DNA of 64,000 bases from Armatimonadota bacterium (GTDB lineage Bacteria > Armatimonadota > UBA5829 > DSUL01): contig AP024674.1 of assembly GCA_025998755.1 (NCBI GenBank), positions 1,478,162 through 1,542,161 on the forward strand. Reading direction: 5' to 3'. Under the pieces are notes generated by a model. It worked only from the letters and a program-made list of their open reading frames with translations. It was not told the origin of the DNA and did not search any database. Shown piece by piece: positions 1 through 64,000 of the stretch. Positions within the stretch are counted from its first letter, which is position 1, and every line of letters begins with the position of its first letter. Both the position numbers and the translations under genes were made by a program.

Positions 1-241
1 CGCGCGCAGCGTGCTGCCGAACGCGGTGGAAACAGCGCTGGTGATGACCGGGAACTTCCGGGCCTGGCGGCATTTCATCCGGATGAGGGCAAACGAGCAT
101 GCGGACGTGGAGATCCGAGCGGTGGCGGTGGAGATTTGCCGCCAGCTGCAGCAGTTGAGCCCTGCAGTCTTTAGCGATTTCACCATCTCCGCGCTGGAGG
201 ACGGCACCGAGGTAGCTTCCACCCACTATATCTACGAATGA
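1..241 (+). CDS. thyX: Flavin-dependent thymidylate synthase ThyX, C-terminal part (5' end outside window)
   Basis: The reading frame is open from the first base, so the start lies upstream of the window. The visible 79 residues carry the ThyX C-terminal signature: ARSVLPN, then a TGNxRAWRHFIxMRxxxHADxEIR stretch and a short tail ending AVFSDF. In the family this part holds FAD- and dUMP-contacting residues. The enzyme makes dTMP from dUMP using methylene-tetrahydrofolate and FAD. The RHRxxSxxxxSxR motif that would confirm it is not in view. The stop codon overlaps the start of the next gene (ATGA), so the two are probably translationally coupled. Confidence 0.9.
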
Positions 242-888
242 CGGCGGTTCCACACATTATCCAGATGGCAGCCGGGCCGCTGGAGACCAACTGCTACGCC
301 GTGATCTGTCCCGAGACCGGCGAGGTGGCGATAATTGATCCGGGGGCCGGAGCCGAAGCAATTCTCAGCCGCCTTCCCGATGAAACCACGGTGCGGATGG
401 TCCTGTTGACTCATGGACACTTCGATCACGTGGGAGCAGTGCGGGAAGTGGCCCAGGCGACAGGAGCGCCGGTGGGCATCCATCCCGATGACGCGCTGCT
501 GATGTCACAGGCTCCGGCGATGGCCCGGTTGTTTGGCGTGGAGATGACCGCTCCGCCCGCTCCGGACTTTCAACTGCAGGATGGGCAGAAGCTGCAGGTG
601 GGACGACTCACCCTGGAGGTGCTGCATACTCCTGGCCATTCCGCGGGTGGGGTGACCTTCGCACTGCCGGGGACCGCCATTGTGGGTGATTGCCTGTTTG
701 CCGGGTCTATAGGAAGGACCGACCTTCCCGGATCCGACTACAGGACGCTGATGCGCTCCATCGTGGACCGGATCCTGTCGCTGCCGGATGAGACCCGTGT
801 GCTGCCTGGACACGGCCCGTCCACCACCGTAGGCCGCGAGAGGCAGACCAACCCATTCATTTCGGATTATCTGTCAGATCCTCTCTGA
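238..888 (+). CDS. Metallo-beta-lactamase-fold hydrolase, glyoxalase II-like
   Basis: A 216-residue protein without a signal peptide, so probably cytoplasmic. The metal-binding HxHxDH motif is THGHFDH (H59, H61, D63, H64), followed by HTPGHS and by [16 protein letters not shown], which resembles the YcbL/hydroxyacylglutathione hydrolase group of short (about 210 residues) enzymes. A late LPGHG supplies the last metal His. The family hydrolyses thioesters such as S-lactoylglutathione, but substrates vary widely, so I do not assign one. The ATG overlaps the thyX stop (ATGA), which argues for a shared transcript. It is followed by about 190 bases in which I see nothing convincing. Confidence 0.9.
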
Positions 889-1077
889 CACGAAACACCG
901 CATACGGCGCATAGCCGTTTGACGCCGCCTCCGACACGCACCCCCTGCCGCGGCACACAGGTGCCGTGCCCTCCTGCCGCCTCCCTGGCGCGGAAACCCA
1001 GCAATCTGCCTCTTGAAGGAAACGCCGCGCCCGGCACTCAAACACACTGAACGCCTTTTACGGAGATTCCAAAGGAA

Positions 1078-4000
1078 ATGCCGAGACAGATCAGGCCGAA
1101 GCGCGGAGCGGCACACGCCGTTGCAGGTGTTATCGCGGTGGCCGTTCTCGCGGCCGCATTTGCCGCTCAAGGAGCAGCCCCGGACATCCGGCTGGAGACC
1201 CGCGTGCTGGGTCAGGACCAGTGGTTGAAAGGCAGCCAGGCGGCACTGCGCATCATTACGCTGGACCACTACACGGAAAGGCCGCTGGCGGGGACTCCTG
1301 TCCAGGCGGTGCTCAGGCCTCGCGACGGAGGGAATGCCACCCTGCTGTATCGTGGCCGAACCAACGGTCAGGGCACGGTGGATGCCACGTTCCCTGTCCC
1401 CGACCTGCCGGAGGGACAGTACACCCTGGAGGTGACAGCAAAGGCTCTAGGGGAGACGGATGAAATCACCGCTTCCGTTCGCATCAAGCGCCAGCTCCGG
1501 GTGCTGCTCACCACGGACAAGCCGCTTTATCAGCCCGGGCAGACGATGCATATCCGCGTGCTGGCTCTGCAGATCCCATCACTGAAACCGGCATCCTCGG
1601 AGCGGTGCATCCTAGAGGTGATGGACGCGAAGGGCAACAAGGTCTACAAGAAATCGCTGGCGCTCTCGGAGTTCGGCGTGGTGGGATCCACTTTCCAGCT
1701 CGCCACGGAGGTGAACAGAGGAGCCTGGACGGTGCGGGCCATCGTGGGAGATGAAGAGACGGAAAAGCAGGTCACCGTGGACCGCTACGTTCTGCCCAAG
1801 TTCAAGATCAGGCTTGAAACCCATAAGAAGTTTTACCTTCCCGGCGAGAAGGTGAGCGGAACGGTCCACGCGGACTACTTCTTCGGGAAGCCTGTGGACG
1901 GGGCGAAAGTGGTTGTAAGGCTTGCGACCTTCGACGTCGGTTACAACGACTTCGCCGAGATCATCGGGACCACCGACAAAGCCGGTGTGTTCAACTTTGA
2001 ACAGGGATTACCCCAGAACTTTATCGGACAGCCGCTCGAGCAGGGCGATGCCTTTTTCAGGGCCGAGGTGTCCGTCACCGACGGAGCGGACCACACCGAG
2101 AAGATTACATCCACCGTGCCGGTAGCGAAAGATCCCCTGAAGGTGCTGATCATACCCGAAGGAGGCGAACTGATCCCGGATGTCGAGAACATCGTCTATG
2201 TCTCCATCAGCTATCCGGACGGCACGCCGGCGAAGGGCGCTCGCTTCCTGCTGCTTGAGAATGTAAAACCGGGAGACCCTCTGGATCACAAATCCCAGGA
2301 ACTGCAGACCAACGATCTGGGCATCGGTCAGGTGCGCGTGAAGCCGTCCGGGGAATCGCTGCCCGTCTATGTGGCTGCCCGGGACGACCGCCGCAATCAG
2401 GTGGAGCGCTACCAGACCCTGGGACTCAGGCCCACAGAGGAGGCCATTCTGCTGCGGACCGACCGGGCGATCGCCCGTGCCGGGGAGGAGCTGACCCTGT
2501 CTGCGCTGACATCGCGCCCCTCCGGCACACTCTACATTGACGCTGTCCGGGATGGTCAGACGATCCTGACAAAGACCCTCCCTGTCGTTCGGGGGAAGGG
2601 CGAGATGAGGCTCCCGCTCACTGCGGAGATGGCCGGAACACTTCAGATCCACGCATACAGGATCTCCCGGACGGGCAATATCGTCCGTGACAGCCGCACC
2701 ATCTATGTCGCTCCAGCCGATGACCTGAGGATCAGAGTCTCCACAGACCGGAAACAATACCTGCCTGGGAATCCCGCACGCCTCTCCTTCAGTGTGACGG
2801 ATTCCCGCGGGCGCGGTCTGGCAGCCGCCCTGGGCATAACCGTGGTGGACGAAAGCGTCTATGCCCTCCAGGAGATGCAACCTGGGCTTGAGCGCATCTA
2901 TTTCATGCTGGAGAAGGAGCTTGCGGAGCCGAAGTACGAGATCCACGGCATAACGCCCGCTGAGATCGTGAAGCCTCTGCCCGAGGGGCGCCCGGCCCCC
3001 ATGGCCGTCGAGAAGCAGGAGGCGGCGAAGGTGCTTTTTGCGGCGGTTGAAAAGCAGCGCATCGAATCCGGGCGCCCGGTCTTCACCTTGCAGGCCGACA
3101 GCTACGCACAGAAAATCGAGAAAGTGCGGGAGAACCTTGCCAGAGAGGCGCGGGAGCATTTCCGGGCCATTTCCCAGGCTATTGCCCGTTTCTACGCTTC
3201 CGGCCCCACGAACACTCTGGAGGAGCTGGGCGGCATTCATTACCTGGCCCGGGAGGGCAAGCTGCCGCGCGCCGTTCTGAGCGACCGGTGGGGCACTCCT
3301 TACGAGTTTCAGGGGAGTCCGTGGGGCGGCTACCGGAGCGGGCTGGCGATGATCAGCGCAGGTCCGGACCATCGCAAGGGTACCGTCGACGATATCATCC
3401 TGCTGGGCTATCCCGGAACCGGGGAGGCGGAGCTTGTGACGGAGGTAGAATTCGCTTCCGGCAGGCCGGACCGGCTCAGGGAGAATGTCTGGTTCCGCGG
3501 CAGGGACGGCTTCGCTGGCTTCGGCGAAGGCCGGTGGGGTCTGATGCAGCGGGCAGCCATGGCCCCTGACGGGGTGATGAGTGAACAGGCCATCCCCCTT
3601 TCGGCCGTTGCGAAAGAAGCGGGCCCAGCCCCTGCCCGCCCGGAGGTGCGCATCCGGAGCTACTTCCCGGAGACTCTCTACTTCAATCCGGCCCTCATCA
3701 CGGATCCCTCAGGGAAAGCGACCATCACCGTGGATATGGCGGACAGCATCACCAGCTGGCGGCTGACCGCCATGGCATCCTCCCTGAACGGGCTGCTGGG
3801 CAGCGCGACGCACGGCATCACGGTGTTCCAGGACTTTTTCATTGACATAGACCTGCCCGTCGCTTTGACCCAGAACGACGAGGTGACCATACCGATCGCA
3901 GTCTACAATTACCTCCCTGAGGAGCAGAAGGTGGACCTGGTGCTGACGAAGGAGCCATGGTTCGATCTGGAAGGCGCTGAGACCAAAACCCTGCAGATCC

Positions 4001-5745
4001 CGGCAAACAGTGTGAAGGGGGCAAGCTTCCGCATCCGCGTGAAACAGATCGGCTGGCATACGCTGACGGTGCACGGCTACGGCACCAAGATGAACGACGC
4101 CATCCGGCGCGAGATCGAGGTGGTTCCCGACGGCGAGCGTATTGAGCAGGCTACGAGCGACCGGCTGGAAGGCGATGTGACGAAGACTATCACCATCCCC
4201 GCGGAGGCGATTGACGGAGCTTCGAACATCCTGGTCAAGGTGTATCCGGGACTGTTCAGCCAGGTGGTGGAGGGGATGGACAGTCTGCTGCGGATGCCGT
4301 TCGGATGCTTTGAGCAGACCTCTTCCGTCACCTACCCCAACATTCTGGTCCTGGATTATCTGCGCCGGACCCGGCAGGGGAACCCGGAGATCGAAATGAA
4401 GGCCGAGCAGTATATCAACATCGGCTATCAGCGACTCGTCAGCTATGAGTGCAAGGGAGGCGGCTTTGAATGGTTCGGGAACGACCCGGCGAACCAGGTG
4501 CTAACCGCGTACGGGCTGCTGGAGTTCGCGGATATGTCCCGCGTCTACGAGGTGGACCCGGCGCTCATCCGCCGCACCCAGGAGTGGCTTCTCAGCAGGC
4601 AGGCCAAAGACGGAAGCTGGACACCGGATAAAGGGGGCATCGCCGAAGGGGCCATCAACCGCCAGACCGACGAGTTCCGCACCACCGCATATATCCTCTG
4701 GGCGCTCGGCTCATCCGGCTCGGACGCCGAAGGGGTGAAGCGCGGTCTTGGCTACCTCAGCGCTAACTGGGCGAAAGTGGATGACCCTTATGCTCTTGCG
4801 CTGGCGGCGAACGCCTTTCTGGCCACGCCGGACGGTCGGAGCAAATGCGTGGACCTGTGCCAGAAACTGGTGGACCTGCGCAGGAAGGACGATAGCGGTG
4901 TCTACTGGACCACGCCGGGCAACACGGCAGTAAGCTCTACGGGGCTCTGCGCGGACATCGAGACCACCGCGCTTGCGGCGCTCGCGCTGATGAAGACAGG
5001 GCGCCACACTGACGTGGTGAACGACGCCCTGACATTCCTGATCAAGCACAAGGATCCGCACGGCACTTGGGGCAGCACACAGGCCACCATCTTCGCGCTG
5101 AAGGCGCTGATCGGTTCGCTGGAGGGCAAGGCTCCGGAGATAGACGCGGACGTCACGGTGCTGATCAACGGCCAGGAGGCCGGACGATTCCGCATCACTC
5201 GCGAGGACAGCGACGTGCTGCGTCAGGTGGACTGCAAGAAGTGGGTGCGCGAGGGCGACAACAAGATCGAGATCCGCTGCCGCGGCAAGGGCTCCAGCCT
5301 GTATTCCATCTCGGCATACCACTACACGCCCTGGAGCAGAGTGGCGCCGGAGAAGAAGCTGATGGACATTACGGTCAGCTTCGACCGCACGCGCCTTCAG
5401 ACGGACGACATCGTAACCAGCACTGTGAAGGTGGCTTTCAGTGCTCGGGGCACGGCCAATATGATCATCGTGGACCTGGGCACCCCGCCCGGCTTCGATG
5501 TGCTGGCGGAAGATCTGGAAGCCTACGTGAAGGACGGCACGTTCCAGAAATATACGCTCACCGGACGCCAGGCCATCATATACATCGAGAAGCTGGAGGC
5601 CGGAAAGCCGCTGGAGTTCCGTTACCGGATGAAGGCCAAGTTCCCCATCCGGGCTAAGACGCCCAGGTCCGAGGTGTATCAGTATTACGACCCGGACCGC
5701 AGGGCAGTCGCGGCGCCGGTCGAGATGGAGGTCTCCGGCGGCTGA
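1078..5745 (+). CDS. Secreted thioester-containing alpha-2-macroglobulin family protein
   Basis: A 1555-residue protein with a basic N-terminus and an Ala-rich hydrophobic signal segment (about 10-32), with no lipobox. The MG2 motif TDKPLYQPG lies at 146-154, and the MG3-type motif YVLPKFKI follows at about 240. The thioester motif GCFEQ is intact (C1077 to Q1080) and opens an alpha-toroid thioester domain to about 1340. The C-terminal ~130 residues resemble the receptor-binding (MG8) domain, ending in a YYDPDR-type strand. Such proteins trap proteases or attach covalently to targets. Bacterial forms are often next to pbpC, but none is seen here. Unusually, residues about 690-785 look like a GspG pseudopilin C-terminal domain (DRWGTPY at 736; GPDxxxGTVDD at 762-771). 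Start chosen at ATG after AAAGGA. Confidence 0.93.
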   Translation: MPRQIRPKRGAAHAVAGVIAVAVLAAAFAAQGAAPDIRLETRVLGQDQWLKGSQAALRIITLDHYTERPLAGTPVQAVLRPRDGGNATLLYRGRTNGQGTVDATFPVPDLPEGQYTLEVTAKALGETDEITASVRIKRQLRVLLTTDKPLYQPGQTMHIRVLALQIPSLKPASSERCILEVMDAKGNKVYKKSLALSEFGVVGSTFQLATEVNRGAWTVRAIVGDEETEKQVTVDRYVLPKFKIRLETHKKFYLPGEKVSGTVHADYFFGKPVDGAKVVVRLATFDVGYNDFAEIIGTTDKAGVFNFEQGLPQNFIGQPLEQGDAFFRAEVSVTDGADHTEKITSTVPVAKDPLKVLIIPEGGELIPDVENIVYVSISYPDGTPAKGARFLLLENVKPGDPLDHKSQELQTNDLGIGQVRVKPSGESLPVYVAARDDRRNQVERYQTLGLRPTEEAILLRTDRAIARAGEELTLSALTSRPSGTLYIDAVRDGQTILTKTLPVVRGKGEMRLPLTAEMAGTLQIHAYRISRTGNIVRDSRTIYVAPADDLRIRVSTDRKQYLPGNPARLSFSVTDSRGRGLAAALGITVVDESVYALQEMQPGLERIYFMLEKELAEPKYEIHGITPAEIVKPLPEGRPAPMAVEKQEAAKVLFAAVEKQRIESGRPVFTLQADSYAQKIEKVRENLAREAREHFRAISQAIARFYASGPTNTLEELGGIHYLAREGKLPRAVLSDRWGTPYEFQGSPWGGYRSGLAMISAGPDHRKGTVDDIILLGYPGTGEAELVTEVEFASGRPDRLRENVWFRGRDGFAGFGEGRWGLMQRAAMAPDGVMSEQAIPLSAVAKEAGPAPARPEVRIRSYFPETLYFNPALITDPSGKATITVDMADSITSWRLTAMASSLNGLLGSATHGITVFQDFFIDIDLPVALTQNDEVTIPIAVYNYLPEEQKVDLVLTKEPWFDLEGAETKTLQIPANSVKGASFRIRVKQIGWHTLTVHGYGTKMNDAIRREIEVVPDGERIEQATSDRLEGDVTKTITIPAEAIDGASNILVKVYPGLFSQVVEGMDSLLRMPFGCFEQTSSVTYPNILVLDYLRRTRQGNPEIEMKAEQYINIGYQRLVSYECKGGGFEWFGNDPANQVLTAYGLLEFADMSRVYEVDPALIRRTQEWLLSRQAKDGSWTPDKGGIAEGAINRQTDEFRTTAYILWALGSSGSDAEGVKRGLGYLSANWAKVDDPYALALAANAFLATPDGRSKCVDLCQKLVDLRRKDDSGVYWTTPGNTAVSSTGLCADIETTALAALALMKTGRHTDVVNDALTFLIKHKDPHGTWGSTQATIFALKALIGSLEGKAPEIDADVTVLINGQEAGRFRITREDSDVLRQVDCKKWVREGDNKIEIRCRGKGSSLYSISAYHYTPWSRVAPEKKLMDITVSFDRTRLQTDDIVTSTVKVAFSARGTANMIIVDLGTPPGFDVLAEDLEAYVKDGTFQKYTLTGRQAIIYIEKLEAGKPLEFRYRMKAKFPIRAKTPRSEVYQYYDPDRRAVAAPVEMEVSGG

Positions 5746-5777
5746 GAATCGGAGGGAGTATTCCAGGGACTACGGGA

Positions 5778-5804
5778 AGCGGGCCGCCCGCCGGGCGGCC
5801 CGCT
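5778..5804 (+). terminator. Strong hairpin after the alpha-2-macroglobulin gene
   Basis: Perfect 13-bp inverted repeat (5778-5790 and 5792-5804) with a one-base nominal loop, 32 bases after the stop codon. Only CCATTT follows, so the U-tract is weak. The gene on the other side, converging on it, is a pseudogene, so the hairpin could serve both directions. Confidence 0.6.
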
Positions 5805-5837
5805 CCATTTCGAGTCAGGTGCAATGATCGGCCGGAC

Positions 5838-6655
5838 CAGAGTCCTGCAAACCGGAAGGGCTTGCAGGGCTTGAAAAGCGCCGAAACCTCGCCGCAGAAG
5901 GTCTCGTTGTTCGCCGTGGTCAGGCAGAGCACCGGCGCTCCCTCCCGGAAGTTGAGCTTTTTCAGGTCCACCCAGAAGACGTTCGGAGTGAGAACGTTCT
6001 CGAAGTAGTAGACCAAGTTCTTATGGTCCGTCACCGTCCGCCATTGAGTACTTGCAATGTGCGGCTGGTTGGGCGTGGAGATGCCTTAGGGCACAGAGCA
6101 GTTGCGGATTACGCTGAAGACGCTGGCCACCGCGACGCGGGTATCCGACGTCTTCGGAATGGCGTCCACGTAACGAGGCGCGCACGAACCGGTCGGCTGC
6201 GCGGTTCGTGCCGGGCAGCATTGTGGCACCACCGATCTGCTCCCAGTACTTCTTGATGGCAAGCTGCTCCTCGAAGATGGGATCGTTTGTCATCACCTTG
6301 TAGGAGGGATCGCGTTGGATGACCAGCTTGTCGTTCACATACTCGAAATTGGCGCTGTCACCGGAAGGGTCCGACAGCGACACGTGCAGGGCGCCAGTCC
6401 GGTCGGTGCCCGGGATCGGCGCTGTCACGACATCGAACGGCTCATCCTTCAATGCATTAACGGCCTCTGCGACGGTGGCAAAGTTGTCCAGGATATACTG
6501 GAGCCATGCGGCAAGGCTGAGAGTGGGTCGTTTGATGTTGAAATCCGGAAGGACGGAAGGTATCGGCCAGGCGGTATTGCTGTAGAGTCCCTTATCGTTG
6601 ACGCCGTCGCTGGTGGCGATATCCAGCGAACTAATGACCACGCTGCCGTATTTGA
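5838..6655 (-). pseudogene. Decayed choloylglycine hydrolase / penicillin V acylase family (linear amide hydrolase) gene
   Basis: Read on the minus strand, the segment matches the family's central and C-terminal parts: KYGSVV and SDGVNDKGL, then YILDNFATVAEAV, VMTNDPIFEEQLA and LPGTNRAADRFVRAS. Near 6165-6185 the homology jumps to another frame, which continues VAVASVFSVIRNCSVP, meets a TAA stop at 6086-6088 where the family usually has Tyr, and resumes GISTPNQPHIASTQW and NVFWVDLKKLNF to about KPFRF at 5850. The N-terminal ~65 residues, including the nucleophilic Cys that autoprocessing exposes, have no counterpart upstream. Truncation, a frameshift and a nonsense codon together argue for a real pseudogene and not a sequencing error. 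Family members cleave bile salts, penicillin V or acyl-homoserine lactones. Confidence 0.82.
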
Positions 6656-6946
6656 CAGACGGCGGTCGGCAGTCGGGTTCTGATGGCCCTGGCCCGCGTC
6701 CGTATCCACGGGCATGGCAGGGACGCTGGCAAGCTCCAGGCGGCAAAGTGTCGGACTGCGTGAGACGGACAGGCACGGGGTCCGCAAGCGAGACATCAAT
6801 CGCAGCAGGCCAGACCTCGCGAATAAGTGAAAAATATGTCCAGAGTTTGGTGTCCGGGCTACATTCGCCCTAACCGTCATTGCGCTCCCTGCCCTTTGGA
6901 GGTAGGATGCCCCCGTGGCCGCTCGGTCATCCGGAGGTTTTCAGAA

Positions 6947-7897
6947 ATGGACAGACGCGAGTTCCTGACAGGCACCACTGCGGCCGGGATCATGGCCGCC
7001 ATCGCTCCACAGCTTGCCGCCGGCCGCGATGAGGCCACTGTCCCCCGTCGCAGGCTGGGAAAGACGGGAAGGGAGGTCTCCATCATCGGATACGGCGGCA
7101 TCGTCGCGATGGGGAGAGATCAGCGGGAAGTGACAAGGGAGATCATCCGCGTCATTGACCGAGGAGTGAACTACTTCGACGTGGCTCCCAGCTACGGCAA
7201 CGGCGAGGCCGAGGAGCGCCTGGGTCCGGCGCTTCTGGGAAGGAGGGCCGGTCTGTTTCTGGCCTGCAAGACCGAGAGGCGCGACCGGCAAGGAGCTCGA
7301 CAGGCACTGGAAACATCCCTGAAGAGGCTGCGCGCGGACCACTTCGACCTTTACCAGCTTCACGCCATCACCACGCCGGAGGACGTGGAAAAGGCGCTTG
7401 GCCCCGGCGGCGCGATGGAAGCGTTCGTGGAGGCGCGGGAGAAGGGATACGTGCGCTATCTGGGCTTCTCCGCCCACTCCGTGGAAGCCGCCCTGGAAGC
7501 GATGCGCCGATTCGATTTCGATACCATCCTGTTCCCCTTCAATTGGGTGTGCTGGATGCGGGGGAACTTCGGCCCGCAGGTGCTGAAGGAGGCCCGCAGC
7601 CGGGGAATGGGTTGTCTGGCGCTGAAGGCCATGGCAAAGGCCCCGTGGCCGGCCGGAGCTGAGCGGACCGCCCCGAAATGCTGGTATGAGCCGCACTTCG
7701 ATCCGGCGGAGGCCGCGCTTGCACTCCGGTTCACGCTGTCGCTTGACGTGGCGGCGGCCATCCCGCCGGGCGACGAACGCCTGTTTCCGCTGGCGCTGGA
7801 GGTGGCATCGCGCTTCAAGCCGCTTAGCGCAGCGGAGCGGCGGGAGCTGCAGGCCAAAGCGGAGACACTGGATCCACTGTTCCGATACAACGCCTGA
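6947..7897 (+). CDS. TAT-exported aldo/keto reductase
   Basis: A 316-residue protein. I start it at the ATG before DRREFLTGTTAAG because GGAGG lies 9 bases upstream and this gives a twin-arginine signal (RREFL plus Ala-rich stretch). Upstream in-frame codons lack family similarity. The AKR core follows: RRLGKTGREVSIIGYGG, the catalytic tetrad Asp and Tyr in FDVAPSYGNGEAEERLG, Lys in LACKTERR, and His in YQLHAI. The C-terminal part is short compared with soluble AKRs. The enzyme is expected to reduce or oxidise a sugar or carbonyl compound with NAD(P)H after folding in the cytoplasm. The TatC needed for export is encoded at 42.4-43.2 kb. Confidence 0.9.
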   Translation: MDRREFLTGTTAAGIMAAIAPQLAAGRDEATVPRRRLGKTGREVSIIGYGGIVAMGRDQREVTREIIRVIDRGVNYFDVAPSYGNGEAEERLGPALLGRRAGLFLACKTERRDRQGARQALETSLKRLRADHFDLYQLHAITTPEDVEKALGPGGAMEAFVEAREKGYVRYLGFSAHSVEAALEAMRRFDFDTILFPFNWVCWMRGNFGPQVLKEARSRGMGCLALKAMAKAPWPAGAERTAPKCWYEPHFDPAEAALALRFTLSLDVAAAIPPGDERLFPLALEVASRFKPLSAAERRELQAKAETLDPLFRYNA

Positions 7898-7966
7898 GTT
7901 AGCTGGCTCCGGAAGGGTTTTCACCCTCGCACCCGGCGAGCGGAAACACACGGGAGTGGGCAGGGA

Positions 7967-9277
7967 TCAGGATGTCCCGGCGTTGCACCAGTTCCGGATG
8001 ACCTCTGCGACTTCCACCATCGCTACCTGGCTGGATCCCGCCTCGTCCATCATCGTGAAGACCACTTTCTTCCCGTCGGGACTGAACACCGGGTGGGGAT
8101 GAAAAGGATGCTTCTCGCCTCGCGGGAACTCGGCGATCACCCTGTTTTCGCCCGTCGCCACGTTTGCAAGCGTGAGGGTGCACACGGGGTTTCCATGCTC
8201 ATCCCGGCCCGCCGGAAGCCAGTCATCCGCTACCACCCATTTCTCATCCGGGCTGATGGAGATATGATTCGGGAACCGCGCACTGGAGAAGATCTCTTGC
8301 TGCTCACCGGTCTGAAGATCCACCCGGCAGACGGCCGAATGGTCGCGCTTCCAGGAGACGAAGTAGATGTGGCTGCCTTGCGGCCCGAAGACCTCGTGGG
8401 TGTGGGTCTCGTTCTCCCAGTCCTGGCGCGCAGGCGCGCGGAGCTCGCTGCCATCCACCCGGATGGTCCAGATGCGCTTGGCCACCGCACCGGGATACTG
8501 TGGCTTTCCACGCCGTTCGTGGGCGAAGCCGATTAGCTCAAGATCCATCGGATTCAACTGCACATGGTTGACGTAGACGAATCCTTGCCGGTCCGGCTGC
8601 CACGGTCCCATCCTCCGGCGAGGGAAAGCGTATACCAGCCGCGGTTCTCCCTGCGGCCGGAGGGTGCCGGTGTCAACGTCCACCGTGAAGATGGCATAGA
8701 CCCCGCCCGCGAACCAGCGGTTATCCTTCAACGGGAAGGATGCATAATAGCAGACCCTCCTGCCATCGCGGGAGATGGACGGTGGAGCGCCAATGGCACC
8801 CTCATCCTCCCGCCATAAGAGCTCCTTTCGACCGCTCGCAGGGTCCATCAGATAGAGATTGTGTCCCTCGTCGTCGAAATGGACGATGAGACCGGACGCA
8901 GAGGCGTCGGCGTGGAACCAGTCATCCGGCAGCACTTCACGCTCGCCGGATTCGAACTTCGGAGGCATCCGGTAGGCCGCCAGATCTTTCGACTGCCCCG
9001 TTCGAACATCCACCTGCCGCAGACTCATCAAACGCCGCCTTTGCCCCCCATCCTCTGCCTCGGAGACCTGCTCGTAGTAAACGGCGGCTCCATCCGGGCT
9101 CCAGGTGCGGCAGGTAGGGTAAAAATGTGTCTTCGGGCCGGAGCCAGAGGTGAGGACGTGGATGGGCAACCCGTACTTCCCGTCAGTCCTCCGCATCCCC
9201 TCCTCCTCCGCGGCGCCAATGGCGCACGCCGCTAGAACCCCTGTCAGAATCATCAGCCAGACGACAATCATTTCCAT
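7967..9277 (-). CDS. Oligogalacturonate lyase-like (PL22-type) beta-propeller, probable exported protein
   Basis: A 436-residue protein of repeated WSPDG, SISRDGRR, SISPDEKW and VFSPDGKKVVFT blades, typical of a TolB/WD40-like propeller. Conserved His residues match the PL22 arrangement, in which several His and a Gln hold Mn: HTH at 292-294, H338 in NHISIS, and HPH at 393-395. PL22 enzymes cleave unsaturated digalacturonate. The N-terminus has a hydrophobic segment ending LAAC, which fits a lipobox (Cys near residue 18) or an ordinary signal peptide; known PL22 enzymes are often cytoplasmic, so an exported form is notable. It lies 15 bases after a GH20 gene on the same strand, so they probably form one glycan-degradation operon. 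Two ATGs (9277, 9271) are possible starts. Confidence 0.82.
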   Translation of the reverse strand: MEMIVVWLMILTGVLAACAIGAAEEEGMRRTDGKYGLPIHVLTSGSGPKTHFYPTCRTWSPDGAAVYYEQVSEAEDGGQRRRLMSLRQVDVRTGQSKDLAAYRMPPKFESGEREVLPDDWFHADASASGLIVHFDDEGHNLYLMDPASGRKELLWREDEGAIGAPPSISRDGRRVCYYASFPLKDNRWFAGGVYAIFTVDVDTGTLRPQGEPRLVYAFPRRRMGPWQPDRQGFVYVNHVQLNPMDLELIGFAHERRGKPQYPGAVAKRIWTIRVDGSELRAPARQDWENETHTHEVFGPQGSHIYFVSWKRDHSAVCRVDLQTGEQQEIFSSARFPNHISISPDEKWVVADDWLPAGRDEHGNPVCTLTLANVATGENRVIAEFPRGEKHPFHPHPVFSPDGKKVVFTMMDEAGSSQVAMVEVAEVIRNWCNAGTS

Positions 9278-9292
9278 CTTCTCGACAAAAAC

Positions 9293-10819
9293 TTAAGGCT
9301 TTCTGACACCGGATGCGATATCCTCGAACCAGTCTGCGTCCTTCAGCCAGATGCCATCCCAGCACGGAGGGTCCACCTCGTCGGCAGCCGGATCCGCGGC
9401 GTCGCGAAGGCGGGAAAGATGCCAGCGCACCCGCTCCAGTTGCCGGTCCGGATCCACCGGCCCGGACGGGACATTCCACCCGAAATCCGCGGCGGTCAGG
9501 AAGTCCGGAAGCCAGTCGTCGGTGGAGTTTCCGCTCCACTGGACCGCCAGTAGCCCAATGACATTTTCAGCATCCCTCGCCCACTGCGCCCAACTGAGCA
9601 GGTTCAGCACTGCCTCCCGGTAGCCGGACTTGGAATCCGGCACGTGCAGGCTGCCGGAGCCTCCGGCAAGGAATACAGGCTCCTTGGAACTCCCGCTCAG
9701 CAGCGTCGGCGCGTCCTGCTTCAACAGGTGAGGATTGTCCGGGGTGTTCGGATCCCCGTCCCCGTAGTTCCACAGGCATCGGACTACCCTACCCTTCCAC
9801 CGGAGGGGAGTAGGAGGAGCGTCTCCCCAGACGATCGGCGTCACCTGCCGCCCGACCTTTTCCGAGAGATCATCCATCAGGTGCAAAAGCCCTTTCAGAT
9901 GCCTCTCCTGTTCCTCCGGCGGAAGGCGCACCTCGTCCAAACCCAGGTGGAGCATAGGCTCGGGGAGCAGAGGAAGCCACTCCTCGTATATGGAGCGGAG
10001 AAGCTCATACGAACGCGGGTCGCCCGGCGCGAGATGGGACTTCCGGATGTGGCGGACGAAGCCGTAGTCGTGCTCGAAGCCGCCACCCACCAGGTCCGGA
10101 TAGTGACGTCCCTTGGCCGAGGAGTGTCCCAGCGACTCCACCTCCGGGACCACGGCGATTCCGAACCGGCGGGCATACTCGACCACATCCGCCACATCGT
10201 CCATTGTGAGGGCGTACCGGTTCTCTGAGCCAAGCGGATTGGAGCGGTAGCGCACGGCGTTCAGCTCGTCGTCGCCCTCGCGGAAGATCAGGCAGTTCAA
10301 GTGGAAGGCGGAGCAGATGCGGATGATGCGCTTGATTTTGGGTAGGCTGTTGGGGGAGCGCCCGCTGTCTATCATAAAAGCACGCCACCGGAAGCGTGGC
10401 CAGTCGCGGATGGTGACGCACGGAAGCAAGACCGCACCGTTTTCTCTCTGCGCCAGCTGGCGCAGGGTCATCGCTGCGTGGAGAATGCCGCCGGATGTCC
10501 GGGCCCACGCTGCGGCGCCGGAAGGCGTTACCGTCAGGACGAAACCCTCCGGGTACCCTGGAAGGTCGCAGGGCATCCGGGACGGCGGGTCTGGCCCGAG
10601 ATGGATCGAGCATAAACCGTTTTCTGGGCCGTGGGGAGTATGGACGAGCGGCTGCAGACCGAACTCCTCCGCCAGGAGATCCGCCAACCGTGATGCCGCG
10701 AACCGGGAATCATCACCCAAGGGGGTGACAGCCGGGTCCGGCGCGAGGCGCAGGCGGCCCTCGTGGTGGACCAGAATCTGTGGCTGCGGCAACAGGTTTT
10801 CCAGCACGGTTTGGCTCAC
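9293..10819 (-). CDS. Glycoside hydrolase family 20 (beta-N-acetylhexosaminidase-like)
   Basis: A 508-residue protein. The N-terminal ~130 residues look like the GH20b alpha/beta domain. The (beta/alpha)8 barrel follows from WPRFRWRAFMIDSGRSPN, and LHLGLDEV supplies the adjacent catalytic pair D295-E296 used in substrate-assisted catalysis. The family removes terminal GlcNAc or GalNAc. No signal peptide is present in this frame. The first codon is GTG with an in-frame TGA three codons upstream and no recognisable ribosome-binding site. A short, well-initiated open frame ends 11 bases upstream (see 10831-10944), so translation may depend on coupling to it. The gene precedes the PL22-like propeller. 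Confidence 0.87.
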   Translation of the reverse strand: MSQTVLENLLPQPQILVHHEGRLRLAPDPAVTPLGDDSRFAASRLADLLAEEFGLQPLVHTPHGPENGLCSIHLGPDPPSRMPCDLPGYPEGFVLTVTPSGAAAWARTSGGILHAAMTLRQLAQRENGAVLLPCVTIRDWPRFRWRAFMIDSGRSPNSLPKIKRIIRICSAFHLNCLIFREGDDELNAVRYRSNPLGSENRYALTMDDVADVVEYARRFGIAVVPEVESLGHSSAKGRHYPDLVGGGFEHDYGFVRHIRKSHLAPGDPRSYELLRSIYEEWLPLLPEPMLHLGLDEVRLPPEEQERHLKGLLHLMDDLSEKVGRQVTPIVWGDAPPTPLRWKGRVVRCLWNYGDGDPNTPDNPHLLKQDAPTLLSGSSKEPVFLAGGSGSLHVPDSKSGYREAVLNLLSWAQWARDAENVIGLLAVQWSGNSTDDWLPDFLTAADFGWNVPSGPVDPDRQLERVRWHLSRLRDAADPAADEVDPPCWDGIWLKDADWFEDIASGVRKP

Positions 10820-10830
10820 AGTTGATCAGA

Positions 10831-10944
10831 TTACGGTGGTTGAGCCGGCTGCCGAAGGCGGCCGTGTCGAAACCACTCGGCGTTGGCGCGGCATAACAGG
10901 AGAGCAAGTAACAAGACGCAGGCAAATCCGCATTCAGCCGTCAT
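10831..10944 (-). CDS. Small 37-residue frame with strong Shine-Dalgarno and signal-like sequence
   Basis: ATG at 10944 is preceded by AGGAGG with 6-base spacing, the strongest initiation site nearby. The product starts MTAECGFACVLLLALLLC, then RANAEWF and a basic, Pro-rich end, so it looks like a signal peptide or single membrane segment. TAA at 10831-10833 lies 11 bases before the GTG of the GH20 gene. It could be a leader peptide that couples translation, or the remnant of the GH20 signal sequence after rearrangement. A single base change cannot join the frames, because the GH20 frame has its own stop after this one ends. The gap 10820-11203 otherwise holds only a candidate promoter for the divergent gene. 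Confidence 0.4.
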   Translation of the reverse strand: MTAECGFACVLLLALLLCRANAEWFRHGRLRQPAQPP

Positions 10945-11054
10945 TGAGATCCTCCTGTCCGGACCCTGGCCAGCCGGCAGGCCGGCCATCACCGGGTAAG
11001 TCGGCATTCTGCGCTGCAGCGACGGACACCTGCTCCGATGACACCTGAAACCCC

Positions 11055-11083
11055 TTGACAGCGAAAAACAGAGGTGGGATGAT
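11055..11083 (+). promoter_or_regulatory. Candidate sigma-70-type promoter for the PEP-CTERM gene
   Basis: TTGACA at 11055-11060 and GATGAT at 11078-11083 are separated by 17 bases, about 120 bases upstream of the gene start. The -35 is perfect and the -10 matches 4 of 6. A TACAAT at 11083-11088 is a better -10 but the 22-base spacer is too long. Confidence 0.4.
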
Positions 11084-11203
11084 ACAATTTGTCAGGCTGG
11101 CAAAGCAAATCATTGCTGTGACGACTCCTGCGAAAACAGGAATGGCGTTGCAACCGGCCTGCGCGAAAATCACCTGATCGGGGCGAGAAAGGAGGAGACC
11201 CCT

Positions 11204-11977
11204 TTGACAAGATTCTTGACAGCACTACTGTTAACGGCGTCTACGATTGTCGCCGCAGGCTCGAGCGTGGCGGGAGTCGTGAACTGGGCCGGGTATGACT
11301 GGGAAACCCAGCCGTGGTCCGGCTATAGCGCCGGGGCCACCTACGTGGATGGCGACACCGGCTTCCTTTTCCAGAACCCGGCGGGTGCCCCGAAGACGGG
11401 CATTCCCTTCCCTGGAATGCCCCTGGCCGGCGAACGGTTTTCGGTGGCCAAGCTCGTGTCGCCACCTTCTGACATAGTCCAGCTGTCCGGGAGGGTTTTC
11501 GAGAACAGCTACCGGACACAGGGCCCCTCGCTATACATCAAGAGCGACCTGGGCAAGATCCTCAGTGTGGGCGTGCGTCCGTCCTACGATGGCACCAGAT
11601 TCGCCTATTACATGCTGAACTACTGGAACGGTTCGGCCTGGACGAATCTGAACCTGATCGAGCGCGGACGGAACAGCTACAACAACTATCTTAGGATCAC
11701 GTACACGGTCAACGGAGCAGGCGGGATCGACGTCCTGGCCAATTACTCATCCGTCCCGGCACACGGCGGAAACGGTGACTACTCCTGGTCCACACCGGAC
11801 GCGTTCGGCAGCATCAGCGAGGTGCTGTTGCTGCAGGCCGTGCAGGACAGCTACACGGGCGGCCTCTCCAAGTGGACGGACTTCTGGATCGAAGTGGTGG
11901 CGCCGGTTCCTGAACCGGCATCACTCACGCTGGTCGGGCTCGGACTCGCAGGGCTCGCCCGTATGCGCAGGCGCTGA
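11204..11977 (+). CDS. PEP-CTERM anchored secreted protein
   Basis: A 257-residue protein starting at TTG, 6 bases after GGAGGAG. It has a signal peptide (about 1-24, ending SSVAG), a beta-rich middle with many Tyr, Asn and Trp, and the C-terminal sorting signal VPEPASLTLVGLGLAGLARM followed by RRR. In characterised bacteria an exosortase cuts this tail and passes the protein to the cell surface or exopolysaccharide. No exosortase is in the window, although a glycosyltransferase lies 3 kb away. The function of the middle part is unknown to me. A terminator-like hairpin follows. Confidence 0.85.
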   Translation: MTRFLTALLLTASTIVAAGSSVAGVVNWAGYDWETQPWSGYSAGATYVDGDTGFLFQNPAGAPKTGIPFPGMPLAGERFSVAKLVSPPSDIVQLSGRVFENSYRTQGPSLYIKSDLGKILSVGVRPSYDGTRFAYYMLNYWNGSAWTNLNLIERGRNSYNNYLRITYTVNGAGGIDVLANYSSVPAHGGNGDYSWSTPDAFGSISEVLLLQAVQDSYTGGLSKWTDFWIEVVAPVPEPASLTLVGLGLAGLARMRRR

Positions 11978-12009
11978 CTCCTGCGCTCGACATTCGGACT
12001 TGTCCGCCG

Positions 12010-12046
12010 GGGCCGTGGGGATACCTCCCTGCGGCCCTTTCTCTTT
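12010..12046 (+). terminator. Rho-independent terminator after the PEP-CTERM gene
   Basis: GGGCCG (12010-12015) pairs with CGGCCC (12032-12037), extended internally by GGGG/CCC pairing, and is followed by TTTCTCTTT. Confidence 0.65.
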
Positions 12047-12090
12047 GGATGGAATCGCGCGAGAGTCGCGCGCCCGGGATCCAACGCCGT

Positions 12091-13657
12091 TCACAGGACG
12101 ATAGGTTTGCCCTGTTGCGGCAGTTCCACCTGCGCGAAAGCAGACATCTTCTCGATAAACAGCTCCGGGTGCTCGGTGTGGATCGGGATGAGTTTCTGCG
12201 GATGGATGATCTCCGCAATCCTCACCAGATCCTCGCCCGAAGCGTGTCCTGAGACGTGGAACGGGTCTTCCTCGTGATCCTTATTCGTCAGGTTGCCCAC
12301 CAGCCGGAGCTTGAAATGGTCCAGCCAGGCGCGCATCCGCGCCGCGTCTATCTCCATCTCCTCATTGAGCGCCTCGCAGGCGGAGTAGATCCAGATGGAA
12401 CCCTCCGGAGGACGCAGGTAGGCGAGCTCGTTCAGATCGAAGAAACTCAGGCAGATGATGTAATCCTCAGGATGGTTGCGAATGTCGGCGGGAGCCACAA
12501 TGCGCCCGTCAAGGTTCCCGTCCTCCCAGAGAACTTTCTGCCAGGAAGGGTTGGTTCCGGAAAGCTCCCGGTAGATCACGATGTCAGGGTCATTCAGGGA
12601 GGGAACCTTCTGATGACTGTCCGCGGCTTTCTGCATCGTATGCAGCAGATAGGCGTCTTTCGGAAGGATGGCAAGCCTGCGGCCGGTCTGCCGGGCAACT
12701 TCCAGGAACGATAGCAACCTTTCCACGTTGCGCGGACCGAAATCCGCGACAACCAGGCCGGAGCACTCTTTCACACGGTCCAGAGAAGCATCCCTCACGT
12801 CTTGTTCGGTGTGCTTCTGAGAAGAGTTGATGCGTGTTCCTTCCAAAATGAGCGCCACCGGTTCCAGCGTGGCCGCCTCCTCTGCGAAACGCCAGGTCAG
12901 TTGTCCGGCTCTTCCGTGGGTCCTGAGGTCGCCCGTGTAGACCACCCAGCCGGCATCCGTCTGGACCGCCCACGCGGTGGCCCCGTACAGCGAATGGTCT
13001 ACTGGCCAGCTCTTGACAGGACACCCGGCAACATCTTTTACGGTGCGAAGCTCCCGGGGGATGTGGCCTCTCTCACCCGGACGCCCCCCCCAGAACGTCT
13101 CCAACTCTTTCAACGGCGCGGAGGTGACGGCATAATGCCGCGAAAGAGAGGGCTGCTTTGACTGGTGGGGAGTCGCCAGGCCACTGCCGTTCTCGCCGTC
13201 CTGGCGCGGCACGTAGTAGCAGTACTCGGCCGCAACGCTGCCACCGGCTGTGTCCTGCAACGCACGGGCGATGGCGAGAGTCATGGGCGAGCAGAAGATC
13301 GGGATATCTTCCCGCACGTAGTTCAAGAGTCCCATATGGTCCACATGCGCGTGCGACAACAGTATCGCGTTGATCTCTCCAGGAGCCTCCCACTCCTTCG
13401 AGCATTCGCGGTAGGGATCGGCACACCGGGTGACCAGATCGTCGCGGTACATCCCCCGGAAAGGCGGCAGGATGCCCATTTCGATGGGCTCAAACAGTCC
13501 GGCGACGCTTTTTGGCTGCAAGAACTCCTGATAGAACCGGCCCTGAATGCCGAAGTTCAGCCCGAAATCGAGAAACAGGCGGGTGTCGCCCGTCTTCAGA
13601 CAGGATCTTGTTGCCGCCAATGCACCCCACCCCGTCGTAACAGATCAGTTCTGCCAT
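12091..13657 (-). CDS. RNase J-like metallo-beta-lactamase/beta-CASP protein with a frameshift near the N-terminus
   Basis: The main frame contains SHAHVDHMG (HxHxDH), a later YTGDLRTHG, and GHASGEDL plus PIHTEHPE near the end, the order seen in RNase J and related beta-CASP nucleases. Its apparent start lacks the family's first beta strands. These are found in another frame: ATG at 13657 gives MAELICYDGVGCIGGNKIL then SEDG, and removing one base from the CCC run at 13589-13591 makes it continue EDGDTRLFLDFG. The corrected product would be 521 residues. A single-base homopolymer difference suggests a sequencing error or a recent mutation. Expected role is metal-dependent RNA hydrolysis, but length and sequence differ from canonical RNase J. 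Transcribed away from the oxidoreductase at 13898. Confidence 0.8.
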
Positions 13658-13897
13658 CTGGTTCGTCTCCCTCTGGAAACGCCACCCGGACACCGGGGAG
13701 CGCCACCAGGATATCTGTGCCCATAATATGTCACGGCACTGACAGTCTCTGGCAGGCCAGCCCATCTTCCGTGTGATTTTTCCTTTTTCGGTGCCATCTC
13801 GCCTCCTGGAAGCTTGTGGAGGCGTGCCAGCTTGCCGCACGGGCGCCGGAAGGATAACATCCGTTGCCGGTAAAGACTCACGGGGAGAGACTTCAGT

Positions 13898-14905
13898 ATG
13901 GGCTCTAGCGGATTCGGACTGGGTTTCATCGGGTGCGGAGGATACAGCCGCCAGCTGGCGCAGGCGGCGATGCGAAGTGAAGAGCTGCGCATCGCGGCGT
14001 GCTATGATCCTACACCTGAGGCGGCGGAGCGTTTCTCGGCCGATTTCTCCACGGTCCAGTGCAGCTCCGTCGAGGAGCTGGCAGCGATGGATGTGGTGGA
14101 CGGCGTGGTCATCGTAAGTCCGAACAACGCACACCGTCCGAACGCCGAGGCGGCTGCCGCCGCCGGCAAACACGTGTTTGTGGACAAACCCATCGCGAAC
14201 ACCATCGCCGACGCCCGGGCGATCATCTCAACCTGCCGCCAGGCCGGCGTCACGCTCGCTGTGGGCCACAACGGCCGTCGGATGCCGGGCCACCGCATGA
14301 TGAAGCGCATGCTCGCGGATGGAGCCGTCGGGAAGCCCGTGACCGTGGAGGCCAACTTCTCGCACTCGGGAGGACTCGGACTCACGCCAGCCCAGTGGAG
14401 ATTCTACCGCGACGAGTGCCCCGGCCTGCCGCTGATGCAGCTGGGGATCCATTTTGCTGACACGGCGCAGTATCTGGTGGGGGACGTGGAGGAAGTCTGC
14501 TCATTCATGTCCCGCATCGCGACACCCGCAGAAGGCGAAGACGCGACCGTGAGCATCCTGCGATTCGCGGGTGGAGTTCCGGGATATCTTGGCTCCAACT
14601 ACGCATCCCCTTCCGTCTACTACATCAACATCTACGGCACGGAAGGCAACCTGTATTGTGAGGAAGGCACACAGCTGCAGTACCGCCCCAAGACTTCGCA
14701 CGAGCGGCAGGATGTCCCGGTTGAGCCGGTGGATACGCAACGCGAGGAGTTGGAAGAGTTCGCGCGGGCAGCACAGGGCGAGGGATCGCCGGAGGTGGAT
14801 GGCGAAGCCGGTTTGAAGGCTCTCGCGGTGGTGCGCGCGGCACTGGCCTCCCACGAACGCAGGCAGGCGGTCCGCATCGCGGAGGTGCTGGAAAAGGAGC
14901 TCTAG
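13898..14905 (+). CDS. Gfo/Idh/MocA family oxidoreductase
   Basis: A 335-residue protein with the Rossmann motif GFIGCGGYSR at about 8-17, then VSPNNAHRPNAEAAAAAGKHVFVDKP, where DKP replaces the usual EKP whose Lys is catalytic and is kept here. GIHFADTAQYL resembles the substrate-domain GxHxxD segment. Family members oxidise or reduce sugars, inositols and related compounds with NAD(P). No signal peptide. It is a lone gene facing away from the RNase J-like gene and converging on the glycosyltransferase, so context does not fix the substrate. Confidence 0.9.
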   Translation: MGSSGFGLGFIGCGGYSRQLAQAAMRSEELRIAACYDPTPEAAERFSADFSTVQCSSVEELAAMDVVDGVVIVSPNNAHRPNAEAAAAAGKHVFVDKPIANTIADARAIISTCRQAGVTLAVGHNGRRMPGHRMMKRMLADGAVGKPVTVEANFSHSGGLGLTPAQWRFYRDECPGLPLMQLGIHFADTAQYLVGDVEEVCSFMSRIATPAEGEDATVSILRFAGGVPGYLGSNYASPSVYYINIYGTEGNLYCEEGTQLQYRPKTSHERQDVPVEPVDTQREELEEFARAAQGEGSPEVDGEAGLKALAVVRAALASHERRQAVRIAEVLEKEL

Positions 14906-15045
14906 CGGGCCCCTTCTTCCAACATCAACGCGGCGCGCATCGCCGGGGCGGGCTCTTCCGGCTCACCTGTGAGGAGCGACTATTGGCGGGCAAGGCACCG
15001 GCCAGTAAAGATGGGCATGGCCGTCTATGATCGGGCCATTGTAGA

Positions 15046-16230
15046 TCAAGGTTTGCTATTCCCCTTGCGTCCATCGCACGCGGCGCCGGGAATGATCCGG
15101 CAATACACTTCCAGCGTGGCATCGGCCATCCCTGCGGCCGTGTAACGATTGCGCGCCGTCGCCGCCGCGGCGGTGGCCAGGCAGGCGCGCAGTCCGTCAT
15201 CGTCCGCCAGCAGGACGAGAGCTTCTGCAAGCGCCGAAGGATCCTCCGGCGGGACCACCAGGCCGGTTTCTCCGTTGTGGACCATCTCCGGCAGGCCGCC
15301 GGCGGCAGTCACCAGCAGCGCGGGCGGAGGCTGGGACATCATCGCCTCCAGACAGACGATGGACTGCCCTTCACGACGGGAAGGGATGACCAGGATATCG
15401 GCCGCGGCGTAAAGAGGCCGGACGTCCGGCAGGAATCCAAGGAAACGGACCCCCGACAGACCGCTCGCCACGGCTTCCAGCGCCGGCCGGTCCGGACCGT
15501 CCCCGGCGATCACTAGCGCGCCGCCTGGGATCCGCGACCCGGCAATCCTCCACGCTTCCAGCAGGATGTCCACGCCCTTGTCCGGCATCAGCCGAGCCAC
15601 GCAGGCGACAAGGGGGACGAAGTTTTCTGGCCCCAGACGCTTCCGGAATGCTGACAAGTCCGCCGGGGAGACCGGCTCCGGGGGATCGATGCCGTTCGGG
15701 ATGACGCACACTCTTTCCGGCGGGATGTCCGCCGTCACGAGCGAGGACCGCACCGCCTCGGAGACCGCTACGATGACCACAGCAGAACGCAGGGCTGCGC
15801 GGGCCAGATAAGCCTGCATAATCCCCCGGGGTAAAGTGAACAGGTTGTGCACGGTGACAACCTGGGGCTTTCCGTGCCCGGCCAGCCAGGAGACCCACGC
15901 CGCGCGGATTCCGTGGCAGTGCACAAGCGACGGCTCCGCGCGCTTGATTGCCCTGCGAAGTTGGACGGCAGCGCGTAAATCCGCCACAGGAGAGGGCTGG
16001 TCCTGGATCTGCACCGGGAGCACCGGATGCCCGGCTAGAGGCGCATCGCCATTACCCACCAGACCGGCGGGAGCTGCCAGAAAAACCATCCAACCGCACT
16101 TTGACAGGCGCGGGAGTAGCGTCTCCAGGTGTCTTCTCAGTCCTCCCACAGCGGGACGGCTGACGTGAAGCACACAGGGCGGCTGCACCCCGAGCACGGA
16201 AGGACGGCCAGACGGACAGCGGAGAGTCAC
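15046..16230 (-). CDS. Glycosyltransferase family 4 (GT-B fold)
   Basis: A 394-residue protein. The N-terminal Rossmann half has VLHVSRPAVGGLRRHLETL, typical of GT4, and LVHCHGIRAAW. The C-terminal half has VACVARLMPDKGVDILLEAW, VIAGDGPDRPALE, and the nucleotide-sugar-binding EX7E motif in REGQSIVCLEAM. Enzymes of this family add sugars to lipid-linked or surface glycans. I take GTG at 16230 as start because AGGAG lies 10 bases upstream; later starts would cut into the first strand. No neighbouring polysaccharide genes are present, so the acceptor is unknown. Confidence 0.9.
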   Translation of the reverse strand: MTLRCPSGRPSVLGVQPPCVLHVSRPAVGGLRRHLETLLPRLSKCGWMVFLAAPAGLVGNGDAPLAGHPVLPVQIQDQPSPVADLRAAVQLRRAIKRAEPSLVHCHGIRAAWVSWLAGHGKPQVVTVHNLFTLPRGIMQAYLARAALRSAVVIVAVSEAVRSSLVTADIPPERVCVIPNGIDPPEPVSPADLSAFRKRLGPENFVPLVACVARLMPDKGVDILLEAWRIAGSRIPGGALVIAGDGPDRPALEAVASGLSGVRFLGFLPDVRPLYAAADILVIPSRREGQSIVCLEAMMSQPPPALLVTAAGGLPEMVHNGETGLVVPPEDPSALAEALVLLADDDGLRACLATAAAATARNRYTAAGMADATLEVYCRIIPGAACDGRKGNSKP

Positions 16231-16325
16231 TGCAGGAACGCTCCTGCCCGGAGCAACTCACGGACCAGCGGAGCACATCTGCCAGCAGTCGAGCGCGGGA
16301 GCCACACATGACGCTCGAATTTGCA

Positions 16326-16354
16326 TTGACGCCAACCGATGATTGTGAGACAAT
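16326..16354 (+). promoter_or_regulatory. Candidate promoter for the first prepilin gene
   Basis: TTGACG (16326-16331) and GACAAT (16349-16354) are spaced 17 bases apart, leaving a leader of about 190 bases. The gap 16231-16548 shows nothing else that I can name except AAGGAGG just before the gene. Confidence 0.4.
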
Positions 16355-16548
16355 TGCATTGGGAAACGGTGCGGCAACGCTGTTTTTGTTTCCATGAAAC
16401 CTGTCTCTGGGCGAAAGCGGCGGGGCATGGAACACAACGGAGCGTCGCAAGGTTTCCACAAATAGGGGTTGTTGTCACAAGCCTGTGACTTTTGCCGGCC
16501 GGAAGCTCTTCGGGGCCACCGGGGCGGCGGAAGGAGGTGCTGAACCAG

Positions 16549-17229
16549 ATGAAGAGTCTGCGACTCCCCCTGACCGGACGCAGGGGCCTGCGCGAGGCGT
16601 CCGGGTTTACCCTGATCGAGCTGCTGGTGGTGATCGCCATCATCGCCATTCTGGCGGCAATCCTGTTCCCTGTCTTCTCGCGAGCCAGAGAGTCCGCCCG
16701 ACGGACCAGCTGTCTCAACAACGAGAAGCAGTTGACACTGGCCTTCATGATGTATGCTCAGGACAACAAGGAAACCCTTCCTCCGAGCGTCATCCAAATT
16801 GGCGGGCGCTGGGTTCCCTGGGACGACCTGATCGAGCCGTTTGTAAAGTCCGACAAGTCTTTCAAGTGCCCCAGTGACAGCGTGAAGCGGGCTCCTGGAC
16901 GCGTGGCGCGGTCTTATGCAATGAACGATCAGCTGGCCTACAAGATGCAGATGACCACAGGCCAGGCCTGGACCGGACAGGGCATGAAGCTCGGCTCTAT
17001 CCCCAGCCCCAGCCGCTACGTGCTCCTAACGGAATGGCATGTTGCGGGCAACGTCCGGTCGGAAGGCAACTATCAGACCAAGATGACCGAGCCGCTGGCG
17101 AATGAATACTACCACGACGGTGGGGAGGGGAACAACTTCTCCTTCTTCGATGGCCACGTGAAATATTATCAGAGAGGTCAGCTGGATACGAATCAGAACT
17201 ATATGTTCTGGCAGGAGCTGGGCCAGTAG
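16549..17229 (+). CDS. Type II/IV prepilin-like protein (DUF1559-type, DGH tail)
   Basis: A 226-residue protein starting at ATG 11 bases after GGAGG. A short basic leader ends ASG, followed by the mature N-terminus [20 protein letters not shown] with the +5 Glu of type IV prepilins, then [13 protein letters not shown]. The rest is a globular domain with a CPSD segment and a final [13 protein letters not shown], the H-x-DG-like box of this group. A prepilin peptidase would cut after Gly. Such proteins are abundant in Armatimonadota and Planctomycetota, and their roles are largely unknown. Followed by a strong terminator. Confidence 0.92.
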
Positions 17230-17261
17230 GGCGCATCTGAAGTTCCGGTTTCGAGAGCGAC

Positions 17262-17291
17262 GGCCGGCCTCCCGATGAGGCCGGCCCTTTT
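17262..17291 (+). terminator. Rho-independent terminator after the prepilin gene
   Basis: Perfect 10-bp stem (17262-17271 with 17277-17286), loop CCGAT, followed by CTTTTC. Confidence 0.85.
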
Positions 17292-17540
17292 CATGCGCCT
17301 TCTTCTGCCGGCAGCGGCTGGACCGTGAGGCAGGGCGGCAGACAGACAGACACGCCGTGGCAGGCCATCCTCCCGGCAGGCCCAAATGAAGACCGTAGGC
17401 CCGCCGGGCGGACGGCAAGACCGGATTCCGAGGCCACTCAAAGCCGAAAAACAGGGGTGGCAGAGGACGGGAATCGGCGTTCGTCTGCCTGCCGCTTTTG
17501 CCCAGATCCCCTCTGAAAGACAGGCGTCAGCCCCGCGCGC

Positions 17541-17577
17541 AAAAAGGCCGGGAGCAAGCTCAAGTCTGCTCCCGGCC
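17541..17577 (-). terminator. Rho-independent terminator for the minus-strand secreted protein gene
   Basis: An 11-bp stem (17546-17556 with 17567-17577) with a 10-base loop. Read on the minus strand it is followed by five T (AAAAA at 17541-17545 on the plus strand), 66 bases after the stop of the gene at 17643. Apart from this and the opposite terminator, the gap 17230-17642 shows nothing I recognise. Confidence 0.8.
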
Positions 17578-17642
17578 GGTATTCCCTTCGCGTTGCTAGC
17601 CCCCGCCCACCGGCAGCAGGCAGGCAGAGACCCGCCAGCGCA

Positions 17643-19718
17643 TCAGTAAGTCACAAAGTCGGAAGGGATGGTGCCCTCGCGGCCGTGAATCACCCGGACT
17701 TTCTTGCCATCAATGATCTGCGAGGAGACGGCTCCCACGATGCTGATGTAGTCGCCGACACTCGGATACACCTCGGCCTTGATGACCCGGATGCCCTTCT
17801 TGTCTTCACCTGCATCCACCCCGGAACCGTCATCGATCAGGAAATACCCCTCAAGGAAGTTGAACTCCGTAACGCGGCCGAACACACGGACCAGCAGTCC
17901 CTGGTTCTCGGCTCCGGCCGTGGTGCCCACATAGCCGGGCCCGCCGACATTCTTGTTGTTCAGCGTCCAGATGGGTGTTGTTCCCGTTCCGATGACGGAC
18001 ACCGTGGCGTTCCGCAGGATGCGCTCACCGTTGCTGTTAGTATCCAGCTTACCGGTCACAGAGACCCTTGCGCCGACAGGCGGAAGCGGATTATCCGTCT
18101 CCACCCGAATGCCGGCCGTTCCGTCAGCATCCTGCATATAGAAGTAGCCCGTCTCGGAGATCGGCGACACGGTCACGACCAGATTGGCCTCCGGCAGGAA
18201 GGTGATGTTCGCACCGTCCGCCTGAACCCGGGCATCGCCGATGGACCGCGCGTCATACTGCGGCAGTTCCACCTCCACCAGATCCGCCGCCGTCAGGTTG
18301 AAGTTCAGTCCCCACTTCTGCACGAACCGCACGAAGACGGTGATGACATCCGTCTGGGATACGGCTTCGACGGAGACCTCCTGCCAGGGCTGATTCGGCG
18401 GGATGATAGCGGCGCCGACATTCCAGACGACCGTCGGGGCGTCCGGATTGATGCCGCCAGTAGGGTCTATTCCAATATTGACCGTGTCGGGCTGATCGGC
18501 TGCATTGCCGCCGACCATGAAGTTACGATACTTGACCCGGACGGAATAGACCTTGCCGGGGATGGCCTTGAAGTGCTGATAGTAGCCGCCGTTCTTCGTA
18601 ACGTAGCTCCCGCGCGAGCCGATGTAGTAGGTCCCGTCATAGGCCGAGAAGCCCCACATATCAGCAACGCTGCGGACGCCGTCCACAATTCCGAACTTAC
18701 GCCAGTAGAGGGGCTCACGTTTCCCTGGGGTGGGTTCCTCGAACTCCTCAAAGCTTCCGTTGCGGAAACTCTCCAGAGGCTCGGGCGGGGTATCCAGGAT
18801 CAGAGTGCCGCTGTAGACCGTCTTGTAGCCTGGAGCCGAGCTGACGACGCGCACGAAATAGCGCGTATCCAACGTCAGGCCGGTCAGTGTTACGCTGTGA
18901 TCGGTGACCAGCGCCGCGTCCGACTTGGAGTTGGCGAAAGCGATGACGCCTTCATCGGCGCCCTTTCCCGGTGGAGTAGTGTCGTATTCCACCTTCGAGT
19001 CGCAGGCCACATCAGTGGTCCACTCGATCCGGAAGCTCGTGGGGGTGAGCTGCGTGATCCGGACGGCCGGCATCGTCGGCGAGGACATGATGGTGATCAG
19101 GCTGGCTGTTGCCGGAGCCACCCTGACGTTGTCAATGTCGACCAGTTGCGTGCGCTGCCCGCTTGTGTCGAAGCTGCGGAACCAGATGCTGGTCTGTGCC
19201 CCGGTTGCGGTGAAGCGGGTGTGATAGTGATCCCAGACATCACCTTTCAGGGCGATGGGAAGCCAGACGATGCTGTTGGCGTTCGGATTGGTGGTCTGAC
19301 CGGTCAGGTCAAAGCCGAAGGAAGCCCCCGTGAGCCAGGGATCCCAGTCGCCGCTCCACAAAATGAATGCGAAGGCGGCGTCAAAGTCGAAGTCGTACAC
19401 CGTTCCGGGAACCGTGGACACCGCCTGCACGATGCCCTGCCCGATGGTGCTGGACTGGATGTTGCCTCCAATGAGGCGCTGATAGTCATTGTTGGGACTG
19501 AGGGTCCCATTGTTGTTCGGCATTCCCCAGAACGCCGCCGCAGGCGCGGTCTTCCAGACGGTCCACCCCTGACCGACCCAGCCATTGATAGGGTTGGTAA
19601 CCCACCCGCTCTCGAAGTCGCCGTTTACAACAACGTTCTGAGCCGCCGCAGGCGTCAGTAGAGCCGCCGCCAGCGCTATTGCCAGCGCGGCTCTCATCAA
19701 GCTGCCCAGTGCTTGCAT
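17643..19718 (-). CDS. Modular secreted protein: two jelly-roll-like modules, Fn3, two OB-like domains
   Basis: A 691-residue protein. Start is the ATG at 19718, preceded by GGAGAGG, giving a signal peptide that ends TPAAAQ (about 27). Module A (29-200) begins VNGDFESGW and contains FDLTGQT plus ANSIVW (137-152). An Fn3 domain covers about 213-310. Module B (318-485) begins RNGSFEEFE and contains IDPTGGINPDAPTVVW (417-432). Two OB-like domains follow (about 505-580 and 605-691), with FYMQDADGTAGIRV and YFLIDDGSG as landmarks. No catalytic motif is evident, so binding of glycan or surface is my inference. Module B and the OB pair recur in the divergently transcribed GH5 protein at 19978, suggesting a shared target. 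Confidence 0.85.
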   Translation of the reverse strand: MQALGSLMRAALAIALAAALLTPAAAQNVVVNGDFESGWVTNPINGWVGQGWTVWKTAPAAAFWGMPNNNGTLSPNNDYQRLIGGNIQSSTIGQGIVQAVSTVPGTVYDFDFDAAFAFILWSGDWDPWLTGASFGFDLTGQTTNPNANSIVWLPIALKGDVWDHYHTRFTATGAQTSIWFRSFDTSGQRTQLVDIDNVRVAPATASLITIMSSPTMPAVRITQLTPTSFRIEWTTDVACDSKVEYDTTPPGKGADEGVIAFANSKSDAALVTDHSVTLTGLTLDTRYFVRVVSSAPGYKTVYSGTLILDTPPEPLESFRNGSFEEFEEPTPGKREPLYWRKFGIVDGVRSVADMWGFSAYDGTYYIGSRGSYVTKNGGYYQHFKAIPGKVYSVRVKYRNFMVGGNAADQPDTVNIGIDPTGGINPDAPTVVWNVGAAIIPPNQPWQEVSVEAVSQTDVITVFVRFVQKWGLNFNLTAADLVEVELPQYDARSIGDARVQADGANITFLPEANLVVTVSPISETGYFYMQDADGTAGIRVETDNPLPPVGARVSVTGKLDTNSNGERILRNATVSVIGTGTTPIWTLNNKNVGGPGYVGTTAGAENQGLLVRVFGRVTEFNFLEGYFLIDDGSGVDAGEDKKGIRVIKAEVYPSVGDYISIVGAVSSQIIDGKKVRVIHGREGTIPSDFVTY

Positions 19719-19895
19719 GAGATCCTCTCCTTTCGCAGTGAAAGAGGGCGTGTCTTTTTCTCCCTGCCGCGTCGCGGCGGGGATTTCACACACTATTGTA
19801 GGGCAACGAGGCGCAGAAAACAACGCTTTTCTTCAGGGCGGTGCAGAAATACACAATAAACTTCCCGAGCCTGGGCCGCCGGGAGGGCCCTGCAT

Positions 19896-19924
19896 TTGAC
19901 AGAGAGGGGGTTTTGCCTTACGCT
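19896..19924 (+). promoter_or_regulatory. Candidate promoter for the GH5 gene
   Basis: Perfect TTGACA (19896-19901), 17-base spacer, then TACGCT (19919-19924), which is a weak -10. Initiation would fall about 47 bases before the ATG. Confidence 0.4.
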
Positions 19925-19977
19925 GGATGGTGAGAGAGGCAACGGACAGCGCATACCGGGAAGCGCAAGGAGAGACC

Positions 19978-22374
19978 ATGAGCAATATCTGTCCGGCAGC
20001 AGCCTGCGCCGCCGCAATCCTGATGATCGCCTCTGCCTGCCTGGCGTCGGAGTTGCCGGACGGGTTCGTCCAGGTGAGGGGCGATCAGTTCGTCCTGTCC
20101 AGCAACCCGGACCGCATCTTCAAGGTGAAGGGCTTCAATTATTTCCCGCAGGGACATCCGTGGGCCATCTTCAGCGAATGGGACCCGCAGGAGGTGCAGA
20201 CAGAGCTGGCCATCGCGCGGGACATGAATTCCAATGTCATCCGCACCTTTGTGACCGGCGGCGAGCCTCCCTCGCAGGCCACTCTGAACGCCATCGTGGA
20301 GTTCGTTCAGATCTGCAAGGCCAACAACCAGAAGGCCATCATCAGTCTGTTCGATGGCTACCACGCCTATCCCGCCGCAGGTAGCGCCGAGGAAGCGAAA
20401 AACCTGGCGAAGATAGATGCCATCTGTTCAGCCCTCAAGGACGATACGGGCGTTTTCGCCTGGGACATCAAAAACGAGCCTGACTGGATCAACGACACAT
20501 ACTGGAGCTGGAGCCTGCCAGGAGCGGAGGCCGAGGCGGCCCGCCGGATAGACTGGCTATACCGGATGCGCAACCGCATCAAGCAGGTGGATCCGAATCA
20601 TCTCGTGACGGTGGGCTTGATCTTCAACTACAACAACTACCTGCCCACTTCCACGCGGACAGTGGAATCCTTTGTGGACTTCGTCTGCTACCACTACTAT
20701 CCTCGAAACTACCCGTTCGAGACGTTCCGGCAATCCATCCGCTCCCTGAAGGCACGGACGTCCAAGCCCATCAACGTTGAAGAGATCGGGCACAACGCCT
20801 GGGGCGGACCGGGGGCGACTGAGCAGGATCAGGCCAATCTCTTCGCCGAGTGGCTCCAGGTCATCCAGGAGGAGGGCATCACCGGGCTGGTTCAGTGGAC
20901 GCTGTGCGACTGGTGGGACCAGTGGCCGGGACCAATCGACGAGCGCTACTACGGATTTCTCCGGGCGGACGGGCACTACTCTTGGAAGCCAGCCGCATAT
21001 GTGTACCGGGACAACTTCGTGGTGGATCAGTTCGGGCTTCCGCAGGACCGCGGGCAGATCTCCGGTCGGGTAACCGATGCGTCCGGCGAGCCCGTTCCTG
21101 GAGTGAAGATCACGGCCCTTCCCGGCAACCACACGGCGCAGACGCTCGCGAACGGAACATATGCGTTGTCGAACGTGCTGCCGGGGAGCTACACGGTGCG
21201 CGCCGAAAGCATCGGCTACCAGACGGCGGAGCGCTCAGGAGTGCAGGTCCCGGCCGGGGGCACTGCGACAGTGGACTTCCAGATGGACGCGGCCAAGCTG
21301 CAGGCGATGGGACTGACCAACGGGGGCTTCGAGACAGCAGACCTCTCCGGATGGACTCCGTGGGGACAGGTGGACGGGACGCAGACCGGCCCCTGGTTCG
21401 CGAGCATTACTCCAAAGAGCGGATCGCGGTTCCTGGGGACAGCCACCAACTGGGGCCAGAAGAACGGCGGGGTGTGGCAGCAGGTAGCGGCACCGCGGGG
21501 GAGCCGAGTTGTGGTGGAAGTCTGGTCCCGTACTTACAGGCAGGGTGGTTCGGAGGGGGCGGTGGCGAACCGGCTCGGGGTGGATCCTGCCGGTGGAACA
21601 GACCCGACGGCCCCCACAGTGATCTGGACACCTTTCCGGGAGAGCCCCTCAGGATGGGAACGGCTGGCGCTGACGGTGACGGCCGCACGGCCCCGCATCA
21701 CGGTGTTCCTGCAGCATCGCCAGCCGGGCGACACGGTCTGGGCCATCAACTGCTTCGACGATGCGGCCGTGTATGAAGCATCGCTGCGGGGCGGAGAACC
21801 GCTGCGCCGGCCGGACAACTGGCCCGTGGAGATGGAAGGAACTGTAAGTGCGACCTTCGGCTCCTTCTACTACATCCAGGATGCCAGGCGGGCGTGGGGG
21901 GTGCGGGTCAACAGCGCTGCGCCGGCCCAGATCGGCTCCAGCGTCCGGGTGCGAGGACGATTGGGCAGTTCAACCGGAGAGCGGTTCATCGCTCCGCTCG
22001 CCAGTGAGGTGACCGGAACGGGCGAGCCGCCTGAGCCGCTTGCGATGAAGTCGTCGGCTGTGGGTGGAGAGGCTCCGGCCGGTCTTACGGGAATCCCCGG
22101 CGTAAACGGGATCTACAACAGCGGATTGCTGGTGCGCATCACGGGCCGCGTGGTCTGGGCGAACCCTGCGATGTCCCTATTCTATCTGGACGACGGGTCC
22201 GGAGCCGGGGACGCTTTCCGCACTCCGGGAATCCGCGTGCTGTGCAACGGAGCGTGGATGCCGCCTGAGGGGTCGTTTGCAAGCGTGACGGGCATCAGCA
22301 CAAGGGCGACTGTCTCAGGAGTCCCTGCGCGAGCCGTGGGAGTCAGGAGCCCGGAGGATATCGTCATCCACTGA
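19978..22374 (+). CDS. Secreted multidomain GH5-like glycosidase
   Basis: A 798-residue protein. Start is the ATG four bases after AAGGAGAG. A signal peptide (about 1-24) is followed by a clan GH-A barrel (30-355): the acid/base Glu is in WDIKNEPDW (E167) and the nucleophile in INVEEIGH (E269), with a conserved CYHYYP segment between. Substrate is likely a beta-mannan or beta-glucan, by family only. Then come a carboxypeptidase-regulatory-like beta-sandwich (360-438, ISGRVTDASGEPVPGV), a jelly-roll-like module (442-590) with VDPAGGTDPTAPTVIW (535-550), and a two-copy OB-like tail (598-798). The last two modules match those of the divergent gene at 17643. Confidence 0.9.
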   Translation: MSNICPAAACAAAILMIASACLASELPDGFVQVRGDQFVLSSNPDRIFKVKGFNYFPQGHPWAIFSEWDPQEVQTELAIARDMNSNVIRTFVTGGEPPSQATLNAIVEFVQICKANNQKAIISLFDGYHAYPAAGSAEEAKNLAKIDAICSALKDDTGVFAWDIKNEPDWINDTYWSWSLPGAEAEAARRIDWLYRMRNRIKQVDPNHLVTVGLIFNYNNYLPTSTRTVESFVDFVCYHYYPRNYPFETFRQSIRSLKARTSKPINVEEIGHNAWGGPGATEQDQANLFAEWLQVIQEEGITGLVQWTLCDWWDQWPGPIDERYYGFLRADGHYSWKPAAYVYRDNFVVDQFGLPQDRGQISGRVTDASGEPVPGVKITALPGNHTAQTLANGTYALSNVLPGSYTVRAESIGYQTAERSGVQVPAGGTATVDFQMDAAKLQAMGLTNGGFETADLSGWTPWGQVDGTQTGPWFASITPKSGSRFLGTATNWGQKNGGVWQQVAAPRGSRVVVEVWSRTYRQGGSEGAVANRLGVDPAGGTDPTAPTVIWTPFRESPSGWERLALTVTAARPRITVFLQHRQPGDTVWAINCFDDAAVYEASLRGGEPLRRPDNWPVEMEGTVSATFGSFYYIQDARRAWGVRVNSAAPAQIGSSVRVRGRLGSSTGERFIAPLASEVTGTGEPPEPLAMKSSAVGGEAPAGLTGIPGVNGIYNSGLLVRITGRVVWANPAMSLFYLDDGSGAGDAFRTPGIRVLCNGAWMPPEGSFASVTGISTRATVSGVPARAVGVRSPEDIVIH

Positions 22375-22421
22375 CCGAGCGACTCGCCACGGGAAAGGAA
22401 TCTTCGAGAGGCACGGTGAAC

Positions 22422-22448
22422 CTCCGGGACGGACAAGCCGTCCCGGAG
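22422..22448 (+). terminator. Hairpin between the GH5 gene and the membrane protein gene
   Basis: Perfect 11-bp stem (22422-22432 with 22438-22448) and loop ACAAG. There is no T-run after it, so it may be a Rho-independent terminator only weakly, or an RNA-stability hairpin. Confidence 0.5.
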
Positions 22449-22506
22449 ACTCTGGTGCAGAAAAGGGTCGGTAGCCGGGGCGGTCCAGAAAGCGAGGGTA
22501 GACAAA

Positions 22507-23250
22507 ATGGCTGTTCAGGGAGGAGCGGCAGGCTACAGCCCCGCCCCAAGGGTCCGTTTTGAAGCGATCGGCGAAGCCTGGAACCTCTTCAAGGCCGACG
22601 CCGGCACGTGGGTGGTGACCTCGCTCATCGCGCTGATCGTTCTGGGCGTCGTCATTGCGGCCGTGAATCTTGTCAACAACCTCTTCACGGAAGCCGCGCA
22701 GATCTCCTCTCCGGCGATGACCCCCGCTGCATTGCTTGCCGCGTTTGGCTCAATGATCATCGTGCAGATCATTTCCAGCCTGATTACCACGGTTGCGTGG
22801 GTGGTTGTAACCGCCGGGATTTACCGGATGGCTCTGAGACGAATGCGCGGGGAGCAGGTCAGCGCGGGCGATCTATTCAACATCGGCGATGTGTTTCCGC
22901 AAGTGCTTGTGGCGGGGCTACTGGCCTCTGTGATCGTCACCATCGGTTATCTCTTGTGCATCATCCCTGGGATCATCGCAGGGGGTCTGTTGATGTTCAC
23001 CGTGCCCCTCATTGTGGATCGGCAGATGGACGGGGTAGAAGCCATCTCCACAAGCTTCCGCATACTCAGCGCGGATCTCCTGAACGCAGTCCTGTTTTAC
23101 GCGGTGTTGTCCTTCATCGTTTTTATAGGACTTCTCGCGTGCGGTGTGGGCATTCTGGTGACGTTCCCGCTATACCCCCTGGGAGTGGCGATCGTCTACA
23201 GGGATTTCTTCCCGGATCAGGTTGCGGCACAGCCAGCACAGCAGTGGTAA
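22507..23250 (+). CDS. Polytopic membrane protein, function unknown
   Basis: A 247-residue protein without catalytic motifs. A soluble start (FEAIGEAWNLFKADAGTW) precedes hydrophobic segments at about 37-60, 85-107, 135-165 and 190-225. The pattern, including the cytoplasmic loop with GEQVSAGDLF and a paired segment ending RILSADLL, resembles the DUF975/DUF7847 group of membrane proteins related to the membrane domain of glycerophosphodiester phosphodiesterases. I cannot give a function. Start ATG follows GAGGG by about 9 bases. Confidence 0.75.
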   Translation: MAVQGGAAGYSPAPRVRFEAIGEAWNLFKADAGTWVVTSLIALIVLGVVIAAVNLVNNLFTEAAQISSPAMTPAALLAAFGSMIIVQIISSLITTVAWVVVTAGIYRMALRRMRGEQVSAGDLFNIGDVFPQVLVAGLLASVIVTIGYLLCIIPGIIAGGLLMFTVPLIVDRQMDGVEAISTSFRILSADLLNAVLFYAVLSFIVFIGLLACGVGILVTFPLYPLGVAIVYRDFFPDQVAAQPAQQW

Positions 23251-23302
23251 GGAAAGGGCGACCCTGGCAAATCGGGAGGCGCGGGTTGACGGGTGCGCAA
23301 GG

Positions 23303-23337
23303 TATAATTACAAAGAATACAGGCGAGACATTGTAAT
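23303..23337 (+). promoter_or_regulatory. -10 element and inverted-repeat operator of the toxin-antitoxin operon
   Basis: A perfect TATAAT (23303-23308) is overlapped by the first arm of an inverted repeat, ATTACAA (23307-23313) and TTGTAAT (23331-23337), 17 bases apart and ending 17 bases before the antitoxin ATG. The position across the start of transcription fits autoregulation by the ribbon-helix-helix antitoxin. No good -35 lies at the right distance (TTGACG at 23285 is only 12 bases away). Confidence 0.5.
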
Positions 23338-23354
23338 CACTCGGGGCCAGGGAC

Positions 23355-23786
23355 ATGTCGCACGTCGTCAGCATCCGGATGAAGGAGAACCAGGTAGAGC
23401 GCCTGCGCAGGCTGTCCCGCAGGCTCGGCCGCACACCCAGTGAAGTGGGAGCGTTGTTGATCGAGGAGGCGCTCCGGCAGTCCGAATTCGCCTTCATTGA
23501 GTTCCGCGACTCTCCGGCTGGCAGACAGGCCTATGTCAAAGGGACAGCGCTGGCTGTCTGGGAAGTGGCGCTGGTGGCTGAGAGCTTTCAGGACGATCCT
23601 GAGAAGACTGCCCATCACCTGGGATGGCCCGTTCATCTCGTCCGGGCTGCCCTGGCTTACAGGGACGCTTACCCGGAAGAGATCCGGGTGGCCATCGAGG
23701 ACAACCAATCCTACTCACCGGCCGCACTACAACGGCTGTTGCCACAGACTGAAACAGTGCCCCCCTGCCCTCAGGAGTCTGAGTGA
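23355..23786 (+). CDS. Antitoxin: ribbon-helix-helix plus DUF433-like winged helix
   Basis: A 143-residue protein. Residues 1-40 read as a ribbon-helix-helix DNA-binding unit (VVSIRMKENQVERLRRLS, then TPSEVGALLIEEALR). Residues about 47-115 resemble DUF433 (VKGTALAVWEVALV, then HHLGWPVHLVRAALAY), a domain common in antitoxins paired with PIN-like toxins. It is followed directly by such a toxin gene. It probably neutralises the toxin and represses the operon through the inverted repeat upstream. The ATG has AGGGA very close to it, so initiation looks weak. Confidence 0.8.
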   Translation: MSHVVSIRMKENQVERLRRLSRRLGRTPSEVGALLIEEALRQSEFAFIEFRDSPAGRQAYVKGTALAVWEVALVAESFQDDPEKTAHHLGWPVHLVRAALAYRDAYPEEIRVAIEDNQSYSPAALQRLLPQTETVPPCPQESE

Positions 23787-24164
23787 TTGCTCGTCTTTCT
23801 TCTGGATGAGCACATCTCACGCAGAGTGGCGAAGGAACTCCGCGCGAGCTGCGGGGAAGCAGTCTGCGTGTGCCTGCGGGAATGGCAGGACGGTGCGCTG
23901 CTGGGAGCAGACGACTCGACCCTGCTGAGCGAGGCCGCGGAAGCGGGCCTGACACTTGTGACCTATGACGTGCGGACTCTGGCACCCCTGCTGAAGACGT
24001 GGATGGAGTCCGGCCTGCACTTCGCGGGCGTGGTCTTCGTGGACACCCGCACGGTAGCACCCGCAGATATCGGCTTGCTGGTCTGTGCGCTGGAGCGTCT
24101 GTGGCGGGCGCGTTCCGGCGAGGATTGGACGGATCGCGTTATCTTCCTGACATCCTGGCGTTGA
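23787..24164 (+). CDS. PIN-like toxin (DUF5615 type)
   Basis: A 125-residue protein. Acidic residues expected of a PIN/Mut7-C-like nuclease are visible: FLLDEHIS (D8, E9), DDSTLLSEA around residue 40-48, TYDVRTLAPL (D around 58) and VVFVDTR. The start is a TTG immediately after the antitoxin TGA, with AGGAG 9 bases upstream, so the genes are tightly coupled. Family members are presumed RNases, but activity has rarely been tested for this group. Confidence 0.8.
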   Translation: MLVFLLDEHISRRVAKELRASCGEAVCVCLREWQDGALLGADDSTLLSEAAEAGLTLVTYDVRTLAPLLKTWMESGLHFAGVVFVDTRTVAPADIGLLVCALERLWRARSGEDWTDRVIFLTSWR

Positions 24165-24294
24165 CAGGGCACCCCCTCATGCACAGTGGCCAGCAACCCG
24201 CGGAGGTGGTATGACGTCCCATGGAAAACGGCAATCTGGCAGAGGCGGCTTCGCTCGCCTGCGGGCGAGGCTGTGCACGACCGGAGGACAGACG

Positions 24295-25410
24295 ATGGAC
24301 AGACGACGATTCCTGGCGGGGGCGGCCGCCGCGGGAGCGGCCGCCGGCGCGGCCCGGCTTCTGGGCGGGAGGGCCGAGGCATCTCTGCGTATGGATCCGA
24401 ATTTCAAGGTGAAAGTGAAGGAACCGCAAAAGGAACGGGAAAAGGCGAAGCGACAGGGCGACAGCCGTCCGCTCCTCTACGGGGCGGGGATGATCTGGGC
24501 ATTCTGGCTGAACCGGCCGCGCAGCTACGATCTGAAGCAGATGGACAAGCTGGTGGATCTGGGCGCCACCCTCACCAGCGCAACTTTCGACTGGGTGGAC
24601 CTGGAGAAGGAACCGGGCAAGTTCGACTGGAGCTACCCGGACCACGCCGTGGAGGCGGCGCAGCAGCGGGGACTCCGGCAGTTCGGATACATCGGCAACA
24701 CCGCCGCCTGGGCTCTGCCGCCGGGAGTGACGAAGGACAAGAGTTACCGCTTCCCACCGGACGACCGCTTCCGAAAGGAGTTCGAGAACTACTGCCGCAG
24801 CGTGGCGAAACGATACCGGGGACGCGTGAATATGTTCCAGTTCTGGAACGAGCCGAACGGCTGCAGCTGGGTAAACGACGGCTGCGCGAACGGCCACGAG
24901 CAGGAGCTCTACACCAAGTGGCTGAAGATCGCCTACAACGCCCTGAAAGAGGGCAACCCGGACTGCATTGTGGCGGCAGGCGCCCTGGATTATAACGAAG
25001 GCGTGACCGAGGGCTACAAGTACATCGAGGGGATGTACCGCTACGGGGCGAAGGGACATTTCGACGCCATCTCTATCCATCCGTATCACCCGGAAGGACT
25101 GCACTGGAAAGCGGTGGAGGATACTTACCGGGTGATGAAGGAGCACGGGGACGGGGACAAGGAGGTCTGGCTGACGGAGTACGGCTGGGTGGACTCCAAG
25201 GGCGAGGACGCGGCGCGAAAGCTGCGTGAGGTGCTGACGCGGTTGGCATCGCCGGAATACCGGTATGTGACGCTTGCGAATTACCTTTGCGTCACCGACC
25301 TGCCCATCGAGAATACCGAGCAGTACGGCCTGTGCGACCGCGAGTTGAACGAGCGTCCCATCGCCAAGGCGTTCCGCGAGCTGGCGAAAGGAGCCCGCGA
25401 GCGGCTGTGA
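24295..25410 (+). CDS. TAT-exported clan GH-A glycoside hydrolase (GH39-like)
   Basis: A 371-residue protein. I start at the ATG 7 bases after GGAGG, giving DRRRFLAGAAAAGAAAGAA, a clear twin-arginine signal. The barrel has FQFWNEPNG (acid/base E186) and VWLTEYGW (nucleophile E295), the spacing expected for GH39 and GH5-type clan A retaining enzymes. A Lys/Glu-rich stretch (about 38-58) links signal and barrel. The substrate is unknown, perhaps a xyloside by family. The GxGYxYP and ADP-ribosylglycohydrolase genes follow after a terminator-like hairpin, so they may be a separate but functionally related unit. Confidence 0.87.
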   Translation: MDRRRFLAGAAAAGAAAGAARLLGGRAEASLRMDPNFKVKVKEPQKEREKAKRQGDSRPLLYGAGMIWAFWLNRPRSYDLKQMDKLVDLGATLTSATFDWVDLEKEPGKFDWSYPDHAVEAAQQRGLRQFGYIGNTAAWALPPGVTKDKSYRFPPDDRFRKEFENYCRSVAKRYRGRVNMFQFWNEPNGCSWVNDGCANGHEQELYTKWLKIAYNALKEGNPDCIVAAGALDYNEGVTEGYKYIEGMYRYGAKGHFDAISIHPYHPEGLHWKAVEDTYRVMKEHGDGDKEVWLTEYGWVDSKGEDAARKLREVLTRLASPEYRYVTLANYLCVTDLPIENTEQYGLCDRELNERPIAKAFRELAKGARERL

Positions 25411-25439
25411 TTCGTTCCCGATCACACTGAGACTGTCTG

Positions 25440-25476
25440 ATCGCCCCGGTCCGCAAAGGGCGGGCCGGGGCGATTT
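25440..25476 (+). terminator. Terminator-like hairpin after the GH-A gene
   Basis: Perfect 10-bp stem (25440-25449 with 25465-25474), 15-base loop and only TTG after it. Termination is probably partial. Confidence 0.55.
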
Positions 25477-25518
25477 GCGAACTGGTTGAGCTATGGTCTG
25501 CTGGTAGAGGATATCCTG

Positions 25519-27180
25519 ATGGAAAAACGGCACGCAGTCTGGTTCAATGTGCATTCGCTGATAGACCCCTCGATCAAGGGCGGAGAGATAACCTACGGAC
25601 AGGAGGATATGGAGGAGGGACACGGCAAGCTGGCCGACAACGGCTGGAAAAACGTTGTCACCATGCTCGCCCTCCAAGGGCTGGTCAACCGCAAAGGCCC
25701 CCGCCTGATGTACGACACTCAGTTCTGGAACTGGAGGCCCGCGGACCGGACCTGGCGCCAGATCTACACGGAGCGGAAGGGCTTCGAGTTCGAGGAGCTG
25801 CCGGATATGTGGAGCGTCATCGAACGCTTCCGGGATGATTTCCGCGGCCTTGCCGTTCACGACCCGGAGATCGAGCAGTCTCTCTACGTTGCCTGTATGC
25901 ATGCTGCGTTGGAGGATCTGCTGCCCGTGTCGCCCGCCGTGGCCGAGGAGCTCCGCGCCCGGTTTCCCGGAATCCCTACGATGCACGATTTCCAGGGGCG
26001 ATGGAAGGACGAGTGGGAGCCGCTGGACTACGCCATCGAGGAGCTGATGCCGCGCTGCCAGCCCGGGATGGGATACAGCGTGGATCGTCTCTGGAGCGGG
26101 ATGTCCATTGACACGCTGGACCTGGCGGTGGCGCGCAAAGCATTCATTTACCGGTGTTCAACGAACCCCAAGCACCGAAAGGACAACGCCCGGATCTGGC
26201 GCATCCACGAGGGCATCGGTCCTAACGCGGGCATCTATGGCTGGGGCGAGCCCGAGGACCGCTACTGCGAGATGGCTTCGCTGAACTCCAACTACATCAT
26301 GTGCGCCGAAGCTCCCAACCTCAGCTTCCACGCTCAGATCGCCTCGGACCGGAAATCCTGGAAGCAGAAGTCCCACCGGGATCTCTCCACGCTGAAGCTG
26401 GAAGACAAATTCTATGTGGCCTTCCTGACGACGGAAGGCGACGCGATGAAAATCCACACCGTGTTCCATGGCGGCGCCTGGCACGATCCGAACCGCGGGA
26501 AAGTGCCCATCAACTGGGGATTCCAGCCACGGATGCTGGACATCGCCTCCGGCATGGCGGAGTATTATTACGACACCATGACGGAGAACGACTACTTCTT
26601 CTGCGGGTGCTCGGGCGCGGGCTACACCTATCCCAACTGGATGCCGGAGCCGGAGCGCTTCATGCGGGAGAGCGACGACTATATGCGCCGCGCGGATCTG
26701 CAGGTGATGGACTGCTGGATCCATTTCAGCCGTCCGGTCTACGAGATGTATGCACGGCTCAGCCCGCACACGCAGGCGTTCGTGATGCCGGCCGGCCCCA
26801 TCCAGGTGAAGATGACGGAGGCCGGAACGCCGGTGATCCTGCGCCACGGAAGCCTTCACTACTACCCGAACGGGCGGACGGCCGAGGAGATGGCAGAGTC
26901 CATCCGTGAGGCGGCAGCCCAACTGGAGTGCCGCCCGGCATTCCTGACCGTGTTTGCAGTTCCCGACGCGAACGAGAACCGGACCTCCCAGGGCGGCTTT
27001 TCTCCAACAGACTACGTGCGTGTGTCAGAGCTGCTTCCGGAGGAGGATTTCAAGATCGTGACGCTGGAGGAGATGGCCTGGGCGGCGAAGGAATTCCTCA
27101 GGGAACATCCGGAGTGGGCTAACCGGCCGATGACACGAGTCCCCAGGCGGAACATCGGCGTAAACGTTACGGAGGAATAG
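25519..27180 (+). CDS. GxGYxYP family protein
   Basis: A 553-residue protein. The name-giving motif is GAGYTYP at 366-372, in CGCSGAGYTYPNW. The N-terminal part has VVTMLALQGLVNRKGPRLMYD at about 46-66, matching the companion N-terminal domain of this family. No signal peptide is seen, so it is probably cytoplasmic. The family is suspected to act on carbohydrates, but no reaction is established as far as I know. Start is ATG 25519, 8 bases after AGAGG. The stop is followed 2 bases later by the GTG of an ADP-ribosylglycohydrolase gene, whose GGAGG lies within this gene's last codons, so the two are an operon. Confidence 0.88.
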   Translation: MEKRHAVWFNVHSLIDPSIKGGEITYGQEDMEEGHGKLADNGWKNVVTMLALQGLVNRKGPRLMYDTQFWNWRPADRTWRQIYTERKGFEFEELPDMWSVIERFRDDFRGLAVHDPEIEQSLYVACMHAALEDLLPVSPAVAEELRARFPGIPTMHDFQGRWKDEWEPLDYAIEELMPRCQPGMGYSVDRLWSGMSIDTLDLAVARKAFIYRCSTNPKHRKDNARIWRIHEGIGPNAGIYGWGEPEDRYCEMASLNSNYIMCAEAPNLSFHAQIASDRKSWKQKSHRDLSTLKLEDKFYVAFLTTEGDAMKIHTVFHGGAWHDPNRGKVPINWGFQPRMLDIASGMAEYYYDTMTENDYFFCGCSGAGYTYPNWMPEPERFMRESDDYMRRADLQVMDCWIHFSRPVYEMYARLSPHTQAFVMPAGPIQVKMTEAGTPVILRHGSLHYYPNGRTAEEMAESIREAAAQLECRPAFLTVFAVPDANENRTSQGGFSPTDYVRVSELLPEEDFKIVTLEEMAWAAKEFLREHPEWANRPMTRVPRRNIGVNVTEE

Positions 27181-27182
27181 AA

Positions 27183-28541
27183 GTGGATAGACGAGGCTAC
27201 CTGTATGGGCTCCTGAAATATGAGGCCCGCCAGCGGATCGAGGAAGGGTGCCCCAGGGAGGACATCCAGAGCATCCTGGACCGGGTCTCACAGGCTTCCG
27301 GGGAGGAGGATCTGCTGGAGGCGTTCGCGCAGATGGCTGCGGCTCAGGTTGACCCCGGTTTTCCCTTCCACGAGCCCACCGCCTGGGAGGATCTGACCGC
27401 AGTCAGCCCGGGGTATGCCGCGCCCTCCGGGACGGACCCGCAGGGCATCCGCGATCTGGAAGACCGGATGAAGGGGGCATGGTTTGGGCGGTGCGCCGGG
27501 TGTGCGCTTGGCAAGCCGCTGGAACGCCCTGTGTATATGAACTGGCACGGCGATACACCCGGCTGGCAGGGCGTGCGCATCTATCTGAAGGCAGCTGAGG
27601 CGTGGCCGCTGGACTGGTATGTGCCCCAGATTGACGACGTGGGAGACTACGGCGTCCGCTGCCCGGCCAGCACGCGGGGCAAAATCGCCTTTATGGAGAC
27701 GGACGACGACATCCGCTACACCGTGCTGGGTCTGACCATACTGGAGCGCCACGGAGCGCTGTTTACCACGGCAGATGTAGCCCGCGCATGGTGGAACACC
27801 CTTCCGATAGGTCAGACTTTTACGGCCGAGCGCCAGGCGTACCGCAATCTGACTGACGTCATGGACAGCGAAGAGATCGAGGTCAACCTGGACTACATCC
27901 GCGGGCATCTGAACCCCTTCCGGGAATGGATCGGGGCGCAGATACGGGCTGACGGCTGGGCCTACGGCGCTGCCGGACGGCCGGCGGTTGCCGCAGAGTT
28001 CGCCTACCGCGACGCCGCGCTCTCGCATGTGAAGAACGGCATCTATGGCGAGATGCTCTTCGCCGCTGCCATTGCCGCGGCGCTTGACGCGGCCTCCCCG
28101 CTGGATGCGCTGCGGGAGGGTCTGCGATACATCCCGTCGCGCAGCCGGCTGGCCCGCGACGTGGCGGAGGCCATCGAGATGGGCCTGTCCATTCCGGATC
28201 TGGACGAGCTGCACGATGCTCTCTGGAAGAAATGGGGGCACTATGACGGGGTGCACACCAACAACAATGCGGCGCTGGTGGCGGCCGCCATCGCCTGGGG
28301 CGGCGACGATTTCGAGAAGACCATTGTCTGTGCCGTGACCGGCGGCTGGGACACGGACTGCAACGGAGCTACAGCCGGGTCACTGTGGGGAGCCGCTTAC
28401 GGGTACCGCGCACTGCCGGAGAAGTGGACCGCTCCACTCAACGACACGCTCTACGCCGCTATTCCGGGCTTCCATCCCATCGCGATCTCCGAATGCGCAA
28501 GGCGCAGCGCCGCCGTGGCGCTGAAGATCGCGGAGGGCTGA
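27183..28541 (+). CDS. ADP-ribosylglycohydrolase (DraG/ARH) family protein
   Basis: A 452-residue protein starting at GTG, 7 bases after GGAGG. An N-terminal ~95-residue helical extension precedes GAWFGRCAGCALGKPLE, the usual opening of the family. Metal-binding acidic motifs are present: ETDDDIRY (172-178) and GGWDTDCNGATAGSLWGAA (D390, D392), which coordinate two Mg ions in DraG-type enzymes. The loop between them is longer than in DraG. No nitrogenase or ADP-ribosyltransferase gene is near. The pairing with GxGYxYP suggests a substrate other than ADP-ribosyl protein, for example a nucleoside or sugar glycoside, which is inference. A strong terminator follows. Confidence 0.9.
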   Translation: MDRRGYLYGLLKYEARQRIEEGCPREDIQSILDRVSQASGEEDLLEAFAQMAAAQVDPGFPFHEPTAWEDLTAVSPGYAAPSGTDPQGIRDLEDRMKGAWFGRCAGCALGKPLERPVYMNWHGDTPGWQGVRIYLKAAEAWPLDWYVPQIDDVGDYGVRCPASTRGKIAFMETDDDIRYTVLGLTILERHGALFTTADVARAWWNTLPIGQTFTAERQAYRNLTDVMDSEEIEVNLDYIRGHLNPFREWIGAQIRADGWAYGAAGRPAVAAEFAYRDAALSHVKNGIYGEMLFAAAIAAALDAASPLDALREGLRYIPSRSRLARDVAEAIEMGLSIPDLDELHDALWKKWGHYDGVHTNNNAALVAAAIAWGGDDFEKTIVCAVTGGWDTDCNGATAGSLWGAAYGYRALPEKWTAPLNDTLYAAIPGFHPIAISECARRSAAVALKIAEG

Positions 28542-28558
28542 CCGGGACTACACGCAAA

Positions 28559-28594
28559 GGGGCCCGGGAGGCAACTCCTCCCGGGCCCCTTTTT
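28559..28594 (+). terminator. Rho-independent terminator of the GxGYxYP operon
   Basis: Perfect 13-bp stem (28559-28571 with 28577-28589), loop CAACT, then TTTTT. On the minus strand the stem is followed by TTT, so it may also stop transcripts of the converging gene at 28618. Confidence 0.92.
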
Positions 28595-28617
28595 CATCTC
28601 TCAGTGGAATGAGGAAA

Positions 28618-30558
28618 CTACCGGCTCTGAGGAATGCCGCGGGCTACCCGCCGCAGGGCGAAGTCGTCGAAATCCGCCTTAAACGGATAGTCGTCCGGGA
28701 GGATGGTGCACCCTCTCAGCCAGATGCTGATGGAACCGGACTTCGGGCGGATGGGCGGGCTCAGCCAGCTATTCCAGACCCCCGTGAGGGACGGCATGCA
28801 CTCCCAGACGATGGTGGGAGCCTGCGGATCGTCCGTCTGCCCCGTCGGATCCCATCCCACATACTGCTGATGCTTCATATCCACCGGCCATGAGCAGCGG
28901 ACTTTGCCTGAGATGCGGTACGTGTGAGAGCGGTCCAGCCCCTCAACGCGCTGCACGAAACCGCCGTCCGCTGTCCGGTTGCCGCCTCCGTCCGGGTTCT
29001 TGCCGTAAGGACCACCTCCGAGGACGCGCAGAATACGGTTGCGCGGCTCGTTTGGATCGGCCAGATAGAACTGGCGTGTCTGAGGGTCTATATCGAACGC
29101 CGTCCACCCCTGCGGGCGTCCCGGGTCGTCCGGACCGGAAGAGACCGTGCCCACACTCATCGTCCCGTTCTGCAGGAGATTCGGGCCTTCGACAGCCTTG
29201 TCCCAGTCCGCAGGAACGGAGAGGTATTCCAGCACCTGCATGTCCAGGTCGAAATCCACCGGCCGGCCCTCCTTGTAAGCCGTGCCCCGGGGATAGTCAT
29301 CCTGCGGAGCCTTCTTATACGGGTTGAAGCCGGGACGCTCGTCGTTCTGCTGAAGCTTGAAGTTGAGCCACCCCCGCAGCGATTCTACACTCTCCATCGT
29401 GTCGAACTCGACGGTGTAGGTCTTTCCGGGGGTCAACAGGACCTCTCCGGGCGAATACGCCGTCCCGAACGTTCCCCAGGAAGCATCGCCGGTGTATGTG
29501 GCGTTGCCCGTGGCCGCCTTTACCACACCCACCACCGGTCCCCCGGGCCCGCCTTCGCGCACCCGCACGAGCACACGCTGCCGATTCATGGTGGGCTGGA
29601 CGCCGGAGGCCGCAGCATACAGGATGACTCCGGCCAGGCTCCGCCCCCGGGCCACGTAGCTCTGGCTCCACTTCCGGGAGAATCCGGCCAGCTCGATATA
29701 CTCCTTATGGACGCGTTTGTTATACGGGATGACCAGCCCGTCGGAATCCGAGCTGACTCCCACCCACATCGCCGAATCCAGCCAGGAGTTACCATCCGGG
29801 GCGACGCGATACAGCCTGGTCCCGGAAACCGGTTCCTTGGAAAGAAACATCTGGAAGGTGTTCCCGCGGTTACGGGGACGGATGTAGACAGCATAGGTCT
29901 CACCCGGCTTCGTGGGCACCTCGCCGCTGTCCCATCCAACGGAGTACGAGTAGTTCTTCGGTCCCCCGCAGTCCACGTTCAGCGCCACAGCCACCGGCCC
30001 GACGCGCGGCCAGGTATCCGGCGTTCCTGGCCCTTTGCGGTGAATGGACACCAGCATATCCTGCCCGGCCGGGCCCTCGCCGTCTATGCCATCATGCACC
30101 GGCTTGAACCAGACGCCGGTGACCGACGTGCCGTCCGCGACGAACGTCTGGAAATACCCCCCTGCGCGTTTGGGATCCCAGCTGGAATCGTCAAAGACAC
30201 CCAGCGTATAGCGTGCGATCAGCGGGAAATCCAGAACGTCGCCTGGCGAGGTATAGACATTGGTGAGCAGGATGGGACGCATGGCGATGGCGGGGGTGGA
30301 GTAAAGGATGGTATAGCGTCCCGCGGGGCCGCTCATATAGCTCCATCCAGCCGGCTCCATCTCCCACGTGCGGGTGCCCAGAGACTGGTTCTGTGGTCCA
30401 TCCAGAGCTGCGAACCCGCGGATGGCCGTCTGGGGGATCAGGGATTCCGATCCCGGCAGGCGCGGCGCCCAGAGCCGGCCTTTCAGTTCCACCTGGGCCT
30501 TGGCCGGCAGGGCCGCCGTCAGGCACAGGCAGACAAGCAAAGAAATGATAGTCCTCAT
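28618..30558 (-). CDS. Modular secreted protein with C-terminal jelly-roll-like module
   Basis: A 646-residue protein. Start ATG 30558 lies after GGAGG and opens a signal peptide (RTIISLLVCLCLTAALPAKA). The long central part is beta-rich with repeated extracellular-type segments (KPGETYAVYIRPR, TPGKTYTVEFDTM), as in other adhesive or carbohydrate-binding proteins. The C-terminal ~165 residues begin LLQNGTMSVG and contain VGWDPTGQTDDPQAPTIVW (567-585) and FKADFDDFALRR. This module matches those in the proteins at 17643 and 19978. No catalytic residues are evident. It is separated from the ARH operon by a shared terminator. Confidence 0.8.
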   Translation of the reverse strand: MRTIISLLVCLCLTAALPAKAQVELKGRLWAPRLPGSESLIPQTAIRGFAALDGPQNQSLGTRTWEMEPAGWSYMSGPAGRYTILYSTPAIAMRPILLTNVYTSPGDVLDFPLIARYTLGVFDDSSWDPKRAGGYFQTFVADGTSVTGVWFKPVHDGIDGEGPAGQDMLVSIHRKGPGTPDTWPRVGPVAVALNVDCGGPKNYSYSVGWDSGEVPTKPGETYAVYIRPRNRGNTFQMFLSKEPVSGTRLYRVAPDGNSWLDSAMWVGVSSDSDGLVIPYNKRVHKEYIELAGFSRKWSQSYVARGRSLAGVILYAAASGVQPTMNRQRVLVRVREGGPGGPVVGVVKAATGNATYTGDASWGTFGTAYSPGEVLLTPGKTYTVEFDTMESVESLRGWLNFKLQQNDERPGFNPYKKAPQDDYPRGTAYKEGRPVDFDLDMQVLEYLSVPADWDKAVEGPNLLQNGTMSVGTVSSGPDDPGRPQGWTAFDIDPQTRQFYLADPNEPRNRILRVLGGGPYGKNPDGGGNRTADGGFVQRVEGLDRSHTYRISGKVRCSWPVDMKHQQYVGWDPTGQTDDPQAPTIVWECMPSLTGVWNSWLSPPIRPKSGSISIWLRGCTILPDDYPFKADFDDFALRRVARGIPQSR

Positions 30559-30734
30559 AGATCCTCCTCCGGGACGGGCGGCCGCAGGCTTCCCGTCCCG
30601 CAGATGTTCGAGCGATCTCGCAGGCTTTGGCCGCCAGAGTCCGGCCCAGACAGTTCGTTGCAAGACGCTGGCGGCCACATGGGGAGAGTTCGGAGGTCAT
30701 TCGTGAGGAACCTTCCTGGATTCCGCAGAAATCC

Positions 30735-31751
30735 TCACTGTTCCGCGGAAAGAGACAGGACCCGAAGCAACATACGCTCAAGCTGAAGGTCCGCCTGCGC
30801 GTAAGACAGCACCAGACGCCGCGCCTCGTTGGCCTCCGCGATGAACCGCGCGACGCCGCAGGGCCCCCATCGGGCCATCGCCTCCCGCCCTCCGCTTACA
30901 TCCTCCTGCCGTAGCCCCGCCTGCAGGATGCCCGCCAGCGCGTCCAGCGCCCACGCAAGAGCCTGGCGGTCGGTGGCATCCTCACCGTCACCCACAGCCT
31001 TCCGCGCACGGTCCCCCAGTTCGCGCAGGAGGGCCGCTAAGCGGAGCGCCTCCGCGAGGGACGCTCCGGCGCAACTTCTGAGCCAGTCGCCCAAATCGCT
31101 CAGCACCTGCCTGAAATCTTCGCGCCAGGCCAGCGAAATAGCGCGGCCGGGACACCCTCCGGCAGCAGCCGCGATGACCCGCGCATCTTGCGGCGTAACA
31201 CCCATCCTCTCCACACAGCGCAGGATCTCTCCGTCCGGCACTGGTCGGAGCGGAATTTGAAGTGCGCGGGAGCGAATGGTTGGCAGCACAGTCTCGCGTG
31301 ACGGTGCCAGGAGCATCAGAACAAGAGCAGGCGGAGCGTCTTCCAGCACCTTCAGGATGGCGTTCGCCGCCTGGTCGTTCAGGGTCTCGGCCCGTTCAAT
31401 GACGATAACGCGCCGGGGCGACAGCACCGGCACCAGACCGGCTGTGGCCCGCATCTCCCGCATCTGGCCGATGGTGGTCTCCTCTTTGGGAGGAGTGATC
31501 CGCATGATGTCCGGATGAGTTCCCGCCCGGGCAAGCCCGCAGGACCGGCATTGCCCGCAGGCCGCACCTTCCGGGCCCGGCTCAAGGCAGGCGAGATCCG
31601 CCGCCGCAAGCAAGGCAAAGGTGGTTTTCCCCACCCCATCCGGCCCGGTGACAAGAAAAGCGTGCGGAAGAGTGCCCGCCGCAGCCAGGCGGCGCAACAC
31701 TCCGAGCTGTTCCCCGTGACCGATCAAAGGCTCAAGCGTCTCAGCCGGCAT
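30735..31751 (-). CDS. holB: DNA polymerase III delta' subunit
   Basis: A 338-residue clamp-loader subunit with Walker A GPDGVGKTT (about 37-45), a Zn module CGQCRSCGLARAGTHPD, and the sensor-1 region NAILKVLEDAP typical of delta'. It works with delta and tau/gamma to load the sliding clamp during replication. I take ATG 31751 as start; it lies one base after the darA stop (TGAGATG), so the two are coupled. A longer start would overlap darA. Last gene of the tmk-darA-holB series. Confidence 0.9.
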   Translation of the reverse strand: MPAETLEPLIGHGEQLGVLRRLAAAGTLPHAFLVTGPDGVGKTTFALLAAADLACLEPGPEGAACGQCRSCGLARAGTHPDIMRITPPKEETTIGQMREMRATAGLVPVLSPRRVIVIERAETLNDQAANAILKVLEDAPPALVLMLLAPSRETVLPTIRSRALQIPLRPVPDGEILRCVERMGVTPQDARVIAAAAGGCPGRAISLAWREDFRQVLSDLGDWLRSCAGASLAEALRLAALLRELGDRARKAVGDGEDATDRQALAWALDALAGILQAGLRQEDVSGGREAMARWGPCGVARFIAEANEARRLVLSYAQADLQLERMLLRVLSLSAEQ

Positions 31752-31752
31752 C

Positions 31753-32082
31753 TCACCACCGGTGGAAGGACTCGACGTCCAGCACAAAGACCACGGCTCC
31801 TCCCACGGTCACCCTGACCGGCGCCTGGAGCAGCGGAGCCGACGGCATCACATCGGGAGAGGGCAGGCTGACGTACTGATCGCGGGCGTCGGAGTTGGCC
31901 TTCAAAACCTCCAACACCTCCTGCAACCGCTCGTCCTCGACTCCCAGCAGCAAGGTCTGGTTGCCGTCCCGCAGAAAGCCTCCCGTGCTCGCGATCTTCG
32001 TGTAGAAGAAACCGTTCTCAGCAAGCGCATCCGCCACGCGCTTGCCGTCCCGCTCCTGTATGATGGCCAGAACCAGCTTCAT
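31753..32082 (-). CDS. darA: Cyclic-di-AMP receptor, PII-like (DarA/PstA)
   Basis: A 109-residue protein with the characteristic KLVLAIIQERDGKRVADALA start, TKIASTGGFLRDGNQTLLLGVEDE and a VFVLDVESF end, matching the full length of the DarA/PstA family. It is a trimeric PII-fold protein that binds c-di-AMP. The downstream partner is not known in most bacteria. In Bacillus it sits as tmk-yaaQ(darA)-yaaR-holB; here the order is tmk-darA-holB with no yaaR. Confidence 0.93.
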   Translation of the reverse strand: MKLVLAIIQERDGKRVADALAENGFFYTKIASTGGFLRDGNQTLLLGVEDERLQEVLEVLKANSDARDQYVSLPSPDVMPSAPLLQAPVRVTVGGAVVFVLDVESFHRW

Positions 32083-32135
32083 CTTGGGCTTCCCTCCTCG
32101 CCGGAACCATCCGCAACCTCTTCGCGCCCTTGCCC

Positions 32136-32756
32136 CTACAACTCCTCCAGTAAGGGCTCCAGCGCCTGCATCACGCGGCGGTGCACCTCCTCCACACTTC
32201 CCGATGCGTCCACCAGGCGGATCCGCCGAGGCTCCTCGGCCGCCAGTGACAGGAACGCCTCTCGAACAGCCTGGTGAAAGGCCTGTCCCTCTTCCTCCAT
32301 CCGGTTGCGCTCGCCCTGCCGGGCCAGCCCTTCTTCCACAGGAAGATCCAGGATGACAGTGGCATCCGGGTGCGCGCCGTCAATGGCATACTCTATGGCG
32401 GCACGGGTGAATGCGGGATCCAGTCCCCGCGCGAACATCTGATATGCCAGGGTGGAATGGTAGAAGCGGTCCGACACCACCCACACACCCGCTTCTAACT
32501 TCGGCAGGATGACCCGGTCCACGTGCTGCGCGCGCGCCGCCTGCATCAGCAGCAGTTCAGCACGGGGAACGGGAGGATCCTCGCGCTCTTCCAGTATGAG
32601 CGCACGGATCTTCTCGGCCAGAGGACACCCGCCGGGCTCGCGCGTCAGATGCGCCTCCACGCCCCTCTCCCTCAAGGCTTCAACGAACAGGCGCGCGTGC
32701 GTGGACTTTCCGGCTCCCTCCACACCCTCGAACGTGATGAACCGCCCGCGGCTCAA
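32136..32756 (-). CDS. tmk: Thymidylate kinase
   Basis: A 206-residue protein with P-loop [11 protein letters not shown] (9-19), [14 protein letters not shown] (DR/E loop) and [12 protein letters not shown]. It phosphorylates dTMP to dTDP. The start is a TTG that overlaps the TGA of the upstream R3H gene (TTGA), so it is read by coupling. An ATG start is not available at the right place. Together with ThyX at the left end, it gives two steps of dTTP synthesis within the window. Confidence 0.93.
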
Positions 32757-34411
32757 GGTTTGCTGATCCGCACCCGGCGGAACGGCTCGGTCCCGATGCT
32801 GGTGGACGCGAGTTCATACTGCTCCGCGAGCTGGTGCTGCAGACGGCGGACATAGCTGCTCTGGGGCATCAACTCCACGGGCTCGCTGGACTCGAGCACC
32901 CGCTCGATGGCCTCCCGCGCCTCGCGCAGGGCGAGGGCCTCCACGTCATCCGAAGCCAGCGCAAACATCTCGCGGATGGTGCCAGCGATCTGGGTGTAGG
33001 TGTTGCTCTTCACCACGAACGTGCCCAGTGTCTGGCGCTGCGCTTCCTTCAACCGGGGCGGGATGCGCCGGAAGTGGGACTTCAGCGTGATGACGGCGTC
33101 CGCCTCCTGATAGTCGTTGGTGATGTGCGCCGGCACGCGCATCTCGCGGATGGCGCGCTCCAGCCGGTTGCGGCTGACGCCGTAGGGGAATATGCGCACC
33201 GTCCCCGAAATTCGCTTTCCGGCCAGCGGCTCCGGCTCCTCGTCGGATAGAGGCTCCCGATGAACCGGCGGGGCGTCGCTCTTCTGGATGACTTCCACAT
33301 CCCCCTGCGGATTGCGGATACGGATCTCCGGGCGCGGAGCGATCCCCCGCAGGAACTGGTCCACCACCGTGGCGACGTCATGATGGATGGCCAGCTTGTC
33401 CATCTCCAGGATCTCGATCAGCACATCGAAGGTGGGGGGAGCCTTGCGCTCCAGCACCGTCTTCTGAGTGCCCCGTCGGCGAGCCTCCTCGTCGGAGAGG
33501 GTTACCGCCTGGATGCCGCCGATCAGATCTGATAGCGTGGGGTTGGAGAGAAGGTTCTCCAGCGAGTTTCCGTGGGCGGTGCCCACAAGCTGCACGCCCC
33601 GTTCAGCGATGGTGCGCGCCGCGAACGCCTCGGCTTCCACACCGATCTCGTCAATGATGATGACCTCGGGCATGTGGTTCTCCACCGCCTCGATCATCAC
33701 GGCGTGCTGGTCCTCCGGCGTGGTCACCTGCATCCTGCGGGAACGCCCGATGGCCGGATGCGGGACGTCGCCGTCCCCTCCTATCTCATTGGACGTGTCC
33801 ACGATGACGACACGCTTCTGGAACTCGTCGCTCAGGATGCGGGCCACCTCCCGCAGCTTGGTGGTCTTGCCCACTCCCGGACGCCCCAGCAACAGAAAGC
33901 TCTTTCCGCTTTCCACCACGTCCCGGATGATGTCAATGGTGCCAAAGACAGCCCGCCCCACCCGGCAAGTGAGGCCAATGATCCTCCCCTGCCTGTTCCG
34001 GATGGCGGAGATGCGGTGAAGAGTGCGTTCGATGCCGGCGCGGTTATCTTTTCCGAAGTCCCCCACCCTCGCCACAACCTGATCTATCTGCGCCTGCGTG
34101 ACGGGCTCGTCGCTGAGGTCCATCACACGGGATGCAAATCGGGCCTCCGGAGGCCTGCCGAGATCCAGGACCACTTCGAACAGCTCTTTCAGGTCGGGCT
34201 GGGCCTCCAGCACCTCGCGGATGGCCGGGGGCAGGACGCTGACGAACAGATCCAGATCATCCATGATCTCCAGTTGCGTCCCGAAGTAGCGGCCGAACTG
34301 CTGCTCGCGGCTTTCGGCCGTGTCCTGGCGGCGGGAATGAGTATCTGAAACGGCGTTCTTCGTAGTGCTGCTCATGAACCTTTCCGGGGAATCTGACATC
34401 CCCAATTGCAT
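32753..34411 (-). CDS. R3H-domain AAA ATPase (Ycf45/SpoIIIAA-like)
   Basis: A 552-residue protein. A single-stranded nucleic-acid binding R3H region lies near the C-terminus ([19 protein letters not shown]). The AAA part has Walker [19 protein letters not shown] around 170-190 and a Walker [10 protein letters not shown], with [20 protein letters not shown], the pattern of the SpoIIIAA/Ycf45 group widely found in cyanobacteria, plastids and Firmicutes. Role is unknown, perhaps in RNA or DNA handling. ATG 34411, 34399 or 34375 could be the start. The stop overlaps the tmk start by 4 bases. Confidence 0.85.
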
Positions 34412-34460
34412 GATACACTAAAGCGCCTGGTGATAGTCGCTCCGCTCCCAGAGGAACGGT

Positions 34461-35192
34461 TCAGAGGGCGCAAAGCGCAAGAGCACAGATGGCGATGGGA
34501 GCCGTCTCGGCTCTAAGGATGCGCCGGCCAAGGCTGACCGGCCGGAAACCGTGGTCTGCCCAGAGGTCCACCTCCCGCCGCGAGAACCCGCCTTCCGGAC
34601 CTGTGGCAAGCGTACACGGCCGGCCATCCTGCAGCACATCGCGGGCGCTCAGGCGATCCTCCTCCTCCCAGGCGATGAACCGCCCAGCCGTGCTCACCTG
34701 TTCCAGGAACCCCTGAGTGCTTTCCCAAATGCGCACCTCCGGCACCCGGAACGCTCCGCACTGCTCAGCCGCGGAGCGGCACACGGACTGGAAGCGCTCG
34801 CGACGGGCTCCGGCCCGGTCCCGCAGACGGACCACGCTTCTCTCGGCGGGATAGACGTGGAAGCACGATACTCCCAGCTCAGTGCATTTCTGGAGCACTA
34901 GCTCCGTGCGATCCCCTTTCAGCAGGGGAACTGCCAGATGGACTTCGCGCAGGGGCGGACCCTCCTCCGCAACGACGCGAAGCAGCGTTGCGGTGGCTTC
35001 GGAGCGCGTGACACGATCCAGTTTTGCGATCCACCCGCGCCCCGTGCCGTCCAAAAGCAGGAGATGGTCGCCCTCCCCCATTCTCAGCACGCGCGCCACG
35101 TGGCGGAAGGCCTGTCCTTCCAGAGTGGCCATCCCGTCTGAAAATGACTCGGGCGGTAGAAACAGACGTGTGAGCAGGCGCTCCTCGGTCAC
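34461..35192 (-). CDS. rsmE: 16S rRNA (uracil-1498-N3) methyltransferase RsmE
   Basis: The C-terminal SPOUT knot is clear: LVLQKCTELGVSCFHVYPAE, ATGPEGGFSRREVDLW and RRILRAETAPIAICALAL, as in RsmE, which methylates U1498 of 16S rRNA using SAM. I start it at GTG 35192 (protein VTEERLLTRLFLPPESF), giving 243 residues, the usual length, since longer frames run into the upstream prmA. The N-terminal PUA-like domain is present. Follows prmA by 38 bases. Confidence 0.9.
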   Translation of the reverse strand: MTEERLLTRLFLPPESFSDGMATLEGQAFRHVARVLRMGEGDHLLLLDGTGRGWIAKLDRVTRSEATATLLRVVAEEGPPLREVHLAVPLLKGDRTELVLQKCTELGVSCFHVYPAERSVVRLRDRAGARRERFQSVCRSAAEQCGAFRVPEVRIWESTQGFLEQVSTAGRFIAWEEEDRLSARDVLQDGRPCTLATGPEGGFSRREVDLWADHGFRPVSLGRRILRAETAPIAICALALCAL

Positions 35193-35230
35193 CGGAGATC
35201 TCTGCGCCGTCCCCGTCTGACGACCGCTTT

Positions 35231-36082
35231 TCAGGTTTTGACCGCCAGCACCCCCCGCCATTCGCCGCTCGACTCCAACCGGCGCGCCTCCAGGCCGTGC
35301 CTCTGGAGCGCTTCCAGCACCTCTTCCAGGCGCTCCTCGATGATGCCGGAGCAACCCAGCCAGCCTCCCGCCACCAGGCGGGGAGCGATGGACGGGAGCA
35401 GCCGGATGATGACTCCCGCCACGATGTTCATGACTGCGACGTCGAACAGCCCTTCCGCCAGTTCCGCCGCGTCTCCCACACAATATCGAACCCGGTCCTG
35501 CACGCCATTCAACGCAATGTTGCGGCAGGCATTCTCCTCCGCCACGGGGTCAAGCTCGATGGCAAGCACTTCCCGTGCTCCCAGAAGCGCAGCGGCTATG
35601 GAGAGGATGGCGCTACCCGCGCCGGCATCCAGGACACGAAGCCCGGCGGGGGGATTCTCTGCAAGAAAGCGCAGCATCAGCTCCGTGGTGGGGTGCTGGC
35701 CGGTTCCGAACGCCATTCCCGGGTCAATGACTAGGTCTGAATAAGGACCTTCCACCGGATCTTCCCAGGGCGGCCGGATGCGGAACCGTCCGGCACACAC
35801 GAAGGGGCGGAAGTTGGCGCGCCAGGTCTCCAGCCAGTCATCGGAGGCCACCGGCGAGACCGAGAGTTCCACGTCGCCGCCGCCGGCTTCCGCCACCGCC
35901 CAAAGCGATTCGTGCAGCCGGTCCAGACGACTCTCCAGCCGGTCGTCCAGAGGCAACCAGCCTTTCAGCAGGCCACCCTCTGGCGAAAGCTCCACTCCGC
36001 CGCACTCGCCCGTCACGATGGCCGCAAGCGGCTCCTCGAGATCCGGTGAGCAACGTACCGAAAGCTCCACCCACCTTGTCAT
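35231..36082 (-). CDS. prmA: Ribosomal protein L11 methyltransferase PrmA
   Basis: A 283-residue protein. The N-terminal domain (about 1-95) is followed by the SAM-binding core: DPGMAFGTGQHPTTELMLRFL, VLDAGAGSAILSIAAALLGA and VMNIVAGVII, where the usual NI(L)A motif is seen. PrmA trimethylates L11. ATG 36082 overlaps the dnaJ stop (ATGA). A longer upstream frame is inside dnaJ and not used. Confidence 0.93.
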   Translation of the reverse strand: MTRWVELSVRCSPDLEEPLAAIVTGECGGVELSPEGGLLKGWLPLDDRLESRLDRLHESLWAVAEAGGGDVELSVSPVASDDWLETWRANFRPFVCAGRFRIRPPWEDPVEGPYSDLVIDPGMAFGTGQHPTTELMLRFLAENPPAGLRVLDAGAGSAILSIAAALLGAREVLAIELDPVAEENACRNIALNGVQDRVRYCVGDAAELAEGLFDVAVMNIVAGVIIRLLPSIAPRLVAGGWLGCSGIIEERLEEVLEALQRHGLEARRLESSGEWRGVLAVKT

Positions 36083-37200
36083 CTGCCGGTCAGATGCTCC
36101 TTCAACCGCTCGAAGAAGCTGCGGGTCATCTCGGTCTCCTCGCCCCGCAGTTCGGCGAACTTGCGGAGAAGCTCCCGCTGCTCGTCCGTAAGATCCTCCG
36201 GAACCATCACCCGCACAGTGACGTGCAGATCGCCCCGTCCCCGGCCGTCCAGATCCGGCATCCCTTCGCCCCGGACGGTGAACGTGTCCCCAGGCTGCAC
36301 ACCCGGAGGGATCTCCAGTTCCACGTCTCCCCGTATCCCCGGAACGGACACCCGGCAACCCAGCGCCGCCTGCGCGATCCCGATGGGCACCTCGGTGACC
36401 AGGTCGTCACCTGCCCTCTTGAAGCGCTCGTGCGGCCGGACGTGGATGACCACATAGTAGTCGCCTGCCGGCCCTCCCCTGCGTCCGGCGTTCCCCCTAC
36501 CAGGCAGCCGAAGACGCGCCCCGGAATCCACCCCGGCCGGGATGGTGACGGAAACCTCCTCCGATGAGCGGTAACGCCCCTCGCCCCGGCACCGGCCGCA
36601 GGGACGGCGGATGACGGTCCCTTCCCCGCGGCAGACTCCGCAGGTCGTTATGGTAGCGAACGATCCCAGGAACGTATTCTGCTGCTGGCGCACCTGCCCG
36701 GTCCCCCTGCAGGCGGGACAGGTCTCCGGACGGGACCCCGACTCCGCGCCGCTGCCCCGGCACGCCTCGCAGACCACAAGACGAGACAGGCGTATGGTCT
36801 TCTCGACTCCTGTGGCAGCCTCTTCCAGGGAGATATCCAGATCGAATCGGAGATCATCTCCCCGTTCCGGGCCAGTGCGCGGACCTGCGCGCATTCCCGT
36901 GCCGAAGAACGCCTCAAACAGGTCTCCGAAGCCGGTGAAATCACTGAAACCAGACGCCGCACCCGCTCCGGCGCGCAGCCCGTCAGGGCCATAACGGTCG
37001 TAGATGCGGCGCTTCTCCGGATCCCGAAGCACCTCGTAAGCCTCGTTCAGGGCCTTGAAGCGCTCCGACGCTTCCGGGTCGTCCGGGTTGACGTCGGGAT
37101 GCAGCTCCCGAGCCCGTCGGCGGTAAGCCCGCTTGATCTCCTCCGGACTGGCGTCAGGAGAAACTCCCAGCAGTTCGTAGTAGTCGGTGTCGGAGTTCAT
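36079..37200 (-). CDS. dnaJ: Chaperone DnaJ
   Basis: A 373-residue type I DnaJ: J domain with YYELLGVSPDASPEEIK and HPDVN, a Gly/Phe-rich linker (GFSDFTGFGDLFEAFF), four CxxCxG zinc repeats (CEACRGSG, CPACRGTG, CGVCRGEG, CGRCRGEG) and the C-terminal substrate domains. It stimulates DnaK ATPase and delivers unfolded proteins. It follows dnaK by 44 bases and overlaps prmA, making dnaK-dnaJ-prmA-rsmE a conserved-type heat-shock and translation unit. Confidence 0.97.
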   Translation of the reverse strand: MNSDTDYYELLGVSPDASPEEIKRAYRRRARELHPDVNPDDPEASERFKALNEAYEVLRDPEKRRIYDRYGPDGLRAGAGAASGFSDFTGFGDLFEAFFGTGMRAGPRTGPERGDDLRFDLDISLEEAATGVEKTIRLSRLVVCEACRGSGAESGSRPETCPACRGTGQVRQQQNTFLGSFATITTCGVCRGEGTVIRRPCGRCRGEGRYRSSEEVSVTIPAGVDSGARLRLPGRGNAGRRGGPAGDYYVVIHVRPHERFKRAGDDLVTEVPIGIAQAALGCRVSVPGIRGDVELEIPPGVQPGDTFTVRGEGMPDLDGRGRGDLHVTVRVMVPEDLTDEQRELLRKFAELRGEETEMTRSFFERLKEHLTGR

Positions 37201-37244
37201 GGACTGCTATGCTGAAAACCGGCTCCTCGCATCCGGTGTTCCGC

Positions 37245-39110
37245 TCAAGCCGGTTTGCCTTCCGTCTGGTCCCCGGATTCCTCTTCCGATTCCGCCTCCG
37301 GCCTCTGCGCAGCCTCGGCCTCCGGCTGAACATCCTCATCGGCAGCCGCCGCCTCAGCCGTCGGCGCAGCCCCGGACTCTTTCGCCTGATAGTAGGCGGC
37401 TCCCAGGCGATAGACGTCTGCGGACAGCTGCTCCACCTGCCGCCGGATAAGATCCACATCCTCACCCGCAAGCGATTGACGCAGGGCGGCCATGCCGTCC
37501 CTCACCATCTGGACCAGCGCTGCGGAGACCAGCCCTTCCGCGTCGCGAGCTGTGCGCTCTGCGTTGTAAAGCAACGCATCCGCCCGGTTGCGCAGCTCCT
37601 GCAGCTCGCGCCGCCTGGCATCCTCCGCCCGGTGCAGCTCCGCTTCGCGCACCAGCCGAGCGACCTCTTCCCGCGAAAGAGACGTTGTGGCTTTCACCGT
37701 GATGCTCTGCCGGTTGCCTGTGGCCGTGTCGCGCGCCGAGACGTGACAGATTCCGTTGACATCAATCTCAAACGAGACATCTATCCTCGGGGTGCCCCGC
37801 GGAGCAGGCTGAATGCCCGTCAACTGGAAGCGACCCAGAGAGATGTTGTCGCTTGCGAATTCGCGCTCGCCCTGCAGCACGTGGATGTCCACCGTAGTCT
37901 GATTATCGGCGGCGGTGGTGAACATCCGGCTGCGGCTGGTGGGGATGGTTGTGTTGCGTTCGATCAGCGGGGTGAACACGCCGCCCAGCGTCTCGATCCC
38001 CAGAGTCAGGGGCGTGACGTCCAGAAGCACGATCTCCCGCACCTCGCCCGCCAGCACCCCACCCTGAATGGCCGCTCCCAGCGCAACGACCTCATCCGGG
38101 TTGAATCCGCCCAGGGGCTCTTTACCCAGCATCGTGCGCATCAGGTCCCGGACGGCAGGCATCCGCGTGGAGCCTCCCACCAGAAGCACGCAGTCCAGGT
38201 CGGACGGCTCCATCTTCGCGTCCTTGAGAGCCTGCAGCGTGGGGCTCTCCATCCTTTTGAGCAGGTGCGCGGTTATCTCCTCGAACTTCGCCCGTGTGAT
38301 GGTGATGTCCAGATGCAGCGGGCCGTCCTGGTTCACAGAGATGAACGGGAGATTCACGGCTGTCGTGACGACGGAGGAGAGTTCGATCTTGGCCTTTTCG
38401 GCGGCCTCTTTCAGGCGCTGCGCCGCCACCCGGTCCGCGAGCAGATCCACCCCGGTCTGATTGCGGAACTCGGATGCCATCCACTCCATCAAAGCCTGGT
38501 CCCAGTCGTCGCCGCCCAGATGCGTGTCGCCGTTCGTCGCCTTGACCTCGAATACCCCGTCGCCCATCTCCAGGATACTGACGTCGAAGGTGCCGCCTCC
38601 GAGGTCCCATACCAGCACCGTATGGGCATCCGTGCGGTCCAGGCCAAACGCCAGCGCGGCGGCCGTCGGCTCGTTGATGATGCGCACCACCTCCAGCCCG
38701 GCGATGGCGCCCGCGTCCTTGGTGGCCTGACGCTGAGCGTCAGAAAAGTAGGCCGGGACTGTTATGACTGCCTTGCGCACATCCTGTCCGAGATACTTGG
38801 CGGCATCCTCCCGCAGACGCTCCAGAATGCGCGCTGAGATCTCCTGCGGGGTCATGGATACGCCGTCTATCTCCACGCGATAGGACGTTCCCATGTGGCG
38901 CTTGATGCTGGTGACCGTACGGTCCGGGTGGGTGATGGCCTGCCGCTTGGCCATGTGTCCCACAAGACGCTCCCCCGTCCGGGAAACGCCCACCACAGAC
39001 GGTAGAAGCCGGCTGCCATCCGAAAGTGGGATAACGACCGGCTCCGCGCCTTCCATAACCGCCACGACGGAGTTCGTGGTTCCCAGGTCTATGCCGAGAA
39101 TCTTGGACAT
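37245..39110 (-). CDS. dnaK: Chaperone DnaK (Hsp70)
   Basis: A 621-residue Hsp70. The N-terminal motif is [19 protein letters not shown], followed by [34 protein letters not shown] and [13 protein letters not shown]; the substrate-binding domain shows [13 protein letters not shown], and the tail is acidic and Ala-rich. ATG 39110 follows AAGGTGAT; the extra upstream codons are not family-like. No grpE or hrcA is next to it in this window. Confidence 0.97.
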
Positions 39111-39216
39111 ATCACCTTCGCAGAGCCCCGCCACGCCGCGATCCGACTGCACTGCGGGCGAGGTGCGCGAGGCTGCTGTTCCGGCCTGCCCGCAGGGCAG
39201 GGCCGTATATCAGAGG

Positions 39217-39723
39217 TCAATCGTCGTTTGCGTCCGGGGACTCCTCGTCGGCCAGGCGGTAGCCGATCGATCCTTCGGCCGCCTCCTCAAGCGCGGCTGT
39301 CAGGTAGTTGGTGGCCGTGGTCGAGCCCAGACGCCTGGCTCCATCACGGAGCTGCTTCGCCCGCTTGGCCGCCAGCACAACAAGCGCATAGCGGGAGCGC
39401 GTCATCACCTCCGGACCGGTAACGGCTCCCGGAAGGGGCTTCAGAAGCTCGCTCGTCTCTTCTTCAGAAGACGGCTCAGTCTCTTCCGCCTCTCCTCCGG
39501 CGGCCTCTTCCGCAGCAGCCTCGGCCACCGGCACGTCTGCCGCTTCACCCTCCGGGCTTGCAGGAGCCTCCGATGCCGCAGCGCGCTCTTCCGGCGCCGC
39601 TTCGGCAGTCGTCTCCTGAGCCGCCGCAGGCTCCTCGGCCTGGACGGGCGCTTCCGCCTCCCCGGCGTCGCTTGTCAGCTCTTCAGAGGGAATCAGGTTG
39701 TCCGCTTCGGTGGTGTTGACCAT
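39217..39723 (-). CDS. rpoZ: RNA polymerase omega subunit with long acidic N-terminal extension
   Basis: A 168-residue protein. The C-terminal ~55 residues are recognisable omega: MTRSRYALVVLAAKRAKQL, then STTATNYLTAALEEAAEG and IGYRL, covering the conserved helices that latch the beta' subunit. Ordinary omega is 70-110 residues with this core near the N-terminus. Here it is preceded by about 110 residues made almost only of Ala, Glu, Pro, Ser and Gly, which look disordered. I start at ATG 39723 because a promoter with 17-base spacing ends about 130 bases upstream; the in-frame codons further upstream look random. It precedes dnaK by 106 bases. Confidence 0.8.
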   Translation of the reverse strand: MVNTTEADNLIPSEELTSDAGEAEAPVQAEEPAAAQETTAEAAPEERAAASEAPASPEGEAADVPVAEAAAEEAAGGEAEETEPSSEEETSELLKPLPGAVTGPEVMTRSRYALVVLAAKRAKQLRDGARRLGSTTATNYLTAALEEAAEGSIGYRLADEESPDANDD

Positions 39724-39855
39724 GTGTGGCTCTTTCGCTCCCGACAGGATGCCAAGGACCGCCCTCCGGCGGCGCATCGGCGTCAAGGGTGTCTGAACGG
39801 GAAAGCGGCATTGACGGGCAGCTAAACGCTCCCTGCTCCCCGCTCGCAAACACTC

Positions 39856-39884
39856 ATTATAACGCGCGCACGGGCGGCAGGCAA
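39856..39884 (-). promoter_or_regulatory. Promoter of rpoZ and probably the dnaK-dnaJ block
   Basis: On the minus strand, TTGCCT (39884-39879) and a perfect TATAAT (39861-39856) are separated by exactly 17 bases. Initiation would be near 39849, giving a leader of about 125 bases. Confidence 0.6.
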
Positions 39885-39888
39885 ATTT

Positions 39889-39907
39889 CCGCCCGGCTTT
39901 CGGGCGG
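39889..39907 (-). terminator. Hairpin after hisG
   Basis: A 7-bp perfect stem (39889-39895 with 39901-39907) with a 5-base loop lies 5 bases beyond the hisG stop. On the minus strand it is followed by AAATTT, so it is a modest terminator directly before the rpoZ promoter. Confidence 0.5.
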
Positions 39908-39912
39908 AGGGG

Positions 39913-40782
39913 TCAGAAGATCACCTTGTTCAGAGAATATTCCACGATTCCGGTCGCTCCGGCGCGTTTCAGCTCCGGGACCAGACGGCGGACCTCTTTT
40001 TCCGTCAGCACCGTTTCAACCGCCACCCATTCTTCATCGGTCAGGCTGGAGACAGTGGGCCGCTTCAGGGCCGGCAAAATTTCCAACACCTTCTGCAGGT
40101 CCGTGCGCTGGACGTTCATCTTCAGTCCGACCAGTCCCTGGGCCTGAATGACACCCACCAGCATGACCGCCAGATTCTCCAGCTTCTGGCGTTTCCAGGG
40201 ATCGTTCCAAGCCGCGTGATTCGCAACAAGACGCGGAGTGGAGACCAGAAGCTCTTCCACGATCACCAGATCGTGGGCGCGAAGGGAGGACCCGGTCTCG
40301 GTGTTCACCACGACGGCGTCGGCAAGGTCCGGGACCTTCATCTCGCATGCACCCCACGAAAACTCCACGGTGGCGCTCACGCCGCGCTCCCTCAGCCATC
40401 GCTCCGTCAGGCGGACATACTCCGTGGAGATCCGCTTGCCCTGGAGGTCGGCGCCGCAGTTGATACCGGAGCCGGCCTTGGCCGCCAGCACTACGCGGAT
40501 GGGGTTCATGCTGGTCTTCGCGTAGCGCAGATCCGCAATCTCGTGAGCCTCCAGCCCGCAGTCCTCCATCCAGTCCTTGCCGGTGATGCCGGCGTCTATC
40601 AGGCCGTCCTCCAGATAACGGGGAATCTCCTGCGGGCGGATAAGCAGCGCCTCGATCTCCTCGTCATCCACGACGGGATGATAGCTGCGCGGGTCAACGC
40701 GGATCTTCCAACCAGCCTTATCGAATACCTGAAAAGTCGCTTCCTGAAGGCTGCCCTTGGGCAGACCAAGTCTCAACTTCAA
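39913..40782 (-). CDS. hisG: ATP phosphoribosyltransferase, long (regulatory) form
   Basis: A 289-residue protein that starts at TTG 40782, after AGAGG, giving KLRLGLPKGSLQEAT; no ATG, GTG or nearer alternative fits. The catalytic part has VDDEEIEALLIRPQEIPRYLEDGLIDAGITGKDW and DLADAVVVNTETGSSLRAHDL. A C-terminal ~75-residue domain (VGLKMNVQRTDLQKVLEILP to the end) marks the long HisG form with a histidine-feedback ACT-like domain, which does not need HisZ. It catalyses the first step of histidine synthesis. Other his genes are not nearby. It is divergent from the TrpB2 gene. Confidence 0.94.
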   Translation of the reverse strand: MKLRLGLPKGSLQEATFQVFDKAGWKIRVDPRSYHPVVDDEEIEALLIRPQEIPRYLEDGLIDAGITGKDWMEDCGLEAHEIADLRYAKTSMNPIRVVLAAKAGSGINCGADLQGKRISTEYVRLTERWLRERGVSATVEFSWGACEMKVPDLADAVVVNTETGSSLRAHDLVIVEELLVSTPRLVANHAAWNDPWKRQKLENLAVMLVGVIQAQGLVGLKMNVQRTDLQKVLEILPALKRPTVSSLTDEEWVAVETVLTEKEVRRLVPELKRAGATGIVEYSLNKVIF

Positions 40783-41033
40783 AGTGCTTACGTCCTCTGG
40801 TAGAAAAGTGCGGCAACGTGCGGCCTCTGGATTATATGCGCCGGCACAGGGCTCGTCAAACCGGCTGGTGGACCGGCCGCACCGGGCGGGAGAAGGAGTC
40901 GCGGCCGATTTGTGGAATACTTCTTCAGCCCGGCTGATGAAGGAAGCACCAGCTTCCCACCGCGCCGGAAACAACCTCACTGAAAAAACGGAAGGCCGCA
41001 CCGGCGGCTGACGGGGAAGGACGTAAGACAGAG

Positions 41034-42335
41034 ATGGCCAGGCGACAGTTCATGCTGTCGGAGAAAGAGATCCCGACGCACTGGTACAACATCGTTCCCG
41101 ACATGAAAGAGCCTCCTCCTCCGCCGATCCATCCTGTGACCAAGGAGCCGATCGGCCCGGAAGCTCTGGCGCCGATCTTCCCGATGGGACTCATCGAGCA
41201 GGAGGTCTCAACGGAGCGGTTCATCGAGATCCCAGAGGAGGTACGGGAGATCTATCGCATCTGGCGGCCAACGCCGCTCTACCGCGCGACCCGGTTCGAG
41301 AAGCTGCTGGATACCCCCGCGCACATTTACTACAAATATGAAGGCACGAACCCCGCCGGGAGCCACAAACCCAACACGGCGGTCGCCCAGGCGTATTACA
41401 ACAAGAAGGAAGGCACGAAGCGGATCATCACGGAGACTGGCGCGGGCCAGTGGGGAACGGCCCTGTCAATGGCCTGCAAGTTCTTCGACATGGAGGCGGT
41501 TGTCTTCATGGTCCGCGTCAGCTACGAGCAGAAGCCGTATCGCAAGATCCTGATGGAGACCTTCGGCGGAACGGTGCACCCCAGCCCCAGCCCGCTGACG
41601 GAGTTCGGCAAGAAGATGCTGGCCGAGGATCCGGACTGCCCGGGGTCGCTGGGAATCGCCATCAGCGAGGCCATCGAAGTGGCCGTCTCCAAAGACGAGA
41701 ACAAGTATGCGCTGGGAAGCGTGCTGAACCACGTTCTGCTGCATCAGACCGTGATCGGCGAAGAGGTCCGCAAACAGATGGAGATGGCCGGAGAATACCC
41801 GGACATCATCATCGGGTGCTGCGGCGGCGGAAGCAACTACGCAGGGTTCGCCTTCCCGTTCCTGCGGGATAAGCTGACGGGCGAGCGCAACCATACGCGC
41901 TACATCGGCGTGGAACCGGCCTCTTGCCCGTCGCTGACTGAAGGCAAGTACCGCTACGACCACGGCGACACGGCGGGAATGACGCCGCTGCTGATGATGT
42001 ATACGCTGGGAGCGGACTTTGTGCCGCCGTCCATCCACGCGGGCGGACTGCGCTACCACGGGATGGCTCCACTGGTCTCGGCGCTGGTGAACCAGGGATA
42101 CATCGAGCCCCTTGCCATCCCGCAGAAGGAGATCTTCGAAGCCGCGGTCAAATTCGCGCATACGGAAGGGATCGTTCCCGCTCCCGAGCCCAGCCACTGC
42201 ATCGCCGCCGTGATCCGGGAGGCCGCGAAGTGCCGGGAGTCGGGGGAGAGCAAGGTCATCCTGTTCAACCTTTGCGGGCATGGCCTGCTGGATCTCTCCG
42301 CCTACGACGCCTTCCTGTCCGGAAGAATGGAATAA
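41034..42335 (+). CDS. TrpB2-type tryptophan synthase beta-like PLP enzyme
   Basis: A 433-residue protein. The N-terminal start ([19 protein letters not shown]) and length are those of the TrpB2 group, not of TrpB1 paired with TrpA. The PLP Lys is K112 in [23 protein letters not shown] and [15 protein letters not shown] supply the phosphate-binding and substrate regions. TrpB2 makes tryptophan from indole and serine, or acts as a salvage or serine deaminase enzyme. No trpA is present nearby. A hairpin terminator follows. Confidence 0.92.
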
Positions 42336-42360
42336 CAGAGTCAGTCCGACAGAGCGCCAA

Positions 42361-42383
42361 GGGCGCCCCCTGAGGGGGCGCCC
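42361..42383. terminator. Hairpin between the converging trpB2 and tatC genes
   Basis: Perfect 10-bp stem (42361-42370 with 42374-42383) with loop TGA. Bases after it (TTCACT on one side) are weakly T-rich, so it may terminate in both directions. Confidence 0.65.
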
Positions 42384-42417
42384 TTCACTGCCTGTGAGAA
42401 CCTCTGCCGCCGTGGGT

Positions 42418-43155
42418 TCAGCTTTCCATCCAGCGCACAAGGATGATGCTGAGGAAATAGAGGAAGACCATCGGCACCGCCATCATCAACATGGTGAATG
42501 CATCGTTCGATGGCGTGGCGAGCGCAGCCAGAAACGCGGTGGCCACCACGGCCTCCCGCCATAGCCGGATCATCATCCGCGAGTTGACCAGCCCGATCTT
42601 GGCAAGGAACATCAGGACGACTGGCATCTCGAACATCACGCCGAAGGCCAGATACATCTGAACCATGAACACCAACGTCCGGGAGATGTCCGGGATGAGT
42701 GTGGTGTTGGGCGGAACCAGCGAGACGAACCACTCCAGCGCGCGCGGCATGGCGATGTAACACAGTGTGACGCCCAGCGCGAACAGTGCGATGCTGAGGG
42801 GCGCCACGAAGTAGACCGCCCGCCTCTCGCGCTTCGTCAATCCGGGAGCGACGAACAGCCAGAACTCCATGGTGAGCAGTGGCATCATCAGCACCAGACC
42901 TCCGATCAGCGCCACCTGCATCCGCAGCGTGAACCCGGCCGCGAACGTGGTCTGCAAGAATGTGCCGCCCTGTTTGTTCAGAATCCTGATGGCAGGTTGA
43001 AGGAGGAAGGAGTAGAGCTGGTCAAAATACACCCACGCCGCGACCATTCCGATGGCGACGTAAATGATGCAACGGATCAGCCGGGCGCGCAGCTCGGCCA
43101 GATGGTCGAAGAGCTCAAGCTCCTTCTCCGGATTGTCGTTCCTGAAGAGTTTCAG
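42418..43155 (-). CDS. tatC: Sec-independent protein translocase TatC, with non-canonical CTG start
   Basis: Full-length TatC would be 245 residues, with six hydrophobic segments. Its conserved start ELELFDHLAELRARLI lies before the first ATG (43047) and contains the Glu and Arg residues of the TatC N-terminus that bind twin-arginine signals. In frame upstream, from a TGA near 43205 to 43047, there is no ATG, GTG or TTG. The best start is the CTG at 43155, whose bases overlap the TGA of the upstream gene (CTGA), so re-initiation is plausible. Starting at ATG 43047 would remove the binding region. A sequencing error is an alternative. Later parts (FWLFVAPGLTKRERRAVYFV, FGVMFEMPVV) are typical. 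Two TAT signals occur in the window. Confidence 0.85.
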   Translation of the reverse strand: MKLFRNDNPEKELELFDHLAELRARLIRCIIYVAIGMVAAWVYFDQLYSFLLQPAIRILNKQGGTFLQTTFAAGFTLRMQVALIGGLVLMMPLLTMEFWLFVAPGLTKRERRAVYFVAPLSIALFALGVTLCYIAMPRALEWFVSLVPPNTTLIPDISRTLVFMVQMYLAFGVMFEMPVVLMFLAKIGLVNSRMMIRLWREAVVATAFLAALATPSNDAFTMLMMAVPMVFLYFLSIILVRWMES

Positions 43156-44564
43156 TTGATCAGCTTGGCGGAGATGCGGATCTTGATCTTTACGCGGGTG
43201 CCCTCAACGGTTGGAGTGGCCGCCGTGCGGCCTGGTCCAAAGAGCCCACGGACTGTATCAGCGTACTGTTCGGCCAGCGCCCACTCCTCTTCGCCCGGTC
43301 CGGATGGACCGGCACTCTCACCCCCGCGGGCATAGGGATTCACCGGCTGGGGCACTTCCCCCACTCCCGTGCCGAGGCCAAGCCCCTCATTGATGGCCTG
43401 CACCGTACCGGAATCCAAAAAAGCGTCCAATTCGATGGTGGCCTCCCGGCGGACCAGGTCCCCAGTCCGGAATGCGAACCAATCGGTGGCCGTCCCGGTG
43501 ACCCGTGCGGGACGGGAAGCTGCCCCCGCAGCGCCCATCGCGCCTCCGACTGGACCCAGGTCGCCCGTGCCTCCTTGCATCTCCTGACCCACCTGCCGGA
43601 ACTGGAAGTCGGCCGTGCCCGAGAACTTTGAGGCGATGCGGGCACACTCGCGGCCGCCAGCCCACTCCAGGCCTTCCAGGGAGAAGTCGGCATCCAGACG
43701 GGCGGCCGTGCCCATTGCCGGGAGCGAGAATGTGAAGGCGCCTTGCCACTGACCACCCGCAGCCACCGGCACACGGGGCAGCGTAGTGCGGTAATCCACT
43801 CCGAACGAGGGGTCTGCCTTGATGCCCGCACTGCTGAACAGGTCTCTATCCAGCACGTTTCCGCGGGAGTCCACCAGCTCGTAGAGCGAGCCGTCCTCGA
43901 ACCCCGGGAAGAACCGCACAAGACGGCCGAAGCGCCGCAGTGAGGTGTCGGACGGACGATAGCGGATGAGGGCACGGTCTGCGTCGCGAACGTCCGCCAC
44001 AGACATCAGCCCGGTATAGGAAACGGTCTGGATCTCCTGATTGCTGGAGATGGGAGCGCCACCCATCTCGGAGACCGTCACTCCGATGCGCACCGCATAG
44101 CGGCGGGCGGCTCCCACGGCGTAGCGATACCTGAGACTGACCGGCGTGTCCGGCGAGACGCTGGTCACCCGGTTGGCCAGGCGCACGGTGACCGTGCCGG
44201 AGTCCACGACACGGCCATCACTGGAGACCGCCTGCGCGCGGATCTGATACTGGCCGTCTTCCGGCCGGCGCGGCGGGTCATTCGGAGCGCCCAGATTCAC
44301 AGGCTCGCGCGTGTCCCAGAGCCAGATGAACGCCTTCCGCCCGCCCGATACCGTGCCGGGCGTGCCCACCGCCACCATGAAGACATCATTGAGATGAAAG
44401 GTGACGTAAGCATCGGCCGGTACGCTTGCCGCGTCCACCGCCACGTTCACGCTTTCGCGCACAACGCTGTTATTGCGCGGCCAAAGAAATGTCAGAGCCG
44501 CCTGCGCGGGCGCCGCGCACAGAAGCACCCCCGCCGCCAGCAGAATCCGTGCTGCAGGTCTCAA
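43152..44564 (-). CDS. Secreted protein with N-terminal Ig-like domain, function unknown
   Basis: About 470 residues. TTG 44564 has GGGAG 10 bases upstream and gives MRPAARILLAAGVLLCAAPAQA, a signal peptide; TTG at 44582 is another possible start. Residues about 25-135 look Ig-like (FLWPRNNSVVRESVNVAV, then YQIRAQAVSSDGRVVDSGTV). The following region is beta-rich and repeats RYRYAVGAARRYAVRIGVTV. Near the end is a Gly/Ala/Pro-rich linker. I recognise no enzyme motif. Its stop overlaps the CTG of tatC, so it may be co-transcribed with tatC. Confidence 0.75.
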   Translation of the reverse strand: MRPAARILLAAGVLLCAAPAQAALTFLWPRNNSVVRESVNVAVDAASVPADAYVTFHLNDVFMVAVGTPGTVSGGRKAFIWLWDTREPVNLGAPNDPPRRPEDGQYQIRAQAVSSDGRVVDSGTVTVRLANRVTSVSPDTPVSLRYRYAVGAARRYAVRIGVTVSEMGGAPISSNQEIQTVSYTGLMSVADVRDADRALIRYRPSDTSLRRFGRLVRFFPGFEDGSLYELVDSRGNVLDRDLFSSAGIKADPSFGVDYRTTLPRVPVAAGGQWQGAFTFSLPAMGTAARLDADFSLEGLEWAGGRECARIASKFSGTADFQFRQVGQEMQGGTGDLGPVGGAMGAAGAASRPARVTGTATDWFAFRTGDLVRREATIELDAFLDSGTVQAINEGLGLGTGVGEVPQPVNPYARGGESAGPSGPGEEEWALAEQYADTVRGLFGPGRTAATPTVEGTRVKIKIRISAKLIN

Positions 44565-44726
44565 ATCGTTCAATGCTCCCAACTTCGCCGTCCACCCCGC
44601 CCCTGCCGGGATGGTAGCACCGCAGCTAGACCGGAGTCAACCGGCCCCGCCCGTCACGGTTCATGGACCGCCCCTGGAATCCGGGGGTTCCCGGCGCCAA
44701 CCGTCACGGGCAGGGCCACGAGGACA

Positions 44727-45896
44727 CTATGCCTTGCGCACTCCGAGCAGGATCTCGCACGCGATCTGGCTCAGCCGCTCATAGCGAAGGCCGCGTTCCG
44801 CCATCGCCCTGATGTCGTAGGACTCGGCCTTGATGGCTCGGGCGGTCTCCGAAGAATACCCGCCGGCCGCCGACTCCCACAAAGCGCAACTGCCATTGTT
44901 CGCAGCGCGGATCTCCCGCACCTCTGGATCAGCTTCGAACTGCAGGGCCTTCTCCTTGAGGATCAGGTAGTTGCGCATGCATCCCATCGCGAAGTCCCAA
45001 ACTCCCTCCACATCCTCTGTGCGGTAAGGATGGGCATCGAACTCGCGCGCTCCGTCGAAGCCGTTGGTCTCCAGGAGATGCACCAGGGCGAAGTTGCCCT
45101 GGATATCCTCACTCCCGAAGCGCAGATCCTGATCGTAGCGGGCATACTTCTGCGAGTTCAGGTGCACCAGGAACAGTTTGCCCGCCTCCAGACACTGGGC
45201 GTATACGTGTGCGCAGTTCAGATTGGCCATGAGCTCGTGGGCCACTTCAGGGTTCACACCCACCATCTCAGGGTAGTCCAGCGTGGCGATGAAGCCCAGC
45301 AGCGCGCCCGTGGTGGAGAAGTAGATGTCGCCCCGGGGCTCATTGGGCTTGGCCTCCAGGCTGAAGCGCATATTGTAACCCTGGTCCTTGACGTAGTGAC
45401 ACAGGAAGTTCAGCGCCTCGCGGTAGCGCTTGACGGAGTCCACGTGGTTCTTCGAGAGGTCCACCTCGGTGCCCTCGCGTCCACCCCAGAACACGAACGT
45501 GTCGGCTCCCAGCTCCGCGGCCGCATCTATGGCATGCATGACCTTGTGCAGGGAGTAAGAGCGCACGCGGCCGTCATTGGATGTGAATCCGCCATCCTTG
45601 AACACCGGGTCATAGAACATGTTGGTCGTCGCCATCGCGATGACCATGCCGCTCTCGTCGAGCGTTTTCTTGAACTCCCTCAGCAGCCGGTCCCGCTCCG
45701 CGGCGGAGGCGTCAATGGGAATCAGGTCATTGTCGTGCAAGCTGACCCCCCACACGCCCATTTCGCCAAGCTTACGCACGATGGTGAACGGGTCCAGTGG
45801 GGGCCGGGTCGCCTCTCCGAAGGGATCCCGTCCCCGGTTCGCGCAGGTCCACAGACCGAAACTGAATTTGTCTTCCTTGCGAGGTTCGTATGCCAT
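44727..45896 (-). CDS. xylA: Xylose isomerase
   Basis: A 389-residue protein of the short (actinobacterial) class. VSLHDNDLIPID carries the catalytic His and its partner Asp; VFKDGGFTSNDGRVR, WGGREG, EAKPNEPRGD (metal-binding Glu and Lys) and GVNPEVAHELMANLN (metal His region) are all present. It interconverts D-xylose and D-xylulose, and often glucose and fructose. Start is ATG 45896. About 130 bases separate it from the upstream amidase gene and I see no clear promoter. It could supply sugar released by the surrounding glycosidases, which is inference. Confidence 0.95.
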   Translation of the reverse strand: MAYEPRKEDKFSFGLWTCANRGRDPFGEATRPPLDPFTIVRKLGEMGVWGVSLHDNDLIPIDASAAERDRLLREFKKTLDESGMVIAMATTNMFYDPVFKDGGFTSNDGRVRSYSLHKVMHAIDAAAELGADTFVFWGGREGTEVDLSKNHVDSVKRYREALNFLCHYVKDQGYNMRFSLEAKPNEPRGDIYFSTTGALLGFIATLDYPEMVGVNPEVAHELMANLNCAHVYAQCLEAGKLFLVHLNSQKYARYDQDLRFGSEDIQGNFALVHLLETNGFDGAREFDAHPYRTEDVEGVWDFAMGCMRNYLILKEKALQFEADPEVREIRAANNGSCALWESAAGGYSSETARAIKAESYDIRAMAERGLRYERLSQIACEILLGVRKA

Positions 45897-46025
45897 TGAT
45901 ATCCTACCAGCAAGCCTTTCCCGAAAGTGTAAGCCTCCACGCTCCGGCCAGCGCGGCCGGGATGAGCGCGCCGCCTGTGCCCGTTTCCCCAAGCGCAACC
46001 GGAAATCCTCCCTGCGGGCGCTCTG

Positions 46026-47594
46026 CTAACGCTTCGACGGGAACAGGAACTCCAGCGCAGCCTCGGCGACGGCCCTTCCGACCCGATCCTGAAACGCGGG
46101 ATCCTTCAGGAGCTCGCGCTCCACAGGGTTGGTGTGGAACAGCACCTCGATGAGGCAGGAGGGGCAACGAGGCCTGCGGAGCATGTACAGACGGGACCAG
46201 TGCTCCCGGATGCCGCGGTCCAGAACGTCCGGGTAGACTTCGCGGATGGCTTCCAGCGCCTTTCCCTGGACCAGGGCAGCCAGCCGCCTGGAGTCTTCCA
46301 GCGGATAGGGAAGCGAAGCCAGCTCTTCCTCGGAAAGATGCTTCGGACCGGTGTAGAAGGTCCACGTTCCGCCGCCGGGGGTGTTGTTTCCGGTGGCATC
46401 AGAGTGCAGCGAGATGAGCAGGTCGCCGCGAAGCGCGTTCGCCAGCATCGCTTCGTAACGCAGTGTTGTGAGCTGGGTCTGCGTGTCGCGGGTGATGAAC
46501 GCCTCGACCCGCCCGTCCTCACGCAGGTACCTCTGCGCGGCCACGGCGTAATGCCACATATTGAGCCCCTCGTTGTAGAGCTCCTTGCCTCTTTCGCCCC
46601 GGATGCGGTTGGCGTACTGGTTGGAGGGATTCAGGATGACCCGGGGCCGGCGCATGGCCTTCGCCAGCGCGGCCGCGTAGGAAGTCAGCCTGCCGCGCGG
46701 CCCGAAGTCCTCCTCCCACTTCTGCAGCAGACGATCCGGACGGTTCTTCATGAGATAGATGCGGCCCTTCCAGGTATGCTGTTCGCCCGGCTTCAGAGTG
46801 ACAGCTCCACCTGGCCCGGCGTGCAGGCAGGGGATGCCGGAGTTGCTAATCAGCAGGGCAGCTGGCGTGTCCCAGGCGATGGCCACAAGCCGCCGCCGGT
46901 CGGAGCTTGAGCGCAGGATCAGGCTTCGGTCCGCCACCTCCCGCGCCATGCGCCAGCCGTCACAATGCACAGTCGGGCCGACATCAACCGCAGCAGCCTC
47001 ACGGGTCCGCACCACAACGCACGGAGCTCTGCCCTCCTCTCCGGGCCGCCCGGCGAGTTTGGCCAGGCTCCTCAGCCGCCCGCCCGACCACACCCTGACG
47101 TCGCGCAGGCCCCCTTTGGCGCCGAAATCCGGCGAGCCATCCAGCGAGAGACACATCTGCGTGTTCACATCCGCCAAAGTCTGGCGGGACCGATTCTCCA
47201 CGCGGAACTCCATCACCACTCCATCCGGGACCGGACGCGCGTATCCGTAGAACCAGAGCCCTTCCGCCGTCCCTCCCCGGACCGCAATGGAGCCGGTGAG
47301 CCGGTTGCCACCCCATACCGGGGGCGTCTCAAGCGGCCCGATCTGCGGCATATCCTCACGGTAGTGATCTATGAAATGCACGCCCCGAGCGCTTGACAGG
47401 GTCGCCGGGAAACGCATGAAGAGCTTTCCGGGCATCCACGGAGCGGTGATCTCGAAGCCCAGAAGGGATGCGCTTCCGGGATCTGGGGACAGCGCAGACG
47501 GCGCGATGCCTCGGAGTTGGATGCCATCGCCTGCCGCGGCCGCTCCGCATACAGCCGGGACGAGCATTGTCGTGATGAGGAGGAAGCGTGTCAT
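46026..47594 (-). CDS. Secreted N-acetylmuramoyl-L-alanine amidase-like protein (Amidase_3 variant)
   Basis: A 522-residue protein. GGAGGTG lies 8 bases before ATG 47594, which opens a signal peptide (FLLITTMLVPAVCGAAAAG). Residues 25-320 form a large beta-rich domain I do not recognise. The C-terminal ~190 residues are Amidase_3-like: LYNEGLNMWHYAVAAQRYL with the Zn Glu, LLISLHSDA with a Zn His, and CLIEVLFHTNPVERELL with the catalytic Glu. The first metal motif, usually DPGHGG, is instead NPSNQYAN, so its His is missing, as in a divergent subgroup. Activity and metal use should therefore be treated as uncertain. A peptidoglycan target is inferred. Confidence 0.85.
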   Translation of the reverse strand: MTRFLLITTMLVPAVCGAAAAGDGIQLRGIAPSALSPDPGSASLLGFEITAPWMPGKLFMRFPATLSSARGVHFIDHYREDMPQIGPLETPPVWGGNRLTGSIAVRGGTAEGLWFYGYARPVPDGVVMEFRVENRSRQTLADVNTQMCLSLDGSPDFGAKGGLRDVRVWSGGRLRSLAKLAGRPGEEGRAPCVVVRTREAAAVDVGPTVHCDGWRMAREVADRSLILRSSSDRRRLVAIAWDTPAALLISNSGIPCLHAGPGGAVTLKPGEQHTWKGRIYLMKNRPDRLLQKWEEDFGPRGRLTSYAAALAKAMRRPRVILNPSNQYANRIRGERGKELYNEGLNMWHYAVAAQRYLREDGRVEAFITRDTQTQLTTLRYEAMLANALRGDLLISLHSDATGNNTPGGGTWTFYTGPKHLSEEELASLPYPLEDSRRLAALVQGKALEAIREVYPDVLDRGIREHWSRLYMLRRPRCPSCLIEVLFHTNPVERELLKDPAFQDRVGRAVAEAALEFLFPSKR

Positions 47595-47775
47595 ACCTGG
47601 AACACCTCCGGCATCTGCGGTCATTAGCGATGCCTTCGACGCCGCACGCGGTCCGGCCTGCCTGCGGGCAGCATAATCTGCTTCCGACCGGTCGACGGGC
47701 GCAGGGAAGAACAGCGCTTGCTTTAGAACGGCGCAAAAACAGAGCAAATTGTTGCCGCCGGCAGGTGTGGGATGG

Positions 47776-47813
47776 TGGTATAATTGCCGCGCCTGCAGGA
47801 AGCTGCAGGCGCG
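47776..47813 (+). promoter_or_regulatory. Extended -10 promoter with palindrome at the start of transcription
   Basis: TGG plus TATAAT (47776-47784) forms an extended -10; a -35 match is not obvious. Four bases later a perfect 11-bp palindrome begins (47788-47798 and 47803-47813, loop GAAG). It would sit at or just after the transcription start, as an operator or a 5' RNA hairpin. The leader to the ATG is about 110 bases. Confidence 0.5.
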
Positions 47814-47899
47814 CCATCCACTGCGGGCAAGGAGGGATGCCTCCGGAGCGAGTATCGCACGGGGGTTTTTGCAGAGCGAGCGAAAGGGGGAACGCAAAG

Positions 47900-49012
47900 A
47901 TGCACCTCACACGATGGACAGCGTGGTGCGTTGTCCTGTTGATGTGCGCGGGCGCCGCGCATGCTTTCACCACCATCGGGTTCTTCACCGTGAAACCCGG
48001 CGGCGAGCCCGAGATGAACGGCTGGAAGTTCGCTGCGCTTCAGGGCTCGGGCAGCGACACTCCGCTGGCGCAATTCGAGGACCTCACCGGATATCAGATC
48101 GGCATCTTGGACCCGCCGCCAGCGGGAACCGGAGCCTTTCACATGCAGCCATATGAGGGCTATTCGAACCCGGCTCCACACGTCTGCCTGGGAACGAACA
48201 ACTTCGCTGGCAGGAATATAGATGACGTGCAGACCATCCGCTACTCCACTTGCACCACCTACGCCAGCTATGCCCAGAACGACGCCATTCCACCGGTCAT
48301 CGAGCTATACCTGACCGACGGCAGCCGGCTGTATATGTTCGAGTGGCAAGCACCGATCGCCCCGGAACCGGTCTATATCAACCAGTGGTATACCTGGGAC
48401 TTGTCAATCCAGGGGACTTTCAAGGAGTGGGACGCTCCGCCAGGACAGCAGTGGCAGGGCGACTGGAACTGGTTCAAGCAGAGGGCGGCCGGAATGTGGT
48501 TCGCGGGAACGAATACCGAGCCTGTGCCGGTCAGCCTGGACCCGGGCGTGGGCAATCTGACGGGGACCAGCTGCACCATCCGGAACGGCTCGCCGAAAGT
48601 GAGCGCCTCCGGCTGGCAGAGCAACGGCGGCAGCGCATGGTGGCGCAACAATGCCACCAGCGAGAGCTGGGTGGACCTGTTCGAGATCTTCTTCAACGAC
48701 GGATCCTTCCAGAGCTATGACTTCGAGGCTAGGCCGGCCCTGCACATCCTGACAAAGACCACCTGGGACCCGATGATGAGCGAGGCCAAGCAACGCTATC
48801 TCTTCCGGGCCACGGGGAAGATCCAGAGCATCAACAATGGCTACTTCTATCTGATTGACGGAAGCGGCAAGACGATGCACGTGCGCTGCCAGCGCTGGGA
48901 TAGAGTGGCCGCCAACGGCGACATGGTGACCTTCTCATTCAGCATCATTGACGAAACCGCCAATCCGCCGAAAGTGAGCGTCGGGCGCAGGCAACTGATC
49001 AAGAAGCCGTAG
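47900..49012 (+). CDS. Secreted protein with C-terminal OB-like domain
   Basis: A 370-residue protein starting at ATG after a GGGGG run. The signal peptide is HLTRWTAWCVVLLMCAGAAHA. The middle is rich in Trp, Tyr and Asn, with no catalytic motif. The last ~80 residues contain YFYLIDGSGKTMHVR, similar to the FYMQDADG, FYYIQDARR and FLIDDGSG landmarks of the OB-like tails in the proteins at 17643 and 19978. Function is unknown. It is followed by a hairpin and a prepilin gene on the same strand. Confidence 0.78.
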   Translation: MHLTRWTAWCVVLLMCAGAAHAFTTIGFFTVKPGGEPEMNGWKFAALQGSGSDTPLAQFEDLTGYQIGILDPPPAGTGAFHMQPYEGYSNPAPHVCLGTNNFAGRNIDDVQTIRYSTCTTYASYAQNDAIPPVIELYLTDGSRLYMFEWQAPIAPEPVYINQWYTWDLSIQGTFKEWDAPPGQQWQGDWNWFKQRAAGMWFAGTNTEPVPVSLDPGVGNLTGTSCTIRNGSPKVSASGWQSNGGSAWWRNNATSESWVDLFEIFFNDGSFQSYDFEARPALHILTKTTWDPMMSEAKQRYLFRATGKIQSINNGYFYLIDGSGKTMHVRCQRWDRVAANGDMVTFSFSIIDETANPPKVSVGRRQLIKKP

Positions 49013-49032
49013 CAGCATTCGAACTCTGAGAT

Positions 49033-49058
49033 GCGGGGCCGCACCCGCGCGGCCCCGC
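49033..49058 (+). terminator. Hairpin between the OB-like protein and the second prepilin
   Basis: Perfect 10-bp stem (49033-49042 with 49049-49058), loop ACCCGC, then AGGGTTTCTC. It may be partial, letting some transcripts read into the prepilin gene. Confidence 0.5.
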
Positions 49059-49096
49059 AGGGTTTCTCGCCGGAGCATCCCAAGGAGGAACCATCA

Positions 49097-49915
49097 ATGA
49101 AGCGGCAAACACTCTGGGGCGCACGGAAGCGCGGGCAGACGTCAGGCTTCACCCTCATCGAGCTGCTTGTGGTGATCGCCATCATCGCCATTCTGGCGGC
49201 GATCCTGTTTCCGGTCTTCGCCAAAGCCAGGGACCGGGCCATCGGCGCAAAATGCCTGAACAACGTAAGCCAGATCTCCAAGGCCTGGATGATGTACACG
49301 GACGACAACAAGGGGCAGGTGCCGCCTCTTATGATGATCGTGCAGAACGGCTACAACATGACGTGGGAGGGCATTCTACGCCCCTATGTCCGGAACACGG
49401 GCGTGCTGAGCTGCCCGGCCATCGCGTGGCAGGCAGACGAGGGAGTGTATGACGCACAGCAGAACCCACACGGCTATAACACCCTCGGGGTCAACATCAA
49501 CCTGTTCAACTACTGCTGGCTGTTCCCGGTGAAGCAATCCGACCTTGACCGCCCGTCCGAGACCGTCTATCTCTGCGACTCCGACGGGATGCACTATGTG
49601 GGACTGCCCCCGGCGCGCGGACCCAGCCGCCTGTGGAACTGGTCGCCGGTCTACTCCGACGGCACCAAGCCTCCCGGCGGCAAGCAGTATCCGGCCCGTC
49701 CTTCGGCACGGCACACCGGGAAGGTGAACGTGGCTTTCTGCGACGGTCACGCCGCAGCGTGGCCGCTGGACAAGCTGCTTGAACAGGAAGTCAACACGGA
49801 GGGGCGGAAGGTGGCCTACTTCCTTGGCCGCACAGGAGCCGGAGCCTGGACCACAGCCACCAACGTGGATGTCTTCAAATACTGGCAGACCGCCGCGTCC
49901 ATGGCGCACTGGTGA
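49097..49915 (+). CDS. Type II/IV prepilin-like protein, second copy
   Basis: A 272-residue protein whose ATG follows AAGGAGG by 8 bases. Leader ends TSG, then [20 protein letters not shown] and FPVFAKARDRAIGAKCLNN. C-terminal box is VNVAFCDGHAAAW. It is the longest of the three prepilins here, with an Asn/Tyr-rich middle (GYNTLGVNINLFNYCWLF). It converges on the third prepilin gene. Confidence 0.92.
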   Translation: MKRQTLWGARKRGQTSGFTLIELLVVIAIIAILAAILFPVFAKARDRAIGAKCLNNVSQISKAWMMYTDDNKGQVPPLMMIVQNGYNMTWEGILRPYVRNTGVLSCPAIAWQADEGVYDAQQNPHGYNTLGVNINLFNYCWLFPVKQSDLDRPSETVYLCDSDGMHYVGLPPARGPSRLWNWSPVYSDGTKPPGGKQYPARPSARHTGKVNVAFCDGHAAAWPLDKLLEQEVNTEGRKVAYFLGRTGAGAWTTATNVDVFKYWQTAASMAHW

Positions 49916-49989
49916 AGAGTATGCCTCAGTCGTTACGGCGCATTAGCGCCCGAAACCCGCTGCAGGCCGCGGCGTGGGGCTGCAGGGCT

Positions 49990-50026
49990 GATTTGGATGG
50001 CTGTCCGGACGGCAGCCATCCAAATC
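49990..50026. terminator. Bidirectional hairpin between the converging prepilin genes
   Basis: Perfect 14-bp inverted repeat (49990-50003 and 50013-50026) with a 9-base loop. The stem base is A/T-rich (GATTTGG...CCAAATC), giving T residues at the 3' end in both orientations. Confidence 0.7.
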
Positions 50027-50065
50027 ATCTGACTGGCCCTTCCTTCAGGGGAGAACAGACAGATC

Positions 50066-50782
50066 TTATCGAGCCCCCAGATTGCTGTCCGGATCCCACT
50101 CGCCGGTCGCCCGGACGATCTCCATCGTGATGTCCTTTGCCCGGCGATATCCAGCATGTCCGTCTACATACGCAAGGTTGGTGCCTTCATAGTGGATGGG
50201 TGACGGGTTGTTGGTGGAGCCGGTCTTCCAGTTGTAGTTCCCGTCGTTGATGGAATCGCGATTCTCATGAATCAGCAGCATCACACGGGTGGGATCGTTG
50301 GCCATCACCTCGAACCGCCTCCGGACAGGCGGATTATAGGTGTCGTTCCACTCCATCGAGACGTTGGCGCTGTAGCTGAAAGGCCAGTTCTTGACACCGC
50401 CTGCAGTCCGTGGTACCAGCTTGTCCTTATCGCTGGGACACAGGTAGACTTCCTCGGACCTGACATACGCGAATAGGCCGCCGCTGCGCAGCACGGGCAG
50501 GACTCCCGAGGTGGCCGAAGTTAGGCCTGTCCAGGCAGGCGTCCCGGAAGGCTTGCGGGCAAGGTCTATGAACGGCAGGTATCCGTTGTGGTCTTCAGCA
50601 TACTGCCGGAATGCCAGGCTGAGCTGACGTAGATTGCTGAGGCATTTCGTGGATCTGGCCCGCGCCCGAGCCTGTGCGAAAACGGGAAACAGAATGGCTG
50701 CCAGAATGGCGATGATGGCGATAACCACCAGCAGCTCAATGAGGGTAAAGCCTGCACGGCCCCTCCAGAAGCGCCCCTCCAT
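50066..50782 (-). CDS. Type II/IV prepilin-like protein, third copy
   Basis: A 238-residue protein. ATG 50782 lies after AGGGGG; the leader is [11 protein letters not shown], followed by [20 protein letters not shown] and [19 protein letters not shown]. The C-terminal DGH box is [25 protein letters not shown] segment lies in the middle. As with the other copies, a prepilin peptidase cleavage after Gly is expected. Confidence 0.92.
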
Positions 50783-50899
50783 AACGGTCCCCCTGTCCGC
50801 AGCACGCCCCGTTGCGACTTGCCGCGACATCTCTCGGCTCAAGGATACAGCAAACCCGCGGTCAAGTCAGTCAGTGAGGGGACCCGTGATTGCCAGACA

Positions 50900-51991
50900 T
50901 CACTGCGGGGATAGCCAGATCTCGGCGATGCGGCGGGCGACTGAGGACGGCTGGAACCCTTCGTAGTTGCTCAGGACGGCGATCACCAGGCGTTCATCGG
51001 GGATCAGCAGAAGAAAAGATCGGGCGGATGGCTGCGCTCCGCCGTGGGCCACCGAAGCCCGCCCGGCGGTCGTCCCCGGGACCCAGCCGAGCGCGTAGCC
51101 GGTCGCCCTCCCGTCCAGCGTCTTCTGCTCCTTCCACATCTCGTTCCGGGCGGCAGCTCCCAACAGAGTCCCGTCCATCACGGCGGAGCCGAACCGGCAC
51201 AGGTCGGCCGCGGTCGAGACCAGACCGCCCCCCGCCCATTTGTAGCTGATATCCGTGTACGGGGAGTTGATGAGTTTGCCCTCGCTGTCACGGGTATAGC
51301 CCCGGGCCCGCCAGCGAACGATGGAACGCAGATCCTCCGGCCCCGTAGCGGTCATTCCTGCCGGAATGAAGATGCTGTTACGCAGGAACTCCGGGAAGCT
51401 CATCCCCGAGACATTCTCTACCAGACGCGCGGCAAGGGTATAGCCGTGAGTGCTGTAGAGATACTTCTCACCGGGCCGATGTTCCAGCGGGTCGTCACGG
51501 AAGATGGCAAGCGACTGCTCAACGGAAGCGAACGGCTCCTTGCTGGTCCATTCGTTGCCGCGGTAACCGCGGATGCCGGAGAGGTGCCCAAGCACCTGCC
51601 TCGCCGTGATCTTCTCGCCCTTGTCCGGGAACTCCGGCACATAGCGGCGGATATCCTCGTCCAGACCCACCTTCCCCTGCTCCACGAGTTGCATCACAGC
51701 GACAGCAGTGATGGATTTGCTGATGGACGCGATTCGGAAGACGGTCTGCGGGCGAACCGGAGAGAAGTCCTCCATATCGGCGTAGCCGAACCCGTGCTGA
51801 AAGACCACGCGCCCGTTCTGGGCGATGGCCACGGAGCATCCCGTCGCCCGGCTCTCCAGAATGGCCTGCCGGACCGCAATGCGCACATCCCGCTCGCGGC
51901 CGGCCCGCGCAGGGACAGCCAGGCTCCCCGCAACCACGGCCAGGCACACCGCCGCCACCACCTGCCTGCGGAACCCGGCGGACCGGGGCAT
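50900..51991 (-). CDS. Serine beta-lactamase-fold hydrolase (class C-like, esterase/D-peptidase group)
   Basis: A 363-residue protein with a signal peptide (FRRQVVAAVCLAVVAGSLA, ending ARA). The SxxK nucleophile motif is SISK (in RIASISKSITAVAV), the second motif is YST in EKYLYSTHGYTLAARLVE, where class C enzymes have YxN, and HGG near residue 330 replaces KTG. The family covers beta-lactamases, D-aminopeptidases and esterases; the altered motifs argue against a classic resistance enzyme. Its ATG overlaps the stop of the upstream membrane protein gene by one base (TGATG). Confidence 0.88.
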   Translation of the reverse strand: MPRSAGFRRQVVAAVCLAVVAGSLAVPARAGRERDVRIAVRQAILESRATGCSVAIAQNGRVVFQHGFGYADMEDFSPVRPQTVFRIASISKSITAVAVMQLVEQGKVGLDEDIRRYVPEFPDKGEKITARQVLGHLSGIRGYRGNEWTSKEPFASVEQSLAIFRDDPLEHRPGEKYLYSTHGYTLAARLVENVSGMSFPEFLRNSIFIPAGMTATGPEDLRSIVRWRARGYTRDSEGKLINSPYTDISYKWAGGGLVSTAADLCRFGSAVMDGTLLGAAARNEMWKEQKTLDGRATGYALGWVPGTTAGRASVAHGGAQPSARSFLLLIPDERLVIAVLSNYEGFQPSSVARRIAEIWLSPQ

Positions 51992-53964
51992 CAGATGAAC
52001 ACCCTGTAGGTGGGAACTCCCAGCACCGGGCCGATGATGGCCCAGATGCTGCCCATCACATAGTCTCCCAGGATCAGCCCCAGCATAAAGGGGACGGCGC
52101 GGTTGTGGAAAGGCATTCCCCCGTAGCGGACGATCAATGCCTTGATCACCCAGCTAATGAAGAATGCGAACCAGAAGTAGTCCATCGCATAGCTGACCGC
52201 CAGGGCGTAGCCCGCCGGATGGAACGGCCACTCGACAGACGCCGCGCGCATGAACTTGAGCCCGAACACCATCGCGAAGCCACCGGCCATATACAGCACG
52301 TTCACGATAGCCGGATCGCTGCGGTCCCGGAACCATTCCGGCAGCCCGCTGACGGGCGAACGCAGCCAGTTGGCCAGCCGGTTGGAATAGGACTCCGTGC
52401 CCAGCCACCACTTGAAGCCCAGGCACTTGGCGGAGGCCCCCTCGCTGTAGCAGATCTGCAGGTTGGCCCAGTAGGTGACCACCATCCCGACGGCCAGTGC
52501 CAGGACGATGACTCCGATCATCCTCCTATGGCTCATCCGGGCATACTCCGCCATCTTGAACGACTCCATCATATTGGGCATCGGATGACAGCGCACGCAC
52601 CGGTTGAACCAGTACATCGTGCAGATGGCAGTCAGACTCTGCGGCCCGATTAGCGTGGATCCGAAGATGCGCACCAGGATATCGTGCGGGTTCACAAAGT
52701 AGATCTCGTGCGGGGTGCCCAGCTCAGCGCGCACGCGGGTCAGAGTAAGCGACAGCAGCAGGTAGATGCCGAAGAAAAGAAGCGCCACCCACCACTTGAT
52801 GCCCAGCAGCAGACTCCAGAAGGCCAGGAAAACCGTACCCAGCACCACCGTGATAATAGCGATGCGATACTCCCGGGACTCGACAGGATCCGCGCCTTCC
52901 CGCATCCCCCACGCCTTCAGCCAGACATCCTTCAGATAGTGCCGCGCTCCCAAGATGGTGACAAGCCCGAGCGCGATCCACGCCCCCGCGGCCTGTTCGC
53001 CGAAATAGGGGAATCCGCGCCCGGCTGCGCCGTCCCATCCCTGCACGCGTCCCAGCACCTGGAAGAGCTTGCGAAGCACGAAGAAGAACCAGCAGGAGAA
53101 GCTCAGGTCCAGCGGGATGAAGAATGCAAGCCCGATGGCGAAGGGATACATCGAGATGTTGGTGCCTGCCAGCACATTCCAGGGCGGCGTCTGGAAGTAG
53201 CGCCCGATCTCATACTGCTTGATGACCGGAATCCAGGGCACCTGTGGGAAAAGCATGTGCAGCCCGTTGAAGGCCGTCAGCCCGGCCGCAGTGGCGAAAC
53301 CGAACCAAAGCGCCCTCGTTCGGAAGATGCCACCGTCCCGAGCCCCTGCAGCCATGGCCACCGGCAGTTGGATGAGCGGGAAGACCAGCTTCTCGTTCTC
53401 CGTCCACGCCCTGCGCAGGATGGTGGTGACGCTCACCATCATCGCGAACAGGACGCTCAGGAAGACAGCCCACATCGTAAGAGGCAGCACCCAGGCTCGC
53501 CAGAGTCCCGTGCTCCACGGATCCACTCCGCCGCGGAAGAAATCCTGCAGCGCCTGCTTATCCTCAATCAGCAACCAGCGCGGGAGATACTGAAAGAACA
53601 GCCGCTGGTAGTCGTTTTCCGGAGTGGCGAAGTAGAACGGGTGGGTTATGGCTCCGAACAGGTTCTGGAGCATGTCGTGCCCGGACAGCACGCAGCTCAT
53701 CACCAGCATCACGTAGACGACTGTCAGCTCAGCTCTGTCCAACGCCCACGCCCTTCGGACGCGAGCCGCCCACAGATTGAGCAGGCAGAGCACGAAGAGG
53801 ATGAAGATGGGGGTGATGAACAACGGCAGCGATGTGCCGTCCAGAGTATACCAGCGAACCTCAACAAGGGTGACCCAGTAGGTGTTGAGGGGGATCAGCA
53901 GCAACCCCAGCAACACGGACCGCCAGGTCACCCCGACACGGCTTGTTTGGCGTTCCTCATTCAC
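51991..53964 (-). CDS. Large polytopic membrane protein (DUF6784/DUF6785-like, possible transporter)
   Basis: A 657-residue protein with a short soluble start and many hydrophobic segments (about 14 by eye), starting at GTG 53964. It resembles a group of uncharacterised membrane proteins in Armatimonadota and Planctomycetota (DUF6785/DUF6784) that I consider related to oligopeptide-transporter-like folds, with limited certainty. Tight coupling (TGATG) to the serine hydrolase suggests that one handles or imports what the other releases. Noted loops: GTPHEIYFVNPHDILVRIFG and VRCHPMPNMMESFKMAEYAR. Confidence 0.7.
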   Translation of the reverse strand: MNEERQTSRVGVTWRSVLLGLLLIPLNTYWVTLVEVRWYTLDGTSLPLFITPIFILFVLCLLNLWAARVRRAWALDRAELTVVYVMLVMSCVLSGHDMLQNLFGAITHPFYFATPENDYQRLFFQYLPRWLLIEDKQALQDFFRGGVDPWSTGLWRAWVLPLTMWAVFLSVLFAMMVSVTTILRRAWTENEKLVFPLIQLPVAMAAGARDGGIFRTRALWFGFATAAGLTAFNGLHMLFPQVPWIPVIKQYEIGRYFQTPPWNVLAGTNISMYPFAIGLAFFIPLDLSFSCWFFFVLRKLFQVLGRVQGWDGAAGRGFPYFGEQAAGAWIALGLVTILGARHYLKDVWLKAWGMREGADPVESREYRIAIITVVLGTVFLAFWSLLLGIKWWVALLFFGIYLLLSLTLTRVRAELGTPHEIYFVNPHDILVRIFGSTLIGPQSLTAICTMYWFNRCVRCHPMPNMMESFKMAEYARMSHRRMIGVIVLALAVGMVVTYWANLQICYSEGASAKCLGFKWWLGTESYSNRLANWLRSPVSGLPEWFRDRSDPAIVNVLYMAGGFAMVFGLKFMRAASVEWPFHPAGYALAVSYAMDYFWFAFFISWVIKALIVRYGGMPFHNRAVPFMLGLILGDYVMGSIWAIIGPVLGVPTYRVFI

Positions 53965-54125
53965 GTCAGCGTATCAGTTGGCTCCACGGGTGCGGTTTTC
54001 CTGCCGGACAACGGTGCGAAACCGCAACTGGCTCACGTCTTTATCCGAAGCTTTTCCGTCGTGCAACATTTTTGCAACAGTCTCCGCGCATCATGAAGCC
54101 AGACACAGACACACGGAGATCAGAG

Positions 54126-54287
54126 ATGCGCACACACAACGACCTTTACGAACTGATTCCCGACCCTGGCGACGCAGATGCAGGCCACAGCGACGTCTAT
54201 GAGGAGTATGCCGAGAACACTCTCTGGGAGCTGATGTTCGAGGAGCTCCCGTTTGTTCCGGACTCTTTTCCGCAGGGTATGACCTGA
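54126..54287 (+). CDS. Small acidic hypothetical protein
   Basis: A 53-residue frame with ATG 7 bases after GGAG. The product is strongly acidic (DPGDADAGHSDVYEEYAEN, then LWELMFEELPF). No family is recognised. It converges on lon. The upstream part of the same frame looks non-coding, so I prefer this internal start; it may not be a real gene. Confidence 0.4.
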   Translation: MRTHNDLYELIPDPGDADAGHSDVYEEYAENTLWELMFEELPFVPDSFPQGMT

Positions 54288-54297
54288 AGCGCAGGTC

Positions 54298-56802
54298 TCA
54301 GGCAGGAGCGGCTGCGGCCGTCTTCTGCCCGGCCTGCCTGCGGGCGCGCCCGGGGGAGCGCGGCGGCTCCAGCGAAAGCTCCAGCACCTGGTCCATATCC
54401 CGGACGTAGACGATCTCCAAACCGTTTCGGACGTTCTCCGGGACGTCCTCCTCGACGTCCTTGAGGTTGGCTTCCGGCAGAAGCACGGTCCGGACTCCCG
54501 CCCGACGGGCGGCAAGCACCTTCTCCTTGATGCCTCCCACCGGAAGCACCTTACCGCGAAGCGTCACCTCTCCCGTCATCGCCAGGCGCGGCTTCATCCG
54601 TCGGCCAGTGAGAAGCGACACCAGGGTGGCGGTAATGACGGCGCCGGCGCTCGGCCCGTCTTTGGGAACCCCTCCGGCGGGCACGTGCAGGTGGATATCA
54701 ATACTGCGGAACAGATCCTTGTCAATCCCCAGAACCTCGGCCCGTGACCGCACCCAAGAGAGAGCGGCGCGCGCCGATTCCTGCATTACGTCACCAAGCT
54801 GGCCCGTAAGGATAAGCTGACCGCTGCCCGGCATTCTGGCCGCCTCCACAAAGAGGACATCTCCTCCCACAGGAGTCCAGGCCAGCCCTATCCCCACCCC
54901 CGGCGTGGTGGTGCGCTCCACAACTTCCTGCTCCAGGAAGCGAGGCGCACCCAGGAACTCCTGGACCACATCGCCCGTCACCACCACCGGCTCCTGACGC
55001 CCCTCGGCGAACTGACGCGTCGCCTTGCGGCAGATGGCAGCGATCTGGCGCTCCAGGTTGCGCACGCCGGCTTCCCGCGTATATCCCCGGATGATGTGCC
55101 GGAGCGCGCTGCGGCGCCAGCGGACGTGGGTCTTTTTCAGGCCATGCTCTTCCATCTGCTTGGGCACCAGATGCCTGTGAGCGATCTCGACCTTCTCTTC
55201 CTCCGTGTAGCCCGGAATCTCGATAACCTCCATCCTGTCCCGCAGGGGAGGTGGAATGGTTTCCAGGATATTGGCCGTGGTTATGAACAGCACCTTGGAG
55301 AGGTCGAAGGTAACCTCAAGGAAATGATCGCGGAACGTGGAGTTCTGCTCCGGGTCCAGCACCTCCAGCAAAGCGGAGGAGGGATCGCCCCGGAAGTCCC
55401 AGCCCACCTTGTCTATCTCATCCAGCATGAAGACCGGGTTGTTGGTATCAGCGCGCCGAATACCCTGAATGATCTGCCCGGGAAGAGCACCAATATAAGT
55501 GCGCCGGTGGCCGCGGATTTCCGCCTCGTCGTGCATCCCACCCAGCGATATGCGGACGAACTTCTTCCCCAGCGCCCGCGCGATGGACATCCCCAGCGAA
55601 GTTTTCCCCACTCCGGGAGGGCCCACCAGGCACAGGATGGGCTGGCGGACCGTGCCCTCGGTCTTGAACTTGCGGACGGAGAGGTATTCCAGAATGCGCT
55701 CCTTGACCTTCTCCAGTCCGTAATGGTCCTCATCCAGGATACGGCGCACGGTGGGAATCTCGAGATTGTCTTCCGTTGCGCGGTTCCACGGCAGCTTAAC
55801 CAGCCAGTCCAGATAGTTGCGTGTGACGCCGTACTCGGGATGCCCGGCGGACATGCGCGTAAGTCGCTCCAGCTCCCGCTCCGCCTGAGTGCGGGCCTCT
55901 TCCGGCATTTCGGCGGCCTCGATGGCCTGGCGGAGCTCCTCAATCTCGCTGCGATCCTCGTCCTGGCCGAGTTCCTTCTGAATGGCCTTGAGCTGCTCGC
56001 GAAGGTAATACTCGCGCTGAGATTTGCCGAGCTCTGAGTGGACGTCGCTGGCGATCTTGTTCCCGATCTCGACGACTTCCAGCTCGCGGGTCAGAATCTT
56101 CAGGATAAGCCGCATCCGTGCCCGCAACCCGAGCGTCTCTAGTATCTCTTGCCGCTCGAGCGGAGGCACCGGGAGATGCGCGGCCATGGTGTCCGCAAGA
56201 ACGCCGGGCTGCGGAATGCGCGTGATGGCCTGCAGTTCTTCCGGCAGGTTGTCGGAGGCATTCACCAGCCGGGAGAACGCCCGCACCAGGTTGCGCTTGA
56301 GAGCCTCGATCTCCAGCTCTTCTTCCGGCTGGTAGTCAATCTCATCCGCCAGCTTCTCAACGCGCACGCGCAGGTAGGGAGATGTCTGAACAGCCTCCAG
56401 AATGCGGATGCGCTTTAGCCCCTGCACGATCATCCGCTGCCCGTCGGGCAGGCGCATCATCGTATGGATGACCGCCGCCACGCCGATCGGATGCACGTTG
56501 GCGATGTCCGGCTGCTCCTGCTCCGGGTTGCGGGAGAGGGCAAGTCCCAGGACTTTCTCCCCCTTGATGACCGCATCGTCCACCAACTTGATGGAGCTTT
56601 CGCGCCCGATACTCAGAGGGACGACGACGTGTGGAAAAGCCACCGTCTCGATCAGCGGTAGAAGCGGCAGAACGTCTGGGATGACGATGCCCTGTTCCTG
56701 ACGACCGTCTCCATCCTGTTCGCTTTGCTGACCGGCGGTCTTGCGTCTGTCTATGATCTGAAAGTCTCCGCCGGAGGCCTCTTCGTTCTCCCTGTTCTCC
56801 AC
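54298..56802 (-). CDS. lon: ATP-dependent protease Lon
   Basis: An 834-residue LonA: N-terminal substrate domain (LPLLPLIETVAFPHVVVPLSI), AAA+ with Walker A GPPGVGKTS and Walker B VFMLDEIDK, and a C-terminal protease domain with the Ser-Lys dyad S718 (DGPSAGAV) and K761 (GGIKEKVLAA). Start is GTG 56802, with AGAGG that overlaps the hsp20 stop codon. It follows hsp20 by 9 bases, so both are probably expressed together under stress. The C-terminus is extended by a Lys/Arg/Ala-rich tail. Confidence 0.97.
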   Translation of the reverse strand: MENRENEEASGGDFQIIDRRKTAGQQSEQDGDGRQEQGIVIPDVLPLLPLIETVAFPHVVVPLSIGRESSIKLVDDAVIKGEKVLGLALSRNPEQEQPDIANVHPIGVAAVIHTMMRLPDGQRMIVQGLKRIRILEAVQTSPYLRVRVEKLADEIDYQPEEELEIEALKRNLVRAFSRLVNASDNLPEELQAITRIPQPGVLADTMAAHLPVPPLERQEILETLGLRARMRLILKILTRELEVVEIGNKIASDVHSELGKSQREYYLREQLKAIQKELGQDEDRSEIEELRQAIEAAEMPEEARTQAERELERLTRMSAGHPEYGVTRNYLDWLVKLPWNRATEDNLEIPTVRRILDEDHYGLEKVKERILEYLSVRKFKTEGTVRQPILCLVGPPGVGKTSLGMSIARALGKKFVRISLGGMHDEAEIRGHRRTYIGALPGQIIQGIRRADTNNPVFMLDEIDKVGWDFRGDPSSALLEVLDPEQNSTFRDHFLEVTFDLSKVLFITTANILETIPPPLRDRMEVIEIPGYTEEEKVEIAHRHLVPKQMEEHGLKKTHVRWRRSALRHIIRGYTREAGVRNLERQIAAICRKATRQFAEGRQEPVVVTGDVVQEFLGAPRFLEQEVVERTTTPGVGIGLAWTPVGGDVLFVEAARMPGSGQLILTGQLGDVMQESARAALSWVRSRAEVLGIDKDLFRSIDIHLHVPAGGVPKDGPSAGAVITATLVSLLTGRRMKPRLAMTGEVTLRGKVLPVGGIKEKVLAARRAGVRTVLLPEANLKDVEEDVPENVRNGLEIVYVRDMDQVLELSLEPPRSPGRARRQAGQKTAAAAPA

Positions 56803-56811
56803 TTCAGACCT

Positions 56812-57270
56812 CTATTCGGATGAGATGGGCACGGAGCGGGGCCCTGCCGGATCTACCGCAAGTTTGGGGAGCGTGACCACGAAAAAACCGTCCTTTGCGA
56901 CCGCCGAGACCCGTTCGCGGTCGAAACCTCCCACATGCGGAAGGGCCACGGTACGCTCGAACGGGCCGGTGTAGATCTCCAACTGGTGGTACCGGACGGC
57001 CCTTGACCGCGCCTCGTGGTCATCCGCACGCACACCCTGTATGTGCAGATAGCGCCCGTCAGCCGACAGCGTCAGCGAGAGGTCGGACGTATCCACCCCC
57101 GCCGCGCAGATCTTGACCACAACGGCTTCCTCGGTCTCGTATATGTCAACGCGCGGCACCCACAGCCCGTCGCCCGCCATCCGGTCTCCGAACAAGCTTC
57201 GCACCGACTCGTCGGCCCACTTTTCCATCTCCCGGCTGATTCGCCGGATCCAGTCGAACTCGTTATCCAT
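56812..57270 (-). CDS. Small heat-shock protein (Hsp20/alpha-crystallin)
   Basis: A 152-residue protein. The alpha-crystallin domain runs about 37-140, with VPRVDIYETEEAVVVKICAAGV, YHQLEIYTGPFERTVALP and KDGFFVVTLPK, where the A-x-x-x-n-G-V-L/F signature is recognisable. It binds unfolding proteins without ATP. ATG 57270 is chosen; an earlier in-frame codon would add a basic 21-residue segment with no family support. First gene of the hsp20-lon pair. Confidence 0.93.
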   Translation of the reverse strand: MDNEFDWIRRISREMEKWADESVRSLFGDRMAGDGLWVPRVDIYETEEAVVVKICAAGVDTSDLSLTLSADGRYLHIQGVRADDHEARSRAVRYHQLEIYTGPFERTVALPHVGGFDRERVSAVAKDGFFVVTLPKLAVDPAGPRSVPISSE

Positions 57271-57396
57271 CTTCGTGCCGGTCCTTCTGCCTGCAGACGT
57301 CCGGGTATAGAGGAACCCCCCGCGCGACTCCACACCGAAGGCGCGGGAGCGCCGCGAGTATTGTACACTCTCCCGTCCCGAAAAGGCCGCCCGGAT

Positions 57397-58386
57397 TCAG
57401 GCAAGGGCGACCGTCCGGCCGGACCTTGCAGACTCGTAAGCCGCCAACGCCACCTCCAGCGCCTTCAGCCCATCGTAGCCCGTCGCAAGACGTTCCGGGA
57501 AGTTTCCACGGCACGCCTCCAAGAAAGCGCTGACAAGGCCGGTGTCTACGTTGGAGCCCCAGGGGTGATAGGTCGCCCGCATCAGGGCATCGTTGTAGCC
57601 TATAATCTTCTGATTGAACATATCCAGGCTGGCCGTACCCTGCGTGCCAACCACTTCCATGGTCACATCGCCCCATGTGGGATAGCTTTTCGGGCGGGAC
57701 CAGCTTGTGTCCAGCGTGGCAAACACCCCGTTGTCGAACTCCATCGTCAGCACGCCGCAGTCGTCGAAGTCCAGACCGTACATCTTGTTGGAGATCTCGG
57801 CGTATACCTGCCTGACCTCGGCGCCGGTCAGCCAGCGCATCAGGTCCACCACGTGAACAGTATGGTCAATAACCGCGCCGCCGCCGCTCTTGTCCCGTTC
57901 AATGAACCAGCCGCCTGGCATCGTGCCCCGGTTAGTTCCCGCAATGGCCAGAATCTGGCCCAGCTCGCCGGCGCGGACGCCCTCGCGAAGCTGCCACATG
58001 GCGGGACTGAACCGGCAGGGGAACGCGGTGGCCAGATGGACACCGGCTGCTGCGGCCGCGTCTATCATCTCCCGCGCATCCTCCACGTTGGTGGCGATGG
58101 GCTTTTCGCACAGGATGTGTCTGCCGGCGCGGGCGGCCCTCACCGCCAGATCCCGGTGTCCGGCGTTCTCGGAGCAGATGACCACTCCCGAAATATCAGA
58201 AGCCAGAAACTCGTCCAGGTCGGCCACATACCGGGACCCAAACTGCTCCGCCATCTGCTTGCCGCGCTGTTCGTCTGCATCCCAGATGCACTCGATGATC
58301 GCTCCCGGAAGGCTCCGCAGACTGGATGCATAGCTCCCGGCGTGCATATGGGCAAAACTGGCCATTCCGATTTTGACTGGGGCCAT
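57397..58386 (-). CDS. Gfo/Idh/MocA oxidoreductase (second of an adjacent pair)
   Basis: A 329-residue protein. The N-terminal motif is altered (IGMASFAHMHAGSYASSL), unlike the usual GxGxxG. The catalytic EKP is in HILCEKPIATN, and a GGAVIDHTVHVVDLMRWL segment matches the GxHxxD region. ATG 58386 lies one base after the stop of the previous gene (TGAGATG). Substrate unknown; sugar or cyclitol dehydrogenation is likely by family. Confidence 0.9.
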   Translation of the reverse strand: MAPVKIGMASFAHMHAGSYASSLRSLPGAIIECIWDADEQRGKQMAEQFGSRYVADLDEFLASDISGVVICSENAGHRDLAVRAARAGRHILCEKPIATNVEDAREMIDAAAAAGVHLATAFPCRFSPAMWQLREGVRAGELGQILAIAGTNRGTMPGGWFIERDKSGGGAVIDHTVHVVDLMRWLTGAEVRQVYAEISNKMYGLDFDDCGVLTMEFDNGVFATLDTSWSRPKSYPTWGDVTMEVVGTQGTASLDMFNQKIIGYNDALMRATYHPWGSNVDTGLVSAFLEACRGNFPERLATGYDGLKALEVALAAYESARSGRTVALA

Positions 58387-58387
58387 C

Positions 58388-59386
58388 TCAGCTCTCCTGC
58401 AATCGAAGCTCGACCGGCTCGCCGGTTTTCATGGACTCAAGCGCTCCAAGGGCGATCTCCACCGCCGCCCGGGCATCCTGAAGGGACACAATGGGAGCCT
58501 TTCCTGTGCGGACGCAGTGGAGGAAGTGCCGGATCTGGGCCGTATAGGGATTCTCGGCAAGCGGGCTCTCCGGAACCTCCACCGCCGCGCGCCTCTCCTC
58601 CCCTGGCGCACGCGCCACCCGAAGTGATGCGCTGTCCCGGCTGGAAAAGTCCAGCAGGCCCTGCGTCCCGGCGATCTCGAAGCGCGTCTCGAAGCCGGAC
58701 GGGCGCATCCAGGTGCCTTCCACGTGGGCGATGGCGCCGCTTTTGAACCGGATGGTCACCAGCGCATAGTCCTGACCTTTTCGCCCGGAATGCGCCAGCC
58801 CGCGGGCATAGACCCGGTCGGCCGGTCCGAGCACCCAGCGGAGCCAGTCGAAGTCGTGGATGATGAGGTCAAGCACCACGCCGCCGCTCTGAGCGAAGTC
58901 CGTGTACCAGGAATCCACGCCGCGGGGCATTCCCCCGCCCCGTGAGGTCCGGACCACCGCAGGCTCCCCCACCAGTCCCGCGTCCACTGCCTCCTTCCCG
59001 CGAACGAACTCCGGGAAGAAGCGCAGCACGTGCGCCACCATCGCGGTCTTTCCGCTCTCCTCCGCTGCCCTGACGATGGCGTCGCACTCATCCAGTGTGC
59101 GGGCCATCGGCTTCTCCAGCAGCAGATGCTTACCCGCCTTCAGCGCGGCGACGGCGTGGTCCGCGTGAAACGGAGTGGGCGTGCAGACATCCACGATGTC
59201 CACGTCGCACTTTTCAAGGGCCTCCTCAAGCGATTCGAAGACCTGCCCATCCTCTCCAGCAAGGGACGCCCCCGCGTCCCTGCTGACGTCCACTACAGCC
59301 GCGACCCGAGCTTCCCCCGTTTCGCGATAGCTGGCCGCGTGGCGCCGGCCCATCCCGCCCGCGCCGACGATGGCAACGTTCATCAT
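58388..59386 (-). CDS. Gfo/Idh/MocA oxidoreductase (first of an adjacent pair)
   Basis: A 332-residue protein with intact GAGGMGRRHA at the N-terminus, LLLEKPMARTLDECD with the EKP motif, and GGVVLDLIIHDFDWLRWVLG. It is the first of two coupled genes; such pairs often act on the same sugar or inositol pathway. Two adjacent ATG codons (59386 and 59383) could start it. Confidence 0.92.
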   Translation of the reverse strand: MMNVAIVGAGGMGRRHAASYRETGEARVAAVVDVSRDAGASLAGEDGQVFESLEEALEKCDVDIVDVCTPTPFHADHAVAALKAGKHLLLEKPMARTLDECDAIVRAAEESGKTAMVAHVLRFFPEFVRGKEAVDAGLVGEPAVVRTSRGGGMPRGVDSWYTDFAQSGGVVLDLIIHDFDWLRWVLGPADRVYARGLAHSGRKGQDYALVTIRFKSGAIAHVEGTWMRPSGFETRFEIAGTQGLLDFSSRDSASLRVARAPGEERRAAVEVPESPLAENPYTAQIRHFLHCVRTGKAPIVSLQDARAAVEIALGALESMKTGEPVELRLQES

Positions 59387-59486
59387 AGTGCAGTCCTCTC
59401 TTCAGCCCTGACCAGGGCGCGGCAACAGCCCCGCGACCCCTCAGAAGGATCGCGGCCGCCCAGGGCTCGGCTACCCTTTGGCGCCC

Positions 59487-60872
59487 TCAGCCCAGGAACA
59501 GGTAGGGGTTTTCCAGCAGACTCTTTACGTGCGCCAGGAACTCCGCTGCCGGAGCGCCGTCCACAATGCGATGATCGAACGTCAGGCAGAGGTTCATCAT
59601 CGGACGCACCTCGATGCGGTCTCCTTCAACAACCACCGGCTGCTTATGAATGGCGCAGACGGCCAGGATGGCGCACTGCGGAGGATTGATAATGGCGTTG
59701 AAGTGCTCCACGCCATAAGCGCCCAGATTCGTCACAGTGAAGGTTCCGCCGCTCAGCTCAGAAGGCCCGAGACGTCCTGAGCGTCCCCGCTCGGCCAGAT
59801 CGCGCACCTCGGCGCTGATGGCCCATAGGGGCTTCAGGTTGGCATCCCGCACCACAGGGGCCAGCAGCCCGTCCGGGACCGCCACGGCCACACACACGTG
59901 GACTCCGTCGTGGATTCGGATCTGATCACCCTCCAGCGAGGAGTTGATGATGGGGTAATCCTCGATGGCGCGCGCGACGGCCTTGATGACGATATCCGTG
60001 AAGCTGAGCTTCACGCCGTGCTTCTTTTCGTATACCGGCTTCAGCTGCTCGCGCATGCGGGTGGCCTCCGTCATATCCACCCCCATCGTCAGGGTGACGG
60101 GAATGACGGAGCGGGCGCTCTTCTCCAGATTGTCCGCAACAGCCTTGCGAAGGCCAGCGAATGGGATGACTCCTCCGAGCGGCACACGCGGGGCAAGCGG
60201 CACGGCGGCCGGGGCGGCAGCTGCCTCCACATCCTCGCGGCGGATCTTGCCGCCGGGGCCGGAGCCGCTCACTGCAGCAAGGTCCACTCCCTTCTCCTCA
60301 GCCACCTTCGCGGCCAGAGGCGTGGCCGCCGGAGCTGCGGGAGCCGCCGCGACGCCGCTCTCGATGGCGCGGAGAACATCCTTCTCGATGATCCGTCCTC
60401 CGGGACCGGAACCCGGCGCAAGTTGGGCCAGGTCTATACCGTGCTCTTCAGCCAGCCTGCGAGCTCGGGGGCTGGCGGACACGCGGCCTGCGGCGGGAGC
60501 CGAAGCGGCGGCCGAGGGAGCGGACGGTTCGGAAACCGTCTTCTCTTCGGCGGGAGCTTCGGCAGGCGCAGCGGGCGCGGCAGCCGCTTCGCCAACGGCG
60601 CCGGCTTCCGCCAGCAGCGCGGAGATGTCCTCTCCCGGCTCACCCAGAATGGCGATCAGCCCCTTGACCGGGACCGTCTCATCCTCCTGGGCGACGATCT
60701 TGAGCAGAACACCGGACTCCGGTGACTCCACCTCCATGTTGGCTTTGTCCGTCATCACCTCAAGGAGCGGCTCTTCCTTTTCGACCCGGTCGCCCTCCTT
60801 CTTGAACCACTTGATGATGGTGCCTTCCTCCATGGTCTGGCCCAGCAGGGGGAGAGTCACTTTTGTCGCCAT
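59487..60872 (-). CDS. 2-oxoacid dehydrogenase E2 acyltransferase with two peripheral-subunit-binding domains
   Basis: A 461-residue protein. The lipoyl domain (1-80) has its modified Lys in EVMTDKANMEV (K43). After an Ala/Pro-rich linker, two peripheral-subunit-binding domains follow: ASPRARRLAEEHGIDLAQL (GSGPGGRIIEKDV) and LAAKVAEEKGVDLAAVSGSG (GPGGKIRREDV). The catalytic domain ends with FDHRIVDGAP (H434, D438). It transfers acyl groups from lipoate to CoA. Usually E2 has one binding domain and sits by E1 and E3 genes, but none are seen here. ATG 60872 follows GGAGG. The gap 60873-61127 shows nothing recognisable. Confidence 0.93.
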   Translation of the reverse strand: MATKVTLPLLGQTMEEGTIIKWFKKEGDRVEKEEPLLEVMTDKANMEVESPESGVLLKIVAQEDETVPVKGLIAILGEPGEDISALLAEAGAVGEAAAAPAAPAEAPAEEKTVSEPSAPSAAASAPAAGRVSASPRARRLAEEHGIDLAQLAPGSGPGGRIIEKDVLRAIESGVAAAPAAPAATPLAAKVAEEKGVDLAAVSGSGPGGKIRREDVEAAAAPAAVPLAPRVPLGGVIPFAGLRKAVADNLEKSARSVIPVTLTMGVDMTEATRMREQLKPVYEKKHGVKLSFTDIVIKAVARAIEDYPIINSSLEGDQIRIHDGVHVCVAVAVPDGLLAPVVRDANLKPLWAISAEVRDLAERGRSGRLGPSELSGGTFTVTNLGAYGVEHFNAIINPPQCAILAVCAIHKQPVVVEGDRIEVRPMMNLCLTFDHRIVDGAPAAEFLAHVKSLLENPYLFLG

Positions 60873-61127
60873 TATCTGCCTCCGTAGAAATCATCCAGCC
60901 TCGACACGCGCCGGCGGCAGGCCGCCGCGGCCATAGTATTCTATCCGTTTTGCCGGGCAGTTTCCTGCCGCGCGGGGCATAACAAGACAAAGGCACGAGG
61001 ATTCAGCGGATATCGGATACCGGAGGACACGGAGCCACAGCCGTGACGGCCAACGGTCCTCCCTCGGCCGGCGCCAACGGTAATGCGACGGCGCTCAGCC
61101 AGTGCCGGGATCTGCCACTTCCGACTA

Positions 61128-62225
61128 TTACATCCCCAGCGTCTTCAGGATGGCGTCCTTGTCCACGGGGAGTTCGATGAGCGGAGGGGCGACGGCGACA
61201 GCGCGGTTGGGGTCCTTCAGGCCGTGCCCGGTCAGGATACAGACGCAGGTGGCGGGCTCCCTGAAGTAGCCCATCGCAGCCGTCTTGCGCAATCCGGCCA
61301 CGCTGGCGGCCGACGCGGGCTCGCAGAAGATCCCTTCCAGCGAAGCCAGCATCTTGTAAGCTTCCAAAATCTCCTCGTCGGTGACGGTATCTATCAGGCC
61401 GCCCGACTCGTCACGCGCCGCCTCCGCCTGCTTCCAGCTTGCCGGGTTTCCGATGCGGATGGCCGTCGCGATGGTATCCGGCTTCTCGATGGGATGGCCG
61501 TGCACGATGGGAGCGGCTCCGGCCGCCTGATATCCCAGCATCTTCGGCAGACGGCTGATGACGCCGGCCTGATGATACTCGCGATATCCCTTCCAGTAGG
61601 CCGTGATGTTGCCGGCGTTGCCCACGGGAATGCAGTGAAAGTCCGGCGGTCCGCCCAGCACGTCGCAGATCTCAAAGGCTCCGCTTTTCTGCCCCTCGAT
61701 GCGATAAGGATTCAGGGAGTTCACAAGCTCGATGGGGTATTCGTCGGTAATCTCCCGGACCAGCCGGAGCGCATCGTCGAAGTTGCCGTCGATGGCGATG
61801 ACCTTCGCCCCGTGCATCAGCGACTGGCTGACCTTCCCCAGAGCTACCTCGCCCTTCGGAAGCAGCACCGCGCACTGGATGCCAGCTCTCGCGGAGTACG
61901 CCGCGGCGGAGGCCGCCGTGTTGCCGGTGGATGCGCAGATGACTGCCTTCGCCCCCTCCTCCACGGCCTTGGAGATGGCCATGGTCATCCCCCGGTCCTT
62001 GAAAGAACCCGTGGGATTCAGTCCCTCATACTTCACATAAACCGTGAGCTTAGGGTCAACGGCCCTGGCGAGCGCCGGGACGGGGATGAGCGGCGTGTCC
62101 CCTTCCAAAAGAGTGATGACCGGCGTGGAATCCGAAACCGGGAGCCACTCGCGATACTTCCTGATGATGCCCACGCGCTCGCCTGCGCGGTCCGCCAGCA
62201 CTTTCATTTCATCTCCTGAGGTCAT
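61128..62225 (-). CDS. thrC: Threonine synthase
   Basis: A 365-residue protein. The PLP Lys is in GLNPTGSFKDRGM, with STGNTAASAAAYSARAG and PVGNAGNITAYWKGY as phosphate- and substrate-binding parts. It converts O-phosphohomoserine to threonine. ATG 62225 overlaps the hom stop (ATGA); a second ATG at 62207 lies 5 bases after AGGAG, so either may be used. The gene ends the accB-hom-thrC series. Confidence 0.95.
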   Translation of the reverse strand: MTSGDEMKVLADRAGERVGIIRKYREWLPVSDSTPVITLLEGDTPLIPVPALARAVDPKLTVYVKYEGLNPTGSFKDRGMTMAISKAVEEGAKAVICASTGNTAASAAAYSARAGIQCAVLLPKGEVALGKVSQSLMHGAKVIAIDGNFDDALRLVREITDEYPIELVNSLNPYRIEGQKSGAFEICDVLGGPPDFHCIPVGNAGNITAYWKGYREYHQAGVISRLPKMLGYQAAGAAPIVHGHPIEKPDTIATAIRIGNPASWKQAEAARDESGGLIDTVTDEEILEAYKMLASLEGIFCEPASAASVAGLRKTAAMGYFREPATCVCILTGHGLKDPNRAVAVAPPLIELPVDKDAILKTLGM

Positions 62226-63517
62226 TCCTCGACGCGGATGAACGCGCAGACCTGCTCCACCACCGGCAGCCGTTCTATCTGCTCCAGCGCGTCCCGGAAG
62301 CTCTTCTCCCGCACTTCATGCGTCAGGAAGATGATCTCCGCCACTCCCTCGTGGGAGTCCTTCTGGATGACCGCCGCAATGGAGACGCCCTCCGCGCCGA
62401 ACTCCGACGCGATGGCCGCCAGCACGCCGGGAGCATCCTTCACCCGCATCCTGACATAGTATCGGGCCGTTATGTCCTCGGCTGGAAGCACTGGCAGGTC
62501 CCGGAACTCCGGACAACGCAGACGCCCACAGGAACCCGCGCGGATGTTCCGGGCGATCTCGATGATGTCTCCGACCACGGCGCTCCCTGCCGCGAGCCCG
62601 CCCGCTCCCGGTCCGAAGAACATGGTATCGCCCACCGCGTTGCCCGTCACATAAATGGCATTGTTCACTCCGGCGACGGACGCGATGGGATGGCTGAAGG
62701 GAACAAGAGTGGGATGCACGCGCGCTTCGATACGGCCGTCAATGCGCCGTGCGATGGCCAGCAGCTTGACCCCGTATCCCAGCTCACGCGCATACTCGAT
62801 ATCCTGCGGAACAAGGCGCGTGATCCCCTCACACAGGATCTGCTCCACCTGCACCCGCGCCTGGAACCCCAGCGAAGCCAGAATCGTGAGCTTATAGCGG
62901 GCATCGAAGCCCTCGACGTCGTTCGTAGGATCGGCTTCGGCGTATCCGAGCTCCTGTGCCTCCCGCAGTACAGAGGGCAGATCTCCGCCACCGGAGGCCA
63001 TTGCGGTCAGGATGTAATTCGTGGTCCCGTTGACGATGCCCAGGATGCGCTCCACCCGGTTCCCGGCCAGTCCCACCCGGAGCGGAGAGATGATCGGAAT
63101 GCCGCCCCCGACGCTCGCCTCGAAATAGAAGTCGCAGCCGTTCTCTTCCGCCAGCCTAAGCAGCTCGGGCCCCTGACGGGCCAGCAGCTCTTTGTTGGCG
63201 GTGACCACGTGCTTGCCTGCAGAAAGGGCCTGCCGGACGATGTCAGCCGCCACGCCCACACCGCCAATGAGCTCACAGACGATCTGCACATCCGGGGACT
63301 CCAGAACCTGCCGGGCGTCGTAGACAAGCTCCACTCCGGGGCCTACCCGCCCCGCAAGCTCGGCCGCGCGGATATCCGCCACCATTCGCGGCTCCACCGG
63401 AACACCCACCTGCCGGGTAATGGTGGGCGCATTGTCCCGCAGGATGGTGTAGGTTCCCTGCCCTACTGTCCCGAAACCGATGATTCCCACCCCGACGGGA
63501 GCGTCTGTATGACTCAA
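62222..63517 (-). CDS. hom: Homoserine dehydrogenase with C-terminal ACT domain
   Basis: A 431-residue protein: Rossmann motif GIIGFGTVGQG, the substrate region YAEADPTNDVEGFDARYKL with its catalytic Lys, and a C-terminal ACT domain (RMRVKDAPGVLAAIASEF) for likely feedback by threonine. It starts with TTG 63517, with GGAGAG 9 bases upstream in the accB end. It is followed by thrC with overlap, so accB, hom and thrC are probably one transcript. Confidence 0.95.
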   Translation of the reverse strand: MSHTDAPVGVGIIGFGTVGQGTYTILRDNAPTITRQVGVPVEPRMVADIRAAELAGRVGPGVELVYDARQVLESPDVQIVCELIGGVGVAADIVRQALSAGKHVVTANKELLARQGPELLRLAEENGCDFYFEASVGGGIPIISPLRVGLAGNRVERILGIVNGTTNYILTAMASGGGDLPSVLREAQELGYAEADPTNDVEGFDARYKLTILASLGFQARVQVEQILCEGITRLVPQDIEYARELGYGVKLLAIARRIDGRIEARVHPTLVPFSHPIASVAGVNNAIYVTGNAVGDTMFFGPGAGGLAAGSAVVGDIIEIARNIRAGSCGRLRCPEFRDLPVLPAEDITARYYVRMRVKDAPGVLAAIASEFGAEGVSIAAVIQKDSHEGVAEIIFLTHEVREKSFRDALEQIERLPVVEQVCAFIRVEE

Positions 63518-63521
63518 CTGC

Positions 63522-64000
63522 TCAGCTCTCCAGATCCTCGACAGGCTCGACGAACATCAGAGGCTCGTCAGCCTGAACCAGTTTGCCACTCTCGGCCACG
63601 ATCTCAACAATCCGCCCCGCCACCTCGGCCGGCACCTCACTGAAAACCTTCATCGCCTCGATTAGGCCGATGGTCTGCCCTGCAGTAATGACGTCTCCGA
63701 CCTCCACGAACGGCGGAGCATCCGGCGCCGGAGCACGGTAGAAGACACCGGTCATCGGCGCAGGAAGAGGGACGCCCCGCGTGCGGGCTGGAGCCTCCTG
63801 AGCAGGCTGGGACCGGGGCGCGCGGGCCTTGCGCGAAGGGCGAGGCAGGGCCGGAGCGGTGGGCACCGCCGGATCCGCCACCGGCGCGGCGGCCGGGGCG
63901 TGTCCACGGATGGTGACCGAAAGCGATCCCTCGCTGACGGTGAGCTCCTCAAGCCCGTAGCGCTCGGCGATGGATATCAGCTGACCGATCTGCTCTATGT
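63522..64000 (-). CDS. accB: Biotin carboxyl carrier protein of acetyl-CoA carboxylase (start beyond the window)
   Basis: The minus-strand frame is open to the window edge. Residues near the edge read IEQIGQLISIAERYGLEELT, the usual AccB N-terminus, so only one or two start-proximal codons are missing. A Pro/Ala-rich linker is followed by the biotinyl domain with EAMKVF, whose Lys receives biotin. It carries the carboxyl group in fatty-acid synthesis. The stop is followed by hom 4 bases later. An accC gene would be expected beyond the edge. Confidence 0.9.
   Translation of the reverse strand, partial: IEQIGQLISIAERYGLEELTVSEGSLSVTIRGHAPAAAPVADPAVPTAPALPRPSRKARAPRSQPAQEAPARTRGVPLPAPMTGVFYRAPAPDAPPFVEVGDVITAGQTIGLIEAMKVFSEVPAEVAGRIVEIVAESGKLVQADEPLMFVEPVEDLES

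Follow-up and report, generated by a model that had tools for sequence, protein, structure and literature searches.

The window analysed here is a 64,000-nt stretch of a genome that consists of a 3.29-Mb single contig and whose close relatives are Armatimonadetes MAGs. It carries a GxGYxYP gene followed directly by a gene for a protein of the ADP-ribosylglycohydrolase (ARH) fold (Table 1). The best start of the GxGYxYP gene is the listed ATG, preceded by AGAGGA, and only 2 nt separate its stop from the ARH GTG, whose Shine-Dalgarno sequence GGAGGA lies inside the final GxGYxYP codons, 6 nt ahead of the start. This layout bears out the coupled pair proposed in a preliminary description of this DNA, which had also noted a strong terminator after the pair and the absence of signal peptides; both were found, the former as a hairpin with a T-run that is common to ARH and the convergent gene at 28618–30678, and the latter in that neither protein has a hydrophobic N-terminus. 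A further hairpin, with a perfect stem and a weak T-run, precedes GxGYxYP and is possibly a terminator or an attenuator, so that GxGYxYP and ARH may constitute a separate transcription unit. No sigma-70 promoter was found in a consensus scan, which also missed both long hairpins.

Table 1. Features of the GxGYxYP–ARH locus (window coordinates).
Feature	Position	Strand	Remarks
TAT-exported clan-A glycoside hydrolase gene, upstream partner	24295..25410	+	Pfam and TAT matches; weak GH10/GH42/Glyco_hydro_cc
16-bp perfect hairpin, weak T-run, between TAT glycosidase and GxGYxYP genes	25439..25475	+	z −4.9; possible terminator or attenuator
GxGYxYP CDS	25519..27180	+	553 aa, ATG start, stop TAG 27178–27180
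PF03747 ARH-fold CDS	27183..28541	+	452 aa, GTG start
12-residue insertion RPVYMNWHGDTP, ARH residues 115–126	27525..27560	+	immediately after Glu-flap glutamate E114
16-bp hairpin with T-run, intrinsic terminator	28556..28592	+	folding −37.3 kcal/mol, z −4.8

The first protein matched the Pfam family GxGYxYP_C (PF14323) at 4e-33, with 115.5 bits against a curated cut-off of 27, and has GAGYTYP as its version of the family motif; the N and second domains also scored above their Pfam cut-offs, and the third fell slightly under. Its AlphaFold model (pLDDT 89) found 3sgg/BT_2193 as the best PDB match in Foldseek, over the full length (E 1.5e-24, TM 0.71–0.77, structural identity 15%). The first beta strand of the model begins at residue 4, which leaves no space for a signal peptide. 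Signal-less forms were also seen in the orthologues of the sister genus and of a Phycisphaerae bin, and five other tested relatives have a hydrophobic N-terminus; unlike most members examined in the phylum, the window protein has neither a signal peptide nor a C-terminal accessory domain. With BT_2193 (PF14323, PF16216) it shares the domain set, the whole-length fold, a carbohydrate gene context and acidic cleft residues, whereas it differs in the coupled ARH gene and in one residue of the acidic triad. Specifically, Asp333 of the BT_2193 triad Glu272/Asp331/Asp333 corresponds to D308, Asp331 is replaced by E306, and the counterpart of Glu272 is ambiguous between E246 and D247, giving E246 (or D247), E306 and D308 as the candidate triad. 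The positions E246, E306 and D308 are almost invariant. Scans for GxGYxYP used a closer alignment in place of a broad one that was too divergent. GxGYxYP proteins are found in alpha-mannan PULs and in GH92/GH29 loci, and no glycoside hydrolase activity of the family was reported in the literature found (PMC4071793).

It could be argued that GxGYxYP is non-hydrolytic, either a subunit for binding or scaffolding or a deacetylase-like barrel, with ARH as the sole glycosidase of a two-subunit complex. The barrel fold does resemble polysaccharide deacetylases, one triad Asp is replaced by Glu in the clade of the window protein, and tight coupling would fit stoichiometric subunits. Nevertheless, the near invariance of the three acidic positions and the mostly stand-alone, secreted nature of the relatives make this arrangement, whose complex is itself hypothetical, highly improbable.

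The second protein is a clear PF03747 (ADP_ribosyl_GH) member (2e-43, 149.7 bits against a cut-off of 26.2) with an N-terminal extension of about 90 aa. Like DraG, ARH3 and Tri1 it carries the E...DD...DxD metal frame, and the residues concerned (E114, D175, D176, D390 and D392) are invariant across 12 homologues. The frame is flanked in DraG and ARH3 by Thr residues that serve as metal ligands. Here these Thr positions are Asp or Asn and Cys, the first being Asp and the last C393 in the window protein, and Ser stands at the Cys393 position in the closest plasmid homologues. The scores for the DraG equivalog (TIGR02662, 31.1 bits against a cut-off of 337) and for the Tri1 ADP-ribosylarginine hydrolase (NF041672, 27.1 against 490) both lie below threshold, and the N-terminal extension, the 12-residue Glu-flap insertion and the sugar context set the protein further apart from these enzymes. 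Among ARHs with a readable loop, the insertion was present in all four of the window's family and in none of the others, two paralogues of the same genome among them; nor does the nearest ARH of the genome carrying a 67% identical GxGYxYP orthologue have it. The four ARHs of the family form a single clade in the tree, with a support of 100/100 and a long stem. Judged from sequence, the co-occurrence of insertion and pairing suggests that the substrate pocket may have become specialised together with the pairing. The structure model of ARH was poor (pLDDT 56, four sequences), and no conclusion was drawn from it. A single-protein scan found no ARH in viral contigs.

Homologues of this ARH with 28–39% identity are located on plasmids of Mycolicibacterium, Deinococcus and rhizobia, that is, in three phyla, where they sit in operons with LacI and a sugar ABC transporter, accompanied by ribokinase in Mycolicibacterium and Deinococcus. 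The proteins of the latter two genera are 33–39% identical to the window ARH over 97% of the protein; they differ in having Ser for Cys393, no GxGYxYP beside them and an ABC importer of their own, and the Mycolicibacterium ARH lacks the 12-residue insertion. Within Armatimonadota, a sugar-binding protein and a BPD_transp_2 permease are encoded near another homologue (L095). By family and gene context, the window ARH also resembles E. coli YegU, an ARH-family protein encoded with a putative nucleoside transporter and a sugar kinase and controlled by an ADP-glucose-sensing regulator (PMC10819704); yegTUV has transporter and kinase partners, whereas the window pair has neither nearby.

These contexts bear on whether ARH is a conventional hydrolase of ADP-ribosyl-protein or ADP-ribose compounds that is co-transcribed with a glycosidase gene by chance. 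Its PF03747 membership fits such a role, and DraG, ARH3, Tri1 and archaeal/Thermus ARHs are the nearest solved structures by sequence. However, the two equivalog scores fall far under their cut-offs, Asp/Asn and Cys occupy the metal-binding Thr positions, homologues are located in sugar-import operons, and the genome yielded neither DarT nor, in a search run without a positive control, DraT; we therefore regard conventional activity as quite unlikely. Cytoplasmic hydrolysis of a small glycoside is likelier than protein de-ADP-ribosylation, based on the sugar-ABC operons, the L095 locus, YegU, the GH38 and GH106 neighbours described below and the occurrence of GxGYxYP in mannan PULs. The earlier suggestion that ARH acts on a non-protein glycoside is thus probably correct, given metal-site residues unlike those of DraG/ARH3 and homologues in sugar-import operons.

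Comparison within the Armatimonadota family found the arrangement conserved. In a congener (G218), ARH is 95% identical and its start overlaps the GxGYxYP stop as ATGA. The sister genus (G220) has TAT glycosidase, GxGYxYP, GH38 and ARH in that order, joined by overlaps or a 5-nt gap; GH106 and DUF6259 genes in the opposite orientation come next. The TAT glycosidase of G220 lies directly upstream of GxGYxYP, overlaps its start, and is 68–72% identical to its syntenic orthologue in the window; this enzyme is therefore a third constant partner of GxGYxYP and ARH, which the preliminary description had overlooked, and the sugar context that it did recognise extends to a larger glycosidase cluster. 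Similarity of the G220 GxGYxYP to the window protein ends at residue 520, where the GH38 reading frame starts, which suggests that GH38 may be a later insertion. In another member (G219), ARH lies at a contig edge, with GH106 behind it and then a 687-aa gene whose position and size resemble those of the DUF6259 gene; a GxGYxYP orthologue was not detected in this assembly, which stops just upstream of ARH. GH106 comes after ARH in both G219 and G220, and the window genome has its GH106 orthologue elsewhere and five GH38 genes, none adjacent to the pair. Because the same gene order recurs in two other family genomes at 65–95% protein identity despite different flanking genes, the pair is more than a chance association.

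Outside the family the pairing is rare. Relatives of GxGYxYP occur in 110 and relatives of ARH in 223 of 291 Armatimonadota genomes. An ARH was detected within 5 kb of six of the 78 distinct GxGYxYP genes that have 5 kb or more of flanking sequence; none was detected at the other 72, a number that is an upper bound on ARH-less loci since the ARH profiles may miss remote members. The six comprise the window and G220, both of this family, G206, G207, G208 and another site in the window genome; in G206 and G207 an ARH of a different subgroup is convergent to GxGYxYP, and in G208 the two genes are 2.1 kb apart. A crude calculation, taking some 10 genes as neighbours and about 4 ARH per 3,500 or so genes, gives an expectation of approximately one locus; the enrichment is weak, and sugar-gene clustering could account for the excess. 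A general GxGYxYP–ARH rule is hence ruled out. The preliminary description had named an occurrence "only here" as evidence against its proposal, and half of this is seen: the pairing is missing from nearly every other GxGYxYP locus but conserved within one Armatimonadota family, as part of the larger glycosidase cluster. In other words, the pairing is real but narrow and belongs to a glycoside-utilisation cluster of known kind, not to a new system. No literature joining the two families was found, and the GxGYxYP paper is silent on ADP-ribosyl (PMC4071793).

The wider ARH subfamily is present without GxGYxYP, and around the 67% identical GxGYxYP of the Phycisphaerae bin there is neither an ARH, out to about 10 kb, nor a recognised glycosidase in the scanned neighbourhood, so neither protein strictly requires its partner. 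That signal-less GxGYxYP (L110 9887–11659) is the sole close one in 198 genomes of Phycisphaerae, probably reflecting horizontal transfer or a binning error. At the second window-genome locus (about 2.72 Mb), an ARH paralogue (L088 8106–9104) whose DxD metal motif has been lost (GGWSHATTAAAG) is convergent with a 1211-aa GxGYxYP (L088 9980–13615) at a distance of 876 bp. Another Armatimonadota genome has four nearly gapless tandem GxGYxYP genes (L165 3050–12449), and tandem GxGYxYP pairs occur at L153, L154 and L169.

The scarcity of ARH at other GxGYxYP loci, together with the GH38 that intervenes in the sister genus, would also agree with family-level synteny of two sugar genes that drifted together and have no common function. 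This is unlikely, however, as the trio is retained at 65–72% identity amid different flanks, the starts are closely coupled and the ARH insertion is specific to the family.

We therefore favour, as the reading with the better odds, a cytoplasmic module of two translationally coupled genes within a small glycoside-degradation operon, in which the ARH-fold enzyme would cleave a small glycoside and not an ADP-ribosylated protein. The TAT-exported glycosidase may trim a plant or microbial glycan outside the cytoplasm, and the product would be imported and then split by GxGYxYP, a predicted glycoside hydrolase with its acidic triad between the N domain and the barrel, assisted in the sister genus by the GH38 alpha-mannosidase-like enzyme; the metal-dependent ARH-fold enzyme would cut what remains, a furanosyl or some other unusual N- or O-glycoside. 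Our best guess for the ARH substrate is a riboside, because of the ribokinase in the plasmid ARH operons. Counted against this scheme are the lack of a transporter, kinase or regulator adjoining the pair in the window and the hairpin that parts the TAT gene from it. A more specific version, possible but doubtful, is that the ARH clade marked by the Glu-flap insertion and the Cys-containing metal site constitutes an unrecognised family of true glycoside hydrolases, acting sequentially with the cytoplasmic GxGYxYP on one unusual glycoside. If the scheme is true, two large families could be assigned together, GxGYxYP having no known activity and ARH being usually annotated from fold alone. Should ARH act on a small glycoside, GxGYxYP would gain mannose- or rhamnose-containing glycans as a first lead to its substrate, and the label "ADP-ribosylglycohydrolase" would mislead for many proteins of environmental bacteria.

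Elsewhere in the window, oligogalacturonate-lyase-like and GH20 genes lie in tandem at 7967–10819 as additional glycan genes. A two-gene unit at 23355–24164, encoding a 143-aa protein that matches no Pfam family and a 125-aa DUF5615/PIN-like protein, is laid out like a toxin-antitoxin pair.
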